Source: Zanthoxylum bungeanum (taxonomy: Eukaryota > Streptophyta > Magnoliopsida > Sapindales > Rutaceae). Taken from it: 64,000 nucleotides of DNA. Below, one piece after another: positions 1 to 64,000 of the stretch. The stretch is taken from assembly GCA_019454045.1 (NCBI GenBank), contig SKCR01021398.1, positions 1 through 64,000 of the forward strand. Direction: 5' to 3'. The notes below the pieces were generated by a model. It did not search any database, was not told the origin of the DNA, and worked only from the letters and a program-made list of their open reading frames with translations. How positions within the stretch are numbered: the first letter of the stretch is position 1; each line of letters opens with the position of its first letter. The translations under genes were made by a program, and so were the position numbers.

Positions 1-2191
1 CTAAAAAATTACACAAGAAACCAAATTTCTTAGTAATTATCGAATTGCCCCAATACTTTGCAAATTGATCATTTTAGTCCTAAAATTATCAAATATATTT
101 TGGATGATTTCAAATCATTTCTAAATGACTTCTAATATGTCCAATACATCAAAATCAGATTCCAATAAAATCTCCAATTTTTTCCTAATTGCCGAACACA
201 CCAAGAAATTTTCTACAATTTGGTCTTTTTTTTTTGTTCAAAACATGTCAAGATCAAATCCAATCAACTCAAAAATTAATATTCATCATAAACACACCAT
301 AATACATCACATATATGAAAAGCCCCAAATTTGGAAAGGGTTAAGAATCCTAATTTTATAATTTCTTCAAATTGATAAATCTTACCAAATCCATTAATTC
401 CATCACTTTAATTCAAACTTTACCACACCAATCAAATCTCATCATCATGAAACAACTCAAGGATAATTCAAGGTCATCAGTGAGTAGCTTAGAAACTCTA
501 GAATGACAACATGATTATCAAATAATCAAAAGTAAGCCATTGAAACCATTTCCAACTTACTTTATAACCATGTATGCATACATCTTTCTCACAACCAATT
601 AAAACACAAAATATAAGTGTAGAGACAACATCCTAGTAACACATGTTGAAGGTAAGCATGATAGAAATATCTTCTATGTTGGAAGATTTAAAGAAAAACT
701 TATAAGTCAAGAAATTTCCAAGTTTTTCTCTTTGTTCTTCAAACTTTTCTCTCAAATCTTTTGTATTTTTTTGGTAAATATGAACCATTAACCTAATGAA
801 AATGAAAAAAAATAATATATAATCCCCAAATATGCCCTTGGCCGAATTTGGTGTATACAATAATATCAAGATATTATTTTTGTTTCAATTAATTTTGCTT
901 TTTCAACTTGCAACTTGATCATTACACCTTTAATGAATATTCAACAAGTCAAAAAAGCAACTCAAGACATTTCAAAAAATATCAAAATTAAATATATTAT
1001 ATATTTTTAATTAATTTATTTACATTAAATACCCAAATACATATATATTTATGATATATGTCAAATATCACAATTTGATATGTAATTAATATATATTTAA
1101 TTAAATCTATTATTAAATACAAATGCACAACAATTAGGAAATTACTATTAGGTCCCTTTGCATGTATTGTTCATTTAACCTTTAAACGACTTATAAATAA
1201 TCAGTATTATTGATAAAAGTTGCCCTAGTTCTCTACGAGTATATTTCACTAGTGAGACTCTCTCGATTCAGGCATATCCATCACGAAATACAATTTCGTT
1301 TCCATAATATACCCACCTGTAAATTATAACGATCGCAGATAAACTTGCTAAATCGTACAAGTCGAGGTCATGGAATATGTTTAATTCCTCTGTCGTAGGT
1401 ATCCAGATATATCCCAGAGATATAGATGTAAACGTCAAATCTCTATAAGGATAATCATGTCGACGTCTCTATTAACAATCTCTAAAATAACACTTAGAAC
1501 ACACTTCTAAAGTATACCACGGGCCCGTGGTTTTTATCTAATTGCTTATCATTTATGGACTACCTATGCTCTGTACCCAGAACTAACGGATCCAATCTCG
1601 AGACACACAGGACACCCTGAGAATCTGTCCACACCGAATGAACAGACGAAGGTCTGATTTGAATAGATCATTGTCGTGACTGTCATTTAAGTGTGGAAGA
1701 TGTCTTATATTCCCACAGTGGTATCTCAAGTCGAAGAATCACAAATGCTACTCAACCAGAGAAGATTCTTATTGATATTGGTCTTCCATCTATTAAGAAT
1801 CTTCGGTGAGTCATTCAGTGTTTATCTGCTATAAGCACCTACACGTCTATACGCATATTCAAGACTCATGGTTCATTGAGAAAGCATTGGAATCATATAT
1901 TCCAGTATTCGACATGTACCGGTCTCAACGGATTTACTTTACTGACCAAGTAGTGTAAACCTTGACCATGAACTGTCTAAGATTGACAACGTCATGATAC
2001 AACTCAATGTCAGTTGCGACGCTTTTGCAACTGCATCATGACTAATCATTCTAAGGTCGATTACATCTTTACCATGTAAGAAGATATATTATATTATAGA
2101 AACAACTCATTTTATTCATAATAAAACGTTTACAATAGTATTTTCAAGGAAATTCAATGGGGAATTGGCGCTTTGAGCACCAACCCCAACA
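1..2191 (-). repeat. Copia-A 3' LTR (outer end missing)
   Basis: Matches 5926-7529 plus 17338-17841 plus 34280-34367 along its whole length. The first base here corresponds to about 6047 in the other copy, so roughly 120 bp are lost to the window edge. The inner end is ccccaaca at 2191, directly followed by the reverse complement of a polypurine tract. This copy keeps about 110 bp near 730-840 that the other LTR lacks. ORFs here are spurious. Confidence 0.9.
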
Positions 2192-2204
2192 AAATCTCCC
2201 AGTT
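2192..2204 (-). other. Copia-A polypurine tract
   Basis: On the minus strand this reads aactgggagatttt, ending directly at the LTR boundary TGTTGGGG. This is the expected place and composition for the plus-strand DNA primer of an LTR retrotransposon. The gggagat core recurs at the same place in Copia-B, Copia-3 and Copia-4. Confidence 0.7.
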
Positions 2205-2207
2205 ACT

Positions 2208-2504
2208 CTAATGCCAATATCGATTGTATCTAATACCCACCGACTCCAAATGTTTATTAAATAACTTCGGAGGTATGGCCTTTGTAAGTGGGTCTACTAT
2301 ATTATCTTCACTCGGTACCTTGCACACGATAATATCCTCTCGTGACATGATCTCTCGAATGATGTGGTACTTGCGTTCTATATGCTTCGACTTCTGATGC
2401 TCCCTTGGTTCATTTGCTTGCGCAATGCCTCCAGTATTATCACAATATAACAAAATTACATTCTCGATAATTGGTATAACTCCCAATTCTGTGATAAAGT
2501 TCAA
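2208..2504 (-). pseudogene. Copia-A RNase H domain and polyprotein C-terminus
   Basis: The 98-residue reading frame is the end of a Copia pol. It shows YCDNTGG (an RNase H active-site Asp segment), then KHIERKYHIIRE, the most conserved block of the Copia RNase H, and finally a PLTKAI-type C-terminal block. The frame stops just before the polypurine tract, as usual. It degrades the RNA strand of the reverse-transcription hybrid in active elements. Here it is cut off from the rest of pol: upstream frames are broken and most of RT is deleted, so it is a remnant. Confidence 0.88.
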
Positions 2505-2529
2505 ATCTCGTAGTCATGATATGCAGCTA

Positions 2530-2960
2530 TAGAAAGCAAAATCCTAATAGACTTAAGCATTGCTACTGGTGAAAAAGTTTCATCATAGTCAACGCTGGGT
2601 TACTATGTGTAACTTTTGCTACCAGTCGGGCCTTATAAGTTTCAACCTTTCCTTCAGGTCCGCGCTTCCTCTTGTAAAGCCATTTACAATTGATAGGAAT
2701 AATTTTTTCTGGAACTGGAACCAAGTCTCAAACTTAATTCTCATGCATTGATTCCAACTCGGATTTCATGGCACTTTTCCACTTCACGGAGTCGATGTCC
2801 AACATCTATTCTCTATAGGTAAAAGGATCGGTCTTTTCCACTAAGAGAACACCGAGACTCATTTCTTGTATCAAATACAAGCGTTCAGGAGGTCTAGCTA
2901 CCATTTGTGACCTATTAAGTGTGTGTGTTGAAGGTTATTCATCTACTTGAAATTCAGGTT
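2530..2960 (-). pseudogene. Copia-A reverse transcriptase N-terminal remnant
   Basis: Minus-strand translation shows a KWLYKRKRGPEGKVETYKARLVAK-like block near 2600-2690, typical of the first part of Copia RT, followed in another frame by a block resembling VDYDETFSPVA. About 30 bp further on the sequence jumps into the RNase H domain. The fingers-palm region with the catalytic YVDD is therefore missing, a deletion of very roughly 1.2 kb compared with Copia-B. Frameshifts and stops are present. The element could not have made functional RT after this deletion. Confidence 0.75.
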
Positions 2961-2989
2961 CCTCTGTTGGTTTGTTGTTTTCAGGTTGG

Positions 2990-3812
2990 ACTTCATCAAG
3001 TTCAACTTGTCTATGATTACCAAATTCTGACAAAAATTCTACTTATAGAAATTTTGTGAAGCGAGCTACAAACACATTTTAATGCTCGGTATCATAGAAC
3101 AGATATCCCTTCGTATTCGAAGAATATCCAACAAACCTAAACTTTTACCCTCGAGGTGAAAGCTTATCTTGCTGAGCCATCCTGACATAGGCAGGACAAC
3201 CCCAAACCTTAATGTAATTAAGATTTGGTCTCCTATCGGTCTATATCACATATGGAGTCATAAGAACAGCTTTTGAATGAATCTTATTCAAAATATGTGT
3301 AGTTGTTAAAAGAGAGTAGCTCCATAAGTAATAGGGCAAATCTGTAAAACTCAATATAGATCGGGCCATATCCAATAAAGTCCGATTTCTCCGCTCAGAC
3401 ATTCCATTGTGCTGTGGAGTACCTGGAGGAGTATAATGAGCGAGAATCCCATTCTCGTTCATATAATCTATGAACTCACTACTCATATATTCGCCGTCTC
3501 GATCAGATTGAAGGCATTTAATATATTGACCAGTTTGTTTTTCTACTTCATTTCGAAACTCTTTGAACTTTTCGAAGGTTTTCGATTTATGTCACATCAA
3601 ATAGACATAACGTACCATGAAAGATCATCGGTAAAGGTAACAAAGTATAAATAACCACTGTGTAGTTTGACTTAATGGACCACATACATCAGAATGTACG
3701 AGTTCCAGTAAGTTAGTGGCAGGGTGTCTAACACCAGAAAATGGGGCTTTGGTCATCTAACCATGAATACGCGATTCATAAGTTAGATAGAGTTCAATGG
3801 TGAGATCTGGTA
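2990..3812 (-). pseudogene. Copia-A integrase remnant
   Basis: The frame at 3241-3486 contains GTPQHNGMSERRNRTLLDMARS, the conserved end of the Copia integrase catalytic core with its Glu. Just upstream, other frames hold DRDGEYMS (catalytic Asp segment) and FEKFKEF-like residues. 3060-3240 holds the C-terminal part, where YLFYDTEH-like and KFRFVGYS-like blocks can be picked out. The enzyme inserts element cDNA into the host genome. At least three frameshifts break it. Confidence 0.82.
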
Positions 3813-4448
3813 TCAAACCATTCCTAACCAATTATTTAAGGCGTTTAGCCGCATATGCCAAAGTTCAGTATTATTAACAATAAGCAACCAATGATTATTA
3901 ATCCCAGTATTCAAAATATCTTTAGAAGTATGCAATGTGTAATGACCATGCTCATTTGGATAACAAAGGATCTGAATATTACATCTAAAATGTAAATACA
4001 AAGAACAGTTCTTAAAATTAATACGATAACCTTCTGTATCCAATACAAAAAGAGATATAATATTTTCTACACATCATGGTAAAAAAATAGCAATCATACA
4101 ACAAAAGATTCCCATTCGGTAAAGGGATCTCATATACTCCCACTGCAACTGCATCCAGAGAGTCTCCACTTACAAAGCGCAAGTGCATCTCTTCGGGTTT
4201 CAGTTTCTTGCTTTTCTTCAGCATCTGCAACGAATTGAAAATGTGAACATGACAAGCAGAATCTAAAATCCAGCTGGATGTAACAGCTTCACAAGCCAGT
4301 GAGATATCAATAATTGGAAAAATAAATATACCTGATGTAGATGTTCTCTCATTCTTTACCTGGACAGTGTAGTCATGATAGTTCCTTTTCCAGTGCGTGA
4401 CTTTGCTGCAGTGATGACATTTGTCGTCAGAAGCCCTCTTGGGCTTTG
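3813..4448 (-). pseudogene. Copia-A GAG-pre-integrase and protease-end remnant
   Basis: 3813-4043 carries ELWHMRLNALN, the GAG-pre-integrase (zinc-binding HHCC-type) block normally written LWHxRLGH. 4018-4230 carries MHLRFVSGDSLDAVAVGVYEIPL, the region after the Copia protease active site. Near 4395-4425 is a zinc knuckle reading CHHCSKVTHWKRN, in which the last Cys of CX2CX4HX4C is replaced by Tyr. The pieces are in different frames, so this is an inactivated gag-pro junction. Confidence 0.78.
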
Positions 4449-5181
4449 CTATCTTTCCCTGAGGTTGAGAACCGAAACCTTTCTTCTTCTTCGCTTTCGT
4501 CTTCTTTCCCTTTGATCAGGTATGAGAAGAGTAGAAATTGAATTAGGTTTCGGAGGGTGAGTTGGTACTCCCTTCCTTAGGTCCTCTTTTTTCGTGATCA
4601 GCATCCTATGCAGTTCATGGTAGGAACAAATAATCTCATTCATGTTGAAATACATCACGAATTGGCGATATAAAGCTGGGAGCAAATCAAGAATGACACT
4701 CCTACAAGAATGTCATTTAAAGGGAGATTATATTGCCTCAGTTAATCGATCAAATCGATCATGTGAGAAACATGCGAGCTCAAAACTTGCCCCTCGTCAA
4801 GTCACGCATGGAATAGTTCCATCGCAACTTTATGAACAATAATTTATTCTTGGTTCATGAACGATTCTCTTAATCGCATCATCATACTATACGCATCTAT
4901 CATGACATAGTATTGTTCTTCAGTCCCGGTGCTAGTGAACTTAAGATGTATGGTTTAACTTTTAAATCATCATCTTTCCAAGCTTAGAAAACTTGGTGTT
5001 CCTCTGGTGTTGCGTCATCAGAAACAGCAAGGGGCATCAAACTTTCGAGTATATATCCTAACTTCTCGGAATCAAGGACAATCCTTAACTCCAAATCCCA
5101 GTCGGTGAAGTTATCATCACCTTTAAGTTTGGTCGTATCCAACATACGTGCAAACATATTAGTAGATTGTGCTGCCATCAT
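4449..5181 (-). pseudogene. Copia-A gag (capsid) remnant
   Basis: Translation starts at an ATG at 5179-5181. The first 65 residues contain LDTTKLKGDDNFTDWDLELRIVLDSEKLGYILES, the standard N-terminus of plant Copia Gag. The middle (4690-4980) is broken by stops, and a basic C-terminal part lies at 4449-4685. Gag packages element RNA in cytoplasmic virus-like particles. The start is supported by the long leader upstream with its hairpin array and primer site. Several frameshifts make it non-functional. Confidence 0.8.
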
Positions 5182-5375
5182 AAATCTATCATATAGATTA
5201 CGAAAAACGATTAGCAGGAATTAAATAATTTCATATAATATTAAAAGCATTGACTAGATCATGGATTTTTAATCTAAAAATGCCTCTCCCACTAAATCAT
5301 GCAATACTGTAATCCCCAAACAGAATACAAATATTTAATAATTAAATTAAATACAAATAGTGAAAGGTGGATCCC

Positions 5376-5698
5376 ATGAATATATTTCAGCTCACAGCTT
5401 TGGCACGTTCTCGCCTACGTATATTCATCAGGTAGACAACTCCATGTCAATCACTCCTGGGTTTCTGGTCCTGGTCGTTTCTCATTGTGACAGCTTTGGC
5501 ACGTTCACAATGAGGCGTACCAAGGTTAAACTCGTCAATGATAAAATCAAGCTACTTCTGTAACCCTAACAGCTTTGGCACGTTCAGATTCCGCTTTCGC
5601 TTGAATTTATCTAGTTTCTAATATACATCAGGCATAAATAAATTTCTATCGGCTACACCCTCACTGCTTTGGCACGATCTCGGATGTAGTCGCAGAAA
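5376..5698 (-). promoter_or_regulatory. Copia-A leader array: four hairpins presenting a CTTTGGCACG motif
   Basis: Between gag ATG and primer site, cagctttggcacgttc occurs at 5395 and 5491, and with small changes near 5570 and 5663. Each copy lies between complementary arms of different sequence: atgaatata/tatattcat (5376-5384 with 5420-5428), ctcattgtga/tcacaatgag (5481-5490 with 5505-5514, loop 14 nt), caagc/gcttg (5548-5552 with 5599-5603), and ctaca/tgtag with tttct/agaaa (5643-5657 with 5685-5698). Same loop with different stems suggests a selected RNA structure in the genomic RNA. Its function is inferred, not known. Confidence 0.7.
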
Positions 5699-5909
5699 AA
5701 TATCCATAAACCGTATTGACAAGACAGACCATGTAACATGTATCAAATACATAATTAACATAAACATTATTAATTAGGGATTTTCCACAAAAGATGTTTT
5801 TTACTTTATTTAATCAAATTAAATAAACACATGCATGTATCAAGCAAAGAATGAATCAATCATTGAATTTAAAAAGCATAATCATATTAGGGAATCTAGA
5901 ATTAGACTC

Positions 5910-5921
5910 GCTCTGATACCA
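5910..5921 (-). other. Copia-A primer-binding site (tRNA-Met type)
   Basis: The minus strand reads TGGTATCAGAGC, the usual complement of the initiator tRNA-Met 3' end used by plant Copia elements. It lies four bases inside the LTR boundary at 5926. Confidence 0.92.
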
Positions 5922-5925
5922 TTTT

Positions 5926-7529
5926 TGTAGGGGTTTTATGGCGAAAATCTGGTAATACAGCGGAATCGCGGAAAATCAAAATTTTCCTATTTCAACATTT
6001 TTCTTGGATCAATTAAATATATTTATTTAATTGCCCAATTTTCAAATTATGACAAATTACACAACAAATCAAATTTCTAATTGTTGAACAAATTGATCAT
6101 TTTAGTCCTAAAATTGTCAAATATAATTTTGGATGATTCTAAATCATTTTTAAAATGATTTCCAACATGTCCAATACATCAAAAATAGATTGCAACAAAA
6201 TCCCCAATTTTTTCCTAATTGTCGAACACACCCAGAAATTTTTAATTTTTGCAATTTGGTATTTTTTTTGTTCAAAACATGTCAAGATCAAATCTAATCA
6301 ACTCAAAAATTAATTTGCATCATATACACACCATAATACATCATATATATGAAAAGCCCTAAATTTGGAAAAGGGTTAAGAACCTTAATTTTTCAATTTC
6401 TTCAAATTGACAAATATTACCAAATCTATTAAATCCATCACTTTAATTCAAACTTTACCACACCAATCAAGTCTCACCATCATGAAACAACTCAAGAAAA
6501 ATTCTAGGTCATCAATGAGTGGCTTAGAAACTCTAGAATGTCAACATGATTATCAAATAATCAAAAGTAAGCCATTGAAACCATTTCAAGCTTACTTTAC
6601 AACCATACATGCATACATCTTTCAAATAAGTTCACAACCAATTAAAACACAAACTATAAGTGTAGAGACAACATCCTAGCAACACATGTTGAATCTAATC
6701 ATGTTAGAAATATTTTCTATATCGGAAGATTTAAAGAAAAACTTACAAAGTCAAGAAATTTCCAACCTTTTCTCTTTGGCTGAATTTGGTGTATACAATA
6801 ATATCGAGATATTATTTTTGTTTCAATTAATTTTACTTTATCAACTTGCAACTTGATAATTAAACCTTTAATGAATACTCAACGAATCAACAGAAGCAAC
6901 TCAAGGCATTTCCAAAAAATTTCAAAATTAAAGATATTTATATTTTAAATTAATTGATTTACATTAAATATCCAAATACATATAGATTTATGATATATTT
7001 CAAATATCATAATTTGATATTTAATTAATGTGTATTTAATAAAATCTATCATTAAATATAAATACATAAAAATTAGCAAATGACTATTATGTCCCTTTGA
7101 ATTTTTTTCGTTTAACCTTTAAACGACTTATAAATAATTAGTATTATTCATAAAAGTTGCCCTAATGCTCTACGAGTATATTTCACTAGTGAGACTCTCT
7201 AGATTCATGCATATCCATCATGAAATCCAATTTCGTGTCCATAATTTACCCACCCTTAAATTATGACGACCACAGATAAACTCGCTGAGTCATACAAGTC
7301 GAGGTCATGATATGTGTTTAAATCCTCCGTCACAGGTATCCGAATATATCCCAGAGATATAGATGTAAACGTCAAATCTCTATATACCGTCGACGTCTCT
7401 ATTAGCAATCTCTAAAAGAATAGTTTGAACTCACTTCTAAAAGGTACCACGGGCCCATAGTTTTTATCTGATTGCTTATCATATATGGACTACCTATGCA
7501 CTGTACATATAACTGATGGATCCTATCTC
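5926..7529 (-). repeat. Copia-A 5' LTR, segment 1
   Basis: Starts tgtagggg next to the primer site and matches 1-1590 of the left LTR. It is broken off at 7529, where Copia-B begins. The sequence continues at 17338 (gacacatagagg against gacacacagg in the other LTR). It lacks about 110 bp present in the 3' LTR near 730-840. Confidence 0.9.
7525..7529. repeat. Target-site duplication, left copy (Copia-B)
   Basis: atctc immediately before the TG of Copia-B. The partner atctt is at 17333-17337 (one mismatch). The other Copia-A LTR holds a single uninterrupted copy at this place. Confidence 0.85.
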
Positions 7530-9747
7530 TGTAGCAAACGCTTTCCTCGCGCAGCAGAAGCGTCATAGGCACACATGATCAACCTTGAAAATTTTTTATG
7601 CCCTCATCATTTTAATCCAGAATTTTTTTGCCAAAATCTAGATCCGAATAACCCCGTATATTATATACTGTCGAATGCACAAACTTTGAACCCGAAACCA
7701 GTCACGGGCACAGCCATGAAGCCAGGATCAGTCACGCATATAACATAATAAGCAGTGACTGTTTGGCTTATATTGCTTCAAAGTGACATTACCATGATTT
7801 AATCACGCATCACGCATATGATTTTGATCACACACATTTCTTTGATTGTCTCATATGTGTGCACTCTTTGCCCATCTCATATGCGCATGTAATATGACTA
7901 CGGCTTCTCCTATTTGTTGTCATTCTTCAAATGATGATCATCTATGTTCATCGTCACACACATATTAATCATCATCTATTGTACGTGTGTCAGTGTGATT
8001 TGATCAACGTGAATGTTACCATATTGCCGTGGGTCAAAACTGAAGTAAGAAGATAGATTTCATTTGTTCGACACCAAAAGAGACTTCCATGTTATGTCTT
8101 ATAACCAACAGAAACAAGTGTGGGATTGACTCACACAAATTAAATCTCAAAACTCTTTGGAGATTTTTGTCACAATTATTTTTCTTTTTCTTTCTCTTCT
8201 TTTTATTCTTCCATGGTCTTTCTTAACTTTTGAGAGAATGGTGAAGAAGAAGAAAGGTGGCTAAGGTTTTTTGAATTAGGGATTAGGAAAAAATAAAAAC
8301 CACATTTTCTTTTATACTTAGGGTAAATTGGTTACAAAATAAAATAACTCTTCCCCTCCCAAGCTTTGCAATTTTCGTCAATTACAAGTTATAATAGTTA
8401 ATTTTTCATTTAATTTTGTAACAGCTCATTAACTTACCTTTAAACAACTATATGTTACAAATTTGAATAGTAAATATCTATTTAAATGAATTAACTACCA
8501 AAGTAATGCCAAGGGTTTCCAAAACCCATAAATATGAAATTACAACTTTAGCCTTCATTTAAATTATATCAAATATAATTTAATAATTAATAATAAATAA
8601 TTATCATATAATCATTTATTATATAAACCATATATTAACTTTTAATATATAGTCATAAGGATGACAAATAATATTATTAATCATATTAATAATATTTATA
8701 AATATGTGAGTATTTAATTGGACTATCCAATTATACTAAATCCGCTACCGTTCCGAGCTTCAATAATCTCGAAATATCAATTAAGCTCTTAATTAAATAT
8801 TCTGAATTATTAACTCCGGTTTATTCCACTAAAAACTTGAAGTTGCACTCTCGTTGCCGCAGATGATATATTAAGTCTAACCAAGTCAATATCCATCAAT
8901 ATAGTCACTATATACTAATTAACCCTTCACGAGTTTCTCAAAATTAGAGCCAGATCATAATTTCTGTTATACCCCTCTAATTATTTTTACCTTAAGTACC
9001 ATTGATTCTCTAATGAATGATTTATTCGTAAGCATTATGAATTTTAATCTTTCTATTCGTAATAAAAAGACTTGAGCACTTAAATCATTCAAGCACCGAA
9101 TCAACCCTTAAGAAAGATACTCCTCTACTTCTCGTAAGAAGGAATGAACTCCATGTATATGTAAAACGTTCCCAGCTACACAACAGACCATGCCCCCAAA
9201 ATATGTAGCCTATTAGTTGGCATTGCTACACCAACCTCACCTTTGTAAATTAAAGGACATAGCCTGCCATGTAAGAGTTCGTAGTACACTCAGGATTAAG
9301 ATCAAATCATATTGACCATCTAGTAGATCAAAATGACTTTCTTTGTTTAACAGATATTAAAAGAATGTACTTTCCATCTAGGTCCAGCCATATATAATCA
9401 CATCATATAAGGTGCCTCCATTCTCATGTCTCTACATGGACGATCCTGGATCAAGGTCGCCATATAAATATAGAATGGACCGCAGCTATAGATAAACCCC
9501 AAACAAAGTAACCACTTTGTTTGCTCTCTATGGACTATTTAAGATTACTAACTTCAGACTTAAATCCTCTTGTGTATGACACTCATACACTAAGTCTGAA
9601 GGCACATAAGTAATCTAGGGTATTTATGATAATACATAATATGCGAAAATTTAAAAAATACATTGATAAATGAATAATGTATTATTTTATTTCAAAACAC
9701 ATAAAACCGTTTACATTACATGTAGCTCTAGAGCATACATCCCAACA
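7530..9747 (-). repeat. Copia-B 3' LTR
   Basis: Pairs with 15096-17332. Ends at cccaaca (9741-9747), followed by the polypurine-tract complement atctcccac. A TATA-like box (TATAAAAG, minus strand) lies at 8309-8316 and is conserved at 15904-15911 in the other LTR, marking the U3/R area. Confidence 0.9.
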
Positions 9748-10060
9748 ATCTCCCACTTGCACTAGAGCAAATGGGACATGTCACGTAATCCTAGATCATC
9801 TAGGTGACCTTCAAACATTTTAGGTGATAAGATATTTGTAAACGGATCTGCCGGGTTGCTATAAATTTCCTCTCTATATGCTTTTTCCTCTTGTGGTTTC
9901 TTGGTTCTTTGGAGTTTGCCACTGCACCACTATTATCACTATAAAGTGAGAGTGGTTTATCCATATCTGGAATAACTTCAAGATATCTCAAGAATTTACC
10001 GAGCCAGACTGCTTCCTTAGTTACTTTACAAGCTGCTACTTATTCAGCCTCCATTATGGA
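9748..10060 (-). pseudogene. Copia-B RNase H remnant
   Basis: 9800-9991 reads SLYSDNSGAVANSKEPRNHKRKKHIERKF, combining the DNSGA active-site block and the KHIERK block of Copia RNase H. It is directly upstream of the polypurine tract. Downstream residues are out of frame. The enzyme would remove RNA from the RNA-DNA hybrid. Inactive here through frameshifts. Confidence 0.85.
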
Positions 10061-11170
10061 GTTTGCAATGCATGATTGCTATATAATCCACCATACTATA
10101 GCCCCACCACCTACGGTGAACACTGATCCAGATGTTGATTTCCTAGAATCTACATCTGTCTGAAAATCAGAGTCTGTATATTCCCTTAGGATCATATCCT
10201 CACCGGAATACACAAGCATATAATCTCTTGTTCTCTTAAGATACTTGAGAATGTGTTCACAGCCACCCAGTGATCCAATCCTAGGTTCAACTGAAAGCTA
10301 CTGACTACTCCCACTATAAAATAGATGTCCGGTCTCGTGCATAATATAGCATACATGAGACTGCCAACTATTGAGGCATATGTGATATGTCTCATTTCCT
10401 CAATATCTTGAGGTGTCTTAGGAGACTGTTCATTTGACAATAAATTCCATGTCAATAAGGAAGATTGCCTTTCTTGGAATTCTGCATCCCAAATCACACA
10501 AGGATCTTGTCAATATAGGATGCCTGAGACATAGCTAACAGTCATTTCTTGTGATCCCGAAGTATCTGAATCCCAAGAACATAACTGGCCTCTCCCAAAT
10601 ATTTCATTGGAATTCATTAGCTAGCTAGGTTTTCATGTCCGATAATATCTTTACATCATTCCCAATGAGTAAAATATCATCGACATATAAACAAGAAAAA
10701 TCGCTTTCCCATTAATGACGCGCTTGTATACACAAGGCTCGTCAACATTCTACTCAAAGTTATAAGACTTGATCGTGGTATCAAATCTTATATTCCAAGA
10801 TCGAGATGCATGTTTAAGTCCATAAATGGACCTTTGCAGCTTGCAAACCTTTTGCTATTGACCTTGGGCTATGAACCCCTCTGGTTGTATCATATAGATA
10901 CTCTCATCAAGATTTCTATTCAAGAATGCAGTCATGACACCCATTTGCCAAATTTCATAGTAATAATATACGGCAATGGATAGAAGAGTGTGGATGGATT
11001 TGAGTATGGCTATTGGCGAGAAAGTTTCCTCATAGTCAACTCCATCTTTTTGGGTATAATACTTGGCCATTAGCCAAGCCTTGAAGTTCTGTACTTTCCC
11101 ATTTACTCCCATTTTTCTCTTGTAGATCCACTTGCAACCTATGGGTTTTACCTCATCAGGTTGGTCTACC
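10061..11170 (-). pseudogene. Copia-B reverse transcriptase remnant
   Basis: 10855-11112 holds the N-terminal part (KVQNFKAWLMAKYYTQKDGVDYEETFSPIA, then MTAFLNRNLDESIYMIQPEGF). The catalytic YVDD is encoded at 10676-10687 and is intact locally. 10192-10497 carries ITYASIVGSLMYAILCTRPDI, the RT-RNase H connection of Copia. These pieces occupy different frames, so at least two frameshifts separate them. RT would copy element RNA into DNA in particles. Confidence 0.87.
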
Positions 11171-11179
11171 AGTTCTCAG

Positions 11180-12400
11180 ACTAAGTTAGAGTACGTAGAC
11201 TATACCTCAAGATTCATGGCTTTTAGCCATTCATTTTTATCAGAATCTTCCATTGCACTACTATAGGTCAATAGATCATTTATACCATCACTGGAGGTGA
11301 CAACTTGTGCCTCTCCTACTCCTAAATAGCGATCAAGTTGTCGCACAACCCTCCCACTGTGTCTAGGTTGTAGATGATTCTGATAAACTTGCATCTAATG
11401 TTCAGATGTCGAAGGTGTTATATGTTTGTCAACTATTGTTGACTGTGGTGTGCTGGTCATACCAGTAAGTAACTCCTTGAGTAACACTTTAATACGAGGT
11501 TTGAACTCCCTCATATAATCCTCTTCTAGAAACATATCATTTGTCGATACAAATACTTTTTTATCATCAGGATTATAGAAGAATCCACCCATAGTTTCCT
11601 TAAGATAGCAAATAGGCACACCTGAGAAAGTGGCTCCAACTTTGTAGTCTTATTCTTCAACACATGTGCTGGACATCCCCATATTCGAAAATGTCGTAAA
11701 CTAGTTTTACGATCATTCCACAACTCTAAGGGAGTCTTAGGAACAGACTTAGATGGAGCTACATTAAGGATATGTATTACATTTTGTAGTGCATATCCCC
11801 AGAATGAACTAGGTAGTGAGCTATAACTAAACATAGATCTCATCATGTCTAGTAGGGTCTGATTTCTCCTCTATGTAACACCATTTTGCTGTGGTGTTCC
11901 AGGTGCTTTGAGTTGGGATACTATCTCATACACAACTAAGAATTCGTCAAAATCTCTGTCAAGGTATTCTCCACCACGATCTGATCATAGAGTTTTGATT
12001 ATTTTACCTAACTGGTTCTCAATCTCAGCACGATACTCTTTGAACTTTTCAAAAGTATTTGACTTGTGCTGCATTAGGTTAAACATACCCATATCTAGAA
12101 TATTCGTCAATGAATGTGATGAAGTATTCATAACCTCCTTGGGCTCTTAAAGTCATCGCTACGAAAATTTCTAAATATATTAGCTCAAGTGGTTGACTGG
12201 CTCTTATACCTTTTCCAATAAAAGGTCTCATGGTCATTTTTCCTTCTAAACATGATTTGCAGACTGGTAAAGTTCCGAGCTTTAACTGGTTTAAGGCTCT
12301 GTTCTTTATCAATCTATCTATCTGGTCAAGGTTGATATGACCAAGCCTAAGATGCCATAGATATGTGTTACCATGAGAAATCTTTTCTATTTAGTCTTAG
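11180..12400 (-). pseudogene. Copia-B integrase and GAG-pre-integrase remnant
   Basis: 12079-12312 holds the zinc-binding end and first core strand (CKSCLEGKMTMRPF, then YFITFIDEYSRYGYV). 11870-11960 encodes GTPQQNGV in another frame. 11526-11846 continues with [32 protein letters not shown], and 11395-11619 with the [13 protein letters not shown] block. 11200-11394 is the linker to RT. The order matches Copia integrase from N to C terminus. There are several frameshifts and stops, so no active enzyme. Confidence 0.87.
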
Positions 12401-12699
12401 GTTCTCAACCTAAAACATTTCAGTATTGAGTAGTGACTTATGTGTTAACGATTTTAACTAATGCAAGTTATCTCCTAGTTTCCTTTGCATATTGGTAATC
12501 CATTTTGAAATAATAATAATTATTATTAGATAAAATGGTAACCACCATGCAATCATTTTGAAACAGAAATCAAATTTTCATGACAAAACATTAACAAACA
12601 ACAATTTGTTTAAATTCAAATAGCTTTTATTTGAAAATATTGAAAACTGATAACTCCAACTATTTTACTGAAATAACATCCATTATCCTAACTCTCATA

Positions 12700-13430
12700 G
12701 TAAAGTTATCTTCAGCAAGGACTTTACGTATTTCAAGTGGCTGTACATTTAGCCTTCCCAGTGCCATTCTTCTTCATCTTTGAAAATTTAGAAGACTCGA
12801 CAATATTTGCCTCAGCACCGGACCTATGAAGATCCATAAGCATGAACTCGTAATGGGTGAGCTCATTAAGCAATTAGATCAAAGTAAAATTCAACTTGTT
12901 CAAAAAATAGTTGCTTTTAAACTGCAGGAAACTCTTCGAAAGAGTTTCCATAATCATGGTCATCTGGCTACGCTCATCAATATGAGCTCCATGGGTTTCA
13001 GCAGTGTTGAGATAGGTCATCATCCTCAAGATGTGCTCTCGGACTGATGTCCCATCCTTCATCCTAGTAGTCATCGCTGAGACCATGGCCTTATGGCGTT
13101 GACACTTCGAAGGCTGCCCAAACATGCCCTGCAATGACTCCATCATCTGAGATGATAGAGCCATAGGTTTACGCTTTGCAGCATGAACCTCAAACATCCC
13201 TGCTAGCAAGTAGCAGCATGCTTTCTCATTTGTTGCGACCCATTTCTGGCAGGTGTCGTGCATAGCTTGGCCGGCTCTGGAAGACTCTCCTCCGTCAGGA
13301 TAAACTTTAGGTCTTTTCAGACCAGGATAGCGTTTATGTTACTTTTCCACTTAACATATTTTTCTCCTATTAATTTTTCATTTGAGAGTATGAAAATAAT
13401 TGGAGAAACTATAGCTGATAAAATAAACAT
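12700..13430 (-). pseudogene. Copia-B gag remnant
   Basis: The minus strand gives a Gag start (FILSNEKLIGEKYVKWKSNINAIL) near 13330-13425, then in other frames a 129-residue stretch at 12874-13263 with CYLLAGMFEVHAAK, LQGMFG and TTRMKDGTSVREHILRM, all typical of plant Copia Gag helices. The tail near 12720-12830 reads GAEANIVESSKF. I take the start as the ATG near 13424. Broken by a stop after INAILV and by frameshifts. Confidence 0.83.
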
Positions 13431-13550
13431 TCATTTAACATTCATTCATCGCATATTAAAACCATCAAACAATTTTGGCATAAAATTAAACATGATGCAT
13501 GAACCATGAATAATGAATTAGAAACCTAAGAGAATTACTATGCCACGGAA

Positions 13551-13916
13551 ATCTATCATCCCACAAGTAAGTACCGCCGTAGGATAGGTCAAGTACTTGC
13601 ATGATAGATCAAGACAATCTCAATTGATTTAATATATACGGGAATAAATCTTATTCCTATATCAAACAACTACCGTTTCATTCGATCAAGGAATTTTATT
13701 AACAGTTAATTATTCCTTTATGAGTATGACCTGCCATTTCAGGATTCTTGGACTTAACAAGTGAAGTGCCACCGTAGGGTAGGTCAGTTCAAAAGATACA
13801 TCTAGAATCTCTATCCTCTCGGAACCCAAAAATGATATTGACCCAAAATGGACACCATCCGTAGGGGGATGAAAGCAAAGCCGTCTCGAGGCACCTTTTG
13901 AATCTCACATTTTTGG
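13551..13916 (-). promoter_or_regulatory. Copia-B leader array: three hairpins presenting a CCGTAGG motif
   Basis: The motif gccgtaggataggtc (13576-13590), ccaccgtagggtaggtc (13769-13785) and ccatccgtagggggatg (about 13854-13870) repeats upstream of gag. Flanking arms differ: atctatcat/atgatagat (13551-13559 with 13601-13609) plus inner caagta/tacttg (13564-13569 with 13594-13599); gattct/agaatc (13743-13748 with 13804-13809); ccaaaaatg/catttttgg (13826-13834 with 13908-13916). Position and layout match the Copia-A array although the motif differs. Role inferred. Confidence 0.62.
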
Positions 13917-13919
13917 ACT

Positions 13920-15080
13920 AACAACGGAGATCGCGGGATATACTGTTGTATATCCCTCTCCCACTCACTATTTTAATATTAAGGTTTCTATTTATAAAAT
14001 ATCTAATATTTTATTTTAACTATTGTGGATAAAATTTGGCGGCTAAATCATAATTTTTATTTACACTAGTTTAACATTAGAGACCTAACCAATTTTAACT
14101 CTTAAATTTTATCTCACTAATTTTCCATTAGTCTCTATAAATTTTTTACTCAATTAAACTAATATAATTTGAGTGGTATTAGTGACCTATTATATTTTAA
14201 CTTTTAAAATACTAGAACACTAATAGGTTTAAAGTTTTTTAAGAATCGTAAAAGTTCAAGATTTATATTAAACTATTTAATTAATCTTAGTGCGTTATAA
14301 AATCCAATAGTACGTGGAATTGTATCCCGAGTGCAGACCATATTACCGTCTATTCGGATTCAGCTATGGAATTTATATCCGGGTTTCCATCCTATATACT
14401 AATGGAATTTATTATGCACTAATTAAGCCCAATATATTAGAATTCAAATTTTAAACCATAAATCCAATTGATTGATTTCCATGCATATCATATTCTAATT
14501 TAAACACTTTAAATTACATATAATCATATTTTATGTCTATAATGATAATGCATCTAAAACATGTTGTGGCATGTAAAATGCAAGAGTGGGCACCCTAAGC
14601 TATATGACATGTTATTCAAACAATTCAAAATAAATATACATATAACATAAAAATTATTTTACATTGACCGAGCTCTTATTTTTCCTATACGAATCTAATT
14701 AGTACATCAAATATACCAAGGTATCCATTGGTCTTCAAATCCTGCTTAAAAGTGATGTTGGCTCATTTTGTGACTTCAGTGCTCCAAATTACAAAAAAAT
14801 TAAAATTTTACATTGAAAAATAAAATTACAACAAATGTAAACAATGGCCTTATGGCCTTACATCCCAAAACAAAACCAACTAGAAAAATAAGAGCTGGAA
14901 AAATTTATGACCAATGTAAAATACATTCATCATATTAAATAACAAAAAACATTCATCATATGAATATTATATTGTGCCCACTCATCTAAACATGCATATC
15001 ATATTTATAAATCATCTAAATATATTAAAAACATAAACTTTAAATGAAAAATAGAAGGGTTAAGAACACTTTTCAACCTC
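13920..15080 (-). other. Copia-B untranslated leader (rest)
   Basis: AT-rich sequence between hairpin array and primer site, with no coding match. Apart from the shared module at 14310-14399 I see nothing recognisable. Leader of this length is unusual beside Copia-A (about 0.74 kb). Confidence 0.6.
14310..14399 (-). repeat. Shared module copy 1 (Copia-B leader; also in Ogre-type LTRs)
   Basis: About 90 bp from gtacgtgg to ctatatac, with a core reading taccgtctattcggattc. By hand alignment about 80% of bases agree with 54838-54927 in the LTR of element F. It also matches 58938-59027 and 59987-60076 (reverse complement) in the LTR of element G. Sense orientation relative to the element is the same in all. 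In Copia-B it lies in the untranslated leader. Function unknown. Confidence 0.75.
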
Positions 15081-15093
15081 GCTCTCGATGCCA
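15081..15093 (-). other. Copia-B primer-binding site
   Basis: The minus strand reads TGGCATCGAGAGC, a variant of the tRNA-Met-type site, two bases inside the LTR start at 15096. Confidence 0.8.
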
Positions 15094-15095
15094 AT

Positions 15096-17332
15096 TGTAG
15101 GAAACGCTTTCCTACGCAGCGGAAGCGTCTTAGGCACACTGGATCGAACTTGAAAAATTTTCTGCCCTCCTCAATTTAATCCAGAAATTTTCTGACAAAA
15201 TCCAGATCCGAATAACCTCGTATATTATTTAATGCCGAATGCATAAACTTTGAACCCAAAACCATTCACGCACACAGCTATGAGGCTAGGGTCAGTCACC
15301 CACACAACATAATAAGCAGTGACTGTTCGGCTTCCCCTATGATCATTATTTTTATTATATTGCTTCAGTGCACCATTACCATGATTTAATCCGCATCATG
15401 CATATGATTTTGATCACATGCATTTCTTTGATTATCTCATATGCGTGTACTATTTGCCCATCTCATATGCGCATGTAATATGACTGTGGCTTCTCGGCTT
15501 CTCTTATTTGCTGTTGTTCTTCAAATGATGATCATCTATTGTTCTTCGTCACACACATATTAATCATCATCTATTGTATGTGTGTTAGTGTGATTTGATC
15601 AACGTGAATGTTACCATATTACCGTGGGTCAAAACTGAATTAAGAAGATGGATTTCATTTGCTCGACACCAAAAGAGTTTTCCATGCTATGTCTCATAAC
15701 CAACGGAAACAGGTGTGGGCTTGACTTACACAAATTAAATCTCAAAACTCTTTGGAGATTTTTGTCACAATTATTTTTCTTTTTCTTTTTCTTCTTTTTG
15801 TTCTTCCATGGTATTCTCAACTTTTGAGATAATGGTGAAGAAAAAGAAAGGTGGCTAGGGTTTCTTGAATGAGGGATTAGGCAAAAAAAAAAAATCATAT
15901 TTTTTTTTATACTTGGGGTAAATTGTTTAGAAAAATAAAATAACTCTTCCCCTTTCAAGCTTTGTAATTTTCGGCAATTACAAGTTATAATAGTTAATTT
16001 TTCATTTAATTTTGTAACAACTCATTTACTAACCTTTAAGCAAATATATGTTACAAATTTGAATAGTAAATATCCATTTAAATGAATTAACTACCAAAGT
16101 AATGTCAAAGGTTTCCAAAACCCATAAATATGAAATTACAACTTTAGCCTTCATTTAAATTATATCAAATATAATTTAATAATTAATAATAAACAATTAC
16201 CATATAATAATTTATTATATAAACCATATATTAACTTTTAATATATAGTCTTAAGTATGACAAATAATATTATTAATCATATTAATAATATTTGTACATA
16301 TGTGAGTATATAATTGGACTATCCAATTATACTAAATCCGCTATAATATATTGAGCTAGCACGGGGACCAAATGGACCTACGATTCCGAGCTCCAATAAT
16401 CTCGAAATATCAATTAAGCTCTTAATTAAATATTCTAAATTATTAACTCTGATTTATTCCACTAAAAATCTGAAGTTGCACTCTCGTTGCCGCAGATGAT
16501 ATATTAAGTCGAACCAAGTCTCGTTGCCGCAGATGATATATTAAGTCGAACCAAGTCAATGTCCATCCATATAGTCACTACATATGAATTGACCCTTCAC
16601 GAGTATCTCAAAATTAGAGCCGGGTCATAATGTTCATTATACCCCTCTAATTTATTTTTACCTTAAGTACCATTGATTCTCTAATGAATGATTTATTCGT
16701 AAGCATTATGAATTTTAATCTTTCTACTCTTAATAGGAAGACTTGAGCGCTCAAATCGTTCAAGCACCGAATCAACCATTAATAAAGATACTCCTCTACT
16801 TCTCGTAAGAAGGAGTGAACTCCATGTCTCTATAAAACGTTCCCAGCTACACAACATACCATGCCTCCAAAGTACGTAGCTATTAGTTGGGAATGCTACA
16901 CCAACCTCAACTTTGTAAATCAAAGGACATAGCCTGTCATGCAGTAGTCTGTAGTACACTCAGGATTAAGATCAATCCATATATGACCATCTAGTAGATC
17001 GAAATGACTTTCTTTATTTAACGGATATTAAAAAAATGCCATTTCCCTTTGGGTCCAGTCCTATATGATCACATCATACAAGGTGCCTCCATTCTCATAT
17101 CTCTACATGGACGATCCTATATCAAGGTCACTAAATTCATACTTAAATCCTCTTATGTATGATACTCATACACTATGTCTGAAGGCACATTAGTAATCTA
17201 TGATATTTAAAATGATACATAATATATGCGAAAATTAAAAAAATACATTGATAAATGAATAATGCATTATTTTATTTCAAAACACATAAAATCGTTTACA
17301 TTACATGTAGCTCTAGGGCATACATCTGAACA
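15096..17332 (-). repeat. Copia-B 5' LTR
   Basis: Pairs with 7530-9747 from TGTAGgaaacgc to ctgaaca. TATA-like box at 15904-15911 (minus). It carries a 37-bp direct duplication (16484-16520 and 16521-16557) and about 37 bp near 16346-16382 that are absent from the other LTR. Confidence 0.9.
16484..16557. repeat. 37-bp tandem duplication in Copia-B 5' LTR
   Basis: Two back-to-back copies beginning tcgttgccgcagatgata. The partner LTR has one copy (about 8852-8890), so the duplication arose after insertion. Confidence 0.88.
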
Positions 17333-17337
17333 ATCTT
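17333..17337. repeat. Target-site duplication, right copy (Copia-B)
   Basis: atctt directly after the terminal ..AACA of Copia-B; partner atctc at 7525-7529. Confidence 0.82.
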
Positions 17338-17841
17338 GACACATAGAGGACACCCTGAGGATCTGTCCACAACCAACGAACAAGTGGAGGTCTGATCTGA
17401 ATAGATCGATGATGTGACTGTCATCTAAGTGTGTAAAATATCTTATATGCCCACAGTGGTATCTCAAGTCAAAGAATCACAATTGCTACTCAACCCGAGA
17501 AGATTCTTATTGACGTTGGTGTATCATCTATTAACAATATTCGGTGAGTCATTCAGTGTTTATCGGCTATAAAAACCTACACGTCTATACGAGTCTTCAA
17601 GACTCATGGTTCATTGAGAATCCATTGGAATCATATATTCTAATATACGACATGTACCGGTCTCAACGGGTTTATTTTACTGACCAAGTAGTATAAACTT
17701 TGACCAGGAACTGTCTAAGAATGATAATGTCATGATACAACTCAATGTCATTTGCGACGCTTTTGCAACTGCATCATGACTAATCATTTGAAGGTCGATT
17801 ACGTCTTTACCATATAAGAAGATCTATTATATTATAGAAAC
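17338..17841 (-). repeat. Copia-A 5' LTR, segment 2
   Basis: Continues segment 1, starting gacacatagaggacaccc. Matches about 1600-2110 of the left LTR. Ends with gaaac at 17837-17841, the left target duplication of Copia-3. Confidence 0.9.
17837..17841. repeat. Target-site duplication, left copy (Copia-3)
   Basis: gaaac before the TG of Copia-3; partner taaac at 34275-34279 (one mismatch). The undisturbed Copia-A LTR reads gaaacaactc at this place. Confidence 0.85.
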
Positions 17842-19862
17842 TGTTGGTTTCTATTTAGGTCCCAAGATCATCAAACAAGCATGAATATGTGTGAATACAA
17901 ATCAAAGAAGTTGCGGAATACTTACATCGATCGGTTGAGACGATTTGATGAAGAACAAAAATGATTTTGGCCCTTCCAAAAATGCCACTGCAGTGCAGAT
18001 TTTTATCCTCCAAAAATCAAATTTTGATCCAAAGTTTTGAGCTCGAATCTTCGTCAAACGATTCCCGGCTCGTGGATGATTTCCCTAACACCTTCGTATG
18101 ACTCTCGGAGTGCTAGCTCTCAAGTATTTTGCAACAAAAACACTCAAAATGGCTCATCATTTTCGGCCAACCATGGCAGTTCACAGCCCCTTGGGCGTGA
18201 ACTTGAGGGAGGGAAAGAGAGATGAAAAAGATGAGTTAAGTTGGTAAATGGTGAATAAACATTTCATTTATATATTTTCTAAATAAACAAATGAATTTCC
18301 ATTTAATTTAACTTTCAAAAAGTCAAATATACCAACTTTAATTAGCTTGAGTGTTCCACACTCCAAAATCAAAATCCATCAACTCATATCAACTTTAATA
18401 AAGTGACATGTTTTCAAGTCACATCACTCAAAGTGACAAGTGATTTAACGCTTGATGCGACTAATGATTTGACGCTTAATGTGATTTGCGTGCCGCACTC
18501 GAATTCGAAACGCGAATGCGCTCGCAATCACTCTCGGACTCGGGTTTGCTAATTCCTAATTAGTGAATTTTCTGTTGCGTCGTAATTAAATGATTACGCC
18601 TTGCGAATTCACTATTCACATCGCTAACGAATTAATTCTAAATTAACTCGTTCGCCGAATTAAAATCCAATTTCAATTCCGCGTCGAAATCCAATTTTGT
18701 TTAATATATCGAATATATTATTTGTCCTATTAATTCCAAATTAACCATTTTCTCTCTTTAGACGATATTTTATCCCAGATAAAATATCTCCATAATTAAT
18801 CCCAGATTAATTAAAGTGCGAGTCATACATCATTGGTGAATCATTGGAAAGTGACCCATGAGATCCCCGGATATGTTGGCAGTAAATACAGTGTCGGACT
18901 ATCCGAACGCGTAAGTACCAAGTACTACGTTTTACCGATTCACAAGACAAGGTTGGCTTCTAGCAAAGCGCCATGCCTACCCGATTCTCCGGAAATATCC
19001 TTACATGAATATATGATCTATATCAGGCGTAGTATACATCGTATCGTGTACTTCGATCTAGTATCGGATGGTCACGTGCTAGGCCTGGGGCTGGAGTTGT
19101 GTCTGCCCCGTACGAAGCACATGTCGGATGTCTGGTAACTAGTCTCTATAATCGGATATACATGACCTAGTCATAATATCCCGAAGGCGCCGCAGCACAT
19201 AAGAGCACTAATACCATATCCTGCGTGACATCATCTCCACTATGACTGGAGTGATACTTCCGTCTTGACATCACACCCAATACTCTACGATTCTCAATAT
19301 ACCTAGCATTGGCGTACACAGAATCGGTTAAAGCCCTGGACGACCGCAACCAAAGTATATTGATTGTCGTAAGCATTAGCGGTGCAAGTCTCAAGTTAAG
19401 ACCAAATACATCTGCCCTGATGTCGAATTCCTACAGATACATAGTCAAACTACCATTGGGATTCCGAGGGGGTCTATCCAGAGCGAAGCTGTTTCCCATA
19501 CCATCGGTGAAACACAACCTCCTACCGCACTTGCATAACTATCCAATACTTAAATATATGAGAACTATGCCGTTATGCCCTCACAATGCGCACAAGTACA
19601 ATACTAGTCTTTTACGTATTTATCGATGTCCAATCTCGATAATACTCTGACTAGGGATATTTAATGATTAATCATTCGTGGACTGATACTGTCTCATATC
19701 ATCTCAATCCAGGAACTAATCATATGGACCTCTCATCATTTATACATCTAAGGTGATCTAATCACAAATGATAAGAGTGCAATTTCTTTGTCAATAGTTA
19801 ATTTGTACAACAACACCATGATCTGCACAAATAGTGATGCTATGGGTCATAATTGTCCAACA
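17842..19862 (-). repeat. Copia-3 3' LTR
   Basis: From TGTTGGtttcta to gtccaaca. TATA-like box TATATAAATG (minus) at 18265-18274, conserved at 26174-26183 in the other LTR. The U3 area near 18430-18490 has TGACG-like motifs of which only one is exact, unlike Copia-4. Confidence 0.9.
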
Positions 19863-22500
19863 ATCTCCCACTTGGCCTATAGCCAGTCACTCGAGTGTCT
19901 AACACCCGAACTATGTACGGTTCGCTCAAATTGCTGAGAAAGATTTCGTCAGCGGATTTGTAAGATCATCGTTTGATACGATTTATTCGATCACCACATC
20001 GCCACGATGTATGATCCGAACGAATCAGATGAATATTGAAATATGTATCTGGATCGTCGATGAGATCATTAATTCTTTAGCCTGTGTTGACGCCTAGCTC
20101 AGCTGCTAATAGAACTATATCTAATCTAATTAGATTTGTTATTGACCCAGATGGCTTCTATTGCCGCCTCAGCTGTAGTAATTACCCGCATTTGTTGTTT
20201 ATTCGGTAACAGTATCTTGCTTGGAAGATTTCCAGCTCACTGTTCCGTTATTCAAACTGTATAGTACCATTTGCGACTTTTAGTCATTTTTTCGGTTTAG
20301 GAAACGTGTAGTAGTGATCCCAGTCACTTCAAGTTCTCTTTCTCCACAGATTAAGACAGCATCCTTAGATCTCTAAGATTCTAACGGATGTTCTTAACAT
20401 CAATCTAGTGACTATCACTTGGATTGGCCTGTTTGTGAATCCATATGCTCAAAGCGTGTGAGACACCAGGTCACATACATTTTTTAATGTACGAGTTCTT
20501 GGAGAGTGTCAACAACTTTAAATCTATTTTATTTATTCCTAGAATAAAGGTTGTTACTCCTAAGAATTCTACGGAGAATTTTCATGAAAGCCAAGCTTTC
20601 ACCGATTGTTTTATGGGAATATCATTTTCAAGAAATGACATATATTATCATTATTTTATACAGGACATTCATTGTTAGTGCGCTCCCACTAACCTTCTTA
20701 TATACATAAGAATCATTTTCGTTTTGAATTAAATCATACACCATTATGATTACATCAAAACGTTAATTCCAAGAACCTAATGCTTGCTTCAATCCAAACA
20801 TGGATCGAATGACTTGCAAATCTTGTTTGCTGGTCTTAGTACGACAAAATCGTCAGGATGTTATAAACATCCTCCAAAAGGTTTCCGTTTAAGGAAAGCG
20901 ATTTTGATCTTTAACTGACACCTTTCATAAATGAAATATACAGCTTTAGCAAGCATTATCCAAATGGATTTACCATGGCAACAGGCAAAAGGTTGAACCG
21001 TAATCAACACAATGTTGATAACGATACCTTTCGGTATAAGCCCAGCTTTATACGTTGGTATGTTGCCATCTATGTATGTCTTCCTTGAAGACTTATACAG
21101 TACCAATAGGCACAATGCCTTATGGTACATCAACTAGTGTCCAAACATAGTTGTTATACATGGAATCCATTTCGGACTCATGGCACTTTGCCATAACGGA
21201 AGTCGATACCTTGTATCACTTCCTTATACGTAGTCGGTTGGTATACCTCAACAAGATTGACATCTTTATGAGGTGAGATCAGAAACCCATACCCTAGGTT
21301 GTTTTCTGATTCTCTCCGATCTACGCGGTTCTTGTGTATACGAAGATTAATGGTACAGATTCATCCTTGATGAACTATTTGTGTTCCATTAAGGACTTCG
21401 TGCCTTGAACAGTATCACTCCGATTTTCATCGAGTTATACCATCCTCCCACTGACCACTGCATATCGGTAATCCTCTAAAGAAGACCGCATGGTGAGCAA
21501 CAATTACAATTGTTCTCTAGTGAGATGTATAAGTACTATACTTATGGTTTTCCCAAGGATAAGCTGCATTTGGCATTTATCCGATTTGGGTTTTGGTTTG
21601 GTATCATCCAAACATATGCCCGGCATTCCCAAATCTTCCGGAGTGTGAAACCCTGTTTCTTTCCCGTTCATATCCAATATGAATTATGTCATATAGATTT
21701 TCATGGAACCTTATTCTAAATAAGTTTTGCACTGTTAATGTATATCCGTTGAAGGAAACGGTAGCTCATAGCGACTCAAGATAAACCTTATCATGTCCAA
21801 CAAATTCGGTTTCTCTGTACGGACACACCGTCAAACTAACGTGTCTCGGGAGGAGTCCTCATTTGAAAGAATACTATACTCTTTCAAGTATATATGAAAC
21901 TTATTGCTTAAGTATTTTCCATTACGGTCTTACCGTGACAGTTTAATACTTTAGCCGATCTGTTTGTCTATTTCGTGTCGAAACTCTAAAAGTTTCCGAT
22001 TTGTGTTCTTCAAAAGAAACACATAACCATAATGTGATGCCACATCCGTTAGGTCACGAAATATTCATATCAATTTCTAGCCTTGCTAGATATGGGCCCA
22101 TTAACTTCATTATGAATAGGGCTAACAGATCGGTGGCACTGTCACTATTACCAAGTAAATAGTGTTTTAGGCATTTTGCCCAATAAACTAGATTCGTAGA
22201 CTTTATTTGATTGGAATCAAATCAATCCTAGTACCTACTCTTCAAAAGTGGGGATATACGATTCCTGTTTAATTGTGTCACAGACAACAACGCCACAATT
22301 AGTTTCATCTGATCAAATCAGTTTGAGCTTTTTTTGTTTGTCATATTATATGTTTGAGATATTATTTATATTCAAAATATAAATATTGTTATTCACATCT
22401 AATGTGTTTATCTCAGTATCATATTTATATAATGAAACACTTTAGTGTTCTAGAATATAAAGGTTTATCCGCAACGGATTAAACACTGATATAGAGATCA
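19863..22500 (-). pseudogene. Copia-3 pol remnants (RNase H, RT, integrase)
   Basis: The polypurine complement atctcccacttgg begins the region. On the minus strand RT can be traced: YKAGLIPKG near 21050, VDYGSTF near 21000, then PVAMVNP one frame off, and MFGLKQALGSWN near 20770-20810, matching the IYGLKQASRSWN block of Copia RT. Integrase C-terminus is seen near 21540-21660 (IWECRAYVWM). No reading frame is long, and stops and frameshifts are frequent. The frameshift between VDYGSTF and PVAM (20978-21000) is also in Copia-4. Confidence 0.75.
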
Positions 22501-23640
22501 TGTTTCTAGTCAAACTAGTTACATTATAACAGTTCCCTAATTTAAGTACATACCCGAAGGGTAGTTCCTAAACTTAGGTATCTACAGTCGAAACAGCGAC
22601 TTACATCCCGTTTCAGATTTGCAGATTAATCTCAGCTTGAAGTCAGTATCCTGCTCACAGCAGATTCTGAATCATCAATACATATATTTATGTACCACAC
22701 TAAGTTTTTTAAAATCCAATTTTAATACTAGTAATGGACATAATTTTGACAAACACATTCTTAAAGTCAGAGCCTTGCCTTTTCTTTAATTCATTCATGT
22801 CTGCCATGTCCAACCAGCAGTCACTTTAGGATATGTCATTTATCTTCCCAGAAATAATAATGATTATGCCTTTACCATTTTCAATATTTCAGAAGCCTCT
22901 CGCCAAGCCTTGGGTTTCTAGAATATGAGGTAAAGTGCGCCTTGTGCTATTTACCTAATTGCAAAGTTTGACGTTATCTCCTTGAGAATAGTCATTAATT
23001 CTCCAAGAATTATTAATCGCAATTTTAATACTTCTTAAATCTAAATATAGATTTATGACAAGTATAATGAATTGAGCACTTTAAGTTATCATCACATAAA
23101 TCTTTCAAAGATTATGCTCCACTTATTTGCTTAATTCAGGGCTTAGACATAATAGGTTATTTTATCAAATAAGGTAACTTTATTATTTATTTCCAGGACC
23201 ATCCTGAAATTTAATCACAATTTGAAAATTAAATCATTTAAATATTTTAATCCCAGATTATATTTTAAATGTCAAACTTTTCAATGTTTCTTGATTTTAA
23301 TAGTCCAACTATTTAATCAATTTATTTACGTACTATTTATTATAATGATTACAATAGTTCAACTATTTAATCAACAATAATTTTAATTCAGTTATATTGA
23401 TTACTATAATCCAATTATAAAATCAACTATTTATGAATTAGTTTGAATATAGTCCAACAATATTAAATTAAAACAACTTTAAATATTAGTCCAACTAATA
23501 CTTTAATTTATTTAACGAGTGATATTTGTTTGAGCGCGTATGGCAAGTAATTGAACGAATATTGCAAATTCAATTCTTGCCTCTCACTAATTTTCGGCGA
23601 GCCTCTATCCCTCTGTCGAGTACTCGGGAAACCGTGTTTC
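22501..23640 (-). other. Copia-3 internal region, gag expected but not readable
   Basis: By position gag should lie here, between integrase and the leader array. I could not recognise Gag blocks on the minus strand; the sequence is AT-rich with many stops. 23220-23520 has repeated taatccaatta-like and agtccaacta-like words. Coding assignment would need a profile search. Confidence 0.4.
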
Positions 23641-23670
23641 CTAGTAGGCTAGGATCCAGTTAAATGTCAC

Positions 23671-24058
23671 ACAATCTTGACTTTGGCCAACAAAATGTAT
23701 GATGATAATAACTAGGTAGATCTCTAAGATCAATTGGATCCAATCCAATTCCTAGATCCGGTAGGTGGACATCCAAGTCCGAAACATATATCTTATATAT
23801 GCCTACATATCCAAAATGTAGCCTAACCTTTTGCCTCTGAATCAAATAGGCCTTGGCTTTGGCACAGCAAACCTAATGATCCCAGTCAAGCGCGACCCAT
23901 TGACCATGAAAAGCTTCGTAATCAATGTCGAGTGACAAGAAGTGGTCTTGACTTTGGCCAACAAACAACAACTTGGACAAGACACCAATATGGAATAAAG
24001 CTCTCGTGATTCAAATACATCTTCGACGGACAAAGGGCTTGACTTTGGCCAACAACCC
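23671..24058 (-). promoter_or_regulatory. Copia-3 leader array: four hairpins presenting CTTGACTTTGGCCAACAA
   Basis: The 18-mer is exact at 23676-23693, 23947-23964 and 24038-24055, with a variant ccttggctttggcacagcaa at 23851-23870. Arms differ: acaat/aatgt (one mismatch), tagg/ccta (23847-23850 with 23872-23875), caagaagtggt/acaacaacttg (23936-23946 with 23965-23975, mismatches inside), ggg/ccc (24035-24037 with 24056-24058). Copia-4 has the same four, mostly with better pairing. The variant loop shares CTTTGGCAC with the Copia-A loop. Confidence 0.72.
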
Positions 24059-24769
24059 AATGCCAATCTCGGATCTGAGTAAGAATCACTCAATGGAAGA
24101 AAAAAACGCTTGATATTATTTGAGGGTTTTTGCGTGCAAATTGGCTACCAATTTTATCTTTGTTAAGGTCTCATCATCATACACCCTTAAACATGCATTC
24201 TAAACACATAATAAAGCGCATATGAAAATAAATAATAATGATATGCGGATGGATACTTAACACATTGATCCTAGATCAAATCTCTCCCTTTCTCTCTCAA
24301 ACTAGCACTTGTATTACTTCTACCCGTTACACTACACTTCTAAAGAAACCTCATTTACATTGAGGGGAATAGGTGAGAAGAGAATACAAAGAGAATAGAG
24401 GTGATAGGCTGGACACGCAGGTCCAATTTAATAAATCGAATTTATTACAACAATTTCCAAAATTGCCCCACCCGACTAATATCCATCCGATATACTATAT
24501 ATTATTTTTTTATCACAACCATGTATTCACACAAGCATGTTATCAATCAATCTAATCAAATTAATTAATCTAATAATTAGTGATCATCCAATGTTCAAAC
24601 AACGATTTGATTTTGCTCGAGTCAAACTCATTTTGCGAATAAGTACTCAAAGTACAAATTCTCGAATTAAATTAAACTACATAATTAAATCCAATTTAAT
24701 GTGTATTTAATACTAATTCATTATTTAATTCCAAATTAAATATTACACTTTATTAATAAACCTTTTACG

Positions 24770-25110
24770 ATTTAAATTCCAAATTTAATCGCTACGGGTC
24801 TCAAAGCCCAATTAACGTCCAATGTTAATTCAATTCAAGTCTAATGGGCTTTAATTAATTTCTTTAAGGCGTGGGCTCGGCAACCAAAGCCCAATTAAGG
24901 AGTAACCCCATAAGCCTAGAAATCAATTTCGGCCCATTAGGCCCAATTAAACTTTAAAGGTCTATAAGTCGCGTTTGGGCTTTATGGATGCGGTTTTGGG
25001 CCCAATTGGATCCAATCCAATTTGCCTAAACCCAACTTTATACAACAAAGCCCAATAAGCCAATAACAACTTTATAAGCCTAAATCCAATTTTAAGGCCC
25101 AAATAATTAA
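24770..25110 (-). promoter_or_regulatory. Cluster of TGGGCC/TGGGCT words in Copia-3 leader
   Basis: About ten copies of GGGCY or its complement in 340 bp (e.g. aaagcccaatt, ggcccattaggcccaatt, ttgggcccaatt). TGGGCY is the core of plant site II motifs bound by TCP factors. The same cluster is at 51480-51800 in Copia-4. A regulatory role is only inferred; short internal duplication is an alternative. Confidence 0.4.
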
Positions 25111-25736
25111 ATTACCAAATTCCAAATTTCCAATTTGATTACCTAAAGTGTAGATCATGATTAATCACCTAAATCAATATTTCCAAAACATCAAGTTAGT
25201 CCAATTAATCATGTTCATCATCATCATCATATGTCCAACACATTAATGAAAAATCAAACCCATTCACCATGCTCAAGTCTCGGCCAAGGGAGTTATTTTT
25301 GTCCGATTCGAATTCAATCCAATTAATTACACAATCGACATCGAATTAATATCCCGAATGATTACCAACACATCCAATGTCCAAAAAATCAAAAATCCAA
25401 GACTAAATAGAGCTTTTACATTCGGTCACTTGAAGGAATTTGGAGATTTTGTTCAATTCAAAATTCAATCCAATTAATCTTAAACTAACATCATCATAAA
25501 TGATTCTAACTCATCCAATGAATCAAAATAAAAAATTCCATGAATTCCAAATGCCCTAAACTTTCGGCCAGGGTAACATATTTGGGAAAAATTGTTCCAA
25601 ACCAATTTTATGAAATTGATCCAATCAAACTTCAATTAAACATATATTAAGCATATTCAATCAACCAATTTAACCAAAACATGCTCAAATCAAGTTTACC
25701 CAAATTTTAACCCTAAACTTTTCATGCTTGAACCTA

Positions 25737-25749
25737 GGCTCTGATACCA
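25737..25749 (-). other. Copia-3 primer-binding site
   Basis: Minus strand TGGTATCAGAGCC, exact initiator tRNA-Met complement, one base inside the LTR start at 25751. Confidence 0.92.
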
Positions 25750-25750
25750 T

Positions 25751-26654
25751 TGTTGGTTTCTATTTAGGTCCCAAGATCATCAAACAAGCAAGAAAAGTGT
25801 GAATACAATCAAAAGAAGTTGCGGAATACTTACATCGATCGGTTGAGACGATTTGATGAAGAACCAAAATGATTTTGGCCCTTTCAAAAACGCCAATGCA
25901 GTGCATATTTTTATCCTCAAAAAATTAGATTTTGATCCAAAGTTTTGAGCTTGAATCTTCGTCAAACGATTCCCGGCTCGTGGGTGAGTTTCCTTAACAC
26001 ATTCGTATGACTCTCGGAGTGCTAGCTCTCAAGTATTTTGCAACAAAAACACTCCAAAATGGCTCACCATTTTCGGCCAACCATGGCAGTCACAGCCCCT
26101 TAGGCGTGAACTTGAGGGAGGGAAAGAGAGATGAAATAGATGAGTTAAGTTGGTAAATGGTGAATAAACATTTCATTTATATATTTTCTCAAATAAACAA
26201 ATCAATTTCCATTTAATTTAACTTTCAAAAAGTCAAATATGCCAACTTTAATTAGCTTGAGTGTTCCACACTCCAAAATCAAAATCCATCAACTCATATC
26301 AACTTTAATAAAGTGACACATTGTCAAGTCACATCACTCAAAGTGACAAGTGATTTGACGCTTGATGCGACTAATGATTTGACGCTTAATATGACTTGCA
26401 TGCCGCACTCGAATTCGAAACGCGAATGCGCTCATAATCACTCTCGGGCTCGGGTTCGCTAATTCCTAATTAGCGAATTTTCCATTGTGTCGTAATTAAA
26501 TGATTACGCCTAGCAAATTCACTATTCATGTCGCTAATGAATTAATTCTAAATTAACTCGTTCGCCCGAATTAAAATCCAATTTCAATTCCGCGTCGAAA
26601 TCTAATTTCGTTTAAAATATCGAATATATTAATTTATCCGATTAATTCCAAATT
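25751..26654 (-). repeat. Copia-3 5' LTR, segment 1
   Basis: Matches 17842-18745 of the left LTR. Ends with aaatt (26650-26654), the target duplication of the solo LTR. The LTR resumes at 33114. Confidence 0.9.
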
Positions 26655-28428
26655 TGTAACATCCCATATTATTTTAGGATGTTGGCGTGAATTATATTTT
26701 CGCCTGTAGGGTCGTGTTCGAACGCGAGATTCATTTTTCAGTAAAATTAGATTATTTTCATAGAATTAATTATAAGTATTCATTAAATTAACAAAAAGGT
26801 AAAATTGGAATTAATAAAAGTAATAATTAGATCCTATGACTTTCTAGAATATATATATATATATATATATCATATTTTTCTAGATCCATCTAACAAAAAA
26901 AGATATATATATATATACCCACACACACGTGCTTCACATAAGGAACACACACTTGACTCACACGTGTTTCACTCACACGCACACATCACACAGTCCAAAA
27001 ACACTAAGCAACACACGCAGAAGAGGGGGGATCGAGAGAGAAGGAAAAAAAATATAGAGAATGAGAGACTGAAAGAAGAAGAAACCAGAAGTTAGAGACT
27101 AGATAAGATATAGAAGAAGACCGAGAAAGGGAAAAGAAAGGAAAGAGAAAAGAGAGAAAGAGGTAGAACGAGAAGAAGAAGATGATGAGGAAGTTCGAAT
27201 CTGGGAGTTTAAATTCGTTAACGGAGTCAAATTGAAAAAAAAAAAATCTTATAGTAGAAAATAGTTTCCGACTGCTGCAAATGGATCGATGAAATTTTGT
27301 TGGAAGGGTAATTCTAAGGGTGAATTCATTTTCAATCAATGCTTTAATTCACTTGCTTTCAATGCTGTGAAAATGAAATTGTATGAATCAATTGCCATGC
27401 TCTGTTTTTCGCTGAAATACATACAAATAGAGAGGAATAGAGGGACTAGAAGAAGAGGTAAGTATATTATGCAGTGGTTTCTTTGAGTATTTTTGTTTTC
27501 AATGGTGTTGGATTTGTTAAAAAATTGGATAATTGGATGGATAAGACATGCTAGAGTGAATTAAAAATCTAGTTTTAGGATCTTAATAAGAAAAAAATTA
27601 GTTAGATTGAAGAAACTGGGGATAAGTTAAGTGTGAACCCTAGAATTACATTAAGGTGGGTTTTTGATAAAATTTGAGTTTTGTTTGTTTGTTTATTTGG
27701 ATGGGTTGGTCTGTGTTGAGAGAAATAGAGGAGAATTTGTGTAGCTGGAGTGTGTTCAAATCTCTATTAGCAATCCTTCAATGGTGGGTTTTAACGTTAC
27801 TGTTATTGTCACCAACAAGTGGATTTTTCAGGTCTATTTTCAAGTTCAATTTTGTTTAATCTCAGTTGTAACTTGTTTTATTATATTAATCATGTTTGAT
27901 TTTTCCAGCTTAATTTTGATTGAAATGTTAATGTTCCTTTTTTGGCTCATTTTGATTTGTTGATTTGATTAGCCCTCTCTCTGTGTGTTATTTATTTTTA
28001 TTTTATTTTGTTGTTATCTTGTTTAAGCTTTATGAACCTAAAAGTGCCGAATTTGATGAATCGGGTAAGCTGGTCCGTGCTTTGTTAATTGACCTATTCT
28101 TAATTCATATGTTTATTTAATAGTAATAAATTTTTATCGTGTGTGTATATTATTGCATATAGAACAAAAGTGATTTCAAGCAATTTGATTGAAAAACTTT
28201 AGTTTGATCAGGACCTCAGTTTGTTCATAGTTTCTCTGTGCTTCATGCAAATATTATTATATTAACCGACCTGAGCTATATAGATAAAGTTACTTTTTGC
28301 GGAAGATCCTAATGAAATTCAAGTCAAGATAAATTAAAAAAAAATTAAAATTAAAAAAAAAATGTTATTTGCAGTGTCGCAATGAAATTTTAGAGTTTAG
28401 ATATCTTTAACTATGTAAACATGAGTAA
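26655..28428. other. Solo LTR part left of the LINE
   Basis: No coding content. (TA)n tracts at about 26849-26870 and 26901-26917 precede an ACACAC-rich and then a purine-rich GAGAGA-type stretch to about 27180. This looks like promoter and 5' untranslated part of the original element in plus orientation, but a transcription start cannot be proved. ORFs here show no family match. Confidence 0.5.
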
Positions 28429-28466
28429 TTTTTTTTTTTTTTTTGAAAAGAAAGTAACACTTGTCA

Positions 28467-28766
28467 TTAACCTCCATTAAGGATAAGGTACATGATTTCT
28501 ACTGGAAATGAATCCAGCCATACAATTGTTTCAACATTTTGGATTGCTAACTTAGCTAAAGAGTGGGCCACAACATTAAAATTTCTAGATACATGAGAAC
28601 ATTTAAAGTTTTGGAAATGTCTGCAAGCATCCTCAATATCATAAATTACCCAAGCCACTTCTGTAATATTGCTATTCCTATTGTTAATTAGATCTACAAC
28701 CCCTTGAGCATCTGATTCCACAACAATCGAAGTCAGCCCACCTGTTCCGCTAGTTGCATACCCCAT
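28467..28766 (-). pseudogene. LINE ORF2 C-terminus: second half of RNase H
   Basis: 99 residues. VESDAQGVVDLI supplies the third acidic residue of RNase H, and HVSRNFNVVAHSLAKLA the conserved His/Asn block. It continues the domain begun in the frame at 28733-29944 after a frameshift near 28740-28760. The stop lies at 28467-28469, just before the poly(A) tail. Confidence 0.85.
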
Positions 28767-29944
28767 CTTACTGCCTCAGCTTCCGTATAGAGCACATTTC
28801 CATAGAATTTCGACATTTTACTGCCTGCCACTATAATCATACCATTCCAGTCTCTAATAATAGCTCCCAATCCAGAACATTTCTTCTCTATATTTATCGC
28901 TGCGTCAACATTTATCTTGTACCAGCCAACCGTAGGTGGATTCCAAGACTTCATGGCGGTCGCCTTTGATATTGTGTGGTGGTCCTTGTTCCAATGCATT
29001 ATCCTTTTATATGAATCAACCAACGCTTCTGCCCTTGCAATTATCCCCCAATTTCCTTCCAGTTTCCCTTCAAAAATTCGCTTATTTCTGGCTTGCCAGA
29101 TTGCCCAGAATGCTGCAGCAATCATCTCAAGATCTGTTCTATTATTAGTATTGGCCAATTGATTCAACGTAGTCCAGATATCCTGACATGATGCTTCTTG
29201 TATACTCTGATTAAAAGAGGTAACTTTCCAGACTTTCTTTGCTATCTTACATGACAGAAGCACATGATCAATGCTCTCTATTCCAGACTTGCAGTATTGG
29301 CAGATGGGGCTTTGCAGGATCTTCTTCTTCCACAGGTTCACAGCTGATGGCAACAGATTATTGGCAGCTCTCCACAAAAAAAATTTAATCTTTTCTGGGA
29401 TATTAAGATTCCAAATAAGGCTCCACTTGTTACTAGTTGATGCAGACTCTGAAGGAATGTCTGGGTGTTTCATCTTCATCGCTATCTGGTAGCCGCTCTT
29501 GACTAGGTACTGGCCTTTCTTGTCATAATGCCAAATAATGTGGTCTGGTTTTGGTTTTTTTGGAAGAGGAATCTCCAAAATTGCTTCTGCATCAATTTCC
29601 TTAAATCTTTCCCTTATCAACTCTTCATTCCATCTGCATTCTGCCTTAATCAAATCAGCAACTGTTGCACCTTTGGGGAGTTCTGGCTGCACAATAGGTC
29701 TGAAGGTAGAAGGCCTAGGAATCCAATTGTCCTCATTTATCACTACTTGACTGCCATTCCCAATCCTCCATCTGCAACCTTTTTCAAGAACTTGTCGTCC
29801 CCACACTATACTCCTCCAAACAAAAGAAGGATTGGAGCCCATCTTCGCATTCATGAAGTCAGAGTGTTTATAGTATCTTGCCTTTAAGACTCGAGCCACT
29901 AAAGTTTCTGGTGCTTGAATTACTCTCCATCCCTGTTTCGCCAC
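28733..29944 (-). pseudogene. LINE ORF2 fragment: thumb/zf-RVT region and first half of RNase H
   Basis: A 403-residue open frame. About residues 1-170 are the plant L1 region after RT (KQGWRVIQAPETLVARVLKARYY, WRIGNGSQVVINEDNW). About 175-245 is zf-RVT (IPEKIKFFLWRAANNLLP, then CQYCKSGIESIDHVLLSC). About 340-403 begins RNase H, with Asp347 in INVDAAI and Glu388/390 in TEAEAVRWGM. Frameshifts near 29975 and 28750 cut it from both neighbours. Longest intact frame in the window. RNase H-bearing L1s are known in plants and are thought to remove template RNA in cis. Confidence 0.88.
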
Positions 29945-29972
29945 TAGTGCTTGATTAAAGGGAAGTAGTTCC

Positions 29973-31070
29973 CTAAAGCCAAGACCTCACTTTGCTTGAC
30001 TTACTCTCCCACCTTGCCCAATGTATGCCTTTTTTATCTTCCTTATATCCCCACCAGAATTTCGCAATAGCTCTCTGTATATCCTCGCAAATCCCCACAG
30101 GTATCTTAAAAACACTCATCGTAAAAGTTGGTACTGCTTGTGCTACAGCTTTGATCAGAATTTCCTTTCCCCCACTTGAAAAGAATTTATGCTGCCAACT
30201 AGAAATCTTGCCGAGGACTCTAAGTTTAACATCATTGAAAAAACTCTTCTTCCTTCTGCCAATCATAGATGGTAATCCCAGATATTTCTAGTGCTTCGAA
30301 ACAACTTCAAGCTGAAAAATGTTCTTGATTGCTTCCTTAAGACTCGCTTGGGTGTTACTGCTGAAAAACATTGAAGACTTGTCATAATTAAACACCTGTC
30401 CTGATGCATCAGCATAGAGATCAAAGATAGTTTTCAAGTGTCTGCATTCCTCCAGTGAGGCCCTCGCGAAAATAAGACTGTCATCAGCAAAAAGGAGGTG
30501 TGAAATTTTGATGCTGATGCCAAAACCAGTCCGTGTATCTGTCTTTGTTGTTCTGCCTGCATAAACATATTGGAAAAAGCTTCTGCACAATAATGAACAT
30601 ATATGGAGATAAAGGGCACCCCTGTCTCAACACCCTCTTTTTGGTATAATATGACCTTTGGCTACCCCATTGATAATAACCGAAAATGTAGCTGTAGTAA
30701 TACAACTCATAACTAGGTCTACCCAAGATTGGGAGAACCCCAACCGAATCATAGCTTGCTGTAGAAAACACCATTCAACCCTATCATATGCTTTGCTGAT
30801 ATCTAACTTAAGAGCTACCATGCCATGTTTCTTTCCTCTGCTCATTCTAATCTTGTGTAGAGCTTCATACCCAATGATGATATTATCAGTGATAAGTCTA
30901 TCTGGAATAAATGCACTTTGGGTTGGAGAGATAATTTTGTGGAGAATAGTTTTCAATCTAGTTGCCAGAGTTTTAGAAATGATTCTGTAAATTACATTGC
31001 AGAGACTTATTGGTCTAAAGTCTCCCACTCTTTCTGGCCTATGGAATTTGGGAATCAGAGAGTGATATTT
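29973..31070 (-). pseudogene. LINE ORF2 reverse transcriptase, broken
   Basis: 30627-31028 holds VGDFRPISLCNVIYRIISKTLATRLK, SAFIPDRLITDNIIIGYEALH and KLDISKAYDRVEW, the RT blocks of plant L1. RQGCPLSPYMFI follows in another frame at 30484-30774. HLLFADDSLIF with the catalytic FADD is encoded at 30288-30590 (FADD at 30480-30491). 29973-30266 continues with KISSWQHKFFSSGGKEILIKAVAQAVPTFTMSVFKIP. Catalytic residues survive but four or more frameshifts split the protein. Confidence 0.87.
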
Positions 31071-31725
31071 CGTGCATTATAGTTGATGATTAAATTCTAT
31101 CTTTGTTTTTATGTTTCTGATTTTGATAATGAAAAAAAATGAGTAGTTAAATGTGCATATATATATGATTTTTTTTTATGGTGATTAAGTTTATTAGTTT
31201 AAGCATATATATATGATATTGTGTGTAATTGCATATTAGATTTTAAGTATTTAAAGCTGTGACAATTTATAATATAAATAAGCATGTATGGTGCATATTT
31301 AGCATACTGAAAATAACATAAACATATAAGACATAAGATGGTTAGAGAGAAAGGGTATCGATGATAGAGTAGAGAAATGCATACGCATATCTGTGCATTA
31401 TGGTTTTTATAATAGAGTTGAAATTAAGGATGACTTTGAGATTTAAAAGTATTTTAAATAAAAGTTTCAGATTTTTTTTTAAAAGTGAGATCTTTCGGAA
31501 AATGATTTTCACAGTTTTAAGATTTAAAGTGTGGTTTTCATGATTTTTCGGGGCATGAGGTAAAAAACTCACCCAGTATGTAACTTGAGATACAGTTCGG
31601 AATTGACGGATACTTTGGAATTGACGGATATAGTAGCATGTGCACATGTGGAGGACTGAGGGGACGCTCTCAGATCCTCGAACAGGACTAGGGACTACAG
31701 AGTCCCGAAATCCTAATTTCAGAAC
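31071..31725. other. Solo LTR, AT-rich part right of the LINE
   Basis: AT-rich, with short TATATA tracts. No coding or repeat structure recognised. Confidence 0.5.
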
Positions 31726-31926
31726 TTGGTGGCTACACTGCCAGTTGAGTTATGGTCTTGGGTGTAGAGCTCTACGCTGCCAGTTGAGTGTTTGTCCTGG
31801 ACGTAGAATACCACCAGTTCTAGAGATGCCCAGTTGAGTTATGGTCCTGAGCATCAAGTACACCCAGTTGAGTTATGGTCATGGGTGCAGAAAGACGTCC
31901 AGTTGAGTTATGGTCCTGGACGTAGA
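31726..31926. repeat. Imperfect tandem CAGTTGAGTTATGGTCCTGG repeats
   Basis: Five copies of cagttgagttatggtcctgg or close forms at about 31741, 31780, 31829, 31864 and 31900, spaced 34-49 bp, each followed by a g(g/a)cgtagag-like tail. Located in the solo LTR. Plus-strand orientation of the LTR is presumed. Confidence 0.8.
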
Positions 31927-32165
31927 GCAGTTTTCAGTTTTCAGATTTTAGTAAACAGTTTTCAGAAAATAGATTTTAGAAATAGTTTCCAGAAAACAGC
32001 AGTTTTATAAGAGATTCAGAATTTTAAAGTAAAAATCAGTTTTCAAGTAAAGTTATCAGCAAAGAGTTTTCAGAAATAAACTTTCAGAAAAGAGTTTTCA
32101 GAAACCGTTTTTAGAGATTAGTTTTTCAAAAAAGATTTTCAGATAGTATTTTCTAAATAGTATGA
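31927..32165. repeat. TTTTCAGA-rich degenerate repeat
   Basis: Irregular runs of gttttcaga/agttttcagaaa words, a dozen or so in about 240 bp. Simple-sequence decay or slippage in the solo LTR. Confidence 0.65.
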
Positions 32166-33113
32166 CATGCTAAAGTAGAAAGTAGTTTACGAGTTACGTA
32201 TATCAATCAAACATTTTAGATATCATTTGAGTTATATGTAGCTTATATTCATGCATGATGGCATTGTCACATTTATATGCATAAGTGGTTAATAATGATA
32301 TAACTTGTATGTTTATATAAGATTAACCTTTGTGAATGGCAGTATATGACAACACGATTTCATATACATGTTCGGTATTATTGAGTTGAAAATAGTAATT
32401 TGCAAATGCATGTATTTATAGCGTTAAAACTTAATAAGTTTCAAAATGATTATATGTGAAATGATAGATGTAACGGTACATTAGATTGCATATGTTTATA
32501 GTAGTATGGTGATTTGTTATGTAAGTGGTTTTAATTATCTGCATGTGAAGAATATTTATGATAGAGTTAGCATATAGAATGTAAAACAGTTAAAGATGAA
32601 TGTTTGATCGAAAGAAAAATTTATAAATCCGATTTGATGATATTTCAATGAAATAAAATAAGAATAAGTATGGTAAATAACCAAACTAAGACTAGCAAAG
32701 AGTAAACAGGTAAGTACTAAGATATTAAAATATCGCAACATAAGCGTGTAGTGTTTGAGTTTTACAGGTTGGTGACCTGATCGGTCAACCATAGACATCA
32801 GAGCTGGAGGAGTCGGATAGCAGCATTGCAGTCAGCCAGTCACTAGGTCTTAAGTTTGTATAAGTGTAACTGTAAAAGTTTTTATATATACGTATTTTTA
32901 GGCACAGAGCCAATTGGATTTGTCTTGAGTTTTTTTATATTAGTGATATTTTGTGTCTAGGCCTTATAGGTTATATTGTGGTGCTGGATCTTGATCCAGG
33001 TTGCATGACTTTTAGCAAAGGTCATGCCGAATTTTTCGCCAGAGTCAGAGGCTTATGGAGGCAGGTTAGCCTGTCTCCTGCCGGTAGCATCCTGGCTTAG
33101 GCGGGATGTTACA

Positions 33114-34274
33114 AAATTAACCGTTTTCTCTCTTTAGACGATATTTTATCCCAGATAAAATATCTCCGTAATTAATCCCAAATTAATTTTCTCACTTATC
33201 GAATTAATCCCAGATTAATTAAAGTGCGAGTCATACATCATTGGTGAATCATTGGGAAGCGACCCATGAGATCCTCGGATATGTTGGCAGTAAATACGGT
33301 TGTCGGACTATCTGAACGCGTAAGTACCAAGTACTACGTTTTACCGATTCACAAGACAAGGTTGGCTTCTAGCAAAGCGCCATGCCTATCCAATTCTCCA
33401 GAAATATCCTTAAGGGAATATATGATCTATATCAGGCGTAGTATATATCGTACGTGTACTTCGATCCAGTATCGGATGGTCACGTGCTAGGCCTGGGGCT
33501 GGAGTTATGTCTGCCCCGTACGAAGCACATGTCGGATGTCTGGTAACTAGTCTCTATAATCGGATATACATGACCTAGTCATAATATCCTGATGGCCGCG
33601 CAGTACTTAAGAGCACTAATACCATATCCTGGAGTGACATCATCTCCACTATGACTGGAGTGATACTTCCGTCTTGACATCACACCCAATACTCTACGAT
33701 TCTCAATATACCTAGCATTGGCGTACACAGAACCGGTTAAAGCCCTGGACGACCGCAATCAAAATATATTGATTGTCGTAAGCATTAGCGGTGCAAGTCT
33801 TAGGTTAAGACCAAATACACTTACCCTGATGTCGGACTCCCACAGACACACAGTCATACTACCAATGGGATTCTGAGGGGGGTCTATCCAGAGCGAAGCT
33901 GTTTCCCGTACCATCGGTGAAAACACAACCTCCTACCACACTTGCATAAGTATCCAATACTTAAATATATGAGAACTATGCCGTTGTGCCCTCACAACGC
34001 GCACAAGTGCAATACTAGTCTTTTACGTATTTATCGATGTCCAATCTCGATAATACTCTGACTATGGATATTTAATGATTAATCATTCGTGGACTGATAC
34101 TGTCTCATATCATCTCAATCTAGGAACTAATCATATGGACCTCTCATCATTTATACATCTAAGGTGATCTAATCACAAATGATAAGAGTGTAATTTCCTT
34201 GTCACATAGTTAATTTGTATAACAACACCATGATCTGCACAAATAGTGACGCTATAGGTCATAATTGTCCAACA
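33114..34274 (-). repeat. Copia-3 5' LTR, segment 2 (with duplicated aaatt)
   Basis: Matches about 18741-19862 of the left LTR and ends gtccaaca at 34274. Includes the right aaatt duplication at 33114-33118. The ORFs here mirror spurious ORFs in the left LTR. Confidence 0.9.
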
Positions 34275-34279
34275 TAAAC
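34275..34279. repeat. Target-site duplication, right copy (Copia-3)
   Basis: taaac, partner of gaaac at 17837-17841. Confidence 0.8.
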
Positions 34280-34367
34280 AATTTATTTTATTCATAATAA
34301 AATGTTTATAATAGCATTTTCAAGGAAATAAAATGGAGAATTGGCGCTCTGAACACCAACCCCAACA
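34280..34367 (-). repeat. Copia-A 5' LTR, segment 3 (outer end)
   Basis: Matches 2105-2191 of the left LTR (ttcataataaaa, then ggcgctct..ccccaaca). The terminal CA at 34366-34367 is the right boundary of Copia-A. Confidence 0.9.
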
Positions 34368-34722
34368 ATGTGATCACATCATAAAAGGTGTCTCCATTCC
34401 CATGTCACTACATGAACGACCTTTGATCAAGATCGTTATATCAATATGTATAATGGACCGCAACTATAGATAAACCATAAAAAAGTTCCCACTTTATTTG
34501 CTCTCTATGGACTATTTTAGATTACTATCTTCAGACTCAAATACCCTTGTGTATACTACTTATACACTAAGTCTGAAGGTATATGAGTAATCAAGGATAA
34601 TCAAGACAATTTACAATATGCGATTTAAATCAAACAAATTTGATAAATGAATAAAGCTTGTTTTATTTCAATAAATAATTCCATTTACAACACATGAAGC
34701 TCTAGGTCATAAATCCCAACCT
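34368..34722 (-). repeat. Copia-B-like LTR fragment hosting Copia-A
   Basis: Aligns with about 9400-9747 of the Copia-B LTR (atcacatcat..aaggtg, ggaccgcaactatagataaac, cactaagtctgaagg, to the end ..cataaatcccaac). It is more diverged than the two Copia-B LTRs are from each other, so it is another, older family member. Copia-A inserted into it; its left part must lie outside the window. Confidence 0.82.
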
Positions 34723-35184
34723 GGTCAACAATACACACAACTAGACCTATATGAAGCAAATCCCATGGAAACTATGCACACTCAGGAAAACAACAATGAT
34801 GTTGAACGTACTCCTTGAAAATCGATGCCTCCAGAATCCTATTTGTAATTTGAAGACGCCAAAAGATTTGTAAGACCTTGATAAGTCTAGTTATAAAGAA
34901 CACTTAAGCGAGAAATTCACCCTTTAGATACGCCATTTTGGCCAAAAACATTGTTCTACTAATTAAACTTTCAAATCTGTAAAAAAATTTCTTTTTACAA
35001 GAGTAATTCTAATTTTATATATTATGGATAACCATAATTCTACCCTTAATATGATAACCCTAATTAACTAAATCTAATAAAAAATAATTCTTAAAATCTC
35101 ATTGTCCTTGTTTAAGTGGTATTCTCTTGAAAATATTAGACTTCCTTAGCCCAATTCTTGGAGGCCTCTTCTTGAAAAGCTTGA
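34723..35184. other. Unassigned sequence
   Basis: No convincing coding blocks in either strand. By position it could be the internal start of the old Copia-B-like element or part of another LTR. Ends at the TGTAGG boundary of the next LTR fragment. Confidence 0.4.
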
Positions 35185-35870
35185 TGTAGGAGTGAAACAA
35201 GGTTTACTGTTATGTCTATGACGTCGGTGACCACTATACTATTAGGTTCATAGCTCATAGAGAGTACGAATAACCTCACAAGGGGACTAACATGAGAATA
35301 AGAGAGTCGTCACCCGGTATGAGTCACCGAGAATGATTTAAGACCGCACTACACCCCTCACAATGTCTGACATTAAACCTGTTTGGGTTCAGAATGGTCT
35401 CGTATTGATGCCAGTATAATATTTATGTTTGAAAAAGGTATCTTCACATCTTATAATGTAATAACACGCAAACGAAATTGAAAAGTATACAATACCCATT
35501 CATGAATAAATAAAGGAATGATAATCAAACAAATTAATATCTTTATGTTATTACAATTTTTGGTTTTAAAAAAATGACATTAAACCAAAATAAAGCTAGT
35601 ATTTTGTGGGCCTGGCCTCGTAGAGGCTTGGCCAGATATGTCCAAGTAGACCGAACATCGTACCATGACATAAACATCCGGTCAGACTTACATGAAAAAT
35701 CTCTTGGTCTTTTTTTTTTGGTTATTGTATTTAATTCTTTATTACGGTTCTCATTCATTTTCAAGAAATACAATCCATTTCTTTTAGTGCAACACCAAAA
35801 AATTTATTCAGATAATAAATATTGCATTTCTCATTGATAAAATGAAATTCATATTTATATTTTGTGAATA
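35185..35870 (-). repeat. Ogre/Tat-like LTR fragment
   Basis: The minus strand shows gaccattctgaaccc, then gaggggtg.agtgcgg.cttaaatc and a ccgggtgacgactc-like block in the same order as 60685-60780 of element G and 44250-44370 of element F. It ends ..ctcctaca at 35185. The right end is unclear, near 35870, where Copia-C gag begins. Probably a solo or truncated LTR of an older Ogre-like relative. Confidence 0.62.
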
Positions 35871-35879
35871 TTGGAATGG

Positions 35880-36410
35880 AAATAATGTTCCTTATTGAAG
35901 TTGGAAATGAAGTCCTTGAAGGCTGGAGTCAAGGACTATGGGATCAAATCCACTTTAACCTTGAACGTTAGTCCTAGATCTAATGTATCATTTTGATCAA
36001 TCAAATTGATCATTTGGAGCACATGATCAGAGACTGAAGTCTCATCCTTCATCTTTATCCTGAATAACTTTTAAGTTATATCGTACCTAGCAGTTTCACA
36101 ACTTTCACCATACAACTTTTGTAGGTATTCCATGTTTCCACCAAAGAGTCCACCCTCTACATTGCTATTGTAGAGTTTGAGCTCATAGAGGCTTGATGTA
36201 ACTTCTTACCTTAAACTTATCGTCTTTCCAGTTATAATAAGCAGCGACCTCTTTATCAGGAGTATCATCATCAATAGGATCAGGATTTTTCATAGTGAGA
36301 GCATAATATAGATGTTCGTAATCCAAGATAATATTGAGTTTACGACTCCAATCTAGGAAATTGGGGCTAGTGAGTTTATCTTTTTCAAGTATTGATGCTA
36401 GTGGATTCAT
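35880..36410 (-). pseudogene. Copia-C gag remnant
   Basis: Starts at an ATG at 36408-36410 with MNPLASILEKDKLTSPNFLDWSRKLNIILDYEHLYYAL, a typical plant Copia Gag N-terminus. Broken frames downstream still show KVIQDKDEG-like and GFDPIVLDSSLQGL residues of later Gag helices. Match is lost at about 35880, next to the Ogre-like fragment. No pol of this element was found, so it is truncated. Confidence 0.82.
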
Positions 36411-36581
36411 TTTGTATCATGTACTCTATTGAAAACATAAGTTTATTAATGATTTTGTAATAAGTATTTAACCAAAATTTAAGGTCTTTAAAATATTATT
36501 GCTCCTTCTAATTTTACTCGAATTCCATACCACCCTATGCGAAAAATAAAAATATTATTGGATATATTCTAGTGGGACTTC

Positions 36582-36880
36582 AAGTTCTTATTGTTAATAT
36601 CACGCCTCACCTAATAGGTTTTGGAACTTTGTTTGTATCTCTATATAAGGCTTAACCTTTTCACCTCTAGCGAAAAATATCTCACCTAATGGGTTTTGAC
36701 ATCTTCACTAGTTAAGCTAGGCCCAACACCTTCATCACGTAACACATGTGATTTGCCCTTACCTAATGGGTTTTGGGTTTGTGATCACTAGACTAAATAT
36801 ACGAACAGGTTAAATAGTACTTAAACATATAAGGCTCCCTCACCTAATGGGTTTTGGAATTACCAAAATATATTTAGTGT
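36582..36880 (-). promoter_or_regulatory. Copia-C leader array: four hairpins presenting CACCTAATGGGTTTTG
   Basis: The motif occurs at about 36608 (one change), 36683, 36760 (first base differs) and 36841, spaced 75-81 bp, 170-470 nt upstream of gag. Differing arms flank the copies: aagttc/gaactt (36582-36587 with 36624-36629), ctagc/gctag (36667-36671 with 36716-36720), atcac/gtgat (36734-36738 with 36781-36785); the fourth has ttttgg/ccaaaa and an outer AT-rich pairing. Same layout as in Copia-A, B and 3/4. Confidence 0.62.
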
Positions 36881-37786
36881 CCTATTTGATTGTGTTAGAA
36901 GGTTAGATTTAATTATTCATATCTTATATGATTTAGGTCTTTTCTTTTAGTGCATCTTGATGTTTTTGTATCTTATACTTTCATTATGCACAACCACATT
37001 TACTACATAACTTTTATATTTGGCTCTAGTCGAGGGGGATCCTAATCTTTTATTAACACTCTAATAAGACTGTTTCTATTGGTTTAAGACAATCTTTCGC
37101 AATTCGGTAACTAGAGAAAAACTCCCAGAAGATGAGAGGGGTCTGGTGTGACCACTTAAGTCCCTACCTTTTTAGGCTCTTATCATATTGGTGACAGAGT
37201 TCTCTTTAGTACCTCTTTATTCGAGAAGGTCTTAGGCTTTATTGGCTTAAATAATCCTATTACTAATCTTGAAATTTTTAAAAGATTATACTTTGATTAT
37301 CAATTAATATTTTAATCATATTAAATAATTAATAGACATAATCAAAGTTGTATTACGATTCTTGTGGTGATTTAATTTTAATCTAATTAAAATTTTATTT
37401 GGGTTTAAATTCCTAAGAAGTTATTTAGTTCAAAACTATCAACGACTCAATTTCTATTAGAATTCTTTCCAAAAATTAATTTTAATGGAAAAAGAAATTC
37501 TAATCTTACTTAAATTTTAATTATGAAAATTTTGTAAAAAATTTATAATTTAAAAAATTATAATTTTCACCTCTGATCGTTTTGGGTATTTAAAATAAAT
37601 CCCTAAAACTTTCAAAATTTTACAAATTAGTCATACGGAGTCTTCCGGCCTGAATTTTCAGATTCTGTCCAATATTTCGCGTAGCAGACGACCTTTCCAA
37701 ATTCCGATTGAGTTGAAATTTTATAAAATCGTTAGTCAATATGTCTAGTGTCTCCACAAAATAATTTAACATATACTAACCTCAAA
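36881..37786 (-). other. Copia-C leader (rest)
   Basis: AT-rich, no coding match. Lies between hairpin array and primer site. Confidence 0.5.
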
Positions 37787-37799
37787 GCTACTGATACCA
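37787..37799 (-). other. Copia-C primer-binding site
   Basis: Minus strand TGGTATCAGTAGC, tRNA-Met-type with one inserted base. The LTR start TGTAAGG follows at 37801. Confidence 0.8.
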
Positions 37800-37800
37800 C

Positions 37801-38140
37801 TGTAAGGTTTTGGGGATAGTGTGGAAGGATCCATGTGACTGTAATTTAAATTTTTCTTCCAAATTGACTTTAAGGATTGTGGTTATGCCGTTGTTGATGT
37901 AAATAATATACTATTAAATTAATCTATATTAATTTTAACATACATGCAACAAATATTATATTTATCAACATAATTAATATTTACTAGTGATAAAACATAC
38001 ATTGATGTGCTTATTATCTTTCTTGAGCCTTTTGAATATCCTCATTGATTTTTCTCTTTCAGTAGTGCATCAAGCGTTGCACCTCTAATTGGAACACTAG
38101 CACTCATCTACAAACAAATCTTTCCTACTTTTGAAAATAA
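37801..38140 (-). repeat. Start of Copia-C 5' LTR, end uncertain
   Basis: Begins TGTAAGGttttgggg next to the primer site. No partner LTR is in the window, so its right end cannot be placed; about 38140 is a guess at a T-run. Confidence 0.5.
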
Positions 38141-38284
38141 TAAAATTTTTTTTTTTTTTTATAGGATGTTGAAGTCTTTAGGAGTAAATTAGAACTATTC
38201 CACTGGAGAGATCAAATCGTAAAAATACACTATTATCGCTTAATGTCATGAATGTATATAATATATATCCAAGCTACTATCTTT

Positions 38285-38320
38285 GCGCGCGCGCACACAC
38301 ACACGTGTGTGTGTGTGCGC
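38285..38320. repeat. Alternating purine-pyrimidine tract, near-palindromic
   Basis: 36 bases strictly alternating: (GC)5, (AC)5, (GT)6, then GCGC. The centre at 38304/38305 gives 11-bp perfect inverted arms, and GC ends pair with a 2-base offset. Such tracts can form Z-DNA or a cruciform in vitro. Confidence 0.9.
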
Positions 38321-38439
38321 AACGTAAAAAAATCCTTTTTTTTAACAATCAACTTCTTTTGCTTTTTTAAAAGAATCAATTGCCTTTGATTTTTAAAAAG
38401 AATCAATTGTCTATTCTCTTAAACGTGCAGTGCTTATTT

Positions 38440-39341
38440 ATATATATAAGTGTAGACATTAGTTTTCGCCGAGGTCCACAATCGAGAATTTATTGGTTGT
38501 GGGTATTAGCGATCCTGTAAAACAAGGTAGTGTGAGCGTGGAGGGTCTACCCACCGATGTGGTGGATGCCATAGGCACTCCGATGCCCAAGTCAGTATAG
38601 GAGATGAACTATTAACACCGTAGGAAGAGGAACAATGGTGGAGATTACCTTGATCCCTGTAGGATGCCGTGAGGGTGGTAGGTTGGTGGTTTTGAGAGCT
38701 TTAGAGAGAATAAGGCTAAGCTGAGAGCTATGATCCCCCCATTTTCTCGTAGACTTCCTTATCTTAAATACACACTCTGGAGATGTGGGTATTTACTGTG
38801 TTTGATTGTTCATCCGTTGGACTTTGGTAACGGTCGATTCATTAGGGGTAGTTATGGTTGCCCATTGAAGATTGAAAACGGCTGGGTTGTGAGGGGTAGT
38901 TATAAGTCTGAGTGTTTCGTGGGCTGGTGTATAGTGGGTCTTGGTTATGGTTTGGATGTGGGGTATATTATTGGGAGTGGGCCCATGAATCTATGGGCTT
39001 ATATACACCAAACTCGAGGCTTCCTTTAGTGTGTGGGTTTGAAGTAACAACTTGGGCGTGCGTTCAGTATTGGGTCTGAAGTAAAAGGTCGAAATTGCCC
39101 TTGGATCAAATTTAGCCCATATAGTTTGTCTCATACTCTCTAAGTCAAGGAGTCATTGGCTGAGAGAGTATCCTTTGGTCGTGTCATTTGAACCAAACCA
39201 GAAAAGTCTTCATTACCCGAACCGGGCCACGATCCAGCGTCTTCAGTGTCGCCTGGACAATATAGCTACAGTCTTGAATCTTACTAGTAAGGAGTTAGGG
39301 GGATGTCCCCAGTTTGATTGAGTTGGGCGTTTTCCCCGATC
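38440..39341. other. Unassigned LTR-like sequence
   Basis: GC-richer than its surroundings. It includes ggagggtctacccaccgatg and ggcactccgatgcccaagtc, wording I associate with transcribed LTR parts of plant Ty3 elements, but I cannot place it. The 99-residue frame at 38730-39029 has no recognised domain. Confidence 0.35.
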
Positions 39342-40560
39342 ATACTCCATCATATGTTAAGTGGGGAGTGTGTACGTCGACTACACCTGATGAAGGCGAG
39401 GAGCTCAAACACATTTGGTACCGAATAAGGACCAAATCGAGTCTACATATCGTCTGAACCAGAAGAAGATCCATAAACCGAACTTGACTCCATCATGAGC
39501 CAATTAGGGAGTGTTCCCATCGATTGGACCTGATGAAGTCTAGAAAGACATTCACTTATTTGGTATCGAAGAGGGACCAAACTGAGTCTACATGTCGTGT
39601 GGACCAGGAGAAGGTCTATGAACCGAACATGACTCCATCACGAGCCAATTAGGGAGTTTTCCCATCGACTGGACCTGATGAAGTCCAAGAAGACATTCAC
39701 TCATTTGGTATCGAGGAGGGACCACTGAGTCTACTTGTCGTGTGGACCAGGAGAAGGTCCATGAACTGAACTTGACTCCATCACGAGCCAATTGGGGAGT
39801 GTTCCCGTCAACTGGACCTGATGAAGTCCAGGAAGACATTCACTCGTTTGGTATCGAGGAGGGACCAAACCGAGTCTACATGTCGTGTGGACCAGGAGAA
39901 GGTCCATGAACTGAACTTGACTCTATCACGAGCCAATTGGGGCGTGTTTCTGTTGACTGGACCTGATGAAGTCCAGGAAGACATTCACTCATTTGGTATC
40001 GAGGAGGGACCAAATCGAGTCTACATATCGTGTGGACCAGAAGAAGGTCCATGAATTGAACTTGACTCCATCACGAGCCAATTGAGGAGTGTTCCCGTTG
40101 ACTGGATCTGATGAAGTCCAGGAAGATATTCACTCATTTGGTATCGATGAGGGACCAAACTGAGTCTACATGTCGTGTGGACTAGGAGAGGGTCCATGAA
40201 CTGAATTTGACTCCATCACGAGGCAATTGGGGAGTGTTCCCGTCGACTGGACCTGATGAAGTCCAGGAAGACATTCACTCAATTGGTATCGAGGTGGGAC
40301 CAAATCGAGTCTACATGTCGTGTAGACCATGAGAAGTTTCATGAACTGAACTTGACTCCATCACGAGCCAATTGGGGTGTGTTTCCGTCGACTAGACCTG
40401 ATGAAGTCCAGGAAGAAATTCACTCATTTGGCATCGAGGAGGGACCAAATCGAGTCTACATGTCGTGTGGACCAGGAGAATGTCCATGAACTGAACTTGA
40501 CTCCATCACGAGTTAATTGGGGAGTGTTCCCATCGACTAGACCAGATGAATGCCAGGAAA
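39342..40560. repeat. Tandem array of about 145-bp units (8 full plus a partial)
   Basis: Unit starts, read from the gactccatcac word, are 39342, 39485, 39631, 39774, 39919, 40064, 40209, 40354 and 40499. Spacing is 143-146 bp, the last four exactly 145. Each unit contains two short inverted repeats, ggacctgatgaagtcc and ggaccaggagaaggtcc, about 70 bp apart. The first unit is the most diverged. ORFs across the array are by-products of the repeat. Confidence 0.92.
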
Positions 40561-41055
40561 ATTTCCAGCCTACTCATCCCGAAGAGGAACTAATGGGAGA
40601 TTTCACGTTGTCTGGACCAGACAAAAGTCTAGTTATTGAGTTGGGCTCGATATGAGCCAATGGGGAATGTTACCTTCTACTTGACCAGATAAAGGTCAGG
40701 ACAATATCCAGTCTACTGGATCTTGTAAAGCTTCTAAACTGGTATTCACTTTATTGAACCTGATGAAGGTTCACAATTGTCTTTATTCTTCTGGAGTTGA
40801 TAAAAGTCAAAAGAAGTCTACGAGACCTAATAACGCAACACCTTGTTGTTATTCCATATTCACAAAAGCAGCCTAAGTCCATTGCAGGTTCAAAATCTAT
40901 GTACTATTGGCAATAATTGGCCCACGAAAGAGGCCCAATAACCCTTATGTGGGATCATGCATGCATCATGCAAAGGGGAAATGAGCCCAAAAGGCCACGT
41001 AAAATGCCATATACTTTCATTTAAATAAGCATGACATGCACTTAGATGTATTACT
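40561..41055. other. Degenerate flank of the 145-bp array, then unassigned
   Basis: To about 40830 it keeps half-unit words (tggaccagacaaaagtc, ttgaccagataaaggtc, gaacctgatgaaggttc), so decayed or older array. Nothing recognised from 40830 to 41055. Confidence 0.6.
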
Positions 41056-41059
41056 AGAT

Positions 41060-41240
41060 GCATGCACGTCGGCTGCAGGATATTCTCTTCTTTGGATTCA
41101 TGCACGTCGGTTGGAGGACATTCACGTTACTGGGTGCACGCATGTTGGCTGGAGGCATGCAGGTTGGCGAGAGGCATGTATTTCGATTGGAAGCATGCAG
41201 GTTGGCTAAAAGCATGCACATCAGCTAGAAGAATGCATGG
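41060..41240. repeat. 19-bp minisatellite (catgcaggttggctggagg)
   Basis: Two 38-bp copies (starting catgcacgtcgg) followed by about five 19-bp copies of catgcaggttggctggagg with substitutions. The frame 41062-41259 merely reads through it. Confidence 0.8.
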
Positions 41241-41429
41241 TTTGTCTTTTTCTACATGAAGGGGTGTAGTATGGGTTTATGCCGACATACACCCAGATTG
41301 CTTACTAGTGTTATTCCTCAGTACATGTTCACGGGAGCAAGCTATTTCTCAGCTCATGTCGAGCCCAACGATATATCTAAAAAAATGATGAAGTATCAAA
41401 TTCTGGAACAACAACATCGTATGAAGAAC

Positions 41430-41860
41430 ATCTACTGTTACAACATACTGTATATTCTTAATTGATGCAAGAAGCACGCAACTCTCAGGTTCTTTCTTTT
41501 TCCCATCAGGAACACTAGTAGGCTGCATGAATCCCTCAATAGCAGTAGGATTCACATGAATGTAGGGATTTGTATAGTCCATGCTCTGATGAGATTGATG
41601 ATACTTCTCCCATCCAAAGAGTTCCTTGTAGAAGATTCAGTACCAGCATTAGTGAACCAGATTAATGCCTATGCAGGCTCTGATGCTGAAGCATAATAAA
41701 AAACCATCGAAATAGCTTGATTCAAGTATGCGAATTTGACGAAGGCCTGATTATGATTGGCCCCGAAGTTGCACTTGGTGTTTGACGATCTTGCCGTAGG
41801 GTTTACATAACTTGTCGAGCTCATCTTCCGTACACTCCTAGGGCAGATTACGGAGGTAGA
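41430..41860 (-). pseudogene. Fragment of a polypyrimidine-tract-binding protein gene (PTB/hnRNP I type), intronless
   Basis: The minus strand at 41430-41582 reads MDYTNPYIHVNPTAIEG..PDGKKKEPESCVLLASI, then QYVVTVDVLHT: the linker between RRM2 and RRM3 and the start of RRM3 of plant PTB proteins. Upstream, other frames hold ALIWFTNAGTES..RNSLDGRSI (end of RRM2, 41600-41670) and LYLRNLP.ECTEDELDKLCKPYGKIV (start of RRM1, 41760-41860). PTB proteins bind pyrimidine-rich RNA and affect splicing. Coding parts abut without introns but with gaps, plus stops and frameshifts. Likely a retrocopy or captured fragment; part of the match is from memory of the family. Confidence 0.75.
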
Positions 41861-43379
41861 GGACTTTCAATGAAGTATGTATGTACCGAAACTACCGGTT
41901 TACGAGGACAGGCCCAAGTTGTAACTTAGAATAAGGCCCAATATGTTTGATACTGCTCGAGAATCAATTACAGGCCCATTTAGTTAAACCATTCTCATTT
42001 GAGAATCAAATACAAGCTTAAAGCCCTCCATGAGGTGACTGGATCAACACATATTCTTTTTCTTTGAAAGTCCAAACCCATTTTCAAATTATCAAGGAAA
42101 CAATTGCTGACTCCAGCTCGATATCTAGGGTTTTGTTTTTGTATTTTTTTAAACTCTGGTTGCTTGTCTCTTTCTATATGGAGGGTGTAGCGTGGGTTTC
42201 TCAAAGTGGCATCTGGGTGGTTTAGCTCGTATCTTTTGCTGTCGCATGATATTCATGCATGATTTGTCACCGAGCTTAGTAAAGGATGATACATCATATG
42301 TGATCTTAGTGTCTTCACTCTCCTTGGATGCATTCTTGGTGGCTTTAAGCTCGGTAGTAGTGTGCTTCACATGATGTACTTGTTTCGCATGTGTCTAAAT
42401 TTTAGCCACATAGTTATATAAGTGCCCTTGTTCTGTAATCTTCTACCATTTTTTGTAAACCTTCACCTTTATTCGACATTACAGCCATATCAGTAAGATA
42501 ATTTTGTCCGAATACACAATAAGTTGGGATGCGCTTTGGCTTCTATTTTCACTCTACTTTGATTGATCCTCAAGAGTTCCTCCGAGAGAGAGAGGTGTCC
42601 AGATCAAAAAATTAGATGGTTATTTCACGCATGCATGGGCCATGCATGAACCGTGTTACGCGTTCGTCATAGAGGTAGCTTGTCCATGTCGGTGGTTTGT
42701 GGTTGGCCTCTCATGGGTGGGAATGTAAGAATTTTTTTGGTTATCTTTTTTAGGGTCGGCTGGACCCACGAGTTTGGAGAAAGAAATTGGATCTGATGAG
42801 TCAATCGGTCTTATATAAGAAATGGACATCAATACTCCACTTCGCATTTAGCATAGGGCTTCGTTTGTACCAGCGTCCTCCTTTGCATGTAGCGTGGGGC
42901 TCTATTTAATTATCACTATAGGTAGTGAGCTTGGTGGTTTCTTATGACTCATGCTTGTAGATGATGACATGGCATGCGTGGGCTCCTATGTTTCTTGGTT
43001 TTAGCTTGTTTATTTTGGTAGCAAGTGTTTGGACCCTTTTTGCACATGGTATGGATAATGCTATTGTTTGGTTGTTTTGTTTTGAGCTATTTTTTTCTTT
43101 GGGAAGTGCATTTTGGGTTTAGCTTTGCTTTTGTTCTAAGCTTGTTTTCTCTTTGCGTCAATGGGCCTCTTTTCTTTATAGATCTTTCTTTCCCAGCCTA
43201 CAGTCTCGTTCACGGTAGACTGGCATTCCAGTACTTCATGCATAGCTTATGGGTTACGCACGGTGGGATGCTTACTTCATGATTAGCAAATATGGACTGA
43301 ACACACCTCCATGCATATGAAAAATTTGGTTGCATGCTTCCTTCTTATTTTCTTTTGTGTGTAGGATGCCAATTGTCTC
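41861..43379. other. Unassigned region
   Basis: No recognised family on either strand. The frame 42149-42370 (minus, 73 residues) and 43025-43282 (plus, hydrophobic, 85 residues) match nothing I know and are probably chance. Several CATGCATG words occur (e.g. about 42637). May belong to an insertion that split the repeats at 40560 and 43380. Confidence 0.4.
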
Positions 43380-43790
43380 AGGCAGCGTGTATACCTTATG
43401 AAGGTACATGAGAGTCTACAGTCGACTGGACCTAATTAAGGTCCAAGAAAGCCTTCACTCCTCCATAGCATATGAAGGTATATGGGAGTCTACAGTTGAC
43501 CAGGCCTAATCCATGAGACAACGATCGAATGAATCGAATAAAGATCCATTAGGGAATTTACTCACTCGGTTAGATCTGATAAAGATCTCTGAGAGTCTCC
43601 ACTCTACAAGACCTATATAAAGGCCTGGACCTGATGATGATTCATGAGTACGGTCTACTGGACCCGATAAAGGTCCAATAGGATCCCCACTCCTCATTCT
43701 ACAAGATCTGATAGAGGTCGACTGAACCTGATTAAGGCCTATGAAATTCTTCATTCTACTAGATATGATGAAAGTTTTCCAATGTACTCT
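43380..43790. repeat. Diverged units related to the 145-bp array
   Basis: Repeated words gactggacctaattaaggtcc-like, tagatctgataaagatct, ggacccgataaaggtcc and agatctgatagaggtc, spaced about 60-75 bp, each a short inverted repeat. Same theme as half-units of the array at 39342-40560. Confidence 0.65.
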
Positions 43791-43799
43791 TGAGCTAAT

Positions 43800-44170
43800 G
43801 GTAATTCATACATTTCATATAGAAAATAGGTAACAATCATTTCATGTCGATTAGAGGAGATGAATAATCTTTCAGTTTTTTTGGAAGAGATGACAATCCT
43901 TCCACTTTTTATGAGGGAGACAATAATTCTTCAATGTAGTCTGGTGGTGATGACAGTCCTTCGATGTCGTATAGAGGATATAATAATCCTCATATGTCAT
44001 CTGAGAGATGAAGATCCTTCCATACAATAAGGAGTAAATGACATATTATCAATGTCATATCTGAGGTGTATAACGATTTTTTCAAGTAGTTTGGAGTTAT
44101 TGGCAATCCATATATGTCATATGGAGAATATGACTATTCTCTTATGTCGTTTGGAGGAGATGACGATTAT
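43800..44170. repeat. Degenerate 38-43 bp repeats (ATGTC..GGAGATGACAATCC)
   Basis: About nine irregular copies of an atgtcatatggaggagatgac-like unit (e.g. 43843, 43933, 43960, 44110, 44140). They end where the LTR of element F begins. Confidence 0.6.
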
Positions 44171-44516
44171 AGGACACAGAAATCGACGATGTTGTTCTAG
44201 GCTCGCGGCCTAGTCGAGAGTATGAAATAGCCTACGAGAGACTAAACCGGAGAATAAAATGGAGTCGCCACTCAGTGTAAACTGGGACAAAGATTTAAGG
44301 TCGCACTCATCCCTCGCAAGGGAAGACCTTAAACCGTTGGGTTCAGAATGGTCCCTTACTTACGTCACTTGTAATGAAAAGATTTGTGCTATAATTTAAC
44401 CAAGTCTACGCAACCTACATACTCAAGAACGACCTATATCTAAAAATGCATACAACTTATGTCTAAGTTCATAAGCATAAATGTAAATCCTATATCTAAG
44501 TTTGCATGCATAAAAG
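44171..44516 (-). repeat. Element F 3' LTR, outer segment
   Basis: The reverse complement matches 60680-60875 of the element G LTR (gaccattctgaaccc.., ccggtttag.., cctagaacaacat..). Outer boundary near 44171 (ctgtgtcc) is approximate because the last bases differ. Ends with aaaag at 44512-44516, the target duplication of Copia-4. Confidence 0.8.
44512..44516. repeat. Target-site duplication, left copy (Copia-4)
   Basis: aaaag; identical partner at 54585-54589. Confidence 0.9.
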
Positions 44517-46645
44517 TGTTGGTAATTTATCTAGGTCCCAAGATCAAACAAGCAATGAAAACAATGTGTGAATACATCAACGGAGATAGCGGAATACTCA
44601 CATCGATCGGTTGAGTCGATTTGGAGACGAATGAAGCCCAAAATCCTCACTGCCATTCACGCCCACTGCAGCAGTCCACTGCCTCAATTTTTCAGTTTTG
44701 AGCTGAGAAAACGGAGCTCCAAGCCTCGTCCGACGGATCCCGGCTCATGGGCGAACCTCCCTACCACCTTCGCAAGTCTCATAGTGTGTTAGCACTTACG
44801 GTTTTTGCCATAAAAACCCAACTCTTGCTTCCCTTGTTCACGCCTAAATGGCTTCCAAAACAGTGAGTATTTCTCACTTTGGGCGTGAGAGAGTAGAGAG
44901 AAAAGAGAGAGAAGAAAGTTGTGTCATGAAAAAAAATTAAAGCATTTTCCAAAAAGCCTTTATATATTTTCCAAGAAAAATATATTAAAACAATTACTTT
45001 TGATTAATTAAAACCAAAAGTAAAAGCTTTTCCCCTCAAACACTATTACACCAACTTACATCAACTATTCACATGTCACTTTAATAAAGTGATGTGATGT
45101 AAGTCTATCAATCAATCAATCACTCATATCAATCAATCAAATGTCACATCACTCAAAGTGACGTTTGATTTGACGCTTGATGTGATGAATGACTTGACGT
45201 TGGATTTGACGCTTGATGTGACTTGCGTGCCGCATTCGAATTCGAAATACGAATGCGCTCGCAATCACACTCGGGCTCGGGTTCGCTAATTCCAAAATTA
45301 ACGATTTTTCCATCACGTCGTAATTAAATGATTACGCCTAGCGAATTCACTATTCACGTCGCTAACGAATTAATTCTAAATAAATTCGTTCGCCCGAATT
45401 AAAATCTAATTTTAATTCCGCGTCGAAATCTAATTTCATTTAATATATCGAATATATTAATTTACCGATTAATTCCAAATTAATCGTTATCTCTCTCTTG
45501 ACGATATTTTATCCTAGATAAAATATCTCCGTAATTAATCCTAGATTAATTTTCTCTCTCTCTTCTATTTAATCCCAGATTATTCAAGAGTGCGAGTTAT
45601 GCGTCATCGGTGGATTATCGGGAAGCGACCCATGAGATCCCCGGATAAGTTGGCAGTAAATACGGTCGTCGGTGTATCCGAATCACGTACGTACCAAGTA
45701 CTACGTTCTACCGATTTACGAGACAAGGTCGACTTCGAGCAAAGCACCAAGTCTACCCAATTCTCCGGACATATCCATTTAAGAATATTAAGATCTGTAT
45801 CAAGCGTAGTATACTATTGTATTGTGTGTATCGGCCTAGTATCGGATAGTCACGTGCTAGGGCTGGGGCTGGATAAGTGTCTGCCCCGTCCGAAGCACAT
45901 GTCGGATGTCTGGTAACTAGTCTCTATAATCGGATATTCATGACCTGGTCATAATATCACGATTGGATGCGCATCACTTAATAGCACTAATACCGTATCC
46001 TGCGTGACATCATCTCCAATATGACTGAAGTGATACTTCCGTCTTGACATCACACCCAATACACTACGACTCTCTGATAAACCCAGAAGTGGTGTACGCA
46101 GAACCGTTTAAAGCCCTGTACCACCAAGACCAAAGTCTATCGATTATCGTAAGTATTAGCGATGTAAGTCTCAGGTTAAGACTATACACCCTACCTTGAT
46201 TTCGGCCTACCATAGACACATAGTCATAATACCAATGGGATTCCGAGGGGTCTATCCAGAGCGAAGCTGTTTCCCGTACCATCGGTGAAACACGACCTCC
46301 TATCGCACTTGCATAAGTATCCGATACTTATATATATGAGAACTATGCCGTTGTGCCCTCACAACGCACACAAGTGCAATACTAGCCTATTCCGCATTAT
46401 CGATGCCCAGTCTCGATAATACTCTCGGCTAGGGATATTTAATGATTAATCATTCGGGGAATGATACTGTCTCATATCATTCTCAGTCCAGGAACTAATC
46501 ATAGGGACCTCTTCTTCATTTTATATATCTATGGTGATCTAATCACAAATGATGAGAGTGCAATTTCCTTGTCACATAGTTAATTTGCTACACAAAACAC
46601 AATGTTCTGTGCAAATAGTGACGCTATGGGTCATTTTGTCCAACA
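44517..46645 (-). repeat. Copia-4 3' LTR
   Basis: TGTTGGtaattt to gtccaaca. TATA-like box TATATAAAGG (minus) at 44957-44966. Two TGACG pairs at 45159-45175 and 45195-45211. Confidence 0.92.
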
Positions 46646-49450
46646 ATCTCCCACTTGGCACATAGCCAGTCACTCAAGTGTCCTACACTCGAACTATGTA
46701 CGGTTCGCTCAAATTGCTGAGGAAAGGTTTTCGTCAGCGGATTTGTTTGATTATCGTTTGACGCGATTTATACGATCATCACACATCGCCGCGATGTATG
46801 ATCCGAACGAATCAGATGATATAGAAGTATATATCTGGATCGTCGATGAGACCTTTAATTCCTTAGCATGTGCTGACGCCTAGCTCAGCTGCTAACAGAA
46901 CTATATCTATCTAATTAGATTTGTTTTTGATCCAAATGGCTTCTTTTGCTGCTGCCTCAGCTGCAGCAATAATCCGCATTTGTTGTTTATTCGGCAACAG
47001 TTATCTTGCTTGGAAGATTTCCAGCTCACTGTCCCGTTATTCAAACTTTATAGTACCACAATATTTAATTGTTTGGAAACTTACAGCGGTGATCCCAGTC
47101 ACTTCAAGTTCTCCTTCTCCATAGTTTAAGACAACATCTTTAGTTCTCTCTCAGATACTAACAGATGTTCTTAATCTTCAATCCAGTGACTATCACTTGG
47201 ATTGACCTGATCGTGACTCCATATGCTCGAAGCGTATGAGACACCAATACAAGTACATTTTAAATGTACAATTTCCCAGAGAGTGTTAACAAACTCCAAA
47301 TCTATCCCAGCAGATCTTTATTCCTCGAATAAAGGTTTTTACTCCCCAGAATTCTACGGAGAATTTCTATTGAAAGAATATCTATGAAAGCCAAGTTTTC
47401 AACAATAGCTTTATGGGAATTTCACTGTCAGTCGCCCTCCACTAACCTCCATATATACACAAGAATTATTTCGTTTTGAGTCAAATCATAAACCATTATG
47501 ATTATTTCAAAACGTCAGTTCCAAGAACCTTATGTTTGCTTCAATCCAAACATGAATCGAATAACCCACAAACCTTGTTTGTCGGTTATACAAAATCGTC
47601 AGGATGTTATAAACATCCTCCAAAAGGTTTCCTTTTCAGGAAAGCGATTTTGATCTATAACTGACACATTTCATAAATGAAATATACAGTTATCTTCAAG
47701 CATCTTCAAAATGGATTTACCATGGCAACAGGTAAAAGGTTGAACCGTTATTAACACAATGTTGATAACGATACCATTTCGTCAAAAGCCCAGCTTTGTA
47801 CGTTGGTATGTTGCCTTCCATGTATGTCTTCCTTGAAGACATTTAATGCACCAATAGGCACAATGCCTTGTGGTACAATAACTAGTATCCAAAATAGTTG
47901 TTATACATGGAATCCATTTCGGACTCATAGCACTTTGCCATAACAGGGAGTTGATACCTCGTATCACTTCCTAAAATCGTAGTCGGTTGGTATACCTTCA
48001 TAAGATTGACATCTTTATGAGGTTAGATCAGAAACCCATACCCAAGGTTGTTTTCTGACTCTATCCGATCTACTAGTTTTTTGTGTATTTGAAGATTAAT
48101 GGTATAGATTCATCATAGATGAACTATTTGTGTTCCATTAAGGACTTCGTGCCTTGAACAGTATTACTCTCCGATTTATCATCGAGTATCACTATCCTCC
48201 CACTGACCACTGCATATCGGTATTCCTCTCAGGAAAAACCGCATGGTGAGCAACAATCAGATTGTTCTCATGTGAGATTTATAAGTACTATACTTATGGT
48301 TTCCCTTAGGATAACCTATATTGGCACTAATCCAATTTGGGTCTTTTAGTTTGGTATCATCCAAACGTTATGCCTGGCATACCCAAATTATCAGGAATGA
48401 GAAACCTCGTTTCTTCCCTGCTCATATCCTATATGACATCTGTCAAACAGATTTATATGGAACCTTATTCTAAATAAGTTTTGCACTGTTAATACATATC
48501 CTATTGAAGGAAACAGTAGCTCAGAGCGACTCGTGATAAACCTTATCATGTCCAACAAAATTCGGTTTTAGTTCGGACACACCGTCTAACAGACGTGTCC
48601 CGAGAGGAGTCCTCATATGAAAGAATACCGTACTCTTTTATTTACGTATGAAACTTACTGCTTAAGTATTTTCCATTACGGTCTTATCATGGCGGAACAA
48701 TACTATAGCCGATCTGTTTATTTACTTCGTGTCGAAACTTCAAAAGTTTCCGATCTGTGTTCATCAAAAGAAACACATAACCACAACGTGATGCCACATC
48801 CGTTAAGGTCACGAAATATTCATGTTCACATCTAGCCTAGCTAGATATGGGCCCCACTTAACCATGAATAGGGCTAACAGATCGGTGGCACTTTTACTAT
48901 TACCAAGTAAATAGTATTTTAGGTACTTTACCTAATAAACTAGATTCGCAGACCTTATTTGAATAATCAAATCAGTCCTAGTACTCACTCTTCAAAAGTG
49001 TGGATATACGAGTCTTGTTTAATTGTGTCCTAGACAACAATGCCACAAATAAGTCTCTATTGATCAAATCAATTTGAGCTATTTATTTGTCATTTTATAT
49101 GTTTGAGATTTTATTTATATTCAAAATATAAATTCTGTTATTTACATCTAATGTATTTATCTCAGTATCATCTTTATATAATAAAACACTTAGTGTTCTA
49201 GAATATAAAGGTTTCATCCGCATCGGATTAAAAACTGATATAGAGATAATGTCTCTAGTTAAACTAGTTACATCATAACATTTCCAAATTTAAGTACATA
49301 CCCAAAGGGTAGTTCCCAAACTTAGGTATCTACGGTCGAAACAGCGACTTTCGTCCCGTTTCCGATTCGCAGAGAAATCTCGGCTTGAAGTCAGTATCCA
49401 GCTCATAGCGGATTCTGAACATCAATACATATATTTTATGTACCACACTA
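46646..49450 (-). pseudogene. Copia-4 pol remnants (RNase H, RT, integrase)
   Basis: Starts with the polypurine complement atctcccacttgg. Minus-strand RT can be followed near 47500-47840 (YKAGLL, then GSTF, a one-base shift, then PVAMVNP at 47723-47746, and FGLKQ..GSWN near 47520). Integrase C-terminus with GYPKGN lies near 48290-48380. No frame over 75 residues. The frameshift between GSTF and PVAM is shared with Copia-3, so it predates the last transpositions. Confidence 0.72.
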
Positions 49451-50320
49451 AGTATTTAAATCCAATTTGAATACTAGTAGCGAACATAACTTTGACAAAT
49501 ATTTTTAAAGTTAGAGCCTCGCCTTTTCTTTAATTCCTTCGTGTCTTCCATATCCAAATGGTAGTCACTTTGGGATATGTCAATTATCTTTTCAATATTT
49601 CACAAACCTTTGGCCAAGCCTTGGGTTTTAGAATATCGAAATGATGTGCACCTTGTGCAACTTGCCCAATTGGCATACTTTGACATTAAAATAGATTTAT
49701 TGTCAAGTATATTAAATTAAGCACTAAAGTCATCATCACATAAATCTTCCAAAGATTTTATGCTCTACTTATTTGCTTAATTATGGGCCTAGATATAACA
49801 AGTTATTTTATCCAATAAAGTAACCTATTATTTATTCCCAATATGAAAATTAAATCATTTAAAACATATAATCCAAGGATTATATATTTTAAATATTCAA
49901 CTTTTCAATTCTTTCTTGATTTTAATAGTCTAACTATTTAATCAATTTTAATAAAGGTACTATTTATTATAATGATTACAATAATCCAATTATTTAATCA
50001 ACTATAATTTTAATATTGATTACAATAATCCAATTATAAAATCAACTGTCATTATGATTCAATTATATTGATTACTATAATCCAATTATAAAATCAACTA
50101 TATATCGAATGAGTTTGTATATAGTCGAACTATATATATTTTTAAAACAACATAAAATATTAGTCCAACTAATACTTTTGATTAATACGACGAGTAAAAT
50201 ATAGATGAGCGCGTTTAGCGAGTATTCGAACGAATGTTGCAAATTCAATACTTGTTTCCCACTATTTTTCGTCGAGCCTCTAACCCTCTGTCGAGTACTC
50301 GGGAAACCGTGTTTCCTAGT
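49451..50320 (-). other. Copia-4 internal region, gag expected but not readable
   Basis: Same position as 22501-23640 in Copia-3 and clearly related to it. No Gag block recognised. Confidence 0.4.
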
Positions 50321-50345
50321 GGGCTAGGATCCCGTTAAATGTCAC

Positions 50346-50730
50346 ACAATCTTGACTTTGGCCAACAAATTGTATGATAATTAACTAGGTAGATCTCGAA
50401 GATCAATTGGATCTTATCCAACTCCTAGATCCAGTAGGTGGACATCCAAGTCCCAAACATATATCTAATATATGCCTATATATCGAATATATACCCTAAC
50501 CTTTTTCCTCTGAATCAACTAGGCCTTGGCTTTGGCACAACAAACCTAGCGATCCCAGTCAAGCGCGGACCCATTGACATGGAAGCTTCGTAATCAATGT
50601 CAATGGACAAGAAGTGGTCTTGACTTTGGCCAACAAACCACAACTTGGACACGACACCGATATGGAACAAAGCCTCGTGATTAAAGCACATCTTCGACGG
50701 ACAAGGGCTTGACTTTGGCCAACAACCCCT
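50346..50730 (-). promoter_or_regulatory. Copia-4 leader array: four hairpins presenting CTTGACTTTGGCCAACAA
   Basis: Exact 18-mer at 50351-50368, 50619-50636 and 50708-50725; variant ccttggctttggcacaacaa at 50524-50543. Arms directly abutting are acaat/attgt (50346-50350 with 50369-50373), ctagg/cctag (50519-50523 with 50545-50549), gtggt/accac extended by caag/cttg (50608-50618 with 50637-50647), and ggg/ccc with a bulged extension (50705-50707 with 50726-50728). Four unrelated stems around one loop sequence. Confidence 0.78.
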
Positions 50731-51479
50731 GCCAATCTCGGATCTTGAGCAAGAATCACTCAATGGAAGGAAAATAAACGCTTGATATTTAACGAGGGTT
50801 TTTCGCGTGCAAATTGGCTACCAATTTAGTTATCTTTGTTAAGGTCTCATCATCATACACCCTTAAACATGCATTCTAAATACATAATAAAGCGAGTACG
50901 AAAATAAATAATAATGATATCCGGATGGATACTTTACACATTGATCCTAGATCAAATCTATCCCTTTCTCACTCAAGGTAGCACTTGTATTACTTCTACC
51001 CGTTACACTACACTTCTAAAGAAACCTCTTATACATAGAAGGGAATAGGTGATAAGAGAATACAAAGAGAATGAAGGTGATAAGGCTGGACACGCAGGTC
51101 CAATTTAATAAATCGAATTTATTACAACAATTTCTAAAATTGCCCACCCATCTAATATCCATCCGATATACATTATTCATTCAACACAACCACGTACTCA
51201 CACAGATAAGCATGCTATCAATCAATCTAATCAAATTAATTAATCTGATAATTAAGTGATCATCCAATGCTCAAACAACGATTTGATTTTGCTCGAGTCA
51301 AACTCGTTTTACGAATAAGTACTCAAAGTACGAATTCTTGAATTAAATTAAACTACATCATTAAATCCAATATAACATGTATTTAATACTAATTCACTAT
51401 TCAATTCCAAATTAAATATTACACTTTTATTTAATAAACCTTTTACGATTTAAATTCCAAATTTAATCGTAACGCGTCT

Positions 51480-51800
51480 CAAAGACCGATTAACGTCCAA
51501 CGTCAATTCAATTAATGTCCAATGGGCTTTTAATTGATTTCTTAAGGCGTGGACTTTTGGTCAACTCGGGTCAAACCGATAACCAAAGTCCAATCCGGGA
51601 TTTACCCCATAAGCCCATAAATCAATTTAGGCCCATTAGGCCCAATTGAACTTTAAAGGTTCATTAGTCGCATTTGGGCTTTATGGTTAAGGTTTTGGGC
51701 CCAATTGGATCCAATCCACTTGGCCTAAACCAAACTTGATAAATCAAGCCCAATAGGCCCAAATACAACATTAAAGTCCAATTTCCAAAATTAGGCCCAA
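51480..51800 (-). promoter_or_regulatory. Cluster of TGGGCC/TGGGCT words in Copia-4 leader
   Basis: Counterpart of 24770-25110 in Copia-3 (aatgggctttt, aggcccattaggcccaatt, tttgggcttt, ttgggcccaattgg). Possible site II-like motifs; role unproven. Confidence 0.38.
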
Positions 51801-52444
51801 ATAATTAAATTCAAAAAATCCAATTTTCCCAATTTAATTACCAAAGTGTATTACAAGATTAATAACCTAAATCAACATTTCCAAAACACTAAATTTACAT
51901 AATTAATCATGGTCATTTTCATTATCACATGTCCAACACATAAATGAAAAAATCAAACCCATTAACATGCTTAAAGGTCTCGGCCAAGGGAGGGATTTTG
52001 TGTCCGATTCGGTTTCAATCCAATCGAACCCACAATCGACATCAAATCAACATCCTAAATGATTTCATACACATCCAATGTTCATAAAATCAAAAATCCA
52101 AGACATTAGGGCAATATGTCCAATTCTACCAACATGAGAATTTTGGGGATTAATGTTCAATTCAAAATCCAATTCAATTCGATTCAAATTAACATCAACC
52201 TAAATGATTCTAACTCATCAAACGAATCAAAACCAAAAATTCCAAGAATCCAAAATTCACAATACCATTCGGCCAAGGGGAATAATTTGGGGAAAATTGT
52301 TCTAAACATTTTTTCTTGAAATTGATCAAATCAATCTTCAATATTACATATACTAAGCATGCTCAATCATCTAATTTCGTTAAATCATGCTCGAATACAA
52401 AATACCCAATTTTAAGCCCTACATTTTTCATGCTTGAACCAATA

Positions 52445-52457
52445 GCTCTTGATGCCA
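52445..52457 (-). other. Copia-4 primer-binding site
   Basis: Minus strand TGGCATCAAGAGC, a tRNA-Met-type variant, one base inside the LTR start at 52459. Confidence 0.83.
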
Positions 52458-52899
52458 TTGTTGGTAATTTATCTAGGTCCAAAGATCAAACAAGCAATGA
52501 AAACAATGTGTGAATACATCAACGGAGATAGCGGAATACTCACATCGATCGGTTGAGTCGATTTGGAGACGAATGAAGCCCAAAATCCTCACTGCCATTC
52601 ACGCCCACTGCAGCAGTCCACTGCCTCAATTTTTCAGTTTTGAGCTGAGAAAACGGAGCTCCAAGCCTCGTCAGACGGATCCCGGCTCATTGGCGAACCT
52701 CCCTACCACCTTCGCAAGTCTCGTAGTGTGCTAGCACTTGCGGGTTTTGCCATAAAAACCCAACTCTTGCTTCCCTTGTTCACGCTTAAATGGCTTCCAA
52801 AACAGTGAGTATTTCTCACTTTGGGCGTGAGAGAGTAGAGAGAAAAGAGAGAGAAGAAAGTTGTGTCATGAATAAAAAATTTAAGCATTTTCCAAAAAG

Positions 52900-52909
52900 C
52901 CTTTATATA
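52900..52909 (-). promoter_or_regulatory. TATA box of Copia-4 5' LTR
   Basis: TATATAAAGG on the minus strand. Conserved in both Copia-4 LTRs and, as TATATAAATG, in both Copia-3 LTRs. Confidence 0.65.
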
Positions 52910-53101
52910 TTTTCCAAGAAAAATATATTAAAACAATTACTTTTGATTAATTAAAACCAAAAGTAAAAGCTTTTCCCTCCAAACACTATTACACCAACTT
53001 ACATCAACTATTCACATGTCACTTTAATAAAGTGATGTGATGTAAGTCTATCAATCAATCAATCACTCATATCAATCAATCAAATGTCACATCACTCAAA
53101 G

Positions 53102-53154
53102 TGACGTTTGATTTGACGCTTGATGTGATGAATGACTTGACGTTGGATTTGACG
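53102..53154. promoter_or_regulatory. Two as-1-type TGACG pairs in Copia-4 U3
   Basis: TGACG at 53102-53106 and 53114-53118, and again at 53138-53142 and 53150-53154, each pair with exactly 7 bp between. This is the spacing of the as-1 element, bound by TGA bZIP factors. They lie about 190-245 bp upstream of the TATA box on the sense strand. The other LTR keeps both (45159-45211). Confidence 0.65.
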
Positions 53155-54584
53155 CTTGATGTGACTTGCGTGCCGCATTCGAATTCGAAATACGAATGCG
53201 CTCGCAATCACACTCGGGCTCGGGTTCGCTAATTCTGAATTAACGATTTTTCCGTCGCGTCGTAATTAAATGATTACGCCTAGCGAATTCACTATTCACG
53301 TCGCTAACGAATTAATTCTAAATAAATTCGTTCGCCCGAATTAAAATCTAATTTTAATTCCACGTCGAAATCTAATTTCATTTAATATATCGAATATATT
53401 AATTTACCGATTAATTCCAAATTAATCGTTAACTCTCTCTAGATGATATTTTATCCTAGATAAAATATCTCCGTAATTAATCCTAGATTAATTTTCTCTC
53501 TCTCTTCTATTTAATCCCAGATTATTCAAGAGTGCGAGTTATGCGTCATCGGTGGATTATCGGGAAGCGACCCATGAGAACCCCGGATAAGTTGGCAGTA
53601 AATACGGTCGTCGGTGTATCCGAATCACGTACGTACCAAGTACTATGTTCTACCGATTTACGAGACAAGGTCGACTTCTAGCAAAGCACCAAGTCTACCC
53701 AATTCTCCGGACATATCCATTTAAGAATATTAAGACCTGTATCAAGCGTAGTATACTATTGTATTGTGTGTATCGGCCTAGTATCGGATAGTCACGTGCT
53801 AGGGCTGGGGCTGGATAAGTGTCAGCCCCGTCCGAAGCACATGTCGGATGTCTGGTAACTAGTCTCTATAATCGGATATTCATGACCTGGTCATAATATC
53901 ACGATTGGATGCGCATCACTTAAGAGCACTAATACCGTATCCTGCGTGACATCATCTCCAATATGACTGAAGTGATACTTTCGTCTTGACAGCACACCCA
54001 ATACACTACGACTCTCTGATAAACCCAGAAGTGGTGTACGCAGAACCGGTTAAAGCCCTGTACCACCAAGACCAAAGTCTATCGATTATCGTAAGTATTA
54101 GCGATGTAAGTCTCAGGTTAAGACTATACACACCTACCTTGATTTCGGCCTACCATAGACACATAGTCATAATACCAATGGGATTCCGAGGGGTCTATCC
54201 AGAGCGAAGCTGTTTCCCGTACCATCGGTGAAACACGACCTCCTATCGCACTTGCATAAGTATCCGATACTTATATATATGAGAACTATGCCGTTGTGCC
54301 CTCACAACGCACACAAGTGCAATACTAGCCTATTCCGTATTATCGATGTCCAGTCTCGATAATACTCCGGCTAGGGATATTTAATGATTAATCATTCGGG
54401 GACTGATACTGTCTCATATCATTCTCAGTCCAGGAACTAATCATAGGGACCTCTCTTCATTTATATATCTATGGTGATCTAATCACAAATGATGAGAGTG
54501 CAATTTCCTTGTCACATAGTTAATTTGCTACAACAACACAATGTTCTGTGTAAATAGTGACGCTATGGGTCATTTTGTCCAACA

Positions 54585-54589
54585 AAAAG
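54585..54589. repeat. Target-site duplication, right copy (Copia-4)
   Basis: aaaag, identical to 44512-44516. Confidence 0.9.
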
Positions 54590-55587
54590 TAAGTCGGCAT
54601 AACGGCAAGCACGCCAGCATATATATACATCAAATCAATAAACACGACAAAATAAATAAATAACAACCTAAACATAAACGTAAATTAAATTCTTAATGCG
54701 AAAGCAAATAACTAAATCATGCATAAAAAATAACATACTAACGACTAAATCATGCTTAAAAATAAATAACATACTAACGACTAAATCATACTCAAAGACA
54801 AGGTTGGATGAAACGAAATATGTGTGTCTCTCAAGTGGTACGTGGCATTATATCCCGAGTACAGATCGTACTACCGTCCATTCGGATTCGGCTACGGAAT
54901 TTACGTCCGCATTTCCATCTGATATACCGCAAGAGATAACACATATTCCATTCATCCCATGGTCATAGCATACACCAATCAACAATACTCATGCGAAGTA
55001 ACATATGAAAATAAATAAAAATAAAGGAGTATAAATAAAAAGGGTGCCCTCAGGTCTAACATCTTAAGTCGTCCCTCAGAAGTGCGTTCGCAGTCATCTG
55101 AAGGGTTGATGCTCCGCGACATTTTTGGTATTAGTTTATTTAATTTAAATTTAATTTGTTTTATTTCATTTGAATTGGAATTAATTTAATTAGATTTAAT
55201 TTGTGAATTTAATTTAATTAATTTAATTGGTTTGTGATTTTTAGATTTAACATTTAATTTATTTAATTTAGGTTATTTAATTTAATTTCAATTTAGTTAT
55301 TTTAATTCCACTTCAATTAGTTATTTAATTTAATTTGATTGATTTTAGTTTAATTTAATTTGTGTTTTAATTTAGTTGGTTTTAATGGGCTTTGGCTCAG
55401 GTTAAGTTTTAAAACGGAGGTCCAACAAGCAAACTCGAAGCTAAACACGTGAACTAAATCCCACAAAACATCAATTCTTGACTCTTCCCTTTCGACGTCC
55501 GTTTCCCACGACTGTCGCGACTTAAAAGGTAGTGCCTCCAAATGAGACTCATCATCGAGTTTCACATGTAAAAATGCAATGCCTACA
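54590..55587 (-). repeat. Element F 3' LTR, inner segment
   Basis: On the minus strand it starts TGTAGGCATTGC at 55587, as element G does at 57352. The first about 180 bp align well (gatgatgagtctca, ggaggcactacctttta). Holds the shared module at 54838-54927. 55100-55380 is a taattt-rich run with no counterpart seen in G. Confidence 0.82.
54838..54927 (-). repeat. Shared module copy 2 (element F LTR)
   Basis: gtacgtgg..tatcccgagtacag..taccgtccattcggattc..gatatac. Counterpart of 14310-14399 in Copia-B. Confidence 0.8.
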
Positions 55588-56664
55588 ATCGTGTTGTTGG
55601 TGGTAGTGACAAGAACGGTTCATGTTGAGGTGTGGTGAGGGAGGATTTGGAAGTGGTTTAGCCTCTAAGGGTTTTAGGAGTCCTTGCCTTGCCAACTTCT
55701 CAAGCACCTTGGATAAAGGCCTACCCATGTTGAAGAAACACTGGTTCTTGCTAACAGTAACCGTAGCAGTAACAGGCTTGGCACCTGATGGCCCTCCGAC
55801 AGTCCTCATGTTCATGTCATAGAACTTCATACTCTCAACTTCTTCTTCCTCAATGTCCATGACAGTCTCCATTAACTGTCGAAAGTCCGTAATAATGGAG
55901 GTCATCCTCCTCAGCTTGCCATAGATAGAGGGCTTAGTACCCATGATAATCATCTTAATATGTATTTTCAGAAGCTGACTTCTCCAGCGGTCTACATAGT
56001 TCTTGAAGCTTTCTTCCGGCTTCTGCTTGGTATTCTCCAAGTCGTGAAGCGACAAGTCGATCTCCAAGTCTATGACATAATGGTTCAGAAAGGCTTCTTC
56101 CAGTGCCCTCTAGTCATCTTTGACCTTCCTCTCTAGGCCATGATACCATACCACAGGTGCCCCCTCAAGGGACATCCCAAACATCTTCTAGACCTGACAT
56201 TTCGATAGACCCACTAAGCTCATTACAGAAACATACTATCGGAGATGGACTCTCGGGTCTCTGTTCCCATTGAATTTAGCCATGTTAGACATCTTGAACT
56301 GAGTTGGCAACTGTTCCTCAAACGTCATTGCCTTGTAGTCTAGCAAATCACCATGCTTACCCTTCATCTTGCGGGTAACTAACTCTACCTGATCTTAGAG
56401 TTTTTGTAATTCAGCCTGAGACCAAGCTACTCTTCCCACAACATACTCAGCCATATCATCATCGAAGACAGGGATATCATCACTCAGTCTATTCGGAGGG
56501 TCCTCACGCCTCTCATTCGCAGAGCTTCCCCCAGCAAGGGGCACTGCCATATTAGCCATAACAGTAGTCAAAGCTTGCAGTTTCTTGGTAACCTTAGTGA
56601 GACTGTTCTCCGGCTGATCCATACGGGATACCTCGTTCTATGATTCACTTATGTTCATTGATAG
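55588..56664 (-). pseudogene. Element F gag, joined to the 3' LTR
   Basis: 56395-56622 carries MDQPENSLTKVTKKLQALTTVMANMAVP and 55552-56067 carries LENTKQKPEESFKNYVDRWRSQLLK, MIIMGTKPSIYGKLRRM and MGRPLSKVLEKLARQGLLKPLEAKPLPNPP, each with a counterpart in element G. The middle (56070-56390) is broken. Reading ends at CHYHQQHD, where element G continues through its zinc-binding segment, but here the next bases are the LTR start. Gag of this type forms particles. The gag-LTR junction means a deletion or template switch removed pol. Confidence 0.85.
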
Positions 56665-57351
56665 CCTTTTGATGAATCTACCCTCTTCCCTAACCCAACG
56701 GGTATCTATAGTGTCTTTTAAAACTACAAGTTAGGATGTATGCATGCTACGTATGGAATATATAAGTCGGCCCATTATCATTTTAAAGCATTCAATCATA
56801 CTATTGCGAAGTGCAAACTTGTCCTAGTTGAAAAGGCCCAATAGCTTACACTTTTGTGATAACATGACTAAATAACTTCAAATGATAAGGGGCCTAAGCA
56901 GAAAATGGCCCATCGGCATTTTAGAAGCTTTTGGCCCAATTGCCATAAAGCACAGGCTTATCCTAGTTTAAATGGCCCAACAAGCCCATACCTCATGACA
57001 AAAAGTCCAACTGAATCCAAATGACGATGGTCCTAAACGCAAGCATAACAGGATAGTTTCTACTAGTCCTACAACTACAGTTCATGTGCGGGTGTACCGA
57101 CAAAGGCTCTCGTTGATGAAGGATTGCCCACAACTAGGACTCCCCATTCAAGGGTTCAAACAACCAAGTGAGCATATCTTTTTTATATGCTAAGGTACAT
57201 GCCAACGAGTTAAGATACGTGGCTGACTCTCAAATGGATTTCCTGTTGTAGATTCCCCAGAGGGAGGGTGGAGCGAACTCTCTTAAATACCCAAGCCTCT
57301 TAGGCTCTTATCGCTTTGTGATAGGCATAAACAAAAAGTCCTCCAAATTAG
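56665..57351 (-). other. Element F leader (partial)
   Basis: Matches 61096-62048 of element G in reverse complement (gcgataagagcc, cttgggtacttaa, ctctggggaatct). Includes two copies of a gggccatttaaactaggata-like repeat (about 56766-56893 and 56930-57030). Broken at 57351 by element G. Confidence 0.82.
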
Positions 57352-58056
57352 TGTAGGCATTGCATTTTTGTATGTGAAACCCGATGATGAGTCTCAGTTG
57401 GAGGCACTACCTTTTAAGTTGCGAAAGCCGCGGGAAACGGACATCGGAAGGGAAGAGTCAAGAATCGACTCATTGACGGATTAAGTTCACTAGTTTAGTT
57501 TCGAGTAGCTCGTTTGATTTCTGTTTTAAAAATTATTCCCGGCCCAAGACACTCACAAATCACACACCTCGGCCCAAAACCCCCGCAAGCTCCTTGACCT
57601 TGACCTAAAACCCCTGCTAGCCCACACACCTAGCCCACACAAACCAAACCCACCAACCAAAGGCCCACACGCCCCAACCAAGGCCCACACGCCCATTTGC
57701 CTACTACACACCCAAATTAAATCAAATAAATATTAATTAGATAATATAATTAAATAAAATAATAATTAAAATATTTACCAAACATTAAATAAACATATAC
57801 CTAAATAAACAAATTAAATATGTTATACACCTAAATTAAAAAGATAATATAACTAATTAAAATCAATCTTAACAATTAAAAATATTAGATGCCTAACTTA
57901 ACAAATATCATGCCTAAACAATACAAATCAAATATTGTAACTTCTTATTTGAATAAACCTTGTCCCCCCTCAATCTTGTGTATACCTTTCTTGGAAATCC
58001 TAAATTGAATGCAAGATCCCTTCCTTGTAAGACAAGGACAAACCCTAGCCCTCTTC

Positions 58057-58064
58057 TATATAAA
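58057..58064 (+). promoter_or_regulatory. Likely TATA box of element G LTR
   Basis: TATATAAA in a C/T-rich context, followed by a ctcctctccaccctcc stretch. Would put transcription start near 58090; that start is inferred. Confidence 0.55.
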
Positions 58065-58937
58065 CATACACTAACCAAAGCCAACCCTCCTCTCCACCCT
58101 CCTTACTACACACGCAAATCACAAAGAAAAAAAGAAGAAGCACAAACATTATCATCAAGTCACGGCATTCCCTAAGAAAATAATAAGAAAATTATCTTCA
58201 TCTTCACTCTCTCACTACCGAATTACAGCAGCCCAATAACGCCCCATACAGTAGCCACACCACCAAAATTTAGCATCAAAACAGCCCCCTAACATGCCCA
58301 AACAGCCCCCCTTACTGCAGCCCCTGTTTCACGCCATTAGCCCTCCATTTTCCCCTCAAATTGATGTCATTACTGCCCCAAAAACGCACCTGAAACAACC
58401 CCTGTACTCCACGCCCAAATCACTCAAAACAAGCAACACCCCAAACCAGTGAGCAAAAACTGCACATCTATCCCTTAAAAAAACATAAAAAACTGCACAT
58501 CTATCCCTTAAAAAAACATAAAAAAAACTGCACTTAAAACCTTTAAAAAACACCCAAAACAGTCCACTAAAACACTAAAACAGTGAGCTGAAACAGTGAG
58601 CAGAAATACAGTGAAAACATCAGCAAATCGGAGACCAAACAACGAACAAAACAGAAAAATAGTGAGTTAAGACGCTAGACCAGTGTGAACCAAAGTTGAG
58701 GAGCTTTACCCTTCCGATCTCCGCGAAACGCAAGCTGGAAAGTCGGCAAAAAAGGTTAGACCTGAGGGTATTTTTCACACTTGTTTTCAGTTTTGTTTTT
58801 ACTATTCATTGAACTTTATTCGCATGATTATGATGTTTAAATGTATGTTGCGGCCCTTGAGTAGATAAATATGTCTGTGTTATGAATATGATGTGTGGTG
58901 GGCATTGGATAAAATGAAAGGCGTGTCGCCTCTTGAG

Positions 58938-59027
58938 GTATATCGGATGGAAACCCGGACGTAAATTTCATAGCCGATTCCGAATGGACGGTAGTATGAT
59001 CTGTACTCGGGCCACAACTCCACGTAC
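58938..59027 (+). repeat. Shared module copy 3 (element G LTR)
   Basis: Reverse complement of the Copia-B and F copies, therefore same sense relative to its element. Contains aaacccgg and ctcggg, which could pair. Confidence 0.82.
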
Positions 59028-59127
59028 CACTTGAGTAAACGGCATGTTCTTTGTTTAATTTTGAGTTGTTTAATTATTCCGCCATTTAATTTTCTGCATG
59101 TTATTTATTTATGTAATGATGAGAAAA

Positions 59128-59845
59128 GCGCATGGGCTTAGTAAGTGCGATGAAAGGTCCTCTAATTGAAAGAGGTTAAAACTTTACCACGATGCTTCGC
59201 CGCGCCGAGTATTTTGTGTTTGCTTTTGTCTTTATTTATGCATATTATGTGTTTATTGCGCATGTGCTTAGTAAGTCGGATTAAAGGCCCTCCGTTTCAC
59301 GGGGATAAGATCCTTACCACGATGCTTCGGTCGGATGACGTATATTCGATTGGACGTGAGACGTGTTCAATCGGATATACAAAGTCCGATATCTTGTCTT
59401 TGTTATTATGCCTTTATTTTATGCATATTATATTTCATTGCGCATGGGCTTAGTAAGTCGGATTAAAGGCCCTCCGTTTCACGGGGATAAGATCCTTACC
59501 ACGATGCTTCGCGCGCCGAGTATTTTGTGTTTACTTTTGTCTTTATTTATGCATATTATGTGTTTATTGCGCATGGACTTAGTAAGTCGGATTAAAGGCC
59601 CTTCGTTTTACGGGATAAGATCCTTACCACGATGCTTCGCCGCGCCGGATGACGTACATTTGATTGGACGTGAGATTTGTTCAATCGGATATACAAAGTC
59701 CGATATCTTGTCTTTGTTATTATGCCTTTATTTTATGCATATTATGTGTTCATTGCGCATGGGCTTAGTAAGTCGGATTAAAGGCCCTCCGTTTCACGGG
59801 GATAAGATCCTTTACCACGATGCTTCACCGCGCTTCTTGTCATGT
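59128..59845 (+). repeat. Alternating tandem repeat in element G LTR
   Basis: Five units starting gcgcatgggcttagtaagtc at 59128, 59258, 59440, 59569 and 59755. Lengths alternate: about 130, 182, 129, 186, then a partial 91. Short units end with a cgccgagtattttgtg tail, long ones with a ggatgacgta..gattggacgtgag block. So the true period is a two-part unit of about 312 bp. Long frames here (59363-59851) are repeat artefacts. Confidence 0.92.
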
Positions 59846-59986
59846 CACTGATTCTTTTGTACATCATTGCCTTATTTACATGTATTATGAAATTCCATAT
59901 AATTGCATCATCTACCTTAGTCTTGGCTTAATGTATTACAATTTATGCATCCATGTTGTGAAGGCGTGTGGACATTATTCCTTGTG

Positions 59987-60076
59987 GTATATCGGATGGA
60001 AACCCAGACGTAAATTCTGTAGCCGATTCCGAATGGACGGTAGTACGGTCTGTACTTGGGATACAATTCGACGTAC
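59987..60076 (+). repeat. Shared module copy 4 (element G LTR)
   Basis: Second copy in the same LTR, right of the tandem repeats. Where copy 3 has cccg/cggg, this copy has ccca/tggg, so a possible four-base pairing is kept. Confidence 0.82.
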
Positions 60077-60881
60077 CACTTGGAAAAGTATTCACATGCA
60101 TGTTTGTGCCCATATTAGTTATCATCTTTCGCGTCACATATAACATGCTTAATCGGAAATTTGTAGTGTCCGCATGTGCGCATCTCTCTCATTCTTTGCG
60201 TTTTTTCCTTCTTCCAATTATGATTAATCACATTCTTTGGCATTATATCACGGCACATTTATCTTTAATGTACGAGTGCATCTTTAGTGGTTTATCTTTG
60301 CATATTTAGATTCGCATCTTTCTTAATCTCTTCAAGTTATGCGCTTATGTTGATTTTGTTTATTATGCGGTTATTTTGATCTTGTTTCATATGCCTTTAT
60401 AATGCGCTTATAACATGAGATGTTCGCTGTCATTTTGATTTCTTTTATATCATGACAATATTGCCATGGTTTGTGTTTATGTTGGCATGAATGATTGAAC
60501 TCTTATGATTTTATATGCTTGTTGTTGCATGCAAACTTAGCAATAGGACTTGATTTCATGTATGTTTAGATGTAAGCTTTATATTCATGTATGTGAACTT
60601 AGGATTGTGGTGGACTTTGAAATATATGTCATAGGCTTGGTTGGATTATTGCATAAATCTTTACATTACAAGTGGCATTAAGTAAGGGACCATTCTGAAC
60701 CCAATGGTTTGAGGTCTCCCTTGCGAGGGGTGAGTGCGGCCTTAAATCTCATTTTCCCGGTTCACACCGGGTGGCGACTCCATCATTCTCCGGTTTAGCC
60801 CCCCGTGGCTACTCCGTACTCCCAACCGGGCCGTGAGCCCAGAACAGCATGCGTCGCCCAGTTTCCTGTGTCACCACAGTC

Positions 60882-60899
60882 TGGCGACTCCACTGGGGA
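60882..60899 (+). other. Element G primer-binding site
   Basis: tggcgactccactgggga, three bases after the LTR end. This wording is typical of Ogre/Tat elements, where the primer is reported as tRNA-Arg; the tRNA was not checked. Confidence 0.8.
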
Positions 60900-62048
60900 T
60901 AGAGAATCGGCCCCGAAACAATGCCTTGTAATGTATAGATTTATGCTTTAATTAACCGTGTCTACAAATGGGTAAAATAAGGGTTGTTGATTAAAGACAT
61001 TTTAAGGCTAGTTAGTTGTTTGGTGTCTTCCCTCACTCACTACCTTTCGAGGAAAAGCTGCGAAGGCACCTAAATGATCATTACCATTAGCCTGTTGTGA
61101 CATACTAATTTGGAGGATTTGTTGCTTATTCCTGTCACCAAGCGATAAGAGCCTAAGAGGCTTGGGTACTTAAGTGAGCCTCGCTCCACCTTCCCTCTGG
61201 GGAATCTGCAACAAGGAATCCATTTGACAGTTAGTCACACACCATGACTTGTTGGCACGTACCGTAAGGTATAAAAAAGGGTGCGCTTGCTTGGTCACTC
61301 GAACCCTTGAGTGGGGAGACCTAGTTGTGGGCAATCCTTCGCCGACAAGAGTCTTTGTCCATACTCCCACGAACCCACGCGTAGACCGGGTTGTGTAGCC
61401 TATAACAAATATTTCCTTGTGCTTTAGGACCGCCCTTATTTTGATGTGGTTGGACTCTTTGTCAAAAATGTGAATTTGCTGGGCTATTTAAACTGGGGCG
61501 AGTTCGTATCTTATGACAATTAAGCCCAAAACTTCTGAAATGATGGTGGGCCACACCGTAGAAATTATTATTTTATGCTTATACTATCTCCCTTGTATGC
61601 TTGTGTTTGGGAACATTGCTATCTGGATCCATTTGGATCTTTTGTCATGAGATATGGGCTTGTTGGGCCATTTAAACTGGGACAAGAACATATCTTATGA
61701 TTATTGGGCCAAAGGTTTCTAATAACGATGGGCTATTTTGTGATTGTGTTCGGAATATTATCATTTGGATTTAGTTGGGCTCCTTGCCATAAGATATGAA
61801 CTCGTTGGGCCATTTAAACTGGGACGGGTTCACTCTTATGACAGTCAGCCCAAAAGCTTCTAAAATGATAATAAGTCGATTTGTTTGAAAATTTTATTGA
61901 CTTAGTATGATTTATATATTATATGCTTTTCATGCACATCATGCATACATATATTATGTTAACACCCTCTGTGTCTTTAAAAAAAGACATCATAGATACC
62001 GTTTGGGTTAGAGAAGGGACAAGACTCACCAAAAAATCGAGAACAGAC
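60900..62048 (+). other. Element G leader with triplicated segment
   Basis: No coding match. gggc(c/t)atttaaactggg recurs at about 61483, 61664 and 61809 with a following aagcccaaaa-like word, spaced about 145-180 bp. The same leader lies inverted in F at 56665-57351. Confidence 0.7.
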
Positions 62049-63437
62049 ATGAGTGAATCAGATATTGAGGTATCCCGTATGGATCAGTTGGAAAACAGTC
62101 TCACAAAGATTACTGAACAGCAGCAAGCCTTGACTACTGCTGTGGCTGGTATGGCTGTGTCCCGTGCTGGGGGAAATTCTGAAAATGTGAGGCGTGAGGA
62201 GTCTCCGATTGGGTTGGGGGATGATGTCCCCGCTTTTGATGACGATGGCATGGCAGAATATGAAACAGGCAAAATGATTGGGTCTCCTGCAGAATTTCAG
62301 AAACTTCGGGATCAGGTTGAAACAGTTACCCGCAAGATGAGGGGTGGTAAGTATGAAGAGTTGTTGGATTATGAGGCAATGACATTTGAAGAACAGTTCC
62401 GGCTCAGTTCAAGATGCCGGACATGGCTAAGTTTAACGGGAATGGGGATCCGAGGGTCCATCTCCGTCAGTATGTTTCAGTCATGAGTTCAGTGGGTTTG
62501 TCCAAGCGCCAGGCGCTGAAAATTTTGGAATGTCACTTGAAGGGGCACCGGTAGTTTGGTATCACAACCTTGAGAAGAAGGTTAGGGAAGATTGGAGGGA
62601 GTTGGCTGATGCTTTTCTGAAGCAATAAGTCACAGACTTGGAGATTAATTTGTCACTCGTGATTTGGAGAACACTAAGCAGAAGCCAGAGGAAAGCTTCA
62701 AGGAGTATGTAGACCGGTGGAGAAGTCAGTTGTTGAAAATGCAGACTAGGCCCTCTGAGAAGGACCAAATTAAGATGATTATCAAGGGCACCAAGCCCTC
62801 CATCTATGGGAAACTGAGGAGGATGACCTCCATGATTACAGACTTTCGGCAGTTGAGGGAAACTGTCATGGACATTGAAGAGGAAGAGGCGGAAAATAGG
62901 AAGTTTTATGGCCTAAGTAGGAGGCCTATTGGAGGGACATCGGGCACCAAACCTGTCTCTGCGGAGATTGCTGCCATCCGGAACCGGAGATTCTCCAACT
63001 TGGGGAGACCCTTGTCTAAGGTGTTGGAAAAATTAAAAAGACAAGGACTTCTGAAACCCTTGGAGGCCAAACCATTACCCAATCCCCCACCATCACATTA
63101 CAACCTAAACCTTTACTGTCACTTCCACCAACAGAAAGGCCATGACACTGATAATTGCACCCGACTCTGCCATGAAATCCAAGACCTGATAGATTCCAAG
63201 AAAATACCCGACCCAGAAACAGAACAGCCTGACACCACAGAAACCCATTACCCAACTACCGTGCCGTACCACCGCAACCTATATGATCAATTCAGGCCTC
63301 CCAGAAGACCTTGTCCTAAAATCCTTTCACCCCTCAAGCCTTTTGCCTGGGAATCTGGGATAGTAATAGTGAAGATGAGACTGAGCGAGGGAAGAACTTT
63401 TGGCTTGATTTCTCTAGTGGTGATGAGGAAGAAGTGA
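62049..63437 (+). pseudogene. Element G gag
   Basis: Start ATG at 62049 (MSESDIEVSRMDQLENSLTKI), chosen because the F copy has a similar start. Then KMPDMAKFNGNGDP and HLRQYVSVMSSVGLSKRQALK (capsid N-terminal part, one frame off from 62400), EGAPVVWYHNLEKK in a third frame, and KQ followed by a stop at 62626-62628 where Tyr is expected. 62664-63437 is open for 257 residues: YVDRWRSQLLKM, KMIIKGTKPSIYGKLRRM, then CHFHQQKGHDTDNC (CX2-type His/Cys zinc-binding segment). Four or so lesions make it non-functional. Confidence 0.87.
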
Positions 63438-64000
63438 TGGGAATGACCCGCAGCGGCCGCTTTTACAATGATGTGGCAGAAAAGGGTAAGGAAGCCTTGA
63501 CCGATGGTAGAGAAGTGGTGGAAAGTGCAGAAAATGCTGAGGGAGATACATTGTTGAAGCAGTTGAAAAAGACCCGGGCTCAGGTTAGCATCTAGGAATT
63601 ACTGTGTACATCTCAAGAGCATAGGCAGGCCATGGTTGTGGCCTTGAATAAAATTATGGTGCCTGAGGATGCCAACCCCGCAATGCTTGTCGGGTCGGTA
63701 CGAGGAGAAACTTTACAAAGGATCATTTTTCAGAAGAGGAACTCCCGGCTGAGGGTAGAAATCACAACAGGCCTTTGTTTATCAGAGCTGAAGTGAAGGG
63801 TAAGAAGACTTCATGTGTAATGGTGGATGATGGTTCGACCATCAATGTGTGCCCGTTGAAGATTTTGGCCAGGCTGGGCATAAAGGCAACAGACTTGGAC
63901 CCTTCCAACATGACCATTAAAGCTTACGATGACAGTAAGCGCATAGTGGAAGGTACTTTTATGGCTATGGTTAAAGTAGGCCCGGTGAGGACGAAGTTGA
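63438..64000 (+). pseudogene. Element G protease region (truncated by window end)
   Basis: After a linker in broken frames (DFSSGDEEE, CTSQEHRQAMVVALN), VMVDDGSTINVCPLKILARLGI near 63822-63890 is the retropepsin active-site region, with Asp-Gly-Ser in the DDGST block. AYDDSKRIVEGTFMAMVKVGP follows. It would cleave the polyprotein. A stop at 63594-63596 and frameshifts precede it. Pol beyond it is outside the window. Confidence 0.78.

Follow-up and report, generated by a model that had tools for sequence, protein, structure and literature searches.

Among described systems, the gammaretroviral GACG hairpins (SL-C and SL-D of murine leukaemia virus) are one of those closest to the array reported here, being likewise leader hairpins with one invariant tetraloop. 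The GACG hairpin pair was reportedly described by Konings in 1992, and a double hairpin is reported for spleen necrosis virus (both cited in PMC5086612). GACG hairpins have been linked to packaging and dimer stability (PMC516450, PMC5874298). The plant array, known from sequence alone, differs in having four hairpins instead of two, a CAAA loop with a UG bulge, and a copia-type carrier; the four loops of the copy in question, one of two in the window (the whole 64-kb stretch of DNA that was analysed), are CAAA and not GACG. Ty1 belongs to the copia superfamily. Its 5' leader structure is required for helper-driven transposition of mini-Ty1 (PMC5454406, PMC4974528). The Ty1 leader contains two hairpins with complementary 7-nt apices and a pseudoknot, whereas the plant array contains four copies with one tip. 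LARD elements are non-coding and are mobilised in trans. For the rye repeat Superior, a fold of four stems ending in hairpin loops is reported (PMC2851119). Compared with LARD elements and Superior, the plant element keeps recognisable pol remnants and has one tip common to four hairpins. Barley BARE1 and BARE2 are copia-type like the plant element; BARE2 is unable to make Gag, is still packaged and keeps its dimerisation and packaging signals (PMC3735527). The words 'hairpin' and 'stem-loop' are absent from this BARE text, and no four-hairpin array was found in its passages. In the open-licence literature, represented mostly by titles and the starts of abstracts, no description of such a fourfold one-tip array was found. 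Little is known about what plant LTR retrotransposon RNA requires in cis for packaging, or about how copies devoid of genes rise to dominance in genomes.

The window copy of the element is bounded by a 3' LTR at 44517..46645 and a 5' LTR at 52459..54584 (both minus strand, mapped by LTR alignment). Over 2132 aligned columns the 3' LTR shares 98.1% identity with 52459-54585; its ends are TGTTGG...CCAACA, and a 5-bp target duplication (AAAAG) is found at 44512-44516 and 54585-54589. The polypurine tract-like sequence AAGTGGGAGAT (46646..46656, minus strand) adjoins the 3' LTR; this tract precedes the LTR in 14 of 20 copies compared and is absent in the other six. The PBS-like sequence TGGCATCAAGAGC (52445..52457, minus strand) adjoins the 5' LTR. 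It is slightly unlike the tRNA-iMet-like TGGTATCAGAGC of some other copies, which is exact in three of the 13 copies with a located PBS and represented by near variants in the rest. Since the purine tract adjoins the left LTR and the PBS-like site adjoins the right LTR, the sense strand is the minus strand. The preliminary description had placed the array between the primer site and gag. This position holds for the family, as judged from copies with a PBS and from a fetched relative, L038, with its gag ORF downstream. In the window copy the array lies ~1.7-2.1 kb downstream of the PBS; the sense strand is corrected here to minus.

The stretch at 46700..49499 (minus strand), used for the pol comparisons, is a dead pol remnant with numerous stops (37 mapped) and frameshifts. 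It was detected with three L038 ORF pieces as tblastn queries at E 1e-5, and the same search gave no gag match in the window copy. Three short ORFs of the window copy had no Pfam match. L038 shows matches to PF14223 (6.5e-13), gag_pre-integrs (1.4e-16) and RVT_2 (1.3e-76) in this order, with a zinc-knuckle match below threshold in gag besides PF14223, and the first Met of its gag ORF is found ~255 nt past the last hairpin. A protein search with L038 gag returned 13 matches, the majority of them unnamed; among viral contigs, four pattern matches to relatives of this gag were found and none was confirmed. The LTR ends, target duplication, PBS, purine tract and L038 domains all fit, and by these features the host element is an LTR retrotransposon of the Ty1/copia superfamily, possibly resembling the Angela/BARE lineage.

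The array lies in a leader stretch at 50300..50790 (minus strand), as folded in the RNAalifold consensus. Three exact copies of an 18-mer and one variant had been claimed for this interval, and all were located, the exact copies at 50351-50368, 50619-50636 and 50708-50725 and the variant core at 50525-50543. The bracketing arms (acaat/attgt, ctagg/cctag, gtggt/accac plus caag/cttg, and ggg/ccc) were also found as described. The single open 18-nt loop did not stand: on the sense strand it is predicted to comprise a 2-nt bulge and a 5-bp stem capped by a 4-nt loop. The predicted sense-RNA unit consists of a variable outer stem, a U-G closing pair, a UG bulge, a UUGGC/GUCAA inner stem and a CAAA tetraloop. 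The window copy has this tetraloop in each of its four hairpins. HP1 (50343..50376, minus strand; arms CAUACAAU/AUUGUGUG, core 50368-50351) scored 54.5 bits (E 1.9e-12) with a covariance model built partly from HP1 itself. HP2 (50517..50551, minus strand; arms CGCUAGGU/GCCUAGUU; 46 bits) contains the variant core (50543-50525) with one additional base and GCCAA, and its inner stem reads UUG, one bulged base, GC/GCCAA. HP3 (50611..50644, minus strand; core 50636-50619; 52.8 bits) has the stem GUGGU/ACCAC, followed outward by a UU/UU internal loop and CAAG/CUUG. HP4 (50700..50733, minus strand; arms GGCAGGGG/CCCUUGUC, core 50725-50708) scored 46 bits.

Outward from the core, the minus-strand arms form an unbroken Watson-Crick/G-U run of 8, 7, 5 and 8 pairs in HP1 to HP4 (8 positions examined); runs of equal or greater length at 18-nt spacing occur at 0.11%, 0.22%, 1.1% and 0.11% of window positions, respectively. 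Single-sequence folding gave minus-strand z-scores of -2.9, -1.8, -3.7 and -4.1 for HP1 to HP4, and plus-strand z-scores of -1.8, -0.25, -1.9 and +0.2. The folding gain of HP2 over shuffles is modest, both in the window copy and in the 45 arrays described below. Covariance models of 4227 Rfam families gave no match in window 44000-55000 at E up to 1. The LTR start (TTGTTGGACAAAATGACC; minus strand, window 54585-54568 and 46646-46629) agrees with the 18-mer in 13 of 18 letters. It was considered as a possible origin of the 18-mer and set aside; another site in both LTRs scores 14/18, and the likeness may be due to chance.

The 18-mer with up to three mismatches gave six matches in the window (0.08 expected), three of which fall in a second element (23676-24055). 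A second four-hairpin array is found there at 23668..24063 (minus strand; hairpins at 23668-23701, 23844-23878, 23939-23972 and 24030-24063); the related element that carries it gave no gag match by tblastn. The covariance model (49 hairpins, 16 arrays) gave eight matches in the 64-kb window, that is, the two arrays of four. In 20 fetched stretches (8.8-10 kb each, 198,801 bases together), some hairpins of which also went into model building, it gave 91 matches and none outside arrays. These 91 matches make up 23 arrays, 22 of them with four hairpins; the remaining one, in L031, is cut and has three. Two arrays each are found in L029, L031 and L048, and one in each of the other 17 stretches. 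The hairpins are spaced by 88-95, 93-95 and 155-179 nt. In a set of 45 arrays, from which six partial array hits were left out beforehand, 36 have the first three outer pairs intact in all four hairpins. The 3.96-Gb assembly contains 124,992 + 124,126 = 249,118 copies of the 18-mer with at most one mismatch (reversed control, 6 + 9); from 2.84 such cores per array in the 45 arrays, the genome is estimated to contain ~88,000 arrays. The sample comes from one genome and was fetched via the near-exact core, which inflates core conservation somewhat; this probe bias spares the stems and HP2, neither of which is matched by the probe.

Pairing was evaluated in two ways. The pair-count set contained 49 hairpins (34 distinct) from 16 of the 45 arrays, chosen by near-exact core (49/64) and therefore uninformative on core conservation. 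In this set 89.7% of cells are paired, compared with 75.6% after shuffling and 27-48% in slid registers, and covariation is 0.481 compared with 0.226 and at most 0.146. Neither the paired-cell share nor the covariation was reached by any of 500 shuffles. Two weaker measures, the number of pairs with changes on both sides and the number of pair types, were equalled by 14/500 and 234/500 shuffles, respectively. The phylogeny test used a tree from the non-hairpin columns of the 45 arrays and a null in which columns evolve independently. It covered 27 outer pairs; HP4 pairs 4-5, HP3 pairs 6-7 and HP2 pair 8 were excluded after inspection (mostly unpaired). HP4 outer positions four and five, though paired in the window copy, are mismatched in 37 of 45 copies. 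Paired outer-stem cells number 1168 of 1215 (96%; 1022 ± 39 expected) and double differences 2111 (610 ± 279 expected), values as high being found in 0/1000 simulations. Ten branches changed both sides and still paired (2.2 expected; 0/300 simulations as high).

Covariation in family alignments, to which the preliminary description had looked for support, was found for the proposed pairs, which beat 1,000 simulations, and not in an all-pairs screen of the 45 arrays under a strict null. There the best of 119,316 pairs was a stem pair of HP3 with E 1.2 and no pair had E < 1, so the statistical support rests on the proposed-pair test. RNAalifold, supplied with 30 arrays and no structure, predicted longer arms that end in the four hairpins. 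Of the 146 pairs in its consensus, 22 carry a both-sided change retained by one or more sequences. Support for this wider fold is weaker than for the hairpins themselves, because in the six relatives without a gag match compared below the non-hairpin array is no better conserved than the dead pol. A small extra hairpin, GGAAAC..GTTTCC, follows HP1 (window 50302-50316, minus strand), with a matched change to GGAAAT..ATTTCC in three of 30 copies. Matched changes are likewise seen in an AU-rich arm located between HP2 and HP1 in the 30-array alignment.

Among 1440 outer-stem cells there are 186 G-U compared with 16 A-C, which argues for selection on the sense RNA. Mean folding z-scores over 45 arrays for each hairpin are -3.33, -1.45, -2.25 and -1.65 for HP1 to HP4 in the sense orientation and -0.07, -0.73, -0.39 and -0.51 in antisense. 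Compensatory changes beyond phylogeny, the G-U bias, fixed tips and diverging stems agree with selection for an RNA hairpin as proposed earlier, and the presence of four recurrent hairpins under selection at the level of sense RNA is supported.

The timing of change was examined on a tree possibly disturbed by recombination between subfamilies. Core changes fall on internal branches in five cases and on terminal branches in 55, compared with 194 and 412 in the array outside hairpins (Fisher p 4.6e-5). All five internal-branch core changes are in HP2, with zero in HP1, HP3 and HP4. The ratio of kept to broken pairs is 26:5 on internal and 48:40 on terminal branches (p 0.0047). Constraint in replicating lineages followed by neutral decay once inserted is what such a pattern suggests, with tip changes arising almost only after insertion.

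The window copy served as reference for a comparison with six relatives that gave no gag match (W2, L031, L032, L039, L040 and L043). Mismatches amount to 3/437 in the cores (0.7%), 52/384 in outer stems (13.5%), 170/1530 in the array outside hairpins (11.1%) and 1454/14,824 in the pol remnant (9.8%). The other 15 copies differ from the window copy at 25/1093 core, 181/960 outer-stem, 441/3816 other array and 5592/32,515 pol positions. Pol stops in common exceed the independent expectation in 21/21 pairs of the seven elements (window copy plus six relatives), ranging from 2 vs 0.7 (L031-L043, few codons) to 21 vs 2.5 (W2-L039); C-to-T decay that hit the same codons in parallel may be partly behind this sharing. 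Separate gene deaths have little room, because the dead pol of L031, L032 and L040 is 94-95% identical to that of the window copy (L031 aligned over only 40%). Since stops are shared, the dead pol is alike and the window LTRs are 98.1% identical, the lineage apparently multiplied after gene death, and it seems to have gone on transposing after loss of its genes. The lack of a gag match, dead pol, recent insertion and shared disabling changes are consistent with a gag-less trans-mobilised type (BARE2/LARD-like), the trans step of which we infer from these features. In L031 and L032 the array is only 86% identical to that of the window copy (44517-54584), compared with the 94-95% in dead pol. 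Subfamilies may thus swap leader arrays through recombination.

We propose that the array is a single RNA recognition hairpin present fourfold in a Ty1/copia-type genomic RNA. The tips would be bound by a trans-acting protein, for which the zinc-knuckle Gag of autonomous relatives is the likeliest candidate, and this binding would cause the element RNA to be chosen for packaging into virus-like particles. The palindrome UUGGCCAA, present in three of the four hairpins, may assist pairing of two RNAs. We give this reading, in which Gag is the presumed ligand, a probability of about 0.5. The hairpin is probably the handle through which the element RNA gets recognised and copied. Retroviral packaging signals usually lie in the leader between PBS and gag, and a Gag packaging handle fits best for that reason. 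Unpaired G is the base favoured by many retroviral nucleocapsids; it is scarce in the bulge and loop, which counts against Gag binding. More tentatively, the fourfold Gag-binding hairpin could be the plant copia packaging signal, and the array, retained during gene decay, could have let gag-less parasites multiply within this family of ~88,000 arrays.

The array might instead serve dimer initiation, the self-complementary UUGGCCAA giving kissing or extended-duplex contacts between genomic RNAs and several hairpins raising avidity. The palindrome is found in the tips of HP1, HP3 and HP4 with a predicted duplex of -11.1 kcal/mol. Ty1 RNA has been modelled to dimerise via kissing hairpins (PMC5454406), and several palindromes are common in gammaretroviruses (PMC5874298). 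However, HP2 has no palindrome (UUGUGCCAA, -3.5 kcal/mol) yet retains the bulge, the inner stem and the CAAA loop, and the palindrome is therefore not what the hairpins share; half of UUGGCCAA is moreover already paired inside the predicted inner stem. We consider a dimer initiation array unlikely as the main function.

A host protein could also use the hairpins as a handle on unspliced RNA, for nuclear export, stability or escape from silencing. The RTE and MTE of mouse IAP and musD are comparable elements (PMC12786077). Such a handle would also be required by gag-less copies, identical repeated tips suit a protein ligand, and a host-protein ligand would account for the same data. The present data indicate no particular host factor, however, and the leader from PBS to gag is the usual place of retroviral packaging signals; on balance a host ligand appears rather improbable compared with Gag.

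Control of gag translation (internal entry, a block to reinitiation, or a switch between translation and packaging) had been suggested in the preliminary description, and the ~255 nt from the last hairpin to the first gag Met in L038 speak for it. In copies without a gag match, however, the cores diverge by 0.7% compared with 9.8% in the pol remnant. A Gag-less element needs export, packaging and copying by outside proteins, and a gag translation switch is therefore superfluous. In the window lineage, with no gag match and pol dead, such control is unlikely to be what maintains the array, and we regard it as very unlikely overall. The divergence figures speak for a handle that acts in cis and is used in trans, most likely as a signal for packaging by Gag. 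A DNA-level element (CTTGACT includes what we take to be a W-box-like TTGAC core, and a cruciform could form) or a copying artefact without RNA function (reverse transcriptase is able to correct imperfect palindromes) is hardly credible, since DNA does not predict the strand preference (G-U:A-C 186:16; mean folding z between -0.07 and -0.73 in antisense, which is weak, vs -1.45 to -3.33 in sense) and palindrome copying would give perfect complements, yet G-U pairs are widely kept.

The array offers a compact 34-nt motif that occurs four times in each element and of which a single genome supplies tens of thousands of natural variants. The dead pol in the same copies is a built-in control, and the cis requirement is directly testable. 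If the more tentative reading above is true, identical multivalent tips on freely evolving stems would parallel, in a plant, the multi-site packaging signals that RNA viruses have.

Three other features were observed in the window. A tandem repeat array with a unit of ~145 nt, the units being roughly 80-88% alike, is found at 39344-40565. On the minus strand at 28733-31076 there are ORFs of 417 and 149 aa, which by eye resemble parts of a LINE-type reverse transcriptase element. Two inverted copies of another gag-like region, gypsy-like by eye (ENTKQKPEESFK..YVDRWRSQLLK), are located at 55552-57535 and 61104-63437.
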